Shown here: piece by piece, positions 1 through 64,000 of the stretch
How positions within the stretch are numbered: position 1 is the stretch's first letter
Layout: each line of letters opens with the position of its first letter
The notes under the pieces: model-generated
What the model was told of the DNA's origin: nothing
The model's database searches: none
What the model saw: the letters and a program-made list of their open reading frames with translations, nothing else
Program-made: the position numbers and the translations under genes
NCBI GenBank assembly: GCA_000151295.1
Contig: GG745354.1
Span: 1-64,000, forward strand
Source of the DNA: Allomyces macrogynus ATCC 38327
Taxonomy: Eukaryota; Blastocladiomycota; Blastocladiomycetes; Blastocladiales; Blastocladiaceae
Reading direction: 5' to 3'
Length of the DNA: 64,000 nucleotides

Positions 1-258
1 GATGGAACCGCGCGCGACGGGGCCGTCTCGCCGACGCTGATTAGTGCTGCCGAGGCGGTGGCCGCGGCGGCGGCGGCCGCGAACGAGGCGTCGCTCGCTT
101 CGGCGCGTGCTGCCGAGGCTGCCGCGGCGGCGGTTGTGGCCGCACAGGCGATCCCGACGGGGTCGTCGGCGTCGCTCGTCGGGACCGGTGGGCTGTCGAA
201 CGGGTCGGCCAACGAGCAGGAGGTCGGGCTGCACAATGCGTTCCACGATCGCCGCTAA
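1..258 (+). CDS. C-terminus of an unknown Ala-rich protein (5' end outside window)
   Basis: The reading frame is open from the first base and stops at 256-258, giving about 85 C-terminal residues. The segment is rich in alanine, with two poly-Ala runs, followed by a Gly/Ser-rich stretch and a polar tail ending in HDRR. Codons are GC-rich at the third position, like the confident genes further right. There is no recognisable domain, so no function is proposed. The frame could be the last exon of a spliced gene lying to the left. Confidence 0.5.
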   Translation, partial: DGTARDGAVSPTLISAAEAVAAAAAAANEASLASARAAEAAAAAVVAAQAIPTGSSASLVGTGGLSNGSANEQEVGLHNAFHDRR

Positions 259-1771
259 GGCTGCCCGTCGTGCGCGTGGTGGATGAAGTCCGGCCTGGTG
301 CTGCGCGTTCTTTGTCTCTTGCGTCTTGTCCATTTTGTTGGTCGTGATTGATTCTACTTGTTGGTTGGGTTCGTGATGGTGTTCTTTTCGGTTGGGTTTA
401 TCGATTTACACGTCATGTTTTCTTTTGGTTTTCTCGTAGTATTAGTATCCTGCCTCTCTCATTGACACATTACACGGCCATACATGAATGCGCTTCATTT
501 CACGTTGCCTTCTTCGGCGAGGGAGTCGCGGATGCGCTCGCATCAGGATCACGGCTGCTGTAGTTGCAAATTTGTTTCGATCACGCTTGACTACGTCGCG
601 TCGCAGATCAACGCGCCAGCGACACAAGCAGGCATGCGCGATTTGAGCAAATCCTCATGAACGATCAATGGCAGCAAATCGCTGCGCCCGCACGACCGGA
701 CGGCGCGGGCGCAATTCCATTTTTGTTTTCTTAGGCCCTCCGCATCCTCTCAAAATGCCGACAAGACAACAAGTTCAACGGCAGGTTCCTCCACCTTCTC
801 CACCTACTCACTTTTTCGCGCAGCAACCTGTGGGAGGGCGCCTTCACGACGGAACCGCGGTGCCATGACCAGAGAGTTGTGCCAGGGTTGACGCACCGAT
901 GTTGGAGTGAAGTCGTCGTCGATGCCCTCAGAAAGCATTGCGACACCTGCTCCAAGGCGACGTCCTGCGTTAGCGCTTTGGCGAGCGACGCGGTGTCGAC
1001 AGGCAACGGGGACGCACCGCAACCAACAGGCGGGTACGTGAGCACCAGTAGATCCAAGATCAGCTCGCCGATCACGACAGACCTGGAGCGGATGGACGCG
1101 ATGCTGTGGGCGGGTTTCCAGTTTGGTTTTTGATTGGGCACCTCCTCCCGAAATCCTTTTCTCGCTCTCCAGGTCGACCGTGACGATGGAGATTTTGCAT
1201 ACCATGATTTTGCACCTCCACCTTTTAATCGTCCTTGATGGGGACGAGTGACGTGTTTGACCTGTTCCGAGCGCAAACGCGCGTCTATCGTGAACCGACG
1301 ACGCGCCTGCCACGAAATCGCGACACGATCGCAAAGATTAAAGTGACTAGAAGTGCTGCGTCAACTTGGGAGCGACGCATCCGCGAGCGATTTGCGGTCG
1401 CAGCAAAATCACGACCCCGTCGCCAAAGAAACAAGGAGATGTGACGTCCGAATCGCCATGAAATAATTATCGTCAGATTCACGTTCAACTTGGCGGTTAC
1501 GACAACGCGGTGGTGGATGGGACGGGGTGGATGTGACTTGGCGGATCGTGGTGGCTTGTCTCTGATACCGGCCGACCGTTCCCGAAGCTCTTTCGGGTTG
1601 ACCTCAACGTTCACAGCAAGTTCGACGGCATCTTTCTCCACCTTCTCCACCTTCTCAACGCTGGGCAGACCCACAGGGCGCCTTGGAGGGGAACGCGCAG
1701 GTGCTGGGTGAAGTCTCCACGAAATCGCCACGCGCAACAGAAACACATTGCCACACCCAAATCGCGATAAA
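259..1771. other. Intergenic, no gene found
   Basis: About 1.5 kb between the end of the left-edge gene and the end of the NOM1-like gene, so these two genes converge here. Short similar CT-rich segments ('ccaccttctccacct') occur near 790 and 1630. No frame carries convincing coding signal. In particular, no MIF4G-like sequence continues the neighbouring minus-strand gene. Confidence 0.5.
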
Positions 1772-3190
1772 TTATTCATCGCCGCTGTCCTCGTCGCTCT
1801 CGTCCTCGTCTCCACTCTCGTCCTCGTCGTCATCCCCGTCACTCGGCGTCATGCCGCGACTCACCCTCTTACCCGCGCCATCATCGTCCGAGACGTCCAT
1901 GTCCTCGTCGTCGCTGCTCGACACGTCGCCACCCGCGATAATCGCCTGCATGCCCTTGAGGAGCTCGGCGCGCTGCTTGGGCGTGAGCCCGTCCTCGTCA
2001 ACGTCGCCCGAGTCCGAATCGCTCTCGCCAACCGCCTGGTCCTCGTCTGCGCTTTCCGCGTCCCCATCCTCGTCGTCGCTGCTCCCGCCCGCACCGCCGA
2101 GAATCGCCTCGAGCTGGTCGAGGCCGAGCGACTCGAGGTAGGCCTGCACATCGACGTTGTCCATGTCCGACTCTTCGTCGGATGCCTCGGCATCATCGGA
2201 ACTCTCCTCGTGGTCGTCGCTGCTCCCTTCCTCCTCGTCGTCGCGCCCATCAGAGTTGTCTGACCAGTCCTCATTCGACGCACCCTCCTCTTCGCCCTCA
2301 TCCTCACTGCCCTCACCCTCATCCACAATCGGCACCTCCTCGCCCTCCTTGACCTCCAACGCATACGTCGAGAACAGATCGCCAAGCCCATCGTCGGCAA
2401 TACTCTTGGGCACGGCCTTGGTCTTGCGCTTCTTAAACCCGAGCAACTTCTCGTACCGGTCAATATCCATTTGGTCGACCACGTCCTCGCGCGACTCAGT
2501 CAGGCCCTCGGCACCCGCGACTTCAGCGACGAGCCCTGACTGGCGCAGCATCGCGTAGAGCTCCGGGTTCTTTTTGGCCAGCTTGGCGGCCTTGGCCGCT
2601 TCAGCGGCGGTGTCGTCCAAGTCGGAACCGTCGTCGTTGTCGGAGGGGGCCGCGCGCTTCTTGGATTTTGTGGAGGGTGCGGGTGTCGGGTCAGCAGTCT
2701 TTTTCGCCACCTTCTTCGACTTCTGCTTCTTGTCATCTGCTGATTTCCTCGCCGGCGGCACCTCCTCCTCCATCTCCTCATCGCCATCGCTCTCCACGAC
2801 CGGCGGCGCCGCGCGGGACACCCGCTTCGCCCTACCCTTCTCCTCCTCGTCCTTGTCGCCCTTCGCATAATGCGCGGCCTTGCGCTGCTTCTTCTCGTCG
2901 CGCGCCTGCTTGCGCTGATCCTTGCGCGACGCGCCGCTTCCGCCACGTGCAGGCCGCGCGTAAGGCGACGCGCGCGGCTTGTCGGTCGTCGCATTTACTT
3001 CGTCCATGATCATGCCGGGGATTTGCGGGCCCGTGCGGGTCGATCCGCCGCGGCCGCCACGACCGCCGTGACCGCGTCCGCCGCGGAAGCCGCCGCGGCC
3101 CCGGGATCCGCCGCGGGAGGAGGAGCCGCCCCGAGAGGAGCCGCCGCCGCGGGGGGAAGAGTTGGGGCGACCGGTGGGGCCACGCGGCAT
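1772..3190 (-). CDS. NOM1/Sgd1-like nucleolar protein, N-terminal half only
   Basis: A 472-residue intronless frame starts at a good ATG (ACCATGCC). Residues 1-55 are an RGG/GRG-rich segment. A Lys/Arg block (RKDQRKQARDEKKQRKA) follows, then acidic Ser/Asp/Glu tracts. In the middle, IDRYEKLLGFKKRKTK followed by VPKSIADDGLGDLF matches the conserved linker found before the MIF4G domain in NOM1/Sgd1 proteins. Those proteins act in 18S rRNA processing and bind the DEAD-box helicase eIF4A/Fal1 through MIF4G and MA3 domains. Here the frame ends in an acidic tail (SDEDSGDE) and no MIF4G or MA3 sequence follows in any frame as far as 259. It is therefore either a truncated copy or a derived short paralogue. 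The low-complexity composition makes the family call moderate. Confidence 0.5.
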   Translation of the reverse strand: MPRGPTGRPNSSPRGGGSSRGGSSSRGGSRGRGGFRGGRGHGGRGGRGGSTRTGPQIPGMIMDEVNATTDKPRASPYARPARGGSGASRKDQRKQARDEKKQRKAAHYAKGDKDEEEKGRAKRVSRAAPPVVESDGDEEMEEEVPPARKSADDKKQKSKKVAKKTADPTPAPSTKSKKRAAPSDNDDGSDLDDTAAEAAKAAKLAKKNPELYAMLRQSGLVAEVAGAEGLTESREDVVDQMDIDRYEKLLGFKKRKTKAVPKSIADDGLGDLFSTYALEVKEGEEVPIVDEGEGSEDEGEEEGASNEDWSDNSDGRDDEEEGSSDDHEESSDDAEASDEESDMDNVDVQAYLESLGLDQLEAILGGAGGSSDDEDGDAESADEDQAVGESDSDSGDVDEDGLTPKQRAELLKGMQAIIAGGDVSSSDDEDMDVSDDDGAGKRVSRGMTPSDGDDDEDESGDEDESDEDSGDE

Positions 3191-4138
3191 GGTTGGTTGG
3201 TTGGTTGGCGGGGTGTTGAGCTGGGGTTGACCCGTTCGGGGCCGGGCTCGGGTCGGGCGAGAGGAACCGTCGTGCGGTTGCGGGTTGTGTCGCGCGCGTC
3301 GTATGTGCAGGATGCGCGTGGTTATTGGTCAAAGTGGTGGTGGAGAGCGGTATCCGGGATCGCAAAGCGCGAAAGTGCGTCGTGGTCACGCGTGGGCAGG
3401 TGACAGATTGCACGGTATGTCTTGCTCCGGCACTGAACAAACAGCACTCGGACGCTTCTCGACGCGCCGCTAGATATCATTTTCCACTCCCGCTAGCTCC
3501 TAACTGACCTCTTCGCGCTCTTCGACGACGACGCTGCTCCGATCCCGACTCGACACGCGAAACACGCCCTGCAACTCGACGCGACTGCCCGCACTCGTCT
3601 CTGGACCGCGCACCTGTGCTGCAAGTGCCCCGCTGAACCGACTCGCCAAGCCTCGATCACCGTGGCAACGACGATCCGTGCACGACCAAACGAAACCGAC
3701 GCTATTCTTTGGTGCGTGCGTGCGTGCGCGAGCTCTTCCTTGGCGGCGGCGGCGGGCTCGGTCTTTGTCCGAGCCGAAATGCGTGCGCGATCAAATGCCA
3801 AGCCGGTCGGCGAGGCGACGCGGGTGTCGCCGCTTCCATTGTTCTCCTCCAAACTTGACGTGGCAATCTCGCGTTTGTACCAGCCCGTCGTGGTCGAGAA
3901 CAAGCCCGTCTTCCACCACGGCGTACCCTCGCGCGGTTCTCCGCAGTCTCTCGCTCGCGGATGAGCTGCCGGCCCACGCTCCGCTTGGCTTCCAGACCCA
4001 CTTCAAACGTCACGCGCCGCGCGAATCGTGTCGTCGACGCGCTCAAAATGGACCCGCCGCCGTCGCCGCGCTCTTTTACTCGAACCAAATCTGCTCACCC
4101 CCACGCTTTCCGCCTCCACCAGCTGCTCATCGACCAAC
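3191..4138. other. Divergent intergenic region
   Basis: Shared upstream region of the minus-strand NOM1-like gene and the plus-strand PRA1 gene. It contains a short (ttgg)n run next to the NOM1-like start. I found no clear TATA box and no coding frame beyond chance. Confidence 0.5.
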
Positions 4139-5083
4139 ATGGCGACCCCCCTCCCGACCTCTGAAAAGACCGCCCCCGGCCAGTTGTCCGGCACGCTCGG
4201 CGGTCCCATGGCCCCGCCACCCTACGCGCCTCTTGCCGGCACCGGCGCGATTCCGATGCCGATTCCCGGGGCTCCCGCGCCCGGCGGCGGGTTTGCGGCG
4301 CCCGCGGGTGCGTCACTCGCGGCGGGCATGGCGGCCCAAGTCGCGTCGGAGCGGCTCACGACGGCCGGGTTGTTGCCGGCGCAGTGGTCGGTCGAGGGAC
4401 TGCGTGAGTACCGCGCGGCGAAAATGCAGGAATGGCGGTCGATGGGTGATTTCTTTGATTGGACGCGGTTTCGCCGGCCGGGGTCGTGGGAAATGGTCAA
4501 GGAGCGGGTACATGTCTGCGAGTCGCGCGTGATGGGGCCGTGGAGGATCTGAACGACTCACGCACGCGGATGGATGTGTAGGTCAACGCCAACTTGTCGT
4601 ACTACCACGCCAACTACCTGTTCATCTTTGTTTGCATTTGCTTCTACGCACTGTACGTGACGACGGATGATTGAGTCCTTCGCGTTCACCGACCGGTTCC
4701 GCTGACCCAACGACGCTCGTTCCTCGATGCCAGGATCACCTCGCCCTTCCTGCTTCTCTCGCTCGCGTTCCTCGTCGGCGCCCACATCATGGTCCGCCGC
4801 GCCAATGCGCCCACGATCATGGTCTTTGGGCAGGAACTGTCAACGACGCAAGTGGTACGCCCTGCTTCTCCCCCTTCGCTCCACTTCGTCCTTCCATTCG
4901 CTCACCGTTCACCGATGAGTCGGATAGAACTCGTACCTCGCGATTTTCACGATTCCGTTACTCTGGCTCGGGTCGGCGGGATCGACCGTGTTCTGGATCG
5001 TCGGTGCGTCTGGGCTCGTGATTGGCGGGCACGCGGCGATGCTCGAGCCTCCGGTGGAGCGCGCGTTTGAGCAGAATGTCTAG
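4139..5083 (+). CDS. PRA1/Yip3 family prenylated Rab acceptor
   Basis: Four exons (4139-4507, 4582-4652, 4734-4854, 4928-5083) join in frame to about 238 residues. After a Pro/Ala/Gly-rich N-terminus comes the family pattern: WRSMGDFFDW, then FRRPGSWEMVKERV, then NLSYYHANYLFIF. Hydrophobic segments follow, with the loop APTIMVFGQELS, and GLVIGGHAAMLEP lies near the end. This matches PRA1-domain proteins, four-pass ER/Golgi membrane proteins that bind prenylated Rab GTPases and act in vesicle traffic. Three of the four exons are very short, and all three donors are GTAC-type. The splice model is my own, but each junction restores the conserved family sequence. Upstream in-frame ATGs exist at 4028, but the first 37 residues they would add look non-conserved. 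Confidence 0.88.
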
Positions 5084-7330
5084 ACCGGAGGATTGGGTCG
5101 GGGGAGTGCGGAATGGATTTTGATGGGTTACAGGAATCGACAATCGCACCCACTTCGCCTTTGCACCATGGCTGGGCGCTCTGGTAATCTTCCTGATGCA
5201 ATGCCACAGTATTTCGAAAGTTGCACACAGGCCGAGAAAAACGCATGTTAGCGTTCCAATGGCCCATTCCTCCCACAACCAACACCTCCACCATACTCAA
5301 AATTTCGCAAGGCTTCGTGACTTCGCTGCCTCAAACGAGCATGGATGCCCGCCTTGGCATCCAGTCCAACGCAAACGTCATATTTGCTGGCGATTAGAGT
5401 GGTTGCGCACCTGTCAGATCTGACGATAGTCTGTCATGTTTGATGGACCTGCACATGGGTCACATTGAGCTTGGCCTCACGCGTTTTTGCATGTCGAGAA
5501 TGACTGATCCTCTCACCACACTCGCGGTATCACAGCCGATCGAGCAGTCAGGAAGACTGCAACACTGACTTGGCACAGGGCTGCATGTGGGGTCAAGTCC
5601 AGACCCAGGTGGTAGAGAGAATGGCAAGAGAACATAAGTGGGATGGCAGGTTGGGCACAAAGACTGAGCGACAGAGAGAAAAGCAGAGCCGCCAAAACAA
5701 GAAGGTCATGGGCAAGCATTGCTTAAGTAGGCAACCAGCATGAGGGTATAATTTCGCCAACAGGCGATTCTGGAGCAAGCCAAGGCGCGCCTTGCCTGGT
5801 GGCGGGTGCAAGAGTCCTGGCAGGATAGCAGCAGCATATGCAAGTGGCCATGCGTGTGTCAGTGTCAGAAGTGCACGCGTGTACAGAGGCGCTGCCAGCA
5901 GGCCATACTGCCCACACAGCATGTTGCTCCCCCTGCAGCAAGCCATTTCAAAGCAACTAGCCAGTGTGTCAATGGTTGATGTGCCCAAGTCGCACCATGT
6001 TGTAATGAGTGTATTGAGCATGCTGTGCATCGTGTTATACAGCACATTGGGCATGCTGCTGGCACTGTGGTCCCACAAGTTGCATGCCACCAGCATCAAG
6101 GTGCTGCATATTGCAATACTTGGCCATCACATCTGCCATATCCAGCATGGCCTTGACCATGAGCAAGGTCAAAGACTTGGCCAAAATGAGAGTGCAGTCA
6201 GGCACACAGTTGGGCATGTGGTTAGGCATGGTAGGGCAGTGGTGCAAACAGTGTGCAACTTAGTGCTTGGGCACAATTTGCATGAGTGCAAGGCAGCACT
6301 GCAGATGGTCACCCTGCTTGCCCACCACTGCAGCCATGGTCTGCTTATCCTTGGCTGTACTGGTTGAGCTTGGCACAGGGTTCACAGCCATCAACAGTTG
6401 ATGTCCTGCAGGATGCCAGCCCATTGACACTGTGGGCACAGCAACTGACACACCAGCCTCATAATCCAAAGGTCAGGAGTAAGAGCTTCCCTGGCATTGT
6501 TGTGGAACTGCAATAAGAGCATGATCAACACCACAAGCTGGTGCATCATGTCAAACACATTGTGCAAGCATCATCAACACTGTGGGTGTCATGCTGATGG
6601 ACAGTGGTGAAGGCAGCAGTGCTGATCACCTGTGCACACAGCCACCCTGCTTGCATTTGGACTTGGCCATTCCTGCTCATTGTGCTCATTGTTCCTCACC
6701 TCTCATCTGCCACTGTCAACAACACATTCCTCTGCTGCCCAAAATGGTCCCCACCTTTAGTTGCCAGCACCCACATTGTCAGTCTGCAACACACTGATAC
6801 ATGAGCCCCTGTGTTACCAGCATCTAACACCAACAAGACTTGAACTTCATCAGCGGATATGTGGGGTCTTGCATGACTACAGGCAGGAGGACCCAAGGGA
6901 CCATGTTGGAAATGCTCATGAGTTGGTCACTGGCTGCAGCAGAACCTGCAGCCACAGCAGCCACACACAAGATGGGGAAGATGTGAGAAAACTTGGCATT
7001 GGTCTTGTGTGGTCAGTTCCATGTATTCATTGGTCATGCACACAGTTGGTGTGCTTGGACAAAGAGTGAGACATGAACATTGGGCCACTTGCTTGCTGTG
7101 CAAGTCAGTGCACAGTGAAGACAGTTCAGTTGGTGCACAGTGGACAAGCAGTTTGGCCTCATTTGCTGGCTTTATGATACATGAGCAACACAACACACAA
7201 CGTGATGTTTTCACTTTCCACTCACTGCTGGCAAATGCCAATTCAGGTGGCTAAATGGTTGTCATGCACATTGGGAGTGGATGAGTGATGTTGTCACCAC
7301 CACAGTCACCTTGCCTGCCCTAGCACCATC
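5084..7330. other. Non-coding, strongly CpG-depleted DNA
   Basis: From about 5.4 kb the sequence loses most CpG and becomes rich in TpG and CpA (tgca, gcatg and tgtg words), unlike the flanking genes. I found no convincing coding frame and no similarity to the copia family described below. It is probably old, decayed repetitive DNA of unknown type. Confidence 0.5.
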
Positions 7331-7514
7331 TTTTGCAAGGTTGAGTGGGAGAGAGAATGCATTTGGTGTGCACTCTGCACTGAAACTGGGGTGTCAACCA
7401 TAACCTAGGTTGCCACCATCACACACATGTGGATCTGACTTGAACAGCTCCAACAGTGAAAAAAAAAAAGGAAACAGCAAAAGAAAACACAAATGTGAGC
7501 TGAACACTTCAATA
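7331..7514 (-). repeat. Copia-family LTR (decayed)
   Basis: It corresponds to the 187-bp LTR of elements E1 and E2, starting at ttttgcaagg and ending at cacttcaata on the plus strand. It keeps the internal near-palindrome aaccataacctaggttgcc. The sequence cccccatgg follows, which is the decayed polypurine tract on the other strand. Confidence 0.8.
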
Positions 7515-7868
7515 CTCCCCCATGGTGAGCATTGGGGCCAAACATGTCACACAGTTTACAGAATGTGGGTGCTGCCAGCAGCTTGGTCAGAATGTCTGCA
7601 ATCTGGTTTTCTGAGTCCATGCATTGCAGGTCAATTGTCTTTTTGGTGATTTGGTCCTGTAACCAGTGCATGTGGATCTCAATGTGCTTGGACAAAAAAG
7701 CAGCCTGGCCTTGGTGACACACTCCACTGACTCATTGTCCTCTGTGAGCAGCATTGGTCCCTGCTGCTTTGCCCAAGCTCCTCAAGCAGCATGTGCAAAG
7801 TGAGAATCGTGTCACCCACCAAACTGACCAACACATACTCTGCAGCCATGGTCAACTTGGCTACAAGC

Positions 7869-7933
7869 TGTTGGAATGGTGAATCCAGCATTGCTGCCCT
7901 TGATCAGATTTTGGAATAGCAGTTAATTCAACA
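7869..7933 (+). mobile_element. Solo LTR of the TRIM element
   Basis: A 65-bp insert starts TGTTGGAATGGTGAATCC and ends TTCAACA. It has the same length as, and is closely similar to, the LTRs of the intact TRIM at 37188-37470. It splits the RNase H region of the old copia fragment. The flanks are CAAGC (7864-7868) and CAAGG (7934-7938), a 5-bp target duplication with one mismatch. Removing the insert and one flank restores the copia sequence seen in E2. Confidence 0.85.
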
Positions 7934-8705
7934 CAAGGATCTGCTTATTCAAGTGCCAGACAACTGGACTGTTGCTCACACATATCACAAACCTGGACAT
8001 TGACTTGCAGTCACCATGATCCTCCTCCCAGTCAGCATCAGCAAATGCATCAAGCTTCATGTCCTTGCCCAAGAACTTGATGCCAAGAATCAATGTGCCC
8101 AACAGGTACCCAACAAGCCATTTTGGTGCTTTGGGGTGAAATGCCAGGAGCATGCATGAAGCAGCTAAGAATCACTGTCACAGCAGCAATGTCTGGGCAC
8201 ATCTTGGCCACAAACAACAGTAACCCAACAAGCACAAGGTACTTGCTTTTCACAGCCAGGTCAGCAACCTTGGGGAGCTTGAGCAGGCCCTTAAAGTTGC
8301 TGGGCTGCATCCAGACCACTGGCTGCATCTTGTGAGGGATCTGGAACCACTAGCCCATGGACTTGATGTACTGGCTCTGAATGAGGTAGATCAAGCTGTC
8401 ATCACTGTAGGTGATCTTGCAACCAAGCAACCAGGTCACATCACCCAAGTCAGGCACCTTGAACTTGGACTTGAGCTTGTTGACAAATGACTTGTACAGC
8501 TCCCAGTTTGACACAATGATCAGCAAGCCATCTACATAGATGCCAATGAAGACTACCCTCTTGCACGTCTTGTGCACAAACAGGCACTTGTCATACATGG
8601 ACTGTGGTCAGCCAGGCAGCAAAACCACATGCATGGTGCCTGCTTGGTGCTATAGAGCGCCTTGACAAGCATGTAGACCTTGTCTGGGTCCTCCTGGTCA
8701 ATGAA

Positions 8706-9309
8706 CCCTGGCAGGTGGGGTGCCTGATGCATTGGCTAATGAGCTGGCTGTCACAATGAGGATGTGGTGGTCATGGAACTGGATTGGGTCCTGCATCTGG
8801 TGGTTGAGGTACTGCATCAAGGGGTTGAGGTACTGCATCTGGATGGCACAGTGTGGGTGCCAGATGGTGGTGGCAGTAGCAGTGGTGTGCAGAGGGGGTT
8901 TGAGTGCGAGAAGAAGACCAGGGAAGGCCGAAAGATGCGTCGCTGTGCGGTGGGTGATGGTGGGAGTGTTGTGAATGGCAGGGACGTTGCGTGCGTCGCT
9001 GTCACGCGCCGGCACGCGCCTGGTTGGCATGCTCGCACTGGAACTTTTGACTCAACCGCAGATCTGTTGCTGCGACCGCTGGCATGGCAGCGACTCAACC
9101 AACTTCCACTCCATGCGCTTTGAGTCGCCGCTTCGTGCCCTTCCGTCGTGATCAACGGCAACGGCAACGGCGTCAACGGCAACGTCAACGACGTTTCCCC
9201 GAATCTGCGCAACGAATCCGCGCCCAAGCGTCCGCACTCGCGCCAGCACACCTTTCTCCCACGCTGCCCTCGCTCCTCAACCAACCAGCCGTCCACCCGC
9301 TCCTGCAAG
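8706..9309. other. Intergenic, upstream of SQS1-like gene
   Basis: The left half is still CpG-poor, with a short imperfect tandem of ggttgaggtactgcatc units near 8805-8840. The right half is CpG-rich and contains caacggcaacgg repeats (9150-9190), probably 5' leader of the next gene. No gene was seen. Confidence 0.5.
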
Positions 9310-11823
9310 ATGGCCAAGAAGCACAAGCCCAAGGGCGGTGACCAGTCCAAGAAGACAATGCACGCCGGCAAGGCCAAGGCCGCGCCCGCATCGGCGCGCC
9401 CCGCTGCCGACGCCAGCGCGCCCGCCGCTCAAGCACCTTCGCGCCGCGCAACGAAAAAGGCACACCAGCTCGACACGATCCACGACGCGCTCGCCGACCT
9501 AGCCATTTCTCCGCACGACCGCCCCTGGGGGGACGCCCGCTCCGCGCGTGGACGTGGTACCGCACGGGGACGGGGAGCCGCCCGCGGCAACTCACGCGGC
9601 GGACGCGGTGGTCGTGGAGGGAACCGCAGCGGAGGTGCCGACCGTTCCGCGTCTCTGATTGCACACGCGCAGGACGAGAAACCCAAGACCTGGCGCGACT
9701 CGCACCGTGGGCTCGGGTTCAAGAGTTTGGTCGCGAGCAACGACAAGCTCAACTTCATGACTGACCCAGACCCGTTGGCGCCCAAGGGGTTGACGAACGT
9801 GATGGTCGTGCCGGAATTCGCCAACGAGTGGCTCGTCGCGGCGCCCGCGTGGATCTTGAAGCTCTACTATGTGCCGTTTGTCTCGGCGGGCGTGATCACG
9901 GCGCCGCCGCGGCTGACGAAACACGATGTGGAGGTGGAGAAAAAGGCGGTGGAGACGACGGCGCACCTGGATGAAAAGGACGAAGTGCCGGAATTCTGGG
10001 CGATGGTCGCGACACAGGATATCGAGGATGAGGTGACGGGACACGAATTGCATGCGGATGATGCCGAGGTGGGGCAGGGCAAGGCTGACGGCGACAATGA
10101 CCGCCCCGCGGACGACGACGACGACGAGGAGGAGGTTCTCGACCCCGCACCGGACCCCGCCGAGCTCATGATTCTTCGTTCCGAATTCGATGACGACGCA
10201 ACGAGCGTTGACCCGGCTCACCCCACTTCGTCCTACTACGATTCGGCCTCGGATGTCGACCACGACGTCTCCGACGACCCTGCCCCTGCGCTGGACCTCG
10301 ATCCGGCGCTCCACCTCGACGCGCACGAATCCGGCACCGATGCGCACGATTCCGACTCCGACTCGGCCGCCGACGACGACGACCTCTTCGTCATCAACAC
10401 GACCCCCGCGCATATCGATTTCGCCCGCGTCGCCCCACCCAAGAAACACAGCGCCGCGCGGGTCCTCGGCGACCGGCCACCCTCGCCAACGCTGCCCGTG
10501 TTTGCGAAACCCAAGAAGGGGAAGGGTCGAGCGCAAGCGGTGGAACCGACGTCACCGTCGTTGCCGGTATTCATCACTCCCAAAGGCAAGGGCAAGCCCA
10601 CTCCGCCCGCGCCAACGCGGATCGCCGACGATTTGGCCGAGTACGATCTCGGCGAGTACGACGACGAGCCGATGCACGGCATGTTTGCGGTCCTGGGGCG
10701 CGGTGGCCGGTGTGCGGACGCTGGCGGCGAGATGGACGAGGACGTGTCGACGGCGACGGGGACCGATGCGACCGACGCGACCGACGACGATTCGGAAGAG
10801 GACTCGGACGATCCGGACGACGTTGACGATTCGTCGTCGATCAGCAGCTACAACGAGGCCGGCGGGTTCGCTGCCGCGGTGCACTCGGACGAGGACGACG
10901 CCATTACGGAGGATTATCTCGCAAACCTGTCGGACTCGGAGCGGAACGACATTTACAATGCGCACGTTCTGACGTGGGCCGGTGCCGGGAGCAGCGGTAT
11001 GTCGGACTCTGACGATCTGTTCCTGACGCTCGCCGCGCCGCTCAAGAAGGCGCGTGCTGGCAAGGGCAGTAAGTTGAAGAACAAGGCCGACCCGTACGGG
11101 TTGGGCGAGGAAGTGTATGTCGGCGGCGTTGGCGCGAAAAAGGGGAAAAAGGGGGCCAAGGCACGCGCGATTCAGACGGCGGTTGATTTTGATGCCGTCG
11201 AGAAGGTGATCAAGCGGTTCATGCAGGATCCATTCGAGCAGTACGTTTACTTTTTCCTTTGCGCGTCTTTCGGGTTTTTATCAACCCTCTCTCACACTTT
11301 TGGTCACCGTCTCTGCAGGACGCAGCTCCCACCGATGCCCAAGGGCCTGCGCAAGATTGCGCAATCCATGGCCGCGTGCTACCAGCTCAAGACCAAGGCA
11401 CTCGGCAGCAAGAAATCCAAACGGCTGCAGCTCATCAAGACGCAGCGGTCCGACTATCCGCGCGGCACGCTCGCCAAGCAGCTCAAGAACCTGAAACAGC
11501 AGCACGGCGCCGTGCCCGTCGTCGAGACGTGGGGCAGTAAATCCGGCGCCAAGAATTCGTCAGCTGCGCCCGCGATCAAGCCCACGCACGGGTACGTCGT
11601 CGGCGCACACGCGCCACCAATTGCGCAGGATAACGTCGGGCACAAGATTTTGCGCAATTTCGGGTGGGCGCCGGGGGAGACGCTCGGCGTGGGGGTCGCA
11701 GCGGGTGGTGAGGGTGGCGAGGGCGAGGTGGATCCGGCCGCGGCGGCCACGGCGAGGAGGGGCGCGCTCCAGGCACCGCTGCAGGCGGTCGTGCGTGCCG
11801 CACGTCGTGGGCTCGGGACGTGA
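9310..11823 (+). CDS. SQS1-like R3H and G-patch protein
   Basis: Two exons (9310-11240, 11319-11823) give about 811 residues. The start is ATG 9310, at a lysine-rich MAKKHKPKGG; upstream in-frame residues look like leader. An RGG-rich segment lies near residue 80, followed by long Asp/Glu-rich acidic regions. An R3H-like domain follows (LPPMPKGLRKIAQSMA, YQLKTKALGSKKSKR), and a C-terminal G-patch (VGHKILRNFGWAPGETLGVG) ends in RRGLGT. This order matches Sqs1/Pfa1, which stimulates the DEAH helicase Prp43 in ribosome biogenesis and spliceosome disassembly through its G-patch. The 78-bp intron has a GTACGT donor and is a multiple of three, so it can be read through. Removing it joins FEQ to TQLPPMPK as expected for the family. 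Confidence 0.85.
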   Translation: MAKKHKPKGGDQSKKTMHAGKAKAAPASARPAADASAPAAQAPSRRATKKAHQLDTIHDALADLAISPHDRPWGDARSARGRGTARGRGAARGNSRGGRGGRGGNRSGGADRSASLIAHAQDEKPKTWRDSHRGLGFKSLVASNDKLNFMTDPDPLAPKGLTNVMVVPEFANEWLVAAPAWILKLYYVPFVSAGVITAPPRLTKHDVEVEKKAVETTAHLDEKDEVPEFWAMVATQDIEDEVTGHELHADDAEVGQGKADGDNDRPADDDDDEEEVLDPAPDPAELMILRSEFDDDATSVDPAHPTSSYYDSASDVDHDVSDDPAPALDLDPALHLDAHESGTDAHDSDSDSAADDDDLFVINTTPAHIDFARVAPPKKHSAARVLGDRPPSPTLPVFAKPKKGKGRAQAVEPTSPSLPVFITPKGKGKPTPPAPTRIADDLAEYDLGEYDDEPMHGMFAVLGRGGRCADAGGEMDEDVSTATGTDATDATDDDSEEDSDDPDDVDDSSSISSYNEAGGFAAAVHSDEDDAITEDYLANLSDSERNDIYNAHVLTWAGAGSSGMSDSDDLFLTLAAPLKKARAGKGSKLKNKADPYGLGEEVYVGGVGAKKGKKGAKARAIQTAVDFDAVEKVIKRFMQDPFEQYVYFFLCASFGFLSTLSHTFGHRLCRTQLPPMPKGLRKIAQSMAACYQLKTKALGSKKSKRLQLIKTQRSDYPRGTLAKQLKNLKQQHGAVPVVETWGSKSGAKNSSAAPAIKPTHGYVVGAHAPPIAQDNVGHKILRNFGWAPGETLGVGVAAGGEGGEGEVDPAAAATARRGALQAPLQAVVRAARRGLGT

Positions 11824-12398
11824 TGTTGTTTTTCGGTTCGATGGGTGTGGATTGCGCGGGACCGACGGCGCGCGGGCTGGAGGGTGCACGAACGGCGCTG
11901 CCCTGTAGATACAGACCAGAGGTTCGCGAGGATGCGCGGTATTATCGATCGTGGTTTAGCTGAGCTTGTTTTGCCGGTTGAAGTGGGTTGAGGTCCACAA
12001 AAACTCGGCGAGCAACTCCCAACCGAGCAAGGAGCGATGGATGGTTTGGCACGTTCCAGGCAGCAAAAATCACCATCAGCACCGCATCTCGCACCACCTC
12101 GAAACCTGATCTGCTCCCGACCGCGCCCGTTTCCCGAGCAACCACCCACCGACGCCGTGCGCGACTTGGCGCATTCACGCTGCCGCATTTACGGGCCGAT
12201 ACCTTACAAGTTGCGCGACCGAAATCCGTCGACCCGCCGTCGGGCGACCCTGCCATCCTACCGACCCCGCTCCCTACAGCACTGATCTGGGCCCCTGGTC
12301 CTCGCTCACGGCGCCCCCGTCGCCTCCAATAAGATCACAAGAAGTTCCTGCCTGTCCCGTCTTCTGCCAATCCGACGACCGAGTCCCGGCGGCCCCGC
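11824..12398. other. Intergenic
   Basis: A 575-bp stretch between two plus-strand genes, presumably holding the 3' end of the SQS1-like transcript and the RasGEF promoter. No further gene or clear motif was seen. Confidence 0.5.
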
Positions 12399-15300
12399 AT
12401 GGCGTTGCCCACAATGCCGTCGAGCACGGGCGGCCACCCGACCGTCATGGGCGTGCTCTACCTCGCCGGCACCGTCTACCCGACCGCCAAGAAACTCGGC
12501 ACCGGCGTCGTGCTCTTCAACCGCGCGACCGGCACGCTCGCCCCCGCCGACGACCGCGGCTACGTGATTTTGGACGAGGGCGGCGACTACGTGCCGGAAC
12601 GCGCCGACTCGGAGCGGTTGCGCAAGGTACAGCTTCCTTCCCGCTCGGTCCACCCTTTTCTCGCGTACTGACACTTGCTCAATGGGTCGCGTAGCTCACC
12701 GAGGACAGCCGCACGCGCAACAGACGCTGGTCCAAAGTCACCGGCACCCTCGCGCGCGCCGCCGCCCGCCGCGCCGCGTCACCGAACAACCATACGCCCG
12801 GCGGGATCGGAACCATTGGCCGCGGACTCAACCGGCTCACGATGCTCGGTTTCTCGAACCCCAATATCCTCGCCACGTCAAACAGCGGCGACACGTCGCC
12901 GTCGCCCGGCGATGGGCCGCTCATCACCCCGCTCGTCCCGGCGTCCGCGAACGGCGGGACCGAATCCCCGGGTCTGAACCTGTTTGGTACGATTCGCGGC
13001 CGTCGGCGGTCGTCCGAGGAGTCGGCGCAGTCGAGTCCGTCGCCGTCTGGCACCTCGCCCGTGGTCCAGTTTGCAGCGCGCACGTTTGGTACGATTGGCC
13101 GACTAGGGTCCGCGGGCAAGTCCGTGTCGGCTACGGAACTCGGCGCGAGCCGCAGCCGCAGCGGGAGTGCCGGGTCGTCCACGTCGCCGTCGCCATCATC
13201 GCACGTGCGCGACGCCGTCTACCGCCGGCACAGCCACGCCGCGGGCGACCACGAGATCCGGGAGGGCGCCGGGTCTCCGCCGCCGCAAGTGACCGTCTCG
13301 GACCTGAGCATCCACAGCGCCGATTCCGGCGGGATTCCAACAAGCAGATTGGACGAGGAGGACGAGGACGGCGACCAGCATTCGCATCGCGCGACCGTCT
13401 CGTTTGACGACATCGTGCAGACGCACCGGCCACCACCCTTTGCGATCACCGGGTCGGAGAGTTTTGGGTCCATGTCGTCGGGCCCACTGCCGCTGAATGG
13501 GTTTCATACCATTTCCGAAGAGGAAATGGCCGATCCGTCACCTGTCCCGTCGATCTACCTCCCGTTGGAAATGCATATGCACTTGGACCCGACGTCGTCG
13601 AGACGGAGCGCAAAGAGCGCGTCGAATCGGTCGTTGCCGCAGCAGAGGTTGCTTGTGTGGGTCGCGCTCGAGGGGCAGCAGCTCGTGCTGTACACGGACG
13701 AGACGGTACTTGGTTTGACCCCATTTGCGTTGCCCGTGGACGGTGCCTGACCGTTGCCCGTGGACGGTGCCTGACCGGATGATTTGTTTCCGATGACAGA
13801 AAAGCGAGATTGTAGAGTCGATCTACCTCAGCGAGAACTGCCTCGCGCTCCTCGACGAGTCCAATCTGGGTCAAGAGTCGTTCTATGTTGTCGAGGACGA
13901 CCATTCGCTGCGGCTGCACACGAGGAGCAAAGACGACGCGGTACGCGGCAGGTTTCTCATCGCGATTCTCGCCAACAAGTGTATCAAACTCACCACGCCC
14001 TTTCCTCCAGCTACACTGGATGAGCCGGATCAACAGCACCGCACTAACCGCCTTCCTGCGCGACGACCTCAACGGCGGCGACGGGGTGTCGGGCAACGGT
14101 TCCGACTACCGCAAGGAGTACGAGGAACTTGTGAAGTCGTTCGACCTCGTCGAACTCAGCCGCGTGCCTGTACCCGACCTCGTCGATCCCTCGGATGCCG
14201 CATCGCGTGTCTCTATCTTGGTCACGCAGCCGACACTCATGCGGCGGTCCATGTCCATCATGGACCCGCCTGCAGCGCACGCTCGCGATGCCGGGTCGGA
14301 CACGGCGTCGATTGCGTCGGCCGAGATTCATTCGCCGATCATCTTGTCACCGACGCCGCCGGATGCGCCGGAGAGTATGGACCGCCTACTGAGCGGGTCG
14401 AGTACGCGGGGATTGGTGCCATCGAATTCGACGGTGTCGAATGTTTCGTGCGATGGGTACGTCCTGGAGTTGCCGATTGCCGCGTGTGTCGTCAGCATCT
14501 GACCACACGCTCGATTCTATAGATCCTTGTCGCCATTGTCGGAGACCGGAAGCCGCACGTCGTCCACTAAGCTGCCATGCTCACTTCCACGCAAGTCCTC
14601 GACGGGTTCCGCCGACGTGCCGATGCTCACGATTCCGACCGAGACCCCATTGGCCCCGTTGCCGGTACCGTCCAACTTGGTCACACCCACCGTCATCTAT
14701 GACCACCCCGAGCCCTCCAGCCCGGCCAAACCCGACCGCGACGCCGGTTCGCCGCAAAAGAACCGTATCGCCGCGGCCACGCTCGACAAACTCGTCGAGC
14801 GGCTCAGCGACCCGTTTACGTTTGACCCCGTCTACGTCGACCGGTTCCTGCTCGGGTACCGGCATTTCTCGGACGCGACGACGATCCTGCACAAGATAAC
14901 GGCGCGGCTTGTAGCGGTCCCTCCATCGGACGCGACCCAGGCCGATGCGCAATTTGTGCAGCGGTGGCGGCCGGTGATCCGGATGCGGTTGCTGACGGTG
15001 GTCAAGATGTGGCTCAACCGGTACTGGCTCGACTTTCAACACAGCGACCTGGCACGTGCGGCGCTCGGCGATTTGCTCTACCTGTTGGCGCATTGGGAAC
15101 CCGATCAGTGGGATGGGCCCGCCGGGAACGAGCACCGCGCGTGCCTTGCTCGCGTGGGTAAGTTACTCGGCAAGCTGGCCGCATTCCAGACGGAGGCGTA
15201 CCCGGCGGTTCTGGCCGCGGTGGTACCCGAGCCCAAACCCGAGCGGGTTTTGCCGCCGTGCGATTTTCTCGAGATGGATCCGAGACATGTCGCGATTCAG

Positions 15301-16333
15301 TTGACGGTGAACGAGTTTAAGCGGTTCCGCGCGGTGCGGCCGATCGAGTGCTTGTTGCACTTGTGGGGGGACACGAAGAACCCGGGCGTGCAGGCCGAGA
15401 TTCGGGACTTGACGGAGATGATTTGGTGGTCGAATCAGGTGCGTTCAGACTTGTTCGGTTCCTTCTCTGGTCTTCGACTCGGACTGACGGCTCGCATTCG
15501 TTCAACTAGGTCTCGTACTGGGTCGCAACCGAGATCTGCACGCAGCCAGAGTTGCCGAACCGCGTCAAGGTGCTCGAGCGCATGATCAAAATTGCCAAGG
15601 TACTTCTGGTCAATCATTTCATATTCTCCCTTACTCCTTTCCTCACGCCGTACCTTCTCGGCGTATAGATTTGCCGACGCGAGCGCAACTTCAACACGAC
15701 CATGGCGATTATCGCTGGGCTCAACAACTCGGGCGTGCTGCGGCTCAAGCAAACGTGGGAGGCGATGCAGGACAAGTACAAGCAGCGGTACGCCGACCTC
15801 GAGCAGCTCATGGCGCAGACACACAATTTCCGGCAATACCGCGCCGTGATTGACAGCATGGAGCATGACGGGTTCAGACATCCGTTTGTCCCGTTCATGG
15901 GTGCGTTTTTTTGAACCGATATCGCTTCCCGTTTTGATGTTTGGCTGACCCGAATCCCTCCACCGCGGTAGGCCTCTTCCTTAAGGACCTCATGTTCTGG
16001 AACGAGAACCCCAAGATGCATGGCAATGGGCTCATTAATTTTGGCAAGATTCGTGCCATCACGGGGCTCGTTCAGCAACTGCACGCCTGGCAGGAACTCG
16101 AGTACCGCCCGCCGTTGCCCATCGCCGACGTGGTCGTGCGGTACTGCAAACACTTGCGCGCGCTCAAAGACGACACGATCTACAAGTACTCGAACCTGTG
16201 CGAGCGGCGTGCGGGGGCTGGTGAGTCGATGCGGCTGATTGACAAGTGGCGCTCAGATGATGGGAGTGGTGGGAGTCCGAGTAAGGGAGGGAGTGGGACG
16301 ATCAGTGGTGTGAAGCGTGGGGCAGTGGCATGA
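12399..16333 (+). CDS. Ras guanine-nucleotide exchange factor (PH, RasGEF-N, CDC25 domains)
   Basis: Eight exons: 12399-12626, 12695-13705, 13800-13940, 14011-14456, 14523-15438, 15510-15599, 15669-15900, 15972-16333, about 1141 residues. A long Ser/Pro-rich N-terminal half is followed by a PH-like domain near 395-490 (LLVWVALEGQQLVLYTDET to LHWMSRINSTALTAFL). RasGEF-N lies near 695-800 (LDKLVERLSDPFTFDPVYVD, FLLGYRHF). The CDC25 catalytic domain lies near 860-1110 (DPRHVAIQLTVNEFKRF, then WSNQVSYWVATEIC, then NFNTTMAIIAGLNNSGVLRL, and LINFGKIRAI). Such proteins load GTP onto Ras-family GTPases at membranes. Every proposed junction keeps phase and restores conserved family sequence. The exact relative among fungal Cdc25, Bud5 or PH-RasGEF types is not resolved. 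Confidence 0.88.
13728..13775 (+). repeat. Perfect 24-bp tandem duplication in an intron
   Basis: Two identical 24-bp units (13728-13751, 13752-13775) beginning cgttgcccgtgg lie in the second intron of the RasGEF gene. It is probably a recent slippage event, with no visible effect on the splice sites. Confidence 0.9.
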
Positions 16334-17106
16334 CGATGGATCTGGGAGGTGGACTGTTGTGTGTCGAATGGGGATGGATCAACACGCTCTAGACAAAGCG
16401 ATGGGGAGGAGTGGGGAAGGCCCGTCGAAATCGGCAATTCATGCGATGCAACTTGGGAAGGAAGAACAGCCATTCTGGATGGGGGGGGGGGGGGGGGGCA
16501 GGCCCAGGCCAGTTCACAGCACGCCCTTGCACTGTTTCACAGGCTGCCAAGCTGGTGCATTTCTTTGTTGCTGTTCATGGCATTGAATTTCATCATGGAA
16601 ATAACATGAGCCAAGTCAGCTGGGGGTGAAAGGAGAGCTGGCCAGTCTGCTAGAAAATGGCTGGGCGCCTGCCACTCTTGCTGCTCCTGCTCTGGATTGG
16701 CTTCTGTCTTTCAATAGGGCTTACAGGCACGGTCCTGTCAATGCTGGGGCTCCTGTTTGGAGCACACGACTTTGGGGCTTGCACCAACTGCAGTAACTCA
16801 TGTAGTTTCTGACAACAAGGGGCCATGGCGAGCAACCAGAGCTGCTGCAACTGTGTCATTTTGAGGGAGGTGCACACGAACTGCACACAAACCTGGTGCC
16901 ACAGGTCAGCATTGTCAGACATGCAACTTGTAGTGTGAGCATGGAGCACAAATAGACATGGAAAGATTATCAATGCAACTGCCAACAGTGGTTCCACACG
17001 ATATTGTCACAAATAATCCATGCTGATCCACATCCCCACTCCTCAAGACTGCACAATCTTCTGCATCACAGAACGACACAAGTCCTCCTCCACTGAGCTT
17101 GCATCA
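16334..17106. other. Non-coding, CpG-depleted DNA
   Basis: Follows the RasGEF stop codon. After the first 100 bp the composition shifts to CpG-poor DNA like that in the 5.4-7.3 kb block. It contains the G tract at 16481-16498. No coding frame was recognised. Confidence 0.5.
16481..16498 (+). repeat. Poly-G tract of 18
   Basis: Eighteen consecutive G on the plus strand. Such runs are prone to length error in sequencing and to quadruplex formation. Confidence 0.9.
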
Positions 17107-17940
17107 TTTTGCAAGGTTGAGTGAGAGAAGGAGTGCATTTGGTGTGTGCACTCTGCACTTTGACAGTGGTGGCAACCATAACCTAGGTTGCCACCATCAT
17201 TTACACAAGAATCCAACTTGAACAGCTCCAATGAGGAAACAAAGAAGGAAAACAGCAAAGAAAAGATACAAACACGAGCCAAACACTTTGACACTCCCCC
17301 ATGGTGAGCATTCCCTCACACAAGGAATGCACTTCCACAAGACCAATCATGTTGTGAAGCTTGCAGAATGCAGGAGCTGCAAGCAGCTTGGTCAAAACAT
17401 CAGCAATCTGGTTCTCCATGCCCATGTGCTGCAGATTGGCGACTTTGTCCTGCAACCAGTGCATGTGGATCTTGACATGTTTCGACAAGTGCCTTGGCAA
17501 CACGCTCCACTGACTTGTTGTCTTCCATGAGCAGCATTGGGCCATCCTGTTTGTACCTGAGCACCTCCAGCAGCATGTGCATTGTGAAGATCATGTTACC
17601 TGCCAAGCTTGCTGTCACATCCTCAGTGGCCATGGTTGACTTCTACATGAGCATTTGCTTCTTCAAGCGCCAGGTGACAGGGCTACCACCAACCTGTACC
17701 ACATAACCCAATGTCAACTTGCAGTTGCCACAATCCTCAGCCCAATTGGCATTGGCAAATGCGTCAAGTTTCATGTCCTTGCCCAAAAACTTGATGCTGA
17801 GATTTGATGTGCCCAACAGGTACCCAATGAGCTGTTTTGCAGCCTTGAGATGCAGCATAGCAGGTGCATGCATGAATTGGCCAAGAATCGCAGTTGCAGC
17901 AGCAATGTCTGGGGACATTTTGGTTGCAGCAAACAAAAGC
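17107..17940 (-). mobile_element. Decayed copia fragment (3' LTR plus RNase H region)
   Basis: The minus strand carries an LTR at 17107-17293, the polypurine remnant (cccccatgg on plus) and then the end of pol: LTKLLAAPAFCKLHNMIG, the RNase H part (KDMKLDAFANANWAEDCGN) and FAATKMSPDIAAATAIL. The frame is broken. The fragment stops exactly where the next LTR (17941) begins in the opposite orientation, so it was cut by that insertion or a later rearrangement. CpG decay is strong. Confidence 0.85.
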
Positions 17941-18433
17941 TGTTGAAGTGATCAGCTCGCTTTTGTGTTTCTTGTTTGGTGTCTTCCTTCATTGTTTCCT
18001 TGTTGGAGCTGTTTGAGTTGGATTCTTGTGTAAAGATGGTGGTAACCTAGGTTACAGTTACCACCACTGTCAAAGTGCAGAGTGCACACACCAAATGCAT
18101 TCCTTCTCCCACTCAACCTTGCAAAAGGTTATGAGGCTTGAGCACATCCCAAGAGCTCACAGACTGAACAACTGCTGCTGATATCCTCACTGTAGACCCA
18201 CTGCTGCTGTGCTCATGCTGATGTGTGGGTACTGCTGCACGCTTGTTTCAACAAACAATATGTGCAAGCCCATCTTGCCAATGTCAAGTGGCTGTTCACA
18301 AAGCCCATGTTGGGTTCCAGTGCTGTGGCGGTTTGTGAGCATATTGCCTATTTGCAGTGCTGTTTTGACATGATTCAGTGTCATGAACACGCCAAGTCAT
18401 TGGTGCACCTATGCACTGACTTTGCCAACTTGT
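17941..18433 (+). mobile_element. Old copia copy, 5' LTR and start of gag, interrupted by E1
   Basis: LTR 17941-18126 starts tgttgaagtg and ends ccttgcaaaa. The primer-binding remnant ggttatgagg follows. After a shortened leader comes gag (AHLANVKWLFTKPM, then the decayed HLCTDFAN). Gag stops at 18433, where E1 begins. The continuation of this same gag is found on the opposite strand at 25422-25199, next to E2, showing an inversion. Confidence 0.82.
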
Positions 18434-18620
18434 TGTCGAAGTGTTCGTCTTGCATTTGTGTTTCTTGTTTTTTGTCTTCCCTCATTGTTTCCTTGTTGGA
18501 GCTGTTCGAGTTGGATTCTTGTGTAAATGATGGTGGCAACCTAGGTTATGGTTGCCACCACCGCTGAAGTGCAGAGTGCACACACCAAATGCATTCCTGC
18601 TCCCACTCAACCTTGCGAAA
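18434..18620 (+). repeat. 5' LTR of E1
   Basis: 187 bp, TGTCGAAG to TTGCGAAA, directly followed by the primer-binding site. It contains the near-palindrome caacctaggttatggttgcc. Confidence 0.9.
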
Positions 18621-18635
18621 GGTTATGAGCCCTGG
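18621..18635 (+). promoter_or_regulatory. Primer-binding site of E1
   Basis: GGTTATGAGCCCTGG is complementary to the anticodon stem-loop of fungal initiator tRNA-Met (its CAGGGCTCATAACC part). This implies priming by an internally cut half-tRNA, as described for Drosophila copia. E2 has GATTATGAGCCCTG at the same place. Confidence 0.75.
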
Positions 18636-18909
18636 TGCATCCCAAGCGCTCACGGACTGAATGAATGCTGCTGATATCCTCGTCGTGGACCCGCTGCTGC
18701 TGTGCTCGCTGATTTCTGCGAGAAACGGACCAATTTGACCGACCGACTGAGTGGGGGCCACGCTGGACCCATCTGTCACCATGATGATGACGATGACAAC
18801 CGAAACTCGAACCACCACCACCCAAAACGTGCTGCATCTGCTCAAGACAGCACGACGCCAATTTTTTCGACTCGATTTCGACGATTTTTGCCAACTTTCG
18901 ACCTGCACC

Positions 18910-21900
18910 ATGACCGTCACCATGACCTCATCTGTCTCGGTCAAGATGCCGATCTCCGGCCAACCAGCGACGATTGAGATGCTCAAGGCTGATGGCTCGA
19001 ACTGGCCGACGTTTGCCAACCGTTTTCTTGGTTATTGACTGCCAACCAGCTCGAAGACCTGCTCGAACTCAAGTCCTTCAAGATTTTGGTTGACGCTGAT
19101 TTCGAGGTCATGTCACTGCAACAGCAAGAGGAAATGACGGACGCGCAATTCAAGAAACTCATTGAGCTCGACTCGGACGTCAAGTTTGTTGCCGACACGA
19201 TCTTTTGCAACGGTCCTGTGGGTGCTGAATGCAAGAAGTGCATGGCTCACAACAGCTACAAGGCCAAGTCGTGCATCCGGAGCATCATCAAGGTCGTTTT
19301 GCCGTCTGCCGTTGCGTCCGAACTCCTGCCGGTCTTCTCGGACGCCACCTGTGTCGCCGATGCGTGCGCGCTGCTGCGTGCTCGTTTTGACAAGCGTTCC
19401 GCGCAAGCTCATCTCGCCAATGTCAAGGGGCTGTTCACGAAGCCCATGTCGGGCTCTGGTGCTGCGGCGGTTGGCGAGCACATTGCCGATTTGCAACGCC
19501 ATTTTGACGTGATTCGGCGCCATGAACGTGCCAAGTCGTCCTCGCATCTGCGCACCGACTTTGCCGACTCGTTCTTGGTCCTCGCACTGCTCTCCTCGCT
19601 GCTGCCCGAGTATTCGCCAACAGTGCTCTCCTTGGGCGAGTACTATGAGGAAATGGCAATTGTCAAATTACAGACGATTATCAAGGGGGCTGCCGACCAG
19701 CTAGAACGCAGCTCTGGGACTGAGATGCAGGCGCTTGTTGTGACAAAGCGCAAGGACACGAATGCCTGTCACAACTGTGGCAAGATTGGTCATTACGTGC
19801 GCTTCTGCCCGAACCAGGACCACCAGCGCAAGAACAGTGCTGAAACCGCGAACTGGCGCAAAAAGAAGGGCGCGAATGTTGTGGCCAAGGACGGCGACGA
19901 ACATGCAATGGTGCATTTGTCGGTGGACGAGTATGAGCGTTTGATGGCGTCTGCCCGTGGTGCGGACGCCGCTGGTGTTGTTTTTGGTGCTGCTGAATTT
20001 GACGGATTTGCGCACTACCTGATTGTTGCCCTCTGCCCCGAAATCGTGAGACTTGAACGTCAAAGCCATCAGGGCATGGTGATGCCGCCCGGCATGTACC
20101 CACCCATCATTCATGTCGATGCATCGAATTATGAAGGACCAGATCCTCACCATCATCGTGAGCGCGTGCTGATGCCTTTGTCGGCACGTGCACGTCTTGC
20201 ACAGAGCCTGAAAGTCAACTTGGCCACTGGTGCGCACTTTTGCGGCGACAAGTTGCTGTTTGCCATGCTCAACGACATGCAGCCTGGCAAAGGGTTCCTC
20301 GTCTCACTGGGTGACCACCGCGTGTGCCGTCCGATTGGCAAGGGCACGATGCGCATCCGCACGCCTTCGGGCAACATTGTTCACCTCGACCCGGTCTGGT
20401 ACATTCCCGGCTTCAAGACGCTTGTCTCAGTCTCTGAGCTGTACGATCGGACTGCTGTGCGAGTCATCTTCGGGGATCGAGACGTCCAGTTCGTGCATTG
20501 CGAGACAGGAGATCTGCTTGCCAAGGGCGTGTGGCATGGGGATACGTGGATCGTCCCAGGCGTGTGCAAGAAGGGACTGACCAAGGACGCGCGGGTGCTC
20601 GACGTTTGGGGTAAGTGACCTGTTGGTGCGCATGTCGCCGATGTGGTCAAGAAGGTGTCGCTCTCCGAGCTGTGGCACGCGCGACTCTTTCACGTTGGTC
20701 ATGATCGCGTTTCGGCCATGTGTACGCTCGAGCATGGCGTCAAGGACGACATCGGTGTGGCCAAGCCGCTACATGAGTGTATGATGTGTCTTGTGGCCAA
20801 TGCGCGCAGCCAGCCGCATCTGCTGCGCCATTTGCGTGCGAATCGACTATTTGGCGTCCTCCACGCTGATTTGGTGTCAATGAAGACAGTCGGCATGGGG
20901 GGTGTCAACTACTTTGCGACAGTCATGGACGAGTACTCACGCTGGTGCTTCGTGCTGCTTCTCCTGCGCAAGGGCGACTTTGGACCACAGTTTCTCAATT
21001 TGCTGAAGCGCGCCGAGTCATTCTTTGGCGTGTCTGCGGGCTGGCTGCACAGCGACCATGGTGGCGAGTTCATTGGCAACAGTTTACACTTGATTCTGCT
21101 CTCACGTCGCATGCACTTGTCGACAACGTCTCCAAACTCGCCAGAGTCAAATGGGCTTGCCGAGTGGACGCAGGGTGTGCTCAAGTCGATGGTGCGTGTG
21201 GCCATGACAGCCGCCAAGGCGCCGGATTCCCTCTGGCCAGAGTGTGTGCGCGCAGCGTGCTATGTGCGCAACCGTGTGCCAAGTGACTCGCTCGGTGGTC
21301 GCTCGCCATACCAGGTTGTTTTCGGCGCGTTGCCCAACATGTCGAAGTGCAAGGTGTGGGGCTCGCTTGGTGGCGCTGTTGTTCCGACGACGCAGGCGCG
21401 TCCGGGCGTGTCCAGATTCGCTGCAAGTGTAGCAGTGCGCATGGTTGGTTATGGAGACGAGTTGCCGTGGGTCACGCGCGACGGCTACTGCGTGTAGGAC
21501 GGACAGAAGGTGTTTGTCACGCGTGATGTCAAGTTTGCCGAGTGGCTCTGTGTTGCAGAGTCGCGTGTTGTTGCTGGTGCTCCTCGCACGTTGCCGTCAG
21601 CCAAGGTCAAGGTTAGGTCGCCCGTGCAAGTTGATTTGGGGTCGCTGGATTGGGTCGCCCGTGCAAGTTGATTTGGGGTCGCTGGACATGCCGTCGACTG
21701 TGGTCGATGGCGTTGGTGGCGATGAAGTTGTTGATGAGGAGATCGGGCGTGGTGCGCAGCGTGATCAAGTTCAAGTGCCTATGGCGGTTCCGGATCAACT
21801 TCCCGTGGTCAACCTGATTGCCGACCTCCCACTGGCGGTGCCAGCGTTAGAGCGCGATAATCTGCAAGTCGGCAAGAGGCCCGGTTTGCCGCAGGTGGAC

Positions 21901-23937
21901 CAGGGACCAATGGGGGTCCTCGCGGACGTGGGGGAGCCCGGTCACCACGCCGATGCGCCAGAAGTGAGCAATGGGGGTGTTGGTCAAGCGCCCATCGCGC
22001 GGCAATCGCGCCGTTTGCGCGGCCTACAGCCCGAGGTCGCTTGCCGTTTTGATCCCGACGCCATTGCCCATGTCTGCAGTACGCCCGACGTGGGGGAGGT
22101 GGATCCTGAACCTAAAAGGGGCGTCGAACGTGCTGCTGACGCAGTTGAGAAAGTGCGCGTGTTGCGGTTGAATAGTGATTGCACTGACGCTTCGGCCCCT
22201 CTTGTTCGTTCCCTCGCTGGCCCTGACGTTGACTCAGGCTCGCCCCTGTCCGGAATTGTCGATCTCGATTTGCTGACACTGTTTCTACATGCGCACCCGG
22301 ACTCGGATCTCAGCAAGTCTGTTGAGTCGGCAAGTGCGGTGCTCGCATGCGTTGCCGCAGCTCAAGTCGGCGCCCAGGGTGCAGTTTGGGAACCCAAGAC
22401 GGTCGAGGAAGCACTAGCGCACCCGGACTGGCGCGCACCGACACTTGACGAGTACAACTCGCTTGTCGAGAATGGGACATGGGTACTCGTCAACCACCGC
22501 CCAGGCGACAAGGTGATGCGCTCCGGTTGGATCTTCAAGTGGAAACTCGGGGCAGACGGAATGCCTGTGCGCGCCAAGTCGCGACTTGTTGCCAAGGGAT
22601 ACACGGCCATCCCAGGCGTGCATTACACGGACACGTTTGCGCCCGTTGCTTCGTTTGACATGCTGCGTCTGATCCTGTCGCTCGCCGCGTATCTCAAGGT
22701 CCGGCCGCTGCAGCTCGACATCAAGACGGCCTTCCTGTATGGTTACATCAAGGAGCGTGTGCTCATGGAGCAGCCACCAGGCTTCGTTGACAAGAAGAAC
22801 TCGGACAAGGTCTGCATGCTCGTTAAGGCGCTGTACAGCACCAAGCAGGCCCCGCGCATGTGGTTCTGCCGTTTGGCCGATTACCTGATTTCGCTCGGAT
22901 TTGCGGAGTCCAAGTACGACAAGTGCCTGTTCATGCACAAGACGGACAAGGGCGTGATCTTCATTGGAGTCTATGTCGACGACTTGCCGATTGTCGCGTC
23001 AACCAAGGAGCTGCGCAAGTGGATTGTCGACAAGTTGAAGTCCGAGTTCAAGGTGCACGACTTGGGCGATGCGGCATGGTTGCTCGGGTGCAAGATTACG
23101 TACAGTGACGAAGGGTCGATTTACCTTGACCAGAGCCAGTACGTCAAGTCAATGGGCAAGCGGTTCCAGATCCCTGAAAAGATGCGGCCGGTGATCCCGA
23201 TGCGACCCAACGACTTCAAGGAGCTGCTCGAGTTGCCCAAGATCATTGATCCAGTTGTAAAGACCGAGTACCTCGCCATTGTCGGGTCGCTGCTCTTTGC
23301 GGCGACGAAAACGCGGCCGGACATTGCTGCTGCGACTGCAATTCTTGGCCGTTTCATGCACGCACCTGGTACGCTACATCTCGAGGCCGCAAAGCGGCTT
23401 GTTGGGTACCTGTTGGGCACGTCGAACCTCGGCATCAAGTTTTTGGGCAAGGATATGAAACTTGACGCGTTTGCTGATGCCGATTGGGCCGAGGATCGTG
23501 GCGACCGCAAGTCGACATCGGGTTTTGTGATACGGGTTGGCGGTAGCCCTGTCGCCTGGCGCTCGAAGAAGCAGACGCTCGTGGCAAAGTCGACCATGGC
23601 TGCTGAGTACGTGTCGGCAAGCTTAGCGGGCGACACGATCCTCACAATACGCGCGCTGCTGGAAGAGCTCGGGTACAAACAAGATGGACCGACACTGCTC
23701 ATGGAAGATAACAAGTCGGTGGAGCGTGTAGCCAAGGACGCGCTGCTGTCGTCAAAACACGTTGAGATCCACGCCCACTGGTTGCAGGACCAAGTTGCCA
23801 AGAAGACGATTGACCTGCGGCGCGTGGACACGGAGAACCAGATTGCCGACATTTTGACCAAGCCGCTTGCTGCTCCTGCATTCCGCAAGCTTCGTGACAT
23901 GATTGGAGATGCGGAAGTGATTGCTCCGCACGCGTAG
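18910..23937 (+). pseudogene. E1 gag-pol, broken
   Basis: Gag carries a CCHC knuckle (CHNCGKIGHYVRFC, near 19770). The protease region has lost its catalytic motif: VNLATGAHF, where other copies read VDSAAGAHF. Integrase shows WHARLFHVGH, CMMC, HADL and HSDHGGEF. RT has FIGVYVDDLPIV, and RNase H has DAFADADW and SKKQTLVAKSTMAAEY. Breaks are a one-base frameshift near 19034 (stop TGA), CGA to TGA at 20617, TGG to TAG near 21496, and a 37-bp tandem duplication at 21613-21686. From 21650 to the stop the frame is open through RT and RNase H. Confidence 0.9.
21613..21686 (+). repeat. 37-bp tandem duplication in E1 pol
   Basis: Two 37-bp units differing at one base lie between integrase and RT. 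The unit is single in E3. Since 37 is not a multiple of three, the duplication shifts the frame. Confidence 0.88.
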
Positions 23938-23958
23938 GGAATGCTCGCCGTGGGGGAG

Positions 23959-24148
23959 TGTCGAAGTGTTTGTCTCGCATTATTTGAGTTTCTGTTTTTT
24001 TGTCTTCCCTCATTGTTTCCTTGTTGGAGCTGTTCGAGTTGGATTCTTGTGTTAATGATGGTGGCAACCTAGGTTATGGTTGCCACCACCGCTGAAGTGC
24101 AGAGTGCACACACCAAATGCATTCCTGCTCCCGCTCAACCTTGCGAAA
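23959..24148 (+). repeat. 3' LTR of E1
   Basis: 190 bp, preceded by polypurine GGGGGAG. It differs from the 5' LTR in its first 40 bases and is closer there to the 3' LTR of E2. Confidence 0.9.
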
Positions 24149-25198
24149 GTATGGTGGGACACAGATCACTCGCTCAATGCAAGCAACAGGTGGATGACAA
24201 AGAAGAAGGTGGTACAGACCTGAGCAACAGGCGCGAGATATCGTCAGTGGGCAGTTCTTTCCTCAATGGGCGAGCAGGAGCAACAAGTGCATGCTGGCAG
24301 GCCCACTGACGTTTTGAACTCGCCCAGCAACCAATCAAAGAATGCCAAAGAGAAACAGAGAAAATGGCTGCATGGGCCTCAGATCACCCCGAAAAAATGC
24401 GGCAAAAGGCAACACAAGGAGGCGGCGTTTGCACAATGTGTGATGACAAAGTCGTGGAGGGTGTGCACGCAGTTGGTGTTGCAGTTGCCCTGGCAAATGG
24501 CGCAATTGGGATAGTCGTCAGGGCGAGTCGTGTGCTTGCCAACGTGGCAGGATGGCCCGTTTCTCGGTTGACAGTGGTCAACAGCATGGGTCGTGTCAGG
24601 CCATGCAGTGTGCATGTCACATCAGGTCGTTGGGACATTGTGGTCATCAACGATTGGGTGGAGAATGTTGCAGGGGGGTCGTAAGGATTCGCCGCAGCAG
24701 TGGAGATGATCAGCTTGTAATGGGAGCAGGGCGTGTGCACTTCACGCCACCAGGGAGGGAATTGCACGTGTCAACCTTGCCCGCAAGGGAAGAGAGAGGA
24801 GCTTTTCAGTGAAAAGGCGTTGATGATGGTCGCAGTCGTTGTTGCAGCGTTTTCGAGTCGTCAGCAGTGTTGTAGCGGTCAGGATCATGATTGTGAAAAC
24901 ACAAGTTTGGTGTGTGTCACAGTGTCAATGGGTGCTGGGCCCCAGCTGGTTGCATGCGGTGGTGAAGAACATTAAGGGGCCCAAGAAAATGAAGGAAATG
25001 ATAAGGGGAACGTCGGGAAGTGGTGTGGTAGTCTGCAACGTCAATTGATTTGCATGGGTGCAGTCAGGTTTGAACCATTGACATTTGATCACAGCACGAC
25101 CAACAGGAGTGAGTCAGTGGCATCAGCCAGCATTGGTGTGAGCGAGCTTGGTTGTGCGAGCCATTGCTGTCCAAGTCCAAATCCGGTTCCAGCCCCTA
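24149..25198. other. Segment between E1 and E2, no gene found
   Basis: About 1 kb with no recognisable coding frame and mixed CpG content. Target-site evidence says this piece, together with 25199-25422, is inverted relative to the surrounding sequence. Confidence 0.5.
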
Positions 25199-25422
25199 TT
25201 AGGTGCCTTCAGCAGGGGGCCCTGTGACAGTGTGACCCTTGCGCTTTGTCACAACAAGTGCCTGTGTCTCAGTCCCAGAACTGCCTTTGAGCTGATTGGT
25301 AGCCCCCTCTAATAGCATTGTGATTTCGACAAGCGACATTTCCTCATAGCACGCCCAACGAGAGCACTGTTGGGGAATACTCAGACAGCAGTGAGGAGAG
25401 GAGTGTGAGGACCAGAAACAAG
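25199..25422 (-). mobile_element. Displaced part of the old copia gag
   Basis: The minus strand reads gag words such as LVLTLLSS-like sequence, YEEMSLVEITMLLEGATNQL and SGTETQALVVTKRKG. It begins with cttgtttctggtcc, which continues, on the opposite strand, the gag interrupted at 18433. The plus-strand end acaag (25418-25422) is the reverse complement of CTTGT at 18429-18433. Confidence 0.82.
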
Positions 25423-25610
25423 TTTTGCAAGGTTGAGCAGGAGCAGGAATGCATTTGGTGTGTGCACTCTGCACTTCAGCGGTGGTGGCAACCATAACCT
25501 AGATTGCCACCATCATTTACACAAGAATCCAACTCGAACAGCTCCAACAAGGAAACAATGAGGGAAGACAAAAAAAAAAGAAACTCAAATGCAAGACAAA
25601 CACTTCGACA
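25423..25610 (-). repeat. 3' LTR of E2
   Basis: 188 bp from ttttgcaagg to cacttcgaca on the plus strand. The polypurine tract (ctccccc on plus) is adjacent. Confidence 0.9.
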
Positions 25611-25631
25611 CTCCCCCACGGCGAGCATTCC

Positions 25632-28600
25632 CTACGCGCGCGGAGCAATCACTTCCGCATCTCCAATCATGTCACAAAGCTTGCGGAACGCAGGAGCAGC
25701 AAGCGGCTTGGTCAAAATGTCGGCAATCTGGTTCTCCGTGTCCACGCGCCGCAGGTCAATCGTCTTCTTGGCAACTTGGTCCTGCAACCAGTGGGCGTGG
25801 ATCTCAACGTGTTTCGACGAGAGCAGCGCGTCCTTGGCAACACGCTCCGCCGACTCGTTATCTTCCATGAGCGGCGTCGGTCCATCTTGTTTGTACCCGA
25901 GCTCTTCCAGCAGCGCGCGTATCGTGAGGATCGTGTCGCCCGCTAAGCTTGCCGACACGTACTCAGCAGCCATGGTCGACTTTGCCACGAGCGTCTGCTT
26001 CTTCGAGCGCCAGGCGACAGGGCTGCCGCCAACCCGTATCACAAAACCCGATGTCGACTTGCGGTCGCCACGATCCTCGGCCCAATCGGCATCAGCAAAC
26101 GCGTCAAGTTTCATATCCTTGCCCAAAAACTTGATGCCGAGGTTCGACGTGCCCAACAGGTACCCAACAAGCCGCTTTGCGGCCTCGAGATGTAGCGTAC
26201 CAGGTGCGTGCATGAAACGGCCAAGAATTGCAGTCGCAGCGGCAATGTCCGGCCGCGTTTTCGTCGCCGCAAAGAGCAGCGACCCGACAATGGCGAGGTA
26301 CTCGGTCTTTACAACTGGATCAATGATCTTGGGCAACTCGAGCAGCTCCTTGAAGTCGTTGGGTCGCATCGGGATCACCGGCCGCATCTTTTCGGGGATC
26401 TGGAACCGCTTGCCCATTGACTTGACGTACTGGCTCTGGTCAAGGTAAATCGACCCGTCGTCGCCGTACGTGATCTTGCACCCGAGCAACCATGCTGCAT
26501 CGCCCAAGTCGTGCACCTTGAACTCGGACTTCAACTTGTCGACAATCCACTTGCGCAGCTCTGTGGTTGACGCGACAATCGGCAAGTCGTCGACATAGAC
26601 TCCAATGAAGATCACGCCCTTGCCCGTCTTGTGCATGAACAGGCACTTGTCGTACTTGGACTCCGCGAATCCGAGCGACATCAGGTAATCGGCCAAACGG
26701 CAGAACCACATGCGTGGGGCCTGCTTGGTGCCGTACAGCGCCTTGACGAGCATGCAGACCTTGTCTGAGTTCTTCTTGTCGACGAAACCTGGTGGCTGTT
26801 CCATGAGTACGTGCTCCTTGATGTAACCGTACAGGAAGGCCGTCTTGATGTCGAGCTGCAGCGGCCGGACCTTGAGATATGCGGCGAGCGACAGGATCAG
26901 ATGCAGCGTGTCAAACGACGCAACGGGCGCAAACGTGTCTGTGTAATGCACGCCTGGAATGGCCGTGTATCCCTTGGCAACAAGTCGCGACTTGGCGCGC
27001 ACGGGCTTTCCGTCTGCCCCGAGTTTCCACTTGAAGATCCAACTGGAGCGCATCACCTTGTCGCCTGGGCGGCGGTTGATGAGCACCCATGTCCCATTCT
27101 CGACGAGCGAATTGTACTCGTCAAATGTCGGCGCGCGCCAGTCTGGGTGCGCTAGCGCTTCCTCGACCGTCTTGGGTTCCCAAACTGCACCCTGGGCGCC
27201 GACTTGAGCCGTGGCAATGCATGCGAGCACCGCACTTGCCGACTCAACAGACTTGCTGAGATCCGAGTCCGGGTGCGCACGTAGAAACAGTGTCGGCAAA
27301 TCGAGATTGACAATTCCGGACAGGGGCGAGCCTGAGTCAACACCAGGGCCAGCTAGGGAATGAGCAAGAGGGGCCGAAGCATCAGTGCAATCACTTTTCA
27401 ACCGCAACACGCGCACTGTCTCCACTGCGTCAGCAGCACGTTCGACGCCCCTTTTAGGTTCAGGATCCACCTCCCGCATGTCAGGCGTACTGCAGACATG
27501 GGCAATGGAGTCGGGATCAAAACGGCAAGCAACCTCGGGCTATAGACCATGTAAACGGTGCGATTGCTGCGCGAAGGGCGCTTGAGCATCAGGTCCAAGA
27601 GCACCAACACCCTCAACACCCACTTCTGGCGTCGACCAGGCTCCCCCATGTCTGCGAGGATCCCCATCAGTTCCCGGTCCACCTGCGGCAAACTGGGTCT
27701 CTCACCGGCTTGCAGATAATTGCGCTCCAACGCTGGCCCTGCCAGTGGAAGCTCAGCAATCGGGTTGACCACAGGAAGTCGATCTGGAACCGCCATAGGC
27801 ACTTGAACTTGATCACGCCACGCAGCATGTCCGAACTCCTCCTCAACAACGTCATCGTCACCAATGCCATTGACCGCAGTCAACGGCACGTCCAGCGACC
27901 CCAAACCAACTTGCACGGGCGACCCAACCTTGACCTTGGCTGATGGCAATGTGCGAGGAGCACCAGCAACAACACGCGACTCTGCAACACAGAGCCGCTC
28001 GGCAAACTTGACATCGCGCGTGACAAACACCTTCTGTCCAACCCACACGTGGTAACTGTCACGCGTGACCCACGGCAACTTGTCTCCATAGCAAACCATG
28101 TGCACTGCCAAACCTGCAGCGAATTTGGACACGCCCAGACGCGCCTGCGTCGTCGGAACAACAGCGCCACCAAGCGAGCCCCGCACCTTGCACTTCGACA
28201 TGTTGGGTGACGCGCCGAAAACGACCTGGTATGGCGAGCGACCACTGAGCGAGTCACTTGGCACACGGTTGCGCACATAGCACGCCGCGCGCACACACTC
28301 CGGACAGAGGGAATCCGGCGCCTTGGCGGCCGTCATGGCCGCACGCACCATTGACTTGAGCACACCCTGCGTCCGCTCGGCAAGCCCATTTGACTCTGGC
28401 GAGTTCGGAGACGTTGTCGACAAGTGCATGCGACGTGAGAGCAGAATCGAGCGTAAACTGTTGCCAATGAACTCGCCACCATGGTCGCTGTGCAGCCGGC
28501 CCGCAGACACGCCAAAGAACGACTCGGCGTGCTTCAGCAAATCAAGAAACTGCGGTCCAAAGTCGTCCTTGCGCCGGAGAAGCAGCACGAAGCACCAGCG

Positions 28601-30620
28601 TGAGTATTCGTCCGTGACCGTCGCAAAGTAGTTGACACCCCCATGCTGACCGTCTTCATCGACACCAAATCAGCGTGGAGGACGCCAAATAGTCGATTCG
28701 CACGCAAATGGCACAGCGGATGCGGCTGGCTGCGCGCGTTGGCCACAAGACACGTCATGCACGCGTGTAGCGGCTTGGCCACACCCACGTCGTCCTTGAC
28801 GCCATGCTCGAGCGTACACACGGCTGAAACGTGATCATCACCAACGTGAAATAGTCGAGCGTGCCACAGCTTGGCGAGCAACACCTTCTTGACCGCATCG
28901 GCGACATTCGCACCAACAGGGTGCTTAGCCCAAACGTCGAGCACCCACACATCCTTGGTCAGTCCCTTCTCGCACACGCCCGGGACGATCCACGTATCCC
29001 CATGCCGCACGCCCTTGGCGAGCAGATCTCCTGTCTCGCAATGCACGAACTGGACGTCTCGATCCCCGAAGATGACTCGCACGGCAGTCCGATCGTACAG
29101 CTCAGAGACTGAGACAAGCGTCTTGAAGCTGGGAATGTACCAGACCGGGTCAAGGTGAACAATGTTGCCCGAAGGCGTGCGGATGCGCATCGTGCCCTTA
29201 CCAATCGGACGGCACACGCGGTGGTCACCCAGTGAGACGAGGAACCCTTCGCCAGGCCGCATGTCGTTGAGCGTAGCAAACAGCGACTTGTCGCCGCAAA
29301 AGTGCGCGCCAGCGGCCGAGTCGACTTTCGGGCTCTGTGCAAGACGTGCGCGCGCCGACAACGGCATCAGCGCGCGCGCACGATGATGGTGAGGATCCGG
29401 TACTTTATACTTCGATGCATCGACATGAATGATGGGCGGGTACGTGCCGGGCGGCGTCGCCATGCCCTGATGGCTTTGACGTTCAAGTCTCACGATTTCG
29501 GGGCAGAGGGCGACAATCGGGTAGTGCGCAAATCCGTCAAATTCAGCAGCACCAAAAACAACTCCAGCGGCGTCCGCACCACGGGCAGACGCCATCAAAC
29601 GCTCATACTCGTCCACCGACAAATGCACCATTGCATGTTCGTCGCCGTCCTTGGCCACAACATTCGCGCCCTTCTTTTTGCGCCAGTTCGCGGTTTCAGC
29701 GCCGTTCTTGCGCTGGTGGTCCCGGTTCGGGCAGAAGCGCACATAATGACCAATCTTGCCACAGTTGTGACAGGCGTTCGTGTCCTTGCGCTTAGTCACA
29801 ACAAGCGCCTGCGTCTCAGTCCCAGAGCTGCGTTCGAGCTGGTCGGCAGCCACCTCGAGAATTGTCTGTAATTCGACGATCGCCATTTCCTCATAGCGCT
29901 CGCCCAAGGAGAGCACCGTTGGTGAATACTCGGGCGGCAGCGAGGAGAGCAGTGCGAGGACCAAGAACGAGTCGGCAAAGTCGGTGCGCAGGTGCGAGGA
30001 CGACTTGGCACGTTCATGGCGCCGAATCACGTCAAAACGGCGTTGCAAATCGGCAATGTGCTCGCGAACCGCCGCAGCACCAGAGCCCGACATAAGCTTC
30101 GTGAACAGCCCCTTGACGTTGGCGAGATGGGCTTGCATGGAACGCTTGTCAAAACGAGCGCACAGTAATGCCCACGCATTGGTGATACAGGTGGTGTCTG
30201 AAAAGACCGGCAGGAGTTCAGACGCAATGGCAGACGGCAAAACGACCTTGATGATGGTCCGGATGCACGACTTGGCCTTGTAGCTGTTGTGGGCCATGCA
30301 CTTCTTGCGTTCGGCACCCGCAGGACCGTTCCAATAGATCGTGTCGGCAACAAACTTGACGTCCGAGTCGAGCTCAATGAGTTTCTTGAATTGCGCGTCC
30401 GTCATTTCTTCTAGCTGTTCCAGCAACACGACCTCGAATTCGGCGTCGACTAAAACCTTGTTGGGAACAGGTCTTCAAGCCTGTTGGCAGTCAAAAAGCT
30501 TAGAAAACAGTTGGCAAGCGTCAGCCCGCTCGAGATTTCGGCCTTCCGCATCTCAATCGTCACTGGTTGGCCAGAGATCGGCGTCTTGACCATAACAGAC
30601 GAGGTCATGGTGACGGTCAT
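25632..30620 (-). pseudogene. E2 gag-pol, broken by frameshifts
   Basis: Three long frames cover gag, protease and the start of integrase (30429-28534), the integrase core (28588-27398), and RT plus RNase H (27479-25632). The CCHC knuckle CHNCGKIGHYVRFC, HSDHGGEF, YVDDLPIV and AEYVSASLAGDT are intact. Breaks are a premature stop in the N-terminal gag (LFPTRF then stop, near 30470), loss of one G from a six-G run near 28640 that shifts frame inside integrase, and a frameshift near 27620 between integrase and RT. RT and RNase H together are 615 open residues, so only a few lesions separate this copy from a full frame. Confidence 0.9.
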
Positions 30621-30895
30621 GGTGCAGGTCGAATGTTAGCAAATATCGTTCACATCGAGTTATAAAAATCGGCTTTAAGCTTTCTAGAGCGGATGCAGCG
30701 CGTACCAAGTGGTCGTGGTTCGAGTTTAGATCGTCGTCGTCGTCGTCGTGGTAATGGATGGGCCCAGCGTAGCTCCCCTTGGTCGGTTGGTCACATCGGT
30801 CCATTTATCGCAGAAATCAGCGAGCAAAGCAGCAGCGGGACCATGACGTGGAGTCCAGCAGCTCTCTATCGGTCCGTGAGCGCTTGGGAAGCGCT

Positions 30896-30909
30896 CAGGG
30901 CTCATAATC
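30896..30909 (-). promoter_or_regulatory. Primer-binding site of E2
   Basis: On the minus strand GATTATGAGCCCTG follows the 5' LTR end GCGAAA. It matches the initiator tRNA-Met anticodon arm except at the second base. Confidence 0.7.
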
Positions 30910-31096
30910 TTTCGCAAGGTTGAGCGGGAGAAGGAATGCGTTTGGTGTGTGCACTCTGCACTATGGCGGTGGTGGCGCCCAATACTTAGGTTGCCACCAT
31001 CATTTACACAAGAATCCAACTCGAACAGCTCCAACAAGGAAACAATGAAGGAAGACATCAAACAAGAAACACAAATGCGAGCCGAACACTTCGACA
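30910..31096 (-). repeat. 5' LTR of E2
   Basis: 187 bp, TGTCGAAGTGTTCGGCTCGC to TTGCGAAA on the minus strand. Confidence 0.9.
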
Positions 31097-31855
31097 CTGC
31101 CTGCACCCTTTGCACTCTTTGCAGGCGCAAAACGAACCGATTCCGTCTACCGACCAGGGGTGCAACACTAGCCCATCTGCTTCAATGGTGACAATGACAA
31201 CTTTCCTACTTTGCTGCACCACTACCAGCAACATTCTGAATCCGCGTTTTCGACGCTGCGCCACTATCCCGACACAATTTCGACGACGTTGAGCGTTGTG
31301 ATCATCTAATCTATGATTACCTAACACGTCCTTGTCTGTGTCAGTCAGGATGCCGATATCGCAATCGAGACACTCAAGGCTGTCAGCTTGATTTGGTCCG
31401 CATTTTCGGACCGGCTCCTGAGAATCTTGACAACCGACCAAGTCAAGGGCGTGTGGCACGAATGATTTCTATTGAGTTTTTCGGATACGACTGATGACAC
31501 CAAATGCACACTCTCCTGCTCTTAATCTTGCAACTGAACTATCACAGGAAGATCTATTGGCCCTGCATCATACGCCCGTTGGTGGGCCTAGCCGAAGTAC
31601 AATACTGGAATCTGCCTTCAAGCGTCTACAGTTCAGGCCCCAACCCTTGCGTCCTCCTCTAACTTCCAGGATATATGAGTTGAGATTGCAACGATGATGA
31701 GTAGGCAGGTGTCCTTTTCCTGCAATAGGTCCATTTCAAACAGTCATTGACGATGAAGACGATAGCTCCTCTCCAGTGTGGACGCGATACATAAAGACGA
31801 TAAAGCTCCAGCGTCCCTCCCCTGTTTATCCACGGCATCAACATCATTTTTCAGC
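31097..31855. other. Intergenic, upstream of the fasciclin gene
   Basis: Contains a divergent gag relic (31337-31465) and then about 390 bp with no clear feature apart from an AT-rich patch (gatacataaagacgataaag) near 31785, about 70 bp before the fasciclin ATG, a possible core promoter. Confidence 0.45.
31337..31465 (+). mobile_element. Relic of a second copia gag lineage
   Basis: Pieces read IETLKAVSLIWSAFSDRL and LRILTTDQVKG, which align with the N-terminal gag of E1 (IEMLKADGSNWPTFANRF, FLTANQLED) but differ at many positions. It is too divergent to be a decayed E1/E2 copy and is too short to define further. Confidence 0.5.
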
Positions 31856-33055
31856 ATGTTCTCGCTTCAAGCGGCTGCTTTCACACTCCTCTTGATCGTC
31901 GCGTGTTTGACGAATGCGCTCGCTGCACCTCGGTCGTCGCCATCGCAGTGGACTGTGGACTCGACCGAAACGACATTTTTTCACGACGTTTTGCCCTTGA
32001 CCACCAGTTCTCGTGTCTGCCATGACCTGCCTCGCCAACGCCACGCTGGTTCGATTTTGGAAATGCTCTCGAAAGACCATCGGTTCTCCAAACTTGTCGA
32101 TGTTGTCAAGCGCGTCGGCGGCAACCTTCGGGACGACCTCGATAGCCAAGAGAGTATGACGCTCTTTGCACCAACAAATGACGCGTTTGAAGCCATGCTC
32201 TCGAACCATGGTGGCGCTGTGCTGAATAACGACCGTATGATGTCGGCGATTATCCGGTACCACGTTGTTGCAGAAAAGAAGATGAAGATGGGCGATTTGC
32301 ATGATGGCAAGTTGTTGGAGACGGAACTCGAGCTGTCGGAGCTGGGCCATCGCAAGCAGGTTATTCGCGTCGTGCAGCTGGGCAAACGTCGCGTGCTTTT
32401 GAATATGTATTCTCGCATCATTGATTCCGACATGGAGGCGGCCAACGGAGTGGTCCATGCAGTTTCCGAAGTCTTGATGCCGCCGTCGAATGCACTCGAG
32501 ATCGCAACGCTGCTGCCTGCAGAATTCTCCATTCATGCTCTCGCTCTTCATGTCACGGGCATGGCAAAGCGTGTCGGCAACTCCAATGCGATTTCTGCAC
32601 TGGTTCCGTCGAACACTGCCTGGAAGAAGGTCGGCTACCTCAAGCTCATGGAATTATTCCACCCGTGCCGCCACCACGCTCTCAAGAAGGTTATCGAAAA
32701 CCACTATGTCAACAAAATGATTTTCGCCAAGGACGTGCACAGCAAGGGCGACAAGAACGGTCGTTGTCACGATGGCGTTGGTTCATGTCACCAGCGCATG
32801 AAGATGCCCGTCATGACGTGGTCGGGCCAAGTTGTGGAGATGATCACCGAAGAGAATCGTCACGGACGCCCCATGCTCATGGTCGACGGTATCCCAACTC
32901 TGATTCAAGACCTGCCGATTGGGAATGGTGTGATGCACGTGCTCGACCGCGTTCTTATGGACGAGGACGACGATTCGGACCACGAATCTGATCGGGAATG
33001 CAACATGCATGTGCAGCCTCCCGCCATGGTGGCTCTCATGGATCGTCGTGATTAA
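31856..33055 (+). CDS. Secreted protein with two fasciclin (FAS1) domains
   Basis: A 399-residue intronless frame. ATG 31856 is chosen because it opens a signal peptide (MFSLQAAAFTLLLIVACLTN, cleavage likely after ALA). The first FAS1 domain spans about residues 60-210, with the core MTLFAPTNDAFEAML and the C-terminal box ANGVVHAVSEVLMPP. The second spans about 212-375, with ISALVPSNTAWKKV and IGNGVMHVLDRVLM. FAS1 proteins are extracellular or cell-wall adhesion proteins. No GPI signal or transmembrane helix is visible at the Asp-rich C-terminus. The gene is isolated between copia elements E2 and E3. It is less GC-rich than the host genes further right but shows no frame damage. Confidence 0.85.
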   Translation: MFSLQAAAFTLLLIVACLTNALAAPRSSPSQWTVDSTETTFFHDVLPLTTSSRVCHDLPRQRHAGSILEMLSKDHRFSKLVDVVKRVGGNLRDDLDSQESMTLFAPTNDAFEAMLSNHGGAVLNNDRMMSAIIRYHVVAEKKMKMGDLHDGKLLETELELSELGHRKQVIRVVQLGKRRVLLNMYSRIIDSDMEAANGVVHAVSEVLMPPSNALEIATLLPAEFSIHALALHVTGMAKRVGNSNAISALVPSNTAWKKVGYLKLMELFHPCRHHALKKVIENHYVNKMIFAKDVHSKGDKNGRCHDGVGSCHQRMKMPVMTWSGQVVEMITEENRHGRPMLMVDGIPTLIQDLPIGNGVMHVLDRVLMDEDDDSDHESDRECNMHVQPPAMVALMDRRD

Positions 33056-33933
33056 TCCAATTTGTTTTGGTCGTGGGATTTTGGATGGGTGTGTGATTCG
33101 CGTTTACGCGTCCTGAATTTGAAAATTTGTGCCACCGAAATACGTTTCCGTGTGCTGCATGGTAGCATCCGAAACGGTTCCGGAGAGATGGAGAAGTTGT
33201 TGCTCGCGATCATCAATTCGAGATGACGTGGTGTCCTTGTGGAATGCCCGGATACCAACGGCAAAGTTCAAGATGCAGACAGACGCTGATGGTACACGCA
33301 AATGCATCAGAGTAGCCGTCGAATTTGCTAGATCCCAAATGAATTGATTGAACAAGCGCGACGAACACCAACGTTCTGGGGATTCCAATGGTGCACAGAG
33401 AGAAGTATGTTGCGCAACGTTTGTACAACATGTATTCAGAAAGGATGACTGGGCGACAGTGATGCCAGACATGTAATATTGCATACCACGCGATGCAAAT
33501 CTTGAGAGCACCGAGACTTGGGAATCGACTCGTTGGTGGATAGTGATGAGAGGGAGGGGGTGGGGTTCCTGACAACTCCGCCACGCATACCGCAGCCATT
33601 TCTGCTTCAGGGGTAGCATGGGGCTAGCGCTTGCGCTACGCGCCAAGTTTTGTCTCTGGCTGTAACTTAGCTTACTGCGTCATCATATTATGTGATGTGC
33701 TTGCCAAACCCGAGTCTGATGCTCAGGCGAACAAGAGTTCGAGCAATCGGTTTGTGTTCAAACATCATTCAACAACGTTCAACCAACCACATGCCCAATA
33801 TGATGGTTCAAAATTGTAGTGACAAATCAAGGTGGGGCGCTTCGTCACAGACAGTCATGCCTCGACAACGCATGGCGTACCTGCGTGGCTGAAATGTTGT
33901 CGAGTGTGGAATGAGCCTGTTGTACCCAGAGGA
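33056..33933. other. Intergenic, nothing recognised
   Basis: About 880 bp between the fasciclin stop and the remnant 5' LTR of E3. The base composition is more AT-rich than average. No frame has family resemblance. Confidence 0.5.
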
Positions 33934-33960
33934 TGTCAGAGTGTTCGGCTCGCATTTGTG
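33934..33960 (+). repeat. 5' LTR remnant of E3 (27 bp)
   Basis: TGTCAGAGTGTTCGGCTCGC and the next seven bases match the first 27 bases of the E2 5' LTR. Then the sequence jumps to cttcaacctgcaccatg, just upstream of gag. Confidence 0.8.
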
Positions 33961-35594
33961 CTTCAACCTGCACCATGACTGTCACCATGACCTCGTCTGT
34001 TATGGTCAAGACGCCGATCTCTGGCCAACCAGTGACGATTGAGATGCGGAAGGCCGAAATCTCGAGCGGGCTGACGCTTGCCAACTGTTTTCTAAGCTTT
34101 TTGACTGCCAACAGGCTTGAAGACCTGTTCCCAACAGGTTTTGGTTGACGCTGATTTCTAGGTCGTGTCACTGCAACAGCAAGAGGAAATGACGGACGCG
34201 CAATTCAAGAAACTCATTGAGCTCGACTCGGACGTCAAGTTTGTTGCTGACGCAATCTATTGGAACAGTCCTGTGGGTGCCGAACACAAGAAGTGCATGG
34301 CCCACAACAGCTACAAGGCCAAGTTGTGCATCCGGAGCATCATCAAGGTCGTTTTGCCGTCTGCTGTTGCGTCTGAACTCCTGCTGGTCTTCTCGGACGC
34401 CACCTGTGTCGCTGATGCGTGGGTGCTGCTGCGTGCTTGTTTTGACAAGGGTTCTGCGCAAGCTCATCTTGCCAATGTCAAGAGGCTGTTCACGAAGCCC
34501 ATGTCGGGCTCTGGTGCTGTGGCGGTTCATGAGCACATTGCAGATTTGCAACGCCATTTTGACGTGATTTGGCGCCATGAACATGTCAAGTTGTCCTCGC
34601 ACCTGCGCACCGACTTTGCCAACTCGTTCTTGGTCCTTGCACTGCTCTCCTCACTGCTGCCCGAGTATTCGCCAACGGTGCTCTCCTTGGGCGAGCGCTA
34701 TGAGGAAATGGCGATCGTCGAATTACAGACAATTCTCGAGGGGGCTGCCGACCAGCTGGAACGCAGCTCAGGGACTGAGATGCAGGCGCTTGTTGTGACG
34801 AAGCGCAAGGACACAAACGCCTGTCACAACTGTGGCAAGATTGGTCATTATGTGCGCTTCTGCCTGAACCGGGACCACCAGTGCAAGAAAGGCGCTGGAA
34901 CCGCGAACTGGCGCAAAAAGAAGGGCGCAAATGTTGTGGCCAAGGACGGCGACGAACATGCAATGGTGCATTTGTCGGTGGACGAGTATGAGCGTTTGAT
35001 GGCGTCTGCCCGTGGTGCAGACGCCGCTGGTGTTGTTTTTGGTGCTGCTGAATTTGACGGATTTGCGCACTACCCGATTGTCGCCCTCTGCCCCGAAATC
35101 GTGAGACTTGAACGTCAAAGCCATCAGGGCATGGCGACGCCGCCCGGCACGTACCCGCCCATCATTCATGTCGATGCATCGAAGTATAAAGTACCGGATC
35201 CTCACCATCATCGTGCGCGCGCGCTGATGCCGTTGTCGGCGTGCGCACGTCTTGCACAGAGCCCGAAAGTCGACTCGGCCGCTGGCGCGCACTTTTGCGG
35301 CGACAAGTCGCTGTTTGCTACGCTCAACGACATGCGGCCTGGCGAAGGGTTCCTCGTCTCACTGGGTGACCACCGCGTGTGCCGTCCGATTGGCAAGGGC
35401 ACGATGCGCATCCGCACGCCTTCGGGCAACATTGTTCACCTCGACCCAGTCTGGTACATTCCCGGCTTCAAGACGCTTGTCTCAGTCTCTGAGCTGTACG
35501 ATCGGACTGCTGTGCGAGTCATCTTCGGGGATCAAGACGTCCAGTTCGTGCATTGCGAGACAGGAGATCTGCTCGCCAAGGGCGTGTGGCATCG

Positions 35595-35781
35595 TTTCAC
35601 AAGGTTGAGCGGGAGAAGGAATGCATTTGGTGTGTGCACTCTGCACTTCAGCGGTGGTGGCAACCATAACCTAGGTTGCCACCATCATTTACACAAGAAT
35701 CCAACTCGAACAGCTCCAACAAGGAAACAATGAGGGAAGACAAAAAACAAGAAACACAAATGCGAGACGAACACTTCGACA
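35595..35781 (-). mobile_element. Solo LTR of the copia family inside E3
   Basis: 187 bp in reverse orientation, splitting the pol reading GVWHGDTW. Plus-strand flanks are GCATC(G) on the left and GCATG on the right. Ancestral sequence in E1 is gtgtggcatggggat, consistent with an imperfect 5-bp target duplication around GCATG. It is the product of a full insertion followed by LTR-LTR recombination. Confidence 0.88.
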
Positions 35782-37187
35782 GCATGGGGATATGTGGATC
35801 GTCCCAGGCGTGTGTGAGAAGGGACCAACCAAGGACGCGTGGGTGCTCGACGTTTGGGGTAAGCGACCTGTTGGTGCGCATGTCGCCGATGCGGTCAAGA
35901 AGGTGTCGCTCGCCGAGCTGTGGCACGCGCGACTCTTTCACGTTGGTCATGATCGTGTTTCGGCCGTGTGTACGCTCGAGCATGGCGTCAAGGACGACGT
36001 TGGTGTGGCTAAGCCGCTACACGAGTGTATGACGTGTCTTGTGGCCAACACGCGCAGCCAGCTGCATCCGCTGCGCCATTTCTGTGCGAATCGACTATAT
36101 GGCGTCCTCCACACTGATTTGGTGTCAATGAAGACAGTTGGCATGGGGGGTGTCAACTACTTTGCGACAGTCACAGACAAATACTCATGCTGGTGCTTCG
36201 TGCTGCTTCTCCGGCACAAGGACGACTTTGGACCGCAGTTTCTCGATTTGCTGAAGCACGCCAAGTCGTTCTTTGGCATGTCTGCGGGCCGGCTGCACAG
36301 CAACCATGGTGGTGAGTTCATTGGCAACAAACAGTTTACGCTCAATTCTGCTCTCACATCGCATGCACTTGTCGACAACGTCTCCGAACTTGCCAGAGTC
36401 AAATGGGCTTGCCGAGCGGACGCAGGGTGTGCTCAAGTCGATGGTGCGTGCGGCCATGACAGCCGCCAAGGCGCCAGATTCCCTCTGGCCAGAGTGTGTG
36501 CGCGTGGCGTGCTATGTGCGCAACCATGTGCCAAGTGACTTGCTCAGTGGTCGCTCGCCATACAAGGTTGTTTTCGGCGCGTCACCCAACATGTCGAAGT
36601 GCAAAGTGTGGGGCTCGCTTGGTGGCGCTGTTGTTCCAATGACACAGGCGCATCTGGGCGTGTCCAGATTCGCTGCAAGTGTAGCAGTGCACATGGTTGG
36701 TTATGGAGATGAGTTGCTGTGGGTCACACGCAATGGCTACCACGTGTGGGACGGACAGAAGGTGTTTGTCACGCACGACGTCAAGTTTGCCAAGTGGCTC
36801 TGTGTTGCAGAGTCGCGTGTTGTTGCTGGTGCTCCTCGCACGTTGCTGTTGGCCAAGGTCAAGGTTGGGTCGCCTGTGCAAGTTGATTTGGGGTTGCTGG
36901 ACGTGCCGGTGACTGTGGTCAATGGTGTTGGTGGCAATGAAGTTGTTGAAGAGGAGATTGGGTGTGGCGCGCAGCATGATCAAGTTCAAGTGCCTATGGT
37001 GGTTCCGGATCAACTTCCTGCGGTCAACCTGATTGCCAAGCTCCCACTGGCGGTGCCGGCGTTGGAGCACGATAGTCTGCAAGTCGGCGAGAGTCCCGGT
37101 TTGCCGCAGGTGGACCAGGGACCTCGCGGACGTGGGGGAGCCCAGTCGTCAGGCCAATGCACCAGAAGCAAGCAATGGGGGTGTTGG

Positions 37188-37252
37188 TGTTGGAATGGTG
37201 AATCCAGCACTGCTGCCTTTGATCAGGTTTTGGTGCAGTGGTTAACTCAACA
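37188..37252 (+). repeat. 5' LTR of the TRIM
   Basis: 65 bp, identical to the 3' copy at 37406-37470. Ends are the inverted pair TGTTG/CAACA. It contains no CpG. Confidence 0.93.
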
Positions 37253-37297
37253 GGTTATGAGCCCTGTGTGCGCTGAGGTCCTGGGATCGAACCCCAG
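37231..37297 (+). promoter_or_regulatory. tRNA-like internal promoter (A box, B box, T-arm)
   Basis: A-box consensus match TGGTGCAGTGG followed by tta, as in tRNA D-loops. About 54 bases later comes the B-box match GATCGAACC within the stem-loop CTGGG-ATCGAAC-CCCAG. An ACAGG/CCTGT hairpin around ttatgagc lies between them. No acceptor stem pairs across the whole, so it is tRNA-derived or tRNA-like rather than a functional tRNA gene. Confidence 0.6.
37253..37266 (+). promoter_or_regulatory. Primer-binding site of the TRIM
   Basis: GGTTATGAGCCCTG, complementary to the initiator tRNA-Met anticodon arm, with zero spacing from the LTR end. Confidence 0.8.
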
Positions 37298-37405
37298 TTG
37301 CAATGGTTGACATTTGGAGCCCAAAAGAGGGGGAAAAAGGAATCCTCGCCCCTCCAGCTGACCCCAGGTAACTGAAGTTGCAGCAGATACTGGCTTCAGG
37401 GGGAG

Positions 37406-37470
37406 TGTTGGAATGGTGAATCCAGCACTGCTGCCTTTGATCAGGTTTTGGTGCAGTGGTTAACTCAACA
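37406..37470 (+). repeat. 3' LTR of the TRIM
   Basis: 65 bp identical to the 5' LTR, preceded by polypurine GGGGGAG at 37399-37405. Confidence 0.93.
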
Positions 37471-39468
37471 GTTGGTGCTCTTGGACCTGACGCTCAAGTG
37501 CCCATCGCGCAGCAATCACGCCGTTTGCACGGCCTACAGCCTGAGGTCGCTCACCGTTTTGATCCTGACGCCATTGCCCGCGTCCGCAGTATGCCCGACG
37601 TGGGGGAGGTGGATCCTGAACCTAAAAGGGGCATCGAATGTCCTGCTGACGCAGTTGAGAAAGTGCGCGTGTTGCAGTTGAAAACTGATTGCACTGACGC
37701 TTCGGCCCCTCTTGTTCGTTCCCTAGCTGGCCCTGGCGTTGACTCAGGCTCGCCCCTGTCTGGAATTGTCGATCTCGATTTGCCGACATTGTTTCTACGT
37801 GCGCACCCGGACTCGGATCTCAGCAAGTCTGTTGAGTTGGCAAGTGCGGTGCTCACATGCGTTGCCGCAGCTCAAGTTGGCGCCCAGGGTGCAGTTTGGG
37901 AACCCAAGACAGTCGAGGAAGCACTAGCACACCTGGACTGGCGCGCACTGACATTTGACAAGTACAACTCGCTTGTCGAGAATGGGACATGGGTGCCCGT
38001 CAACCACCGCCCAGGTGACAAGGTGATGCGCTCCGGTTGGATCTTCAAGTGGAAACTCGGGGCAGACGGAAAGCCCGTGCGCGCCAAGTCGCGACTTGTT
38101 GCCAAGGGATACAGGGCCATTCCAGGCATGCATTACACAGACACATTTGCACCTGTTGCGTCATTTGACACGCTGCATCTGATCCTGTTGCTCGCCGCGT
38201 ATCTCAAGGTCCGGCCGCTGCAGCTCGACATCAAGATGGCCTTCCTGTATGGTTACATCAAGGAGCATGTGCTCAGGGAGCAGCCACCAGGCTTCATCAA
38301 CAAGAAGAACTCAGACAAGGTCTGCATGCTCGTCAAGGCACTGTATGGCACCAAGCAGGCCCCACACCTGTGGTTCTGCCATTTGGCCAATTACCTGATT
38401 TCGCTCGGATTTGCGGAGTCCAAGTACGACAAGTGCCTGTTCATGCACAAGACAGGCAAGGGCATGATCTTCATTGGAGTTTATGTTGACGACTTGCCGA
38501 TTGTCACGTCAACCAAGGAACTGCGCAAGTGGATTGTTGACAAGTTGAAGTCCAAGTTCAAGGTGCATGACTTGGGCAATGTGGCATGGTTGCTTGGGTG
38601 CAAGATTACGTACAGCGACGATGGGTTGATTTACCTTGACCTGAGCCAGTATGTCAAGTCAATGGGCAAACGGTTCCAGATCCCTGAAAAGATGCGGCTG
38701 GTGATCCCGACGCGACCAAACAACTTCAAGGAGCTGCTCGAGTTGCCCAAGATCATTGATCCAGTCATGAAGACTGAGTACCTTGCCATTGTCAGGTCCC
38801 TGCTCTTTGCGGTGACCAAAATGCGGCTGGACATTGCTGTTGCAACTGCAATTCTTGGCTGTTTCATGCATGTACCTGGTATGCTACATCTCAAGGCTGC
38901 AAAGCAGCTCGTTGGGTACCTGTTGGGCACGTCGAACCTCAGCATCAAGTTTTTGGGCAAGGATATGAAACTTGACGCATTTGCTGATGCCAATTGGGCC
39001 AAGGATCGTGGCGACTACAAGTTGACATTGGGTTTTGTGGTATGGGTTGACAGTAGCCCTGTTGCCTGGCACTTGAAGAAGCAGATGCTTGTGGCAAAGT
39101 CGACCATGGCCGCTGAGTACATGTTGGCAAGCTTAGTGGGCAACACGATCCTCACGATGTGCACACTGCTGGAAGAGCTTGGGTACAAACAGGATGGACT
39201 GACGCTGCTCATGGAAGATTATGAGTCAGCAGAGTGTATAGCCAAGGATGTGCTGCTCTCGTCAAAACATGTTGAGATCCACACCCACTGGTTGCAGGAC
39301 CAAGTTGCCAAGAAGACGATTGACCTGCAGCACATGGACATGGAGAACCAGATTGCCGACATTTTGACCAAGCCACTTGCTGCTCCTGCATTCCACAAGC
39401 TTTGTGACATGATTGGAGTTGTGGAAGTGATTGCTCCACGTGCATAGGGAATGCTCACCATGGGGGAG

Positions 39469-39655
39469 CGTCGAAGTGTTCATCTTGCATTTGTGTTTCT
39501 TGTTTTTTGTCTTCCCTCATTGTTTCCTTGTTGGAGCTGTTCAAGTTGGATTCTTGTGTAAATGATGGTGGCAACCTAGGTTATGGTTGCCACCACCACT
39601 GAAGTGCAGAGTGCACACACCAAATGCATTCCTTCTCCTGCTCAACCTTGCAAAA
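39469..39655 (+). repeat. 3' LTR of E3
   Basis: 187 bp. Its first base is changed (CGTCGAAG for TGTCGAAG) and it ends CCTTGCAAAA. The polypurine GGGGGAG precedes it. Confidence 0.9.
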
Positions 39656-39870
39656 TTATCAAGGCCAAATGCAGATCATGGTCATCGTTGCTGTTGTTGA
39701 TGAGGACAACCACTGGAGCCACTCTGCTGATGCTGTGAATTGACTGTAACGAAGTTTTGGCTTATGCACTGGCTTTGCAGGGGGTGGCCAGTCGTGGTTG
39801 GTGGTTGCTGAAGCATGGTGCTCAGTTGCAGGTCAGCCGTGGATCTTGACCTTGTTGCGAGCGTCTGATA

Positions 39871-39930
39871 CGACAGACCTGACAGACACAACAGACACGA
39901 CAGACACGACAGACACGACAGACAACAGAC
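39871..39930 (+). repeat. 10-bp minisatellite
   Basis: About five to six imperfect tandem copies of a 10-bp unit ACAGACACGA, the middle ones exact. Confidence 0.88.
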
Positions 39931-40833
39931 GAGCTTGCGCTGCGCAAGCATCCTGCACAAATTTTGCCGGATGCAGCTCGATGCAGCTCGCAGTGCGGAT
40001 GGGCCAAGAGCGAGAGGAGCGCGAGCGGCCCACAATAAAACCAGCAATAAATATCGGCGGATGTGGCCAGCGGCAAGGCAGGGCAGCGGAAGCTGCAAAG
40101 CGGAATCGCGCCAGCAGCGGCGTGGGTCCGCTCCCTTCGAGCAGGCAAGGCAATCTTCCCAAGTGAAAAATTCTGAATGACCATGGCAAAGGGTCATCGA
40201 GAGAGTGTTATTGGGTGCAGCGAAATAAAGCAGCAGCGGCAGTGGCAGTGACGGCGTGGTCCGAGCCGTCGCGGTGGGACTGCGACTGTGTCGTGGGGCG
40301 CGGTAGGTCGGGCCGAGCAGGCCGAGCACGGGCGGTCAAGTGCAGACGTCGCCGATCGCCGCGCGAGACGGGGTTATGGTGTCGTTGGGTCGCTGGAGTC
40401 AGACACGGTGGACAGTTGTCTGGTGGAAAAGCGCAGAAGCGAGGTTGTGCTCGTCAAGCGCCGGCAGCCGAGGTCATCCCGGTCAGGTGCGCCGTTGCTA
40501 GGTGGCTCGTCACGGTGAGCAAAAGTGGCTGGGCGATGGCATTGACAGGGACTGAAAGTGACGCGCAACAGCCGCGATCACTGGCTTTTCCACCACCACC
40601 ACCTCGCCCAACGGCCCGTCCGACACGCGCTCCCATCCCTGGCTCCGTGCGCCCAACCCCGCTCGGCCCTTCGCGACCCAACGCCCTGTGCCCCGCTCCA
40701 GCACCTCCACCGGCCAACGTTGGACGTCCTGTTTGCCGCAGTCGCCCCAAGGTAGAGTTTGGCCTCCTCCCGCACCTCGTTCGCATCGGCCGCGCCGACT
40801 GACCAGCGTGCTCCTGCCCCCCGTCGCACATTC

Positions 40834-40840
40834 TATATAT
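40834..40840 (+). promoter_or_regulatory. TATA box of the coproporphyrinogen oxidase gene
   Basis: TATATAT lies about 70 bp upstream of the ATG at 40907, in otherwise GC-rich DNA. Confidence 0.55.
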
Positions 40841-40906
40841 CTCGCCACGCGCCTGCCGCCCGCCCGCTGCTCGAAATCGCTCCTCAAGCTCCGGTCCACC
40901 AGCACC

Positions 40907-42391
40907 ATGTCCAGCATCCTCGCCCAAACCGCGACCCGCCGTGCCCCGCATGCCGTTGCCCAAGCGACGCGCCGTACTGCCGCTGCTGCACGCTACCATG
41001 CTTCCACGAGCGCGCGTGCCTCGCGCTCCAAGCTCGCCGCGTCCGGCGCTGCGGGCGCTGCCGCCGTGGCCGGTGCTCTCTGGTGGTGGTCCACTTCGAC
41101 CTCGTCGCTCGTCGAGAATCTGGTGCGGTTTGGAGCCATGTTGAACGCGTCGCGATTCGACGAATGGTGCCACTGATCACCCATCTTGACGACGCGTCGC
41201 CAGATCCCCGCCGCCGAGTGCAAGGCCGGACCGATCAAGGTCGCCACCGACGCCGTCAACCTGCGCCCGCTCGGCCTCGATTTTGCGCACCGCGGCAACA
41301 CCACCTTCAAGAGCCCCGTAATCATGGACACGAGCAAGCCCATGGGCGAGCGCATGGCCGCCTATGTCAAGGAACTGCAAAACGAGATTGTCGGCGCGCT
41401 CGAGGAGCTCGAGCAGGCCGAGGCACCGAGCTTCAATGGCGCAAAGTTTGAGCGCGACGCATGGACCCGCACCGACGGCAACGGCGGCGGCATGTCGTGC
41501 GTGCTCTCCGGTGGTCGCGTCTTTGAAAAGGCCGGCGTCATGGTCACGGTCATGGAGAGTAAAATGTCGCCCGCAGGAGTCGCGCAGATGCGCGCTCGTG
41601 GCCGCGACTTCGGCGATATCCCCAAAGACGCGCACGTTCCCTTCTTTGCGGCGGGTATCTCGATTGTCATCCACCCAAACAACCCGCACGCGCCGACGGC
41701 GCACATGAACTACCGCTACTTTGAAGTGCGCGACCCGAAGACGAACAAGCCCGTGGCCTGGTGGTTTGGCGGCGGTGCCGACTTGACGCCGACGTTCCTC
41801 GATGCGAACGACGCCGCGCACTTCCATGCGCAGCTCAAGGCCCCTTGCGACCGGTCGCTCGGCAAGCACGCCTACCCGGCGCTCAAGGAATGGTGCGACG
41901 AGTACTTTTACCTGCCGCACCGCAAGGAGACGCGCGGCGTGGGCGGCATCTTCTTTGACGATCTCGACACGGACTCGCCGCACGCGCCCAAGGGCGCAAC
42001 CAAGGAACAGCTGTTTGCGTTTGTCCGCGACGCCGGTCGTGCGTTTGTGCCCGCCTACGCGCCGACCGTCGCGAGGCACATGCGCCAGCCCTACACGGCC
42101 GCCGAAAAGCGGTGGCAGCAACTGCGTCGTGGTCGCTACGTCGAGTTCAACCTGGTGCTCGACCGCGGGACCAAGTTTGGGCTCATGACGCCCAACGCAC
42201 GCATCGAGTCGATTCTCGTGTCGCTGCCAGAGACGGCGCGGTGGGAGTACTGCCACACGCCCGTGGCCGGGTCGCCCGAGGCGCGCATTCTCGACGTGCT
42301 CAAGACGCCGCGTGATTGGCTGAACGTGGGCATTGGTGCCGCCGTGATTCCCGACGACTTGTTGGACGCCAACCTCGCAGTCAAGGCATAA
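40907..42391 (+). CDS. HEM13: Coproporphyrinogen III oxidase (oxygen-dependent)
   Basis: Two exons (40907-41122, 41204-42391) encode about 467 residues. The enzyme converts coproporphyrinogen III to protoporphyrinogen IX by two O2-dependent decarboxylations in haem synthesis. Family blocks are clear: FERDAWTRTDGNGGGMSCVL, VIHPNNPHAPTAHMNYRYFE, WWFGGGADLTPTFL, KEWCDEYFYLPHRKETRGVG, GGIFFDDLD and LRRGRYVEFNLVLDRGTKFG. Residues 1-70 are rich in Ala, Arg and Ser, lack acids at first (TATRRAPHAVAQATRRT) and include a short hydrophobic stretch near residue 50. That resembles a bipartite mitochondrial intermembrane-space presequence, like animal CPOX and unlike the cytosolic yeast enzyme. The 81-bp intron separates this presequence from the catalytic domain. 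Confidence 0.95.
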
Positions 42392-44028
42392 AAGGCCACG
42401 AGCGTGATGGGGTTGGATCTTGCGTTGCTGGGATCCGGTTTGTCGTTTCTCGATCGGTTTTATCTATAGTTTCCTCGCCGTTTTAGCTGGCGTTGTCGTT
42501 GGCGTGTGTCTCCATTCCACAAACACGTTCTCTATCCGCCCTTCCCTCGAATATGTGTGTCTTCCGTAATTTTCGTGCATTCGCTCCCTTCGTGTAGCAA
42601 TGTTGCGCGCGACCGATTGATGAGTCGCATCGGGAGGATCGTCGTCGAAAGCGAGAAACAGCACGAAGCGGTGGAGCACGCCTGCTCAAGCGCGTGTTTA
42701 GGCATGAAAGTTATGTCTCGCACCACGATGGGAGACGCGGGCCGCTTCTCGTTTCTCGATTTTGACGGCGGTCTGCGCCTCTGACACGCCGACGATACCG
42801 ACGCATTAACACCAAGCCGCTCGCCGCAATACTGCCCGCGGAGGCTAAATAACACGTCCCATCATGGACAAGCCCCTCATGATCGGCGGTAAATGACTGT
42901 ATGATAAGGATGAGCCGGCACGAGCTGGAAGACGCAACAAGGGCATGGTGGCAACTCCGTTGGTACCAAATGCAAGTTGCGTGGAGATAAGGCAGGACGG
43001 ACAGAGCCTGGTACTCTCTGCTCCATCCCACCCCCGCCACCTGACCAGGACGCTCATGATGATCGATCATCAAACAAGGCACCAACTTCAGGGGACTGTG
43101 GAAGACGCGAAATGGAGAGCATGGCATGAACTCTGATCAAGTTCCATGCCTCGCCCACCACGCCGCGGCCCGCCCCGCGCTGAATCGCCAACAACCGGTA
43201 TTGACGAGGAGATTAATGTTGCTGACAGTCGAGGACCGTCCGCCATCCCGAGAACGACATGATTGATGTGGCAGACCACCACGCGCTGGGGTAATGAAAA
43301 ACATAGATCTGAACGCATGGACGACACCACCCCCAATGCCACGCACTTGAGCAGCACCATGGTGCACAATGTGTGCTCAACAAGTTGCAATGCACCCTTG
43401 CCAAAGGCTAGTCCGTGCAAAAAGCGCTGTAGAAGATGTGTTGTACGTCGGGGTGATATGTTCGATAGTTTCGGTCTCTGAACCTAGTGGCCCTGATGGA
43501 TGCCTGCTCATGTTCTTCTCTCATACGTTGAGCCTTGCTCCACCTTCAACAATACAATGCGAGCGACCAAGCCCCAAGGACGAAGAACCCGAGCCAAGTC
43601 CTTTTCCATTCTTGCATATTTTGTCGATTTCGGCATCGCCGCTGACGAAGAAACAGAATTTGAGAGAATGCTTGATGTTGAGCGTTGGCCGAACATGGAG
43701 CTCTGAGGACTTGTGGAGGGCGTGAGATGAATGAATACCTGCTGGTCCAGCCCGATATCGACGCCAGTCGTTTCCCCGGGCTGCGTCGTCAGCGGCCCAA
43801 GCCCAACTCCCAGCTGGCCCCACCAGCGTCGTCATCGCCCACACCTCTCGATGCTGGCCGTTGCTGCTCGGTTCTGGAAACGTCAACCAAGAGCTGTGCG
43901 TGTCGTTCATGTCCGAGTCATATGTGTTCAGTCAATGCGTCATTCTGTTTGGACTCGTCTCGCCGGGCTTCGTCCAGCTCTGGCCGTTCGCTCCGCTTAC
44001 TCACAAACTGCTGCAGCAAGCCGTGACT
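42392..44028. other. Intergenic, no gene found
   Basis: About 1.6 kb between the coproporphyrinogen oxidase stop and the DML1 start. Composition is balanced and frames are short. No family resemblance or RNA gene was recognised. Confidence 0.5.
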
Positions 44029-45590
44029 ATGCGCGAAATCATCACGCTCCAGCTCGGCAACTACGCGAACTATGTCGCAACTCATGTTTGGAACGCGCAG
44101 GTATTCGACGCGGGTGCCATGCTCACCGTCGGCACGATTACTGATCGCGGCTCTATGACAGTGCGCGTACCCGGCCGACAGCGACGTGATCGACCACTCG
44201 ATCCTGTTCCGTACAGGGATCGACTTGAATGTAAGCGTGGATCTGTGGTCAATTCCTACTTCACACGACGAAGTGCAACACTGACCGCCTGATGCTGGAT
44301 TTCACGACGTGACGCGACGCGACGCACCATCAGGGTCACGAAACGGTCACGCCGCGCACGGTCATTGTCGACCTCAAGGTCAACTACTCGCAGCTCTCGG
44401 ACGACACGGCTGCCGTGCTCGAGGCCGAGACCAGCTCGGCGGCCGACCGGCTGTGGGGCGGCGGGATCGATTCGTATGTGCGGCCGACCGCGCCCAAGAG
44501 CGAGTATCACACGATGCTCGAGGAAGAGGAGGCCGCTATAAAGGTCGAGGAGCCCGTGGTCGGGCCACCGCCGGCGCGCAAGCGGTTGGATCCGCAGTCG
44601 GTGCGCACATGGTCGGATTACAGCCACTCGTACTACCACCACAAGTCGTTTCACGGGCTGAACCGGCCGTTGCGGTTCGAGTGGTATGTGAACGGGGCGG
44701 AGATGTACACCGAGGACGACTGGGTGCGTTGTGTTTTGAAGTGAGCCGCTCGCTCACTTGTGCGTTTGGAATGGAAGCTGAGGACTCGCTAAATTCAGGG
44801 CAACGAGCTGTTCGAGGACCACCTGCGGTTTTTCCTGGAAGAGTCCGATTCGCCGCAAGGGTTCCAAGTGTTTGCGGATACGGACGACGCATTTTCGGGC
44901 CTTTCAGCGCGCGCGCTGACCCAGCTGCTGGACGAGTTCCCCAAGAAACCCTTGCTGGTCACCACGTTCTCGTCGGGCATGCACACGAACCTCGGGCTCA
45001 TGACGGCAGCGCTCGCCGATGCGGCCTCGGCGACTGACACGGGGGCCGAGTCGTGCATGCATCTGATGCTGCACGGAACACCGGTCGATGCCACGGCACC
45101 CGCACGGTACCTCGCGTCGGCGCCCGTGGCCGTCGCGCTAGAGTCGCTGACGCTGCCAACGCGCATTCGGCACGCCCCGCGCAGTCTGGGCGACCTCGTG
45201 CAGCATGTGGCGGGAGCCGGCGCCGGCCCGCTCGCCACTTGCCAGGTCTGGGACCGCGCGTGGAGTTCGGTCGGGTGGATGCCGGCGCACGCCGTGGGGG
45301 ATCGACGCGCGCGGCCCGTGGCCGAGTGGGTGGTACGTCGCGAGGCGGATACGCCCGAAGAGGGGTGGGAGCAACAGTGTGCGCGGTCCGACGAGTGGAG
45401 TACCCGCGTAGCGTACCCTCGCGTCATGCCGTTCCCGGACGAGGTGGAGCGCGCGACTTACGTGCGCGTGTGCGCGCCAGACCCGAGGGCGGTGCGCGGT
45501 GAGGTGGAGAAGCTGGCGCGCGCGATCCAGCACGCCGACGCCGAGGCAGCCGAGACGGTGCGCGCGCTGGTGCCAGAGGAGGAAGAGTAA
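44029..45590 (+). CDS. DML1: DML1/Misato family protein
   Basis: Four exons (44029-44100, 44162-44230, 44334-44723, 44799-45590) give about 440 residues. The N-terminus MREIITLQLGNYANYVATHV is the family hallmark, a tubulin-like nucleotide-binding start. It is followed by DHSILFRTGIDL, TPRTVIVDLK, WSDYSHSYYHHKSFHGL and FEDHLRFFLEESDSPQGFQV. Misato/Dml1 proteins share segments with tubulin and myosin, sit at mitochondria, and are needed for mitochondrial DNA inheritance and morphology. Each intron removes in-frame stops or a frame change and restores the family sequence (for example WNAQ joined to CAYPADSDVIDHS). The C-terminus is Glu-rich and a little shorter than in yeast. Confidence 0.9.
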
Positions 45591-45945
45591 TACCTGTGGA
45601 TGGAGAAGAGGATTTGTGATCTGTGCAGCCGCGTTCAGCCGTTCAGATGTCAATGCAAGAAGGTCGCGCAACCTAACCTGGCCTGGCCTCTGAGTCGTAA
45701 TTGCAGCGAAGAGTCACGTGCGCCAGGTCGACGCTCGTCGGCCTCTCGTCTGCTCGGCTCCGCTCCAGACCGCTTCGACGACGGTCGCGTCACCTCCGGC
45801 AATCCCATCTCTGCACCGCGGCGACCACGACGGCGGCGACGACCACCACCAGCAGCAGCGCCCGCACTCATCGCTCACGAATCCTTCGCGCTCGCGCACG
45901 CCCCTTGCCCGCTCTTACCGACCCCGCACACTGCGCCTCCGCACC
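45591..45945. other. Intergenic
   Basis: 355 bp separating DML1 from VID27, probably the VID27 promoter and leader. No TATA box was seen. Confidence 0.5.
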
Positions 45946-48638
45946 ATGAATTGGCTTAAGGCCGTTTCGTCGATCGTGCTCGGTGGCCCCTCGGACGAAG
46001 ACGCTGCCGAACAGGGCCCGCGTGACCTGATCACGCTCGACGGCGTGCTCTACCTCGACCGGCCCGACGCCGTGCGCGGCGGCCACGAGTGCCTCTTCCC
46101 AGACGCACAGGCCACGGTTCGCACCACCGAGCAAGAGTACCACCACGAGCTCGTTATTACGCGCATGGTCGACGAGGACGAGCTTGACGACGAGGATGAC
46201 GATGATGATGCCGATACCGACAACCACGACGGCGTGCACGGCGACGAAAAGGTCTTTGTCATTGTCCCGGCCATGAAGCTCCACCGCGGCTCGATTGCAG
46301 GCGACGCCGGCCCGATCCCGACGATTCGCTGGGTCGCGGTCGATGGCAACCCGGACGACATTTACGAGTTTGCGATTACGGGTGCAGGCAAGACGACCGT
46401 CGACATGTTTACGCGCCTGATGCTTGAGTGCCTCTCCCAGCGCACCTACCTGCGGTCGCACGACAATGCTGCCGACGCCGAGCTCGAGGCGCTCATGTGG
46501 GACCCCGTCGCCGTCGGCAAGCGCCGCCAGCAGCAGACTACGACGCCCGTGCGCAAGGTCCTTTCTTCCTGTCCATCGATCGCCCAGCTGTAAAATGTGT
46601 GACTCACTCCCCTGCTTTGCAGACCGCTGCGGCCCGTACCCTTCGTTCCCCATCGCCGACCCCCAAGCCCAAGCCCGCCAAGACTGCCGCACCCGCACGG
46701 ACCCCCACCAAGAAGCCTGCTGCGGCCGCGGCCCCGATCGTGCCCTACGGCGACGAAGATGACGAGTTTGATGACGAGGAGCTGCTCGCCAGCGCTCCCG
46801 CCGCCGCGGCGCAAGTGCCCGAGCCCGAGCAGCCCTCGTCGCACACGCTCCTCGCGCTCCTCCCGCCATGCCCCGCGATCCCCGACACGCTCGACCTGGC
46901 CTATTCCATGGACGCCGAGCTTTACCTGTTCAACGCCGCCGACCGCGAGTTCCAGCTGGCAGAACCCACGGCCGTCGCCCACATTTACGCGCACCACAAG
47001 GACCCGGACGTGTCCTACTTGGTCGTCTCGACGTCGACGGGCCCCGTCGTGTGCCAGCCCATTTCCGAGGCCATGAACCACATTTTCCACGATTTCGAGT
47101 GGGCGCTGATTTGGAACTTGCTCATGACCGTCGACATGGGCGGCGTCAAGCAGACGCAGGCCTACTCGCTCTCGCTGAAAATGGCGACCTTGGCCGAGTA
47201 CAACGAGTTCCGCAAGACGTTCACGTCCTATCACGTACAGGCGACGCTGCACGCGAGTATGGCCGCGCTCGCGCTCGACGACAAGGACGTCGAGTACTTG
47301 ATGGAGCAGGTCACGACGCGCGACGTGCCCATGGCCGACGATGAAGACCAGGAGAACAAGAAGGCGACCGCGGCGCTCTCGGACGATGACGAAGAGTCGG
47401 ATAATGACGACGACGAGGGCGATGCGCCTACGACGGCCGCGGCGGCGCATGCACAAGTGGCGGCGGGCGACGACGACGAGGACGACGAGGCTGATACCGA
47501 GGTCGAGCAGCCGGGTGTGACCAACTCGCTACTGATGGTGACACGCGACCGCGCGTTTGTCGTGCGCGGCAACAAGATTGGCGTGTTTGGGTACACGCCC
47601 AAGGGCGCCGTCAAGTACGAGACGGTCTTGTCGAACATCAAGTTCAACAAGACGCCCATCAACCCGGACAAGGTGCTCGTGCACGGCGGCGAGCGGCAGC
47701 TGATTTTGTCGGACCCGCGCGACAAGAACAAGCTCTACCAGCTCGACTTGGGGTCGGAAAAGATTGTGCAAGAGTGGTCGGTCGGACCCAACCAGGTGCG
47801 GCTGCAGGATATGGCGGCCACGTCCAAGTCGACGGATGCCGCCGCGGGTACCGACCCGACGCTCGTCGGGATCACGGATCGCGCCGTGTTCCAAATGGAT
47901 ACGCGCACCAAGTCGGGTGTCGTCGGCCAGTGGGAGGACAAGAGCTCGCACTACACGTACTCGAAGAACATGACGCTCTCGGCCGTGGCCACATCGGCCG
48001 ACGCGCACATGGCCGTGGCGTCAGGCAAGGGCGAGCTGCGGCTGTTCAAGAAGACGGGCCAGCGCGCAACCACGTCGCTGCAAGGGTCGGGCGAACCGAT
48101 TCGGCACCTCGATGTCGCGGCCAATGGCGAGTACGTGCTCGCCACGTGCGCGACGCACCTGCTGCTGTTCAAGGTCGGGCTCGATGGGAACAAGAACGCG
48201 TTTGCGAATCGCATGCCCGCCGGTGGGCGGCCCGAGGCTGTGCGGCTCCAGCTCGACCCGAAGCACGTGGCCATTATGCTCGCTGATGCGCCGTCGGCCG
48301 CTGGGTTGCAGTTCACGGCGGCCTACTTTAACGTGTCCCCCGCGGGCGAGTCGTCGATCATCACGTCGGTGGGCCGGTACGTGATTTCGTGGACGCTGGC
48401 CGATGTCTTGGCTGGCCGCAAGAGCAAGTATGTCATCAAGTCGTTTGCCGATAACGTCGTGGCCGACCAGTTCAAGTTTGGTGGCGACAAGCAGGTCGTG
48501 CTCGCGCTGCCGCAGGACGTCAAGAGCGTCGCGCGGTCGCGAATGGCGCGTGCGGACCGCGCGACGGCAGCGGCACAGGGGCCGATGGTCGTGACGAGAG
48601 CTGCGGCACGGCGTGCGGCGGCGGCGGGCAAGCAGTAA
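45946..48638 (+). CDS. VID27: VID27 family protein
   Basis: Two exons (45946-46557, 46623-48638) encode about 875 residues, slightly longer than the yeast protein (near 780). The N-terminal domain starts MNWLKAVSSIVLGGPSDEDA. It is followed by an Asp-rich insert near residues 80-100, a PH-like middle with WALIWNL, and two more acidic stretches. The conserved C-terminal beta-propeller contains NSLLMVTRDRAFVVRGNKIG, VLVHGGERQLILSDPRDKNK, LVGITDRAVFQMDTR and a late ADNVVADQFKFGGDKQVVLA. VID27 was found in yeast screens for vacuolar import and degradation of fructose-1,6-bisphosphatase; its molecular activity is poorly known. The 65-bp intron has an unusual GTCCTT donor but keeps phase. Confidence 0.93.
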
Positions 48639-49379
48639 GGTCGGTCGTTTGAGGCTGTACGAGGAGGTCAGAGTCAGACCGCGTGTCGTCGTCGGCCCGG
48701 TCGGTCCGTTCACGTGCGCGTGCCCGCTTATGTCGGCTGGCTCGGCATGGCTCTGCCGGGTCGCGTCGTTTCCAGAGAGCAGGTGGCATGGCAAGTCTGT
48801 GGATTTGTTGCTAAGTGGGCAGCATCAGTCAGTACCAACCAATATAGATTGGGTTGCATTTCGCCCCTCGTGCAGCGGTTTTCGAGCATCTTGGTCTGTC
48901 GTCAGCACGCTCACCCATATCCGCTGGCCCAAACGCTCGCTCGCACTCGCGCCATCGCAGTGGTCGCGCCATTCAAAGACTGGCCCAGTGTCACAAATGC
49001 CAGGGTTCGGCGGCAGGAATTGTTCATTTTGCCAAGTTCCGTCATCCGGCGGAAACGCTCCCAGTACAGAAGCAGCCAACTAGATCGAGTCAAACGGGCC
49101 TCCACCATGGCGCGCTGTCAACCAACCAAGCCGAGGCCGCCGTCGCCCTGCAGACCAAATCGCACAGCACGACCACCACCCGCTGCGAGCGCGCGCAACT
49201 CTCCGCATCACGTCGAGTACACCCCTTCGTCTGCCTCCAGCACCTCGATTCGCCCGCGCCCGAAGGCGCCGGCGCCGCGACCATTCCGTCGGTCCCTGCC
49301 TGCCCTCACCGCCGACTCTCGTCGGTGCCTGATCACGCTGCCCTCCAACTGCACGCTACCGCCAACAATCCCCGGTTCC
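48639..49379. other. Intergenic
   Basis: About 740 bp upstream of the Zn2Cys6 regulator. An open frame covers part of it (in phase with the regulator), but its composition is leader-like and no domain was seen. Confidence 0.5.
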
Positions 49380-52300
49380 ATGGAACCCACCATGTCAGAC
49401 CTCGTTGGTGACCTGTCCGAGACTCCTGCGGCCGCGGCTGCAGCAGCTGCGACGGCTGCTGCCGCGGCCGCCGCACAGCACACCCCGCCGCGCACGGGCC
49501 CCGTCTTCGCCGGGCCCATGTACCGCCGCACGCGCACGACGCAGGCCTGCGAAACGTGCCGCAAGCGCAAGGTCAAGTGCGACGGCCACCAGCCATGTCG
49601 GCATTGCTTCGAGTAAGTGCCGCGCGCACTTGGACGCCAGTGCTGGCGGAGCACCTGCTGACCATGTTGTCGTGCCCGTAGATTCAGCCTTGAATGTCGC
49701 TACGTTGCCACGCCGCACGCGAACGCCAAGCGCCCGCGGAAATCAGCCAGTGCGGCGGCGCCGCAGGCCGCCGCCGGTGAGACGCCGTCGCCCGAGGATT
49801 CGAATGGCGACTTGACGGCGTCGGCGGCGGGAGGTGACACGGGTGCGCGGCCCGCATCAAGTCGGAAACGGACCCGCGGCGGTGCGCGCGCCAGCCCCGC
49901 CGGTGCTGCTGCTACTGCTTCTGCCGCTGCCGATGCGGCCGACGCGCCGGCGTCGGGGGCCGATTCCTCGGGCGCGACCGACGTGGTGCCTCGCATGTCC
50001 GCACACCCGAGCCGCAGCGGCACGCCCGAAACTGCCGGCGCATCTTCCATGGCAATGACTGCGGCTACGGCGCCACCACCGCCACCACCACCGAGATTTA
50101 CCCCACGGGGCCCGCTCGCGAGTCCCGGGAGCCGTGGCGCGTCCGCCCCCGCGCGCACGATTCGCGAGTCGACGGCGCAGGATATCGAGGATATGACGGA
50201 GAACATGCTGCTCATGGTCTCGCTCGACGCGTCGGGCCGCCCGCGATCCTACTCGAAGCTCGGCCACTCGAATGGCCTCCATTTACTGCGCGGCTGGTCG
50301 CAGGCCGTCAATACCGACTCAGTGCTCTACGTCCACCCGTACGTTTTACCGCCACCCCTGGCCCCGTTGTTCGTGCTTCTGATCACTTTGGATGGCGTCA
50401 CTCTCTTTAGGCAACTGCAAAACCGGCTTCGTGCGCGCGAACTCGCGCGCGAGCAGGCTCTGTTCCCGCAGCGGCACTTTGTCCTCACCATGTTCGACGT
50501 CTACTTTGCGACCATGCACCACTGGATCCCGATTCTCGACCGCACCGCCGTTCTCGAGGAACTCGACAAGCCCATGCCGCACTTCATGCTGCTCTACGCA
50601 GTCCTGTGCGTCGGGTGCGCCGTCTTTGAGCGGTTGCATCAATTGACCGTCGTCAATTCGCCGCGCCTGTGGAGTACCTGGTGCGCCGAGCGCGTGTTAC
50701 GCATGCTACCGTCGGTTACGGTGAGCCCCGTGCACCAGATCGAGACGGTGCAGGCGATTTTGCTCGTCGGCAACCACTACATGAACGCGCCGGGCAGCCC
50801 GTGGGTTCTGAATGGGATTGCGCTGCGGATCGCGCAGGATATGGGTTTGCATACGGACCTCCGTGGTAAGTTTTCGTTTTCGTCCACCCGATTTTGCGTC
50901 GATTAGACGATATTTCTCATTCCCCATTCCTCCCTCATCCCCAGCGCCTCCGTTCCGCACGGTCAATATGTGCATTCCGACATGGGGCAAGACGTGGTGT
51001 TTTACGTACACCATGGACCGATTTGGGTCGGCGCTGAGCGGGAGGCCGTTGATGTGTACGTTTGGTTTGCGCAAAGTGGGTGGCGGAACTCGATGGTTTA
51101 GTTCTCACAAATCGTGTTTGCTCAACGTGATAGTCCACGAGGACGATTGCTTCTTGTCGACCGAGGTGTTTCTCAAGACGCCCGAGAACATGGTCAATTT
51201 CCGCGAGGACTTGCTGATCGAGCCAGATCACTTCTTTGTCTGGTACGCCTTGCTCTTGATGGCCATTCCGAGTCGACGAAATGAACTGACTGGGCTTCTG
51301 ACGTGACGACAGGTACGTCCGGCTAATGGACATTACGGGGAAAATCATTCGCTCCATAAACTCCATATGGCTGCGCCGGAACCTGCCCTACACTCTCCCG
51401 GAGCTGCACGCCATGCTCTCACAGTACCGCGCCGAATTGCCGAAAGCACTGCAATTCGACCCCAACGAAAAAGACCGCCGCAAGCGCACCATCAATGCGG
51501 CGCTGTCGCTCGTCTACTACTCGTCTGTCGTCTCACTCTACCGCCCGCTCGTCTCGTCCAGGTCGGCGGCTGTCGCATCGTCGCCGATGCGCCCGCAGTA
51601 CCTCGCGCTGCTCGAGGCATCCGTCAAGGCCATGCTGCAGGCGCTCGAGACAATTGTCGACGACATGGCGCTGTTCCCGTACCGGTTGCACTACGTCTCT
51701 ATCACGCTCCTGTCGGTGTGCGTCTTGATTGCCGACCACTCGCGCAAGCTCGGCCGGCCAGCGGACCCGGCCGTCGTGAGCTACCTCGACCGCATCGATA
51801 CGGTCCTCGCCAAGGTTTCGCCGACATGGCCCGCGTCGACCCTGTTCCGGCGCATCGTGCACGACGTCAAGGCCAATATACAGGGCGTCCGCATCGAGCT
51901 CGGGCAACTCGGCGTCCAGACGCTGTGGGTTATGGAAAAATCCAACACGCACATCGAAGACGCCGTCTTATTCCTCGACCAGTCGCCTGACGTGCAGCGG
52001 CCTGATATCGACGCGCTTGCGCAAGAGTACGTGACCCGGTTCCAGCTCGCGGGACTCAAGATGCCGTGCGGCGCGGGTGGACCCAACGAGGAGAGTAACG
52101 GCAACGCGCAAGAACCAGGTGCGCGGAACGGGTCGGTCCCTTCACGGTCGGCGTCGATGTCGTCAGGTTCGACGGGACCCACGTCACCGACCTGTTCGTC
52201 ATTCCGCGCCGACGCGGCCGCGGCCGCGGCTTCTGGCGCCGCGTACTGCCCACGGCCCAACGAGGCCATGTGTGGCCCTGGAGCGACACCGCCCACGGGC

Positions 52301-52882
52301 ACGCTGCCGAACCCGTGCGGACCGAACCCGTGTGGGTCGAATCCGTGTGCTCCCGATCCGGCCGCGGCCGCTGCATTCCAATTTGACCCAGCGTCGGCCG
52401 CTGCGCTCGGACTCCCCACCTTTCCCGCATCTCTCGCCGCGCGAGACCTCGGCCAAGTCCTCGAATGGTCGCCGCAGGACGCGCTCTGGGACTGGAACGC
52501 GTGGGCCATGGCGGCGGGGCAAGCCGATGCGGGCGAAGCTGGCGGTGGTGGGATCCCGGCCATGTTTGGCGACCCTGGTGCGTTTGCTGCACCGCCCGCC
52601 GCAGCGGCATCGTGGGGCGCCGTGTGGCCTCCTGCGCCACCGGCGGTGCCCAGCGCGCCCGTGACGGCGGGCGGCGATCCGATGGCGTGGTTGTCGATGG
52701 CCGGGCTTGGATTGCTGGGGAGTACGCCGGGTACGCCGCCGCCGCCGCCGAGCGGCGCCGGGTTGCCGTCGCTGTTCCCGGCGGATTTTCAGCTCATTGG
52801 GCCCGGGAACGCGGGTGCGTCGGCGGGGGTGGATGGGGTGAGTGGCACGCCGGCGCGGACGTTGTCACCAGGGCCGATGTAA
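49380..52882 (+). CDS. Zn2Cys6 (fungal binuclear cluster) transcription factor
   Basis: Six exons (49380-49612, 49682-50338, 50411-50865, 50945-51055, 51134-51242, 51313-52882) give about 1044 residues. A poly-Ala stretch (17-32) precedes the DNA-binding cluster: Cys57, 60, 67, 73, 76 and 83, spacing C-x2-C-x6-C-x5-C-x2-C-x6-C, with basic RKRKVK. The first intron falls inside the cluster and splits the codon after Phe77. The fungal-specific transcription factor domain covers about residues 300-560 (FDVYFATMHHWIPIL, PWVLNGIALRIAQDMGLHT, MDRFGSALSGRPLM). The C-terminal 350 residues are Pro/Ala/Gly-rich and may activate transcription. The regulated pathway cannot be told. Exons 4 and 5 are short and their boundaries are the least certain part. 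Confidence 0.85.
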
Positions 52883-55800
52883 CGTGCGGTGGGCTGGTTT
52901 GGGTACAATTTGTGTGGTTGGTTGATCGTTTGTTTTTCTCGGTGGTTTCTTTGGTGTGAAGGAGTGTTGATTGTGAGCGATGTGACCGAAAATGAAGAGT
53001 GATCGTTGAGAAGCAACATTTTTTGACTTCGCGTCTGTAACAACATCCAGACTTGACGGCATCACGCCCCGCGTCGAAGCAGGCATTACATCGACCGCTT
53101 GGCTCTTGGCTTCATCACTTTCGATTTTCTTTTCACAAACAGGGCCACCATAGCGTGGGCGGTCGGAAACTTGAGATGAGTTAGAGGGCGGACCTGGTGC
53201 TGTCTCCCAAGCATGAAGAGCATCGAAACCAAACATCGACACAAAGGCAGCGCGAGGCCGGCTCCTCGCCTCCTGACTGCACCGAGGCAACCATTCCAAG
53301 TCCAAGTACAAGATTCAAGAAAAACAAGAGCCGTGGCCAAGGGTCGGACGGTAGGTGTGGGTGAGCGGTGTGGACAAGTCCCTTGCCCCCCAGCAGGAGT
53401 GTGTGGGCTGATGGTATTATGAGCAGGAGGGTGACTGGGCTGAAGGCACGGTTTATCAGAAGCGAAGCTGCCAACCGCGCTGGGGCGCGGGGTCGACGGG
53501 TATTTATCACAAACGATGAAGAGGAACCAAAACAACCACAACAACAAACAACGGCGCTTGGTCCATCGCGCTCTGACAAGATGGACAGGTCACACGGCCG
53601 TGTCCTCAATGGATCCCAACAGCGGCCAGTCTGGTGGACCGTGCGGTCCGAGAACGCGTCCGTGCAGCACTCTTTACAATCGTGCACGCTCACAAAGCCA
53701 TAAAGTAGATGCCCGAATGCTTCAGAGGGTTGTATATATTTGTAAGTGTAACAGGTTGCCATGAAGGAACATGTGCTGCCACCCCCCATGCACATTAATT
53801 TTTTCCACGTTTTGTGCCTTCGACTTATCCTTGACTGTTGAAATGACCATGAAAGATGAGCGGTTAGCTGCAACAGCATGCCTGACGGCCAAGAGCAGCA
53901 CCAACCGACTTTCAACAGCACTGATGGCTATCAGGCTCCATCTACCATGAAACTCAGGCACAAAGCGAATGCAGTGCTGCCAGATATGGCGGCGACCAGA
54001 TACGATCGGTACCAGCAGACTCGGCAGCATTTTACCCACTCTACACTCGACATGATTTTTTTTTTTTCACCGCCTTGGCCCAGTTGTGGTGGCAATTAGT
54101 GTTGGCCGCGTCACTGGTGGTTTCCCTTTGCGTTCTGTTGCTCGACCAGGGCCTTTCTGTTGGTCCTCGCCTATGGCTCGATCCCTGCCTTTGCTTTCCC
54201 CACGTGATCACATCCAGGTTTGCTCATGCTGGCCTTGTTGGCAGCAAAATGCCCTGGAGATCAAGGATCTGTCCCAGTACTCATATCGATTCTTCCCACA
54301 ACAAACGGATGATGGGCAGGAGTAGGAGTAACATTTCCATAGACGATGAATAGCATACTTTGAGCCCTTGACGTTCACACTTTCACACTCTCAGTTCCAC
54401 CAGTCATGTAAGGGAAGCATGACATGACATAGGTTTTCCAGGTAGATTGCATTCTATTTCAAGCTGCACCAGAAATGAAGCCCACCAAACTTGACGAATC
54501 TCAAGGTGCTGAAAGCATTGCACTGCTGTGCAGGCATGAAAGAAGAGCGAAAAATGAGCCTGGGGGGGGGGGGGGGTGGCAGTGTGTGTTCCCCTAACAC
54601 ATCTGCTATATTGCTAACTTGCAACCCCACAAACTCCGTCCTCATCTCCTCTTACTTCATGCTGGTCAGATCAGGGGGCAAGGGCGTGTCCAAATCTCCC
54701 TCACCCCTCACTGCCATCCAACCATTTGCCTTGATTCTTGTGTTCGTCACTTCTTAACAATTGGCAAACTGTTGTGAGAGTGCGCTTTTGGGCTTGATGA
54801 ATGAAGCCAAGGGCCAGAAATGGGACACAAAGCTTCCAACGCCCAATGTGTGCAAATGAGGCTGCTGCTCAAGTCTGACGTTAGCAAGGTGAAGTCCATG
54901 CCATTCAAATGCATCAAAGCAAGATCAGCCTCAGTGGAGCTGTTCCCATTTGTTGACAAGATGCTCATCATCTCCAGACTGGCCCTAATCGTATTAAGCA
55001 AGATCAAGGTCAAGTACTAAGTAGCTTTTCGAGATTACCAAGAAGTGGCAAAGGGTTGGATGGCAGTGTGGGATGATGGGATTTGGACATGCTCTTTGTC
55101 CCCTGGTCCGACCAGAAGGGAGTGAAGTGATGGAGAAGGAGCATGAGGTTTGTGAAATGATAAATATAACAGGTGCTGCAGGGGACAACGTGCTGACGCC
55201 CTCCAGGCTACTTTTGTTCACTCTGTTTTATTGCTGCTGCCTTGAACCACCAACACTGGTTGCTGCTGAAACTATGCTCTCATGATGATGGTACCATGAG
55301 TGTTCTTCCTCACATCCTCTCAACATCTCTGGACTCAGTTCATGAAGGCCACCTTGCTTTTGCTCCTGCGTCGCCATTTGCACCAGTCAGAGCGATGTGG
55401 GTTCAGTTGCCCAGTGTCAGTTTGAGTATTTTGACATGTTTGTTCAAGGAAATCGCCAGTCATGCTCTGCAACGCACCCCAGTTTGATAAACTGTGGTGT
55501 GAGCACATTTTGCGCCCTCGCATCTTTTCACTCCCTCGGATCGTTGCATGGGTGCAACATTGAGGTCATATGAACCTTGTGCTTTGATATCAGTTGGTTG
55601 ATCATGGACTCAAAAACAGCCACAAATCAAATCCATTGACTCATTGCCTTGAGCTGCCCAGACCAACGCGTCTTCCTCCCTCACAGACCTCAATCTTTAC
55701 GATATCAATCGTCAATGATCGTTAGTGGCCGCCATGGTATGGGCAGTCAGTTTCAAAAGTCAACTGGGGTCAGCCTGGCGTTGCTGGCGTTGTATCCAGC

Positions 55801-56386
55801 ACTCCAAGCATCCAAGACCAAGTTTGCAGTGCTGGGTCGGCGCTGGGTTGGAGCTGGGCCGGCCCTCAGTCCTCCTGGCCGCACCAAGGTGGTCTTGCTG
55901 AGTCCAAGAAGCAAGCATAATCAAAGTGCAAAGATGAACAGCCGGATCGGTGAGGGATGTGGTGTGGTGCTGGGCGCGAAATCTGCTTTCGGTGTATCAA
56001 GCAGAGGGCGCTCATAAAACTCAGAGAAGTAGCAGTCGCAGAAGGGATGAAGTATTTGCTTGGAACGATGCCTCTGCCCAGAATGGAGTGCAGATCATAC
56101 TAAATGGTGCTGTCACAAGCGGCGAAGTGACGATGGATAGCCAAGGGAACTGCAGACTGCTATAGTTACAAGAAAATAAATGAACGAGGACATTGACGCC
56201 GCCATGGCACTGCAACAAGAAAAGGAGGTGAAGGTGGTGAAAGTGAAGCGGCAAAAAGGGATATCGTGGCCTTGAAAACCACGTCGGGAGGTGATCAAGA
56301 ATGCGTGCGAAGAGTTGAAGAGAAAGAAGTGTTGGAGAGAAAAGAAAGCATGCAAAAATCCGCAAAAAAATACCGCGATCAATCGA
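52883..56386. other. Large non-coding region
   Basis: About 3.5 kb. From about 53.7 to 55.6 kb CpG is depleted and the text resembles the decayed blocks at 5.4-7.3 kb and 16.5-17 kb. It includes a T tract (54056-54067) and the G tract at 54562-54576. No copia similarity and no convincing gene. Likely old repeat remnants. Confidence 0.5.
54562..54576 (+). repeat. Poly-G tract of 15
   Basis: Fifteen consecutive G, the second long G run of the window, also within CpG-poor non-coding DNA. Confidence 0.9.
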
Positions 56387-59168
56387 TCAATACACAGCGC
56401 CGAGACTCGTCGACGACCCGACCTGCATCATCATGATCCCCGCCGGCACGCCCCCTGCGCCCGACTGCTCGTCGAGCCAGACGCGTGCCGCACGCACGAT
56501 TTTGACCGTCGCGATCCCAGCATCGCTCGGCTCGACGAGGGCCGGGAAGTACGTGAACAACACCCGGTCAAACGCCGACAGCGACGCGTTCTGGTTAATC
56601 GCGCCGTCCATCCACCGCGAATCCAAGGGCGCGCCTGGGCGCACGTCGACGAGCGACGCGCCCGGGTTTGCAGCGACGACACGCGCCCACCGCACGGCGC
56701 TCGTCACAAACATGTCGCGGAACCCAGCAGCAACGGATGCTGGGACCACATTCTCCGTAAGCCCAATACGTTCGGCCAGGTCCTGGTACGCGTCGCGCGC
56801 ACGCGCGCGCACATCGTCGGCCCAGGCCGGGACCAAATGCTGGATCGCGGCCGGGTCCAAATCATTCCCATTCTCTTCGGCTACCGTCGACGCCGCATCG
56901 TGTGCCGTCGACACGGCCGACGCATTCGCCGGCAGGAGCGACGGCGTGGCCGCGGCCGTCAGGACAGCGAGGACAGCGGGTGCTGGTGCACCGAGTTCGC
57001 GCGCGGCGTCAACAATTCGCGGCGCGGTCGTCAAGTCAGCGAGCATCGGCACGAGCGCCTCGACCACGGCATGCATGAGCGCGGCCTTGCGGGCGGTGCG
57101 TTCCTCGGACGCCTGAATCTCCATCGGTGAGTGCGCGCCCAATCCCTTGGCGGCCTCGGCGACGAGGTCCGTCCACATCCGCTCCGCGCACGCAGCAACG
57201 GGATCCAGCGGCATGGCGCTGTTTGGTGCCGTACTCGCCGTGCGGAGCGACCGCGCGACGCGCGACTGCACAGCGGTGAAAATCGCATCCCATTCGTGGC
57301 CCGCGCGCATGCGGCGCGACGCCGTCATGGCACCACCCTTGGGCTTGAACCCCGTCGGCGGGCGCAAGACGATATCTGTGAACCGCGCATCGAGCAGGAC
57401 GCCTGCCGGCTGGACAAGTGAAATGAGCGTCGAGGTGGCCGGGCCCGACCGGCCGGCACCCGAGACGAGCGATTCGGCAACGGCACTATTCGCATCAACA
57501 CTCGGGCGGCGCGGTTGCCGCTTGAGCGACGCGGCCGTGTTCGGGACGGGCAGCGGAACCGCCGGGGTGGGCGTGGGCGTCGAGATCGTGAGCGCAGCGG
57601 CATTGGAGAGCGACGGGCGGCCATTCGACAGCGACGGACGGCTACTGCCACCCATAAATGACCGCTTCGACCGGAATGACGAGACGGACGGACGCGGTGC
57701 CGTATCCAGGGCCGCTGCCGCGAGCGGCGGACTCCCCGCGCGGCGTATCGGGGATAAGGACCGGACCGAGCTGTCGCGCGGGACAAGCGCGGCACGGCTC
57801 GTACGTTCCTCAGGCTGGTCGTGCAAATCCCTCGGCGGGCATTCGGCAGTGAGTGCCACAGCGGCCATCGGGTTCACGGCACCGGACGAGCGCATGTTGC
57901 CCGACGAGCGGCGGATCACGTTTGGTGCGGCAGAGGCACCAGCGGTCCCATCCTCGGCACTACGCAACTGCTTGCCCTTTTGCTGCTGCTGACGGCGGCG
58001 GTAGACGAACAGCGCCGCAGCGATAGCGAGAATCGAGAGCGCAATCGCAACACCGATACCGGCCCATGCGCCCGCGGAAATGCCATTGTTAGGTTCAGCC
58101 AGACTGTTTTCGGCGCGCGACGTTGGGGAAACCGTGGCCACGGTCGAGGCGGTCGTGGTCGCCGTTGCGGTCGTACTGGTTCTCGTAGAGGTGGCAGTGG
58201 TCGACGTGATCGTGGTCATTGCCGACTTCGAGGACGTAGGCGAGCAGGGAGCCAAGTTACCGCACTTTCCGGGTCCGGAAGCGCAAACGCCGGACGGAAC
58301 GTTGCATTGGCTATCGTTATGAAAAAGGGGACACGATTGCCGTCAGAAGTCTGTTCATTTTTGAAATGTGAATGGAACGTCGAGTCGGAGTCGTCGTACG
58401 TGATGCTCGCGGGCAGCTCGATGGGACCCGTGACGGGGTTACCCTGCAGGTTGCTGGAAAGGGAACGAATGGTGAGCAAGCGTCACGACACGACGCTGAC
58501 GAGCGGGCCGTGACCACCGAAATGACGCACATGTTGGCCAGTTGCGGGAAGCGCGAAAGATCAGGAACCGTCTTGATGTTGTTCTTCGACAAGTCTCTAC
58601 GGAATACGATCGGCAAGAGCGTCAGGTCATCGTTCATTGAGCGCGGGCGTGAGTTGAAGCCGTACAAGGTTTTCAAGTTGGGCAGAGTCGAAAGGGTGCC
58701 GGGGAAAGCGTTGAGATTGGCACTGGCGAGCTTCCTGGTCATGACGAGGCGCAGGGACAGACAAGTCAGGGACATGAGCTTTCCGGGACTCGGCTGTCGT
58801 CGGTTAAAAACAAATGAAGAGCGTACAGCGCTTCCAAGGCCGTGAGCTGCGAGAAAGCGGACCCGCTCTGCACGGCTTCGGGCTTGATGGAGACGCCAGC
58901 CGCGACCTCGTTGAGAAACTCGCTAACAACGAAGGGCAAACGCTCAATGCGTCAGCGCAAGCAGCTCCTGAACAGCATCCATGTAATGGCGAGGGCCCAG
59001 ATCCACTCGCGAGCAGCAGGGAAGAACAAGTAGATACAGGGACGAGATGCGGCCTTCGCTGTTGCATTGGATATTGGCGATGCCCGGGAATAGATGGCAG
59101 CAGGCCCAAGGGTCGACGGCGCCCGGCGTAAAGAGCGACGAGACGGCCGCGCAGTCGGCGTCGGTCAT
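56387..59168 (-). CDS. LRR receptor-like single-pass membrane protein
   Basis: Six exons on the minus strand (59168-59038, 58922-58827, 58734-58666, 58596-58531, 58453-58400, 58310-56387) join in phase to about 779 residues. The N-terminus has a cap with paired cysteines (ADCAAVSSLF, WACCHLFPGI, CNSEGRISSL). Leucine-rich repeats follow (LEALKLASANLNAFPGTL, LKTLDLSKNNIKTVPDL, LANINLQGNPVTGPI), then a Cys-rich segment (QCNVPSGVCASGPGKCGN), a Thr/Ser stalk, a transmembrane helix near 218-242 (AWAGIGVAIALSILAIAAAL) with RRR after it, a disordered Ser/Arg-rich part, and a globular alpha-helical region near 440-760 of no family I know. No kinase motifs are present. No signal peptide follows this ATG, so a first coding exon may lie further upstream. 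It is probably a surface receptor or adhesion protein. Confidence 0.78.
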
Positions 59169-60132
59169 GGTTGCTGGTGCGAGTGAGGCAGTGGCCGGTT
59201 CGACTTAAGTGTTTTGATCAGCGAGTGCAGCTTGGCTGGTCGAGTCGAGTCGACCAGGTCCAGGCGGAGCCAAAAGTCGAGGCGGGGCTCGCAGCAAGAG
59301 AGCCAGTCGGGGAGCGCAGGCGCGGTGCTGGGGAATGCGGGGAGTGGGCAGTTGCGCCAAGGGCTGGAAGTGGAGCAGCAGTGTCGATGTGCGCAGAGGA
59401 TGTTGGTTTGCCGACAGCTTCGACAGCAGAATAGAAGCTTCGCTCGCTCGACTTGGCTTCTCCAGCACAAAACTTTACACTGCCCGCGCGACCGGCACGA
59501 CTGCATATCCTTTTGAGCGCGCGGAGGTGGGCGTTGCCGAAAACGACGCGCACACGCCAGGCGTCGCAAACGCGGGAGGAAGCGCCACGCGCAGAGTCGA
59601 CGTTGACTGCAAGCGTTGCGAGTGGTACTTCTCAATAAGGGAGGCGCTCGACCGCCATGATGACCACCGCCGCCGCAAAAGGCCCTGGGCCGCCCCCCCT
59701 TGTCCGCCGTTCGCACGGCTGCCGCCAGTGGCGCCTGTTACGCGCCATCTCGGCGGACGGCGCGGCCTCTGACCCTATCTCCCCTGTCCTGCTGCCCAAG
59801 AGCATCGCGAGCTGAGCAGATGCGCTGCGAGCGTGATGCTTGATCAAGCATGCGGTCACGGAAGTCGAGGTCGAGCGATGAGTTGGTGGCGGGCTGCAGT
59901 GACGTGGACATGTGCCACAACTAGCCAGGGGGCTTCCATCGCGCTGCTGGACTGCTGCGCACTCCCTCCTGCTTGCAAGCACCGTTTCCACCAGCAGCTC
60001 GTCGACGAATCTCCCCACCCCCCGCGCGATCCTCTCGTTGAATAGCGCTGCGCTCGCTCCCGACGCAAGAGCACCACCACCACCACCACCACCAAGTTGT
60101 GCGACCGTCGACACCGAACGATCACGATCAAG
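59169..60132. other. Divergent intergenic region
   Basis: Shared upstream region of the LRR gene (-) and the ZPR1-like gene (+). A short (cac)n run lies near 60070-60095. A missing signal-peptide exon of the LRR gene would have to lie here, but I could not identify it. Confidence 0.45.
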
Positions 60133-60877
60133 ATGGCTGACCACCAGCAGCAACAGCCCGGGCACGCCGGCCCGCAACTCTCAATCGACGCGCCCGGGCG
60201 CCGGCCCGGCATCGAGCTCGGCCACCAGGAAGTGCAGCGCATCATCGAGGAGCTCGACACCGTCTACACAGTCGCAGACCGAGTGGCTGCAGGCCGCCGC
60301 CATTGCCGAGTTCCTGTGCCTCTCGCTCGGCTACGAGGACGTGCAAGAGCTCGAAGACGCGCTGCAGGGCCCTTTTACCGAGTTTTTGAGCATGCTGCCC
60401 AACGTGTGCACCACGTTCCGCCCGGACCCGGAATCCAAGAAACCCGCGCTCTACTTCCAGGTCGTCCCGGAACCGCCACAGGACCAGTGGGTCTGCAAGC
60501 GGATCGAGTACCACGTGCGCGAGCGCAACCATCTCTGGAACGTGCTGCTCAAGTCGTCGCACGCCCGGATCGAGGTGCCGGACCTCGGGATCGAGTTTGC
60601 CGTGGATGGCCGCAAGAAGATTGATACGGTCTGGAATTACTTGTCGGCCGCCGCGCTCGATCTTGGCATGCACGTGCAGACCAACGTGGGCATCACCGAT
60701 GACGAGACCGACAAGACGCTCGCTGTCATTGAAGGGCTCGCGGCACTGCGCGACCTTGAGCGGCCGTGGACGCTCGTTGTCGTGGACCCATCGAGCACGT
60801 CGACTTTTTCGGACATGACCGACGTGGTCGTGATCGATAACTACGTTGACACAGGCAGTCACGTCGACCAGCCATGA
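60133..60877 (+). CDS. Small protein with ZPR1-like fold segment, no zinc finger
   Basis: ATG 60133 opens 46 codons. The rest (60293-60877, 194 residues) is in another frame and is joined if the 22 bases 60271-60292 (gtcgca to ctgcag) are skipped. The second part contains IAEFLCLSLGYEDVQELEDA, then ERNHLWNVLLKSSHARIEVP followed by DLGIEF, and later RPWTLVVVDPSSTSTF. This resembles the beta-domain of ZPR1 proteins (the stretch LSRDVLKS..IPEL and the closing PFTLILDDP). ZPR1 binds eEF1A through such domains. The Cys4 zinc finger that should precede it is absent. Family assignment rests on these two blocks only. The frame change may be a micro-intron, a real mutation or a sequence error. Confidence 0.5.
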
Positions 60878-61516
60878 TCCATGGTCGTTCGTTGCTGGTT
60901 GCTTGGTCCATTTTTTTTCTCGCTCGCCGTGTGTTAGCTAAAATAACGTGTATTCTGTTACACTTTGTTTCGATGGGTCGATTCTGGACTTGCCTTCAGA
61001 GCCCGCGAGATGATTTCCGAGATTGCAACCTTTCATCGTTTGCTCAAACCAGCCGGACAGGTTGGTTTTGAACAGGTTGGATCGGGTTTGCGGCGTGTTG
61101 TACTCTCACGAGTCAAATAGCATGTATGGAGGATATGACACGGTTTTCAAGTGTTTCTTGCCTTTTGGCCTCCAGTCCACCTGAAATTTCCTCCGCAGTC
61201 ACTTATGCAGCGATTCCTGCACTGCGTTGGAGCAGCGCAATTGTCTCTTGCGCCCTCACCCCATATAGTCGAGGACCTTTGTCAAAGACATGGTCAGATG
61301 GGGAGTTTGGCTGGGGCGGCAAGCCGCGCGCCAAACTAGCAGCGGAAATGAGTAGATGAGAACACATTTCACATATCGAAGCCAGAACGAAGCCCGCACA
61401 TTTCATCGAGTTGCCACACCACCTCGTCGACCCAACCTATCTCACCTGATTGCTTGTGCCTTGCTTGCTGCTGCAAGTCATCGTACGACACGTTCAGAAA
61501 TGTGCGCGCGATCCGG
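60878..61516. other. Intergenic
   Basis: About 640 bp between convergent genes, AT-richer than the genes. No feature recognised. Confidence 0.5.
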
Positions 61517-63435
61517 TCAGCACAAGCCGCTTGGCACATCCCCATGCACCACAACCTTGTCCACTGATGCTGGCGCTGGGCAGGCATGGGTCACACACCA
61601 CCACACGACTTCGTGCACGACCCCCTCCAAGCTCCAGATCCGGGTCTTGGCGTCATGCAGCTGCCAGCGGAAATGTTTGACGCTGCGCTCGGTATTGGCT
61701 GCGAGAGCTGCCGCTGTTTCAGTGGCTGTGGCCAGTTGTGCCTGGAGGTAGTGGATCAGCATCACCTTGCGCTTGAGCTCAACACGGAGATGCATGACTG
61801 GGCTGGGTTTGGGCGGATCCAATGGCGGCGAATCATCGGGCCCAAGTTTCGCAGCAGGAGCTGGTGGTGCTGTTTGTGTGATGGCAGATGTTGACGGTGA
61901 GGATGCTGCGCGTGCTGACCAGAGCGAAGCGAGTGCTCAGACATGTGCTTGAATTGCGCGTCTATGGTTTGGTCAACCGGTCTGGTCAGATGGAGCGGAG
62001 CGAGGGTGCAGAGGACATCAACAACGAACCAAAGTTGTCCTCGCGACGGCCATGAGCGTCTCAATAGTAGCAGAGCTCTTGGCCACGAGCACACCGACCT
62101 GCGCCTCGCGCTCCACCTGGTGCTCGTGAAACGCCTCAGCCTGCTTGCCGAGCGTCAACCGTGATTCCCGTTTCTTTCAACGGCCTCGCACAAATCGCGC
62201 TCCAGTTCCGCGATGCGCTGGCTGAGCGCCGCCACATCCACCTCATGCGCATGCCGGTCGTCCTGGATCTGTGCCGCCATTTTAGCAAGAGAAGTTTGGA
62301 CGCGCGCCTCGGCGTCGCGTACTGACGTGGTCTGCGACCCGGCCTCACTGCCGCACGCCAGGACGGTACCAATTTCGGTGGTCGTCGTGCTGCCGCTCAG
62401 ACCCTCGATCGTCTCGGCGACCGCCTACCACTGGGAGATTTCGGCCGCACGGGACTTGGCAACGACAGCCGCGAGCCCGGCTTTCGCTGCGTGCGCCTGC
62501 GCGTTCCGTGCCTTGCGTTCCGCAACGACACGAGATTCCAGGTCCCGCACCAGCGAGTCGACCTGCCGCGCGGCGTCATTGGCCAATACGAGCTGGTCGT
62601 GCGCCGTGTCGCGGTCGTGCTCGGCGATGTGCAGCGCAGACTGGGTTGCAGCGAGGTCCGCGGCGAGGCCGTGCGAGATGTGGTGGAATCGAGCGTCGAC
62701 GCGGCGTGGTTCAGCCCAGCCAGGAGTTCGGAAATGAGCGGGATGGCCAGGTCCATGAGCGGTGGGACGGGGCCGTGCGATTTGGTGGAGTGGTGGGCAG
62801 TCGCCTGAATGGGGGCGACGACGGAGGGGAGATTCGGTGCGAGAGCAGTGATTTGCGTGTCCTACCGGTGGAAGCACTGGAGTTGGTGAGCAATTAGCGA
62901 CCGTTGGTGAGATGCGGAGAAACTACGCACAAGCTTCGCGACTCACGTGGATGTGCGCTGGGCAAAATCACCCGCCACGACTCGGACCGCGAAAGTCCCA
63001 ATCCCCTCTGCCAAATCAGCATCCCCACGGCCATTTTCCGGCTGGTCAGGCAGGCCGGGCAGTGGTCCGTGCGCGAGACGATACAGATCCACGAGCCCGC
63101 GTAACCGTGCGTTTTCGGCCAGCAGTTGATGAGATCTACGTCGTCGTTGAGATCAGACACGACATTGTGAGACTGCAGACAGTTAGAGCAGGTACAAGTC
63201 GGCACCGAACGCCGTTGCCGCGCTCGGCACGTCAACACTGCTTTCCGTCCATGGTCCCTCGGCACTCGATGCGGAACCGGACGAGGTAACGTGGGCGTGG
63301 TCGCGGCGTCAGTTAAGCAAGCCCCAAAGCGCACATGCTGGGGTCGGGTTCGTAGGTCGGTCGTGTTGGCGCTGCTCGACCTGAGCATCGAGCGCCTGCG
63401 AAAAATCATCGAGAGTCGCAGTTTGGTCGGACATT
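61517..63435 (-). pseudogene. Coiled-coil protein gene, apparently broken
   Basis: Minus-strand segments in changing frames read like one coiled-coil protein: MSDQTATLDDFSQALDAQVE (63435), HQLLAENARLRGLVDLYRLA (about 63130), LMDLAIPLISELLAGLNHAA (about 62760), AADLAATQSALHIAEHDRD to AAEISQW, then IAELERDLCEAVE, EREAQVGVLVAKSSATIETL and KRKVMLIHYLQAQLATATE (about 61780). One intron is clear (GTACCT donor, joining GADL to SHQLLAEN). Other changes are not explained by introns: a frameshift near 62700, an in-frame TAG at 62425-62427 after SQW, and a frameshift near 62160. Similar coding-like pieces occur upstream to about 63850. No homologue is recognised. It may be a decaying gene, or one damaged by assembly errors. 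Confidence 0.45.
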
Positions 63436-64000
63436 GCTGGTGCGCCACCGGGTACTGGGCGTTCGGGTTGTCTTGCACATCGTTGATCGTTTGATGGTAA
63501 AAGAGCGTGCGTCGAGGTCACGACATGGTTATTTCGCAGTCGCTCGAGAAGTTGCCGTGTCTCGGCTAGAACGCTGGCGGGCATGACGGTGGTGGCGGCT
63601 GTGGTCGCGGTCGTCGAGTGCTGCAAGGCGGCGGTCCGTGGTCGCCTGCGCGCGGTGCGCCAAGTTGCAGCACCTGGTCGCTTAAGATCGCTTGTTGGCG
63701 TCGTTGTCGACGACGTCGAGGATCTCGCTGGCGTTGTCGTCGACGACGGCATGGCATGCGGCCGTGATCAGCGCGCGGTCGCTTCAGAAGCCAGAACGGG
63801 ATTCTGCGCTGCAACGGCGAAAGGCATTGCAAATGCAAGGGAAAGCCGAGGCGCAGCCGGGCGTCATGGCTCCGCCCAGCCCACGTGGACGCTGTCAGCC
63901 CACGCCATGCCCAGAGCTGGTTCACGCCATACCGGCGCTCTCCCTCCCCATCCACGACCATCAACCATCAACCCTCGCGCTGGCCGCGACGCCTGCAAAA
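63436..64000. other. Possible 5' part of the coiled-coil gene
   Basis: Minus-strand pieces such as ALITAACHAVVDDNASEILD, QAILSDQVLQL and SVLAETRQLLERLRNN occur in successive frames between about 63850 and 63530. They resemble coding sequence with indels, but I cannot join them by normal introns. Confidence 0.3.

What the first reader, a model, noticed from the sequence alone, without database searches (positions are those of the whole stretch)
37188..37470. Intact TRIM with a tRNA-like Pol III promoter spanning its LTR/PBS junction
Seen: identical 65-bp LTRs with TGTTG/CAACA ends, perfect GTTGG target duplication, primer site and polypurine tract identical to those of the resident copia family, no coding capacity. 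Also seen: a TGGTGCAGTGG A-box match at the end of the LTR and a GATCGAACC B-box match in a T-arm-like hairpin 54 bases later. Known: Cassandra TRIMs of plants carry 5S-type Pol III boxes in their LTRs. A fungal TRIM with tRNA-type boxes that cross from LTR into interior is not something I know of. Inference: it could be transcribed by Pol III, or be a fusion of a SINE-like tRNA head with an LTR element.
Basis: partly seen in the sequence, partly recalled or inferred. Interest (0 to 1): 0.82.

Follow-up and report, generated by a model that had tools for sequence, protein, structure and literature searches.

The report
Tiny retrotransposon with split tRNA-type promoter
A 283-base mobile element in the water mould Allomyces carries the two halves of a tRNA-gene-like promoter on either side of its reverse-transcription priming site, a new layout of a recently described kind of miniature retrotransposon.

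Summary
37188-37470 is an intact TRIM (miniature non-coding LTR retrotransposon): identical 65-bp LTRs, TSD GTTGG, PBS complementary to the tRNA-iMet anticodon region, PPT GGGGGAG. It is nested in a copia element; related copia copies show the uninterrupted site. Host: Allomyces macrogynus. The genome search lists 14 copies with interior and 21 LTR-only matches. The A box (in the LTR) is exact in 11 of 12 copies that keep a 5' LTR. The B box (in the interior) is intact in the 5 copies with identical LTRs, hit by C-to-T in 5 of 14, and present in another sequence in the divergent copy C56. The box score lies in the range of the genome's tRNA genes; 0 of 1500 shuffles and 1 of 1320 genomic chunks reach it. 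No cloverleaf, no Rfam tRNA match: a promoter-like stretch, not a tRNA. Pol III TRIMs with tRNA boxes are published (Helenus/TRIMp3, Kojima 2024), including fungal ones with the same kind of PBS and 5-bp TSD. What differs: Helenus has the tRNA-like part in the LTR; here the PBS sits between A and B boxes, so only full-length elements carry the complete promoter. New variant; transcription is untested.

The parts
37183..37187 (.). left target-site duplication GTTGG
   Evidence: uninterrupted site in related copia copies
37188..37252 (+). 5' LTR, 65 bp, TGTTG...CAACA
37211..37231 (+). predicted R region: expected Pol III start (about 18-20 bp before the A box) to the TTTT run at 37228-37231
   Evidence: inference from tRNA-gene geometry (recalled); TTTT position
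37231..37241 (+). A box TGGTGCAGTGG at the end of the LTR
   Evidence: exact in 11 of 12 copies that keep a 5' LTR
37253..37405 (+). non-coding interior, 153 bp; past the PBS no match to the three copia elements of the window
37253..37266 (+). primer-binding site GGTTATGAGCCCTG, reverse complement of the tRNA-iMet anticodon-arm region
37281..37297 (+). T-arm-like segment CTGGG-ATCGAAC-CCCAG
   Evidence: two of five stem pairs changed on both sides between subfamilies
37284..37294 (+). B box GGATCGAACCC in the interior, 31 bases past the LTR end
37399..37405 (+). polypurine tract GGGGGAG
37406..37470 (+). 3' LTR, identical to the 5' LTR; its TTTT at 37446-37449 is a possible Pol III terminator
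37471..37475 (.). right target-site duplication GTTGG
34162..39444 (+). frames of the copia element that the TRIM interrupts (Pol_BBD; integrase core and gag_pre-integrase below their cut-offs; RVT_2)
   Evidence: related copies without the insert

Best explanation
The element is a TRIM of Allomyces macrogynus moved in trans by copia-type enzymes that prime with a 5' part of tRNA-iMet (shown: PBS, PPT, TSDs, copies, empty site; inferred: the enzyme source). Its RNA is most likely made by RNA polymerase III from an internal tRNA-type promoter whose A box is the end of the LTR (U5) and whose B box lies in the interior beyond the PBS (boxes shown, transcription inferred). By tRNA-gene geometry, transcription would start about 18-20 bp before the A box in the 5' LTR, pass through U5, PBS, B box and PPT, and could stop at the TTTT of the 3' LTR. 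That would give an R-U5-PBS...PPT-U3-R RNA with about 20 nt of terminal redundancy, which reverse transcription needs. Because the B box is outside the LTR, neither solo LTRs nor the 3' LTR hold a complete promoter.
For: 14 interior copies and 21 LTR-only matches. Perfect 5-bp TSDs in 8 of 11 distinct two-LTR insertions and in 12 of 18 LTR-only insertions tabulated, 4 more with one mismatch. Uninterrupted site in related copia copies. Of 66 loci cut around the 89 places with the PBS 13-mer, the central match is a copia leader in 53 (one by eye), a tRNA-iMet gene in 7, this TRIM in 4 and another element in 2. Box score 24.0 against 23.9-29.7 for 28 tRNAs; 0 of 1500 shuffles, 1 of 1320 chunks; 56 copia leader stretches (some loci overlap) score at most 0.9. 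Divergent copy C56 differs at 5 of 11 B-box bases yet scores 14.8 (window copy 14.3); random 5-base change keeps a score of 14.0 or more in 0.04% of 20,000 simulations. The T-stem shows two pairs changed on both sides. All 5 copies with identical LTRs have both boxes intact. A box of the 5' LTR: 0 variant letters in 10 subfamily-1 copies, against 4.9% in LTR positions 1-43. TTTT occurs in both LTRs and nowhere else in 11 of the 12 copies with two LTRs. The LTR has no TATA box (read).
Against: No transcript or Pol III occupancy data. B box broken in 5 of 14 copies, and C68's version scores only 8.2; in subfamily 1 the B box varies more (6.4%) than most of the interior, so nothing shows selection on it within that subfamily. 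The A box is not exact in the 3' LTRs of C14y, C28, C34 and C68 nor in 4 of 18 tabulated solo LTRs (C61a, C59, C49s, L095). No tRNA covariance match, no cloverleaf. The box test is post hoc; T-stem covariation rests on two old copies of one branch, and the count of pairs changed on both sides is reached by 110 of 500 shuffles. The TTTT also lies just before the A box in the 5' LTR, and four T's may be a weak fungal terminator (recalled); of 7 iMet genes read, 4 have a run of four or more T's within 45 bases and 3 have none. No autonomous partner sharing LTR or interior was found.
Confidence: 0.66

Rival explanations
1. An ordinary copia-mobilised TRIM transcribed by Pol II or by read-through from neighbouring genes or elements; the A and B boxes are decayed ancestry or coincidence with no present role.
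For: No expression data; B box lost in 5 of 14 copies; no tRNA fold; the grass SMART element of similar size was reported with a TATA motif in its LTR (PMC3281118, passages).
Against: No TATA in this 65-bp LTR; box score 24.0 not reached in 1500 shuffles; the five copies with identical LTRs all keep both boxes; a strong B box of different sequence in C56.
Confidence: 0.24
2. Origin, not exclusive with the best explanation: a Helenus relative in which a tRNA or SINE head was once wholly inside the LTR, and the LTR boundary later moved so that the B box ended up in the interior.
For: Most fungal Helenus share an anticodon-region PBS, 5-bp TSD and likely copia dependence (PMC10886601); tRNA-like boxes at tRNA spacing.
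Against: None of the 14 copies has both boxes inside the LTR; no SINE with these boxes found (matches only partly read); no single tRNA gives a clear match.
Confidence: 0.2
3. The tRNA likeness is mimicry of tRNA-iMet that helps the primer anneal or be packaged (as proposed near the PBS of HIV-1, recalled), not a promoter.
For: The PBS lies where the anticodon arm would be and is its reverse complement. The T part matches one iMet gene at 19 of 27 bases, the best of 29 tRNA sequences compared (17-19 for three iMet genes; next best 18, tRNA-Ala).
Against: The stretch does not fold into a cloverleaf and does not match the tRNA model; the D part matches iMet at only 11 of 21 (up to 14 for other tRNAs, 11 for reverse-complement controls).
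Confidence: 0.07

Closest known systems
Helenus (tRNA-type TRIM; Kojima 2024, PMC10886601)
   Same: Non-coding LTR element, tRNA-type A and B boxes, PBS to the tRNA-iMet anticodon region (dominant in fungal Helenus), PPT, 5-bp TSD and inferred copia dependence in fungi, solo LTRs with TSDs
   Different: Helenus is defined by the tRNA-derived sequence inside the LTR; here only the A box is in the LTR. Helenus is 311-1263 bp and its fungal hosts in Table 1 are Basidiomycota; this is 283 bp in Blastocladiomycota
Cassandra (5S-type TRIM of plants)
   Same: Pol III promoter in a TRIM; RNA reported to start and end within the LTRs, giving an 18-bp repeat (as told in the introduction of PMC10886601), close to the about 20 nt predicted here
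   Different: 5S-type promoter wholly in the LTR; no Rfam 5S match here
SMART / FRetro129 of grasses (PMC3281118, passages)
   Same: Very small LTR element: 292 bp, 85-bp LTR, 5-bp TSD, TGT...ACA ends, solo LTRs
   Different: Plant element with a TATA motif in the LTR; its authors called it the smallest then known, and this one is 9 bp shorter
tRNA-derived SINE
   Same: A/B-box internal promoter
   Different: LTRs, PBS, PPT and 5-bp TSDs point to reverse transcription by the LTR route

Membership tests
TRIM | two LTRs, PBS and PPT, no coding capacity, under 1000 bp | tested here: met
   interior of 153 bp
TRIM | multiple dispersed copies with target-site duplications | tested here: met
Helenus | tRNA-derived sequence (A and B boxes) inside the LTR | tested here: not met
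   A box at LTR 44-54, B box at element 97-107, past the LTR end at 65
Helenus | 5-bp TSD in fungi | tested here: met
Helenus | PBS to the anticodon region of a tRNA, shared with copia elements (most fungal families) | tested here: met
[quoted passage not shown]
   window copy TGGTG is two bases off TRGCY, TGG fits YGG, GGATC is one base off GGTTC; C56 has AGTTC
TRIMp3 | TRIM carrying a Pol III promoter | tested here: inconclusive
   promoter-like boxes at tRNA-gene strength; activity not tested
TRIMp3 | transcribed by RNA polymerase III | not testable with these tools
   no expression data
Cassandra | 5S rRNA-like sequence in the LTR | tested here: not met
   no 5S family among the six matches up to E 5
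SINE | mobilised by a non-LTR retrotransposon (no LTR, PBS or PPT) | tested here: not met
SMART (FRetro129 group) | sequence homology to FRetro129 | not tested
   its sequence was not fetched
tRNA gene | tRNA covariance match or cloverleaf | tested here: not met
   four further copy loci

The most novel reading that the evidence does not exclude
A working Pol III promoter split by the LTR boundary, with the primer-binding site built into the A-to-B spacer where a tRNA keeps its anticodon arm. The promoter exists only in complete elements, so that solo LTRs are automatically silent, and the whole retroelement shrinks to 283 bp, 9 bp below the SMART element called the smallest in 2012.
Probability: 0.55. 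Interest if true: 0.66.

Novelty: new variant of a known kind. Interest (0 to 1): 0.52.

Why it matters
It would extend Pol III-type TRIMs, whose fungal hosts in the one paper found are all Basidiomycota, to an early-diverging fungal phylum. It also shows a layout that a screen of LTRs for tRNA likeness, as used to find Helenus, would probably miss. The split layout makes a clean prediction: full-length copies make short Pol III RNAs and solo LTRs of the same sequence do not. If true, it explains how so small an LTR element can carry both a promoter and its replication signals.

Tried and rejected
Autonomous partner: the three LTR matches 3901 bp apart on C59 looked like one, but are a solo LTR (TSD GAAAT) inside a tandemly repeated block of host sequence. 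The other element with this PBS boundary (L129, L131; L135 is 5.9 kb around L131) has long open frames, not searched for domains, and no match to the TRIM's LTR or interior. The TRIM interior past the PBS has no match to the three window copias up to E 10, and the LTR only chance-level ones (best E 0.38).

tRNA origin: D and T parts against 26 tRNAs gave no clear parent (best 14/21 tRNA-Gln and 18/27 tRNA-Ala; reverse-complement controls up to 11/21 and 15/27); three iMet genes, compared afterwards, give 11/21 and 17-19/27. The one background chunk above the TRIM score is a tRNA-like sequence at L016 about 5260-5340, found once in the genome. A 237-nt predicted transcript folds no better than shuffles (z 0.00).

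Age: zero LTR differences in 65 bp bounds the age only loosely, so no date is given. Papers: Kojima 2024 (PMC10886601) was read in sections 3, 4, 10, 19 and 29 (introduction, methods, results, discussion, legends and tables), not its supplements; PMC3281118 in passages; PMC10853983 abstract and outline only; other papers in search listings only. That no Allomyces or split-box case was found rests on searches (one returned nothing; listings only) and on a term search in Kojima 2024 (0 for Allomyces, 0 for Blastocladio). Repbase and that paper's supplementary tables were not searched.

After the one-time check the following was mended: the count of PBS places read, the A-box consensus row, the iMet comparison (now run), the losses of the A box in 3' and solo LTRs, the C68 and T-stem caveats and the L118 note. 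The iMet comparison raised the mimicry rival slightly, and the added caveats lowered the main confidence from 0.68 to 0.66.

Full report
What it is. The window is part of a 54-Mb assembly in 75 contigs. The frame at 41177-42388 is 100% identical over 98% of the query to AMAG_12388 of Allomyces macrogynus ATCC 38327, so the host is that blastocladiomycete fungus. At 37188-37470 lie two identical 65-bp LTRs around a 153-bp interior, flanked by GTTGG on both sides. The element interrupts a copia element (Pol_BBD and RVT_2 frames, with integrase-core and gag_pre-integrase matches below their curated cut-offs, between 34162 and 39444). The joined flanks match related copia copies across the junction in L023 (alignments seen; single GTTGG) and, by the table only, in L019, L025, L021, L027, L016 and two places of the window. 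The two full-length alignments printed also show an 11-base gap about 60 bases to the left, which is not at the junction.

Family. The whole element finds 35 places in its own genome: 14 with interior and 21 with the LTR only (lower bounds by the tool's note). The interior alone finds the same 14, and a divergent copy as query adds no new interior copy. Two of the 14 (C34, C44) lack a recognisable 5' LTR; two units on C14 share a middle LTR. Of 11 distinct insertions with LTRs on both sides, 8 have perfect 5-bp duplications, the C14 pair has 4 of 5, C28 shows one only if its damaged end is shifted (by eye), and C68 shows none. The 21 LTR-only matches are 19 insertions if the three C59 copies count once. 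Of the 18 tabulated, 12 have perfect 5-bp duplications, 4 have one mismatch and 2 have none; the 19th, L097, was missed by the script's pattern and looked at only by eye. This is a real LTR retrotransposon family with solo LTRs. LTR pairs are identical in 5 copies, the window's among them.

How it is primed and moved. The PBS GGTTATGAGCCCTG is the reverse complement of the anticodon-arm region of the genome's tRNA-iMet genes. A 13-base form occurs 89 times in the genome, against 0 for the reversed control pattern. Loci were cut around 66 of these matches: the central match is a copia leader in 53 (52 by rule, L110 by eye), a tRNA-iMet gene in 7, this TRIM in 4, and another element in 2. Two window copias carry the same PPT GGGGGAG before their 3' LTR. 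The TRIM shares nothing else detectable with the window copias. Mobilisation by a copia that primes with part of tRNA-iMet is therefore inferred from signals, as Kojima argued for fungal Helenus (PMC10886601).

The tRNA-type boxes. A matrix built from A and B boxes of 28 tRNA sequences of this genome (26 fetched, 2 iMet typed) scores the element 24.0 bits. The same tRNAs score 23.9-29.7, but the matrix was trained on them; 2 of 28 lie below the TRIM. The box starts are 53 bp apart, against 43-45 in 27 of the 28 tRNAs and 53 in the tRNA-Ser. None of 1500 dinucleotide shuffles reaches the score (maximum 20.5). One of 1320 genomic chunks does, after chunks with the A-box core were dropped, and that is itself a tRNA-like sequence. 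Copia leaders score at most 0.9 in 56 stretches, some overlapping.

Conservation. The A box is exact in the 5' LTR of 11 of 12 copies (C68 has lost it), in 10 of 14 3' LTRs (not C14y, C28, C34, C68) and in 14 of 18 tabulated solo LTRs. The B box is GGATCGAACCC in 6 of 14 copies and GGATCGAATCC in C14y; it carries C-to-T at the CpG in 5 (C65a, C28, C30, and with further changes C44 and C14x); C56 has AGTTCAATTCC and C68 AGCTCAATCCC. All five copies with identical LTRs have both boxes intact; the losses are in older copies, as expected if dead copies decay at CpG. Within ten subfamily-1 copies the B box is not less variable than its surroundings (6.4% against 5.3% before and 3.2% after it), while the 5' A box does not vary. 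C56 differs from the window copy at 5 of 11 B-box bases but scores 14.8 against 14.3; random changes of that size keep a score of at least 14.0 in 0.04% of 20,000 simulations; C68 scores only 8.2. In the T-stem two of five pairs changed on both sides between the subfamilies: 80% of cells paired against 71.7% in shuffles (5 of 500 as high), covariation score 0.271 against 0.134 (1 of 500), but pairs changed on both sides 2 against 0.9 (110 of 500); slid controls are lower. This rests on two old copies of one branch, C56 being the better. I read it as a tRNA-type promoter kept through the split of the subfamilies.

What speaks against a tRNA. ARAGORN and Rfam (window copy; four other copy loci) find none. 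The 86-nt stretch folds no better than shuffles and not as a cloverleaf. No tRNA compared is a clear parent; the closest T part is that of an iMet gene, 19 of 27 bases, while the D part does not favour iMet. So it is promoter-like and does not encode a recognisable tRNA.

Mechanism. In tRNA genes Pol III starts about 18-20 bp before the A box (recalled). That puts the start at about LTR position 24-26, and the only TTTT runs are at or next to LTR position 41 in each LTR in 11 of the 12 copies with two LTRs. A transcript from the 5' LTR start to the 3' LTR TTTT would have about 20 nt of repeated ends, much as reported for Cassandra (18 bp; PMC10886601). Caveats: the same TTTT is met early in the 5' LTR, and four T's may terminate weakly (recalled); of 7 iMet genes here, 4 have at least four T's within 45 bases downstream. 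The 3' LTR and solo LTRs have the A box but no B box of the element downstream, so the promoter is complete only in full-length units. This layout separates it from Helenus, Ajax and Cassandra, whose promoter sequences lie in the LTR (PMC10886601).

Novelty. Kojima 2024 already proposes TRIMs with Pol III promoters (TRIMp3) and describes tRNA-type Helenus in fungi, 311-1263 bp over all hosts, with fungal hosts in Pucciniales and Agaricomycetes. The present element fails the defining LTR-internal placement, so it is not filed as Helenus, but works like one if the boxes function. At 283 bp it is shorter than SMART (292 bp), called the smallest when described (PMC3281118, passages); later records were not surveyed. 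Verdict: new variant of a known kind, well supported as anatomy, untested as function.

Noticed in passing
L026 4908-4982 and window 37183-37475: Two independent insertions of this family, in opposite orientation, lie 9 bp apart at the same place of two different copia copies, both with target GTTGG: possible local target preference.
   Followed up: partly
L028 1-10000 (C59:119000-128999): A 3.9-kb block with an open frame for a repetitive DSYDSYGYGYDKKDDYYGH protein is repeated in tandem; the three LTR matches 3901 bp apart are 94% identical to the window LTR, and the first has TSD GAAAT.
   Followed up: partly
L009 563-1063 (C14:157062-157562): Tandem LTR-interior-LTR-interior-LTR form of the TRIM; outer duplication CCGGA/CCAGA.
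   Followed up: partly
L016 about 5260-5340 (C65): Single-copy tRNA-like sequence with strong A and B boxes (26.4 bits) that ARAGORN does not call; possibly a tRNA pseudogene or organellar insert.
   Followed up: partly
L129, L131, L135 (C68, C75): Another element with PBS boundary ACA|GGTTATGAGCCCTG, long open frames and no match to the TRIM's LTR; a further family with an iMet anticodon-region PBS.
   Followed up: partly
TRIM copies C65a, C28, C30, C44, C14x: In all five the B-box damage includes C-to-T at its CpG, which would fit methylation-linked decay of old copies in this fungus.
   Followed up: no
L118 (C58:394075-394351): A second exact match to the anticodon-region 13-mer lies just beyond the 3' end of a tRNA-iMet gene, in the same orientation, like a partial duplicate of its anticodon arm.
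   Followed up: no
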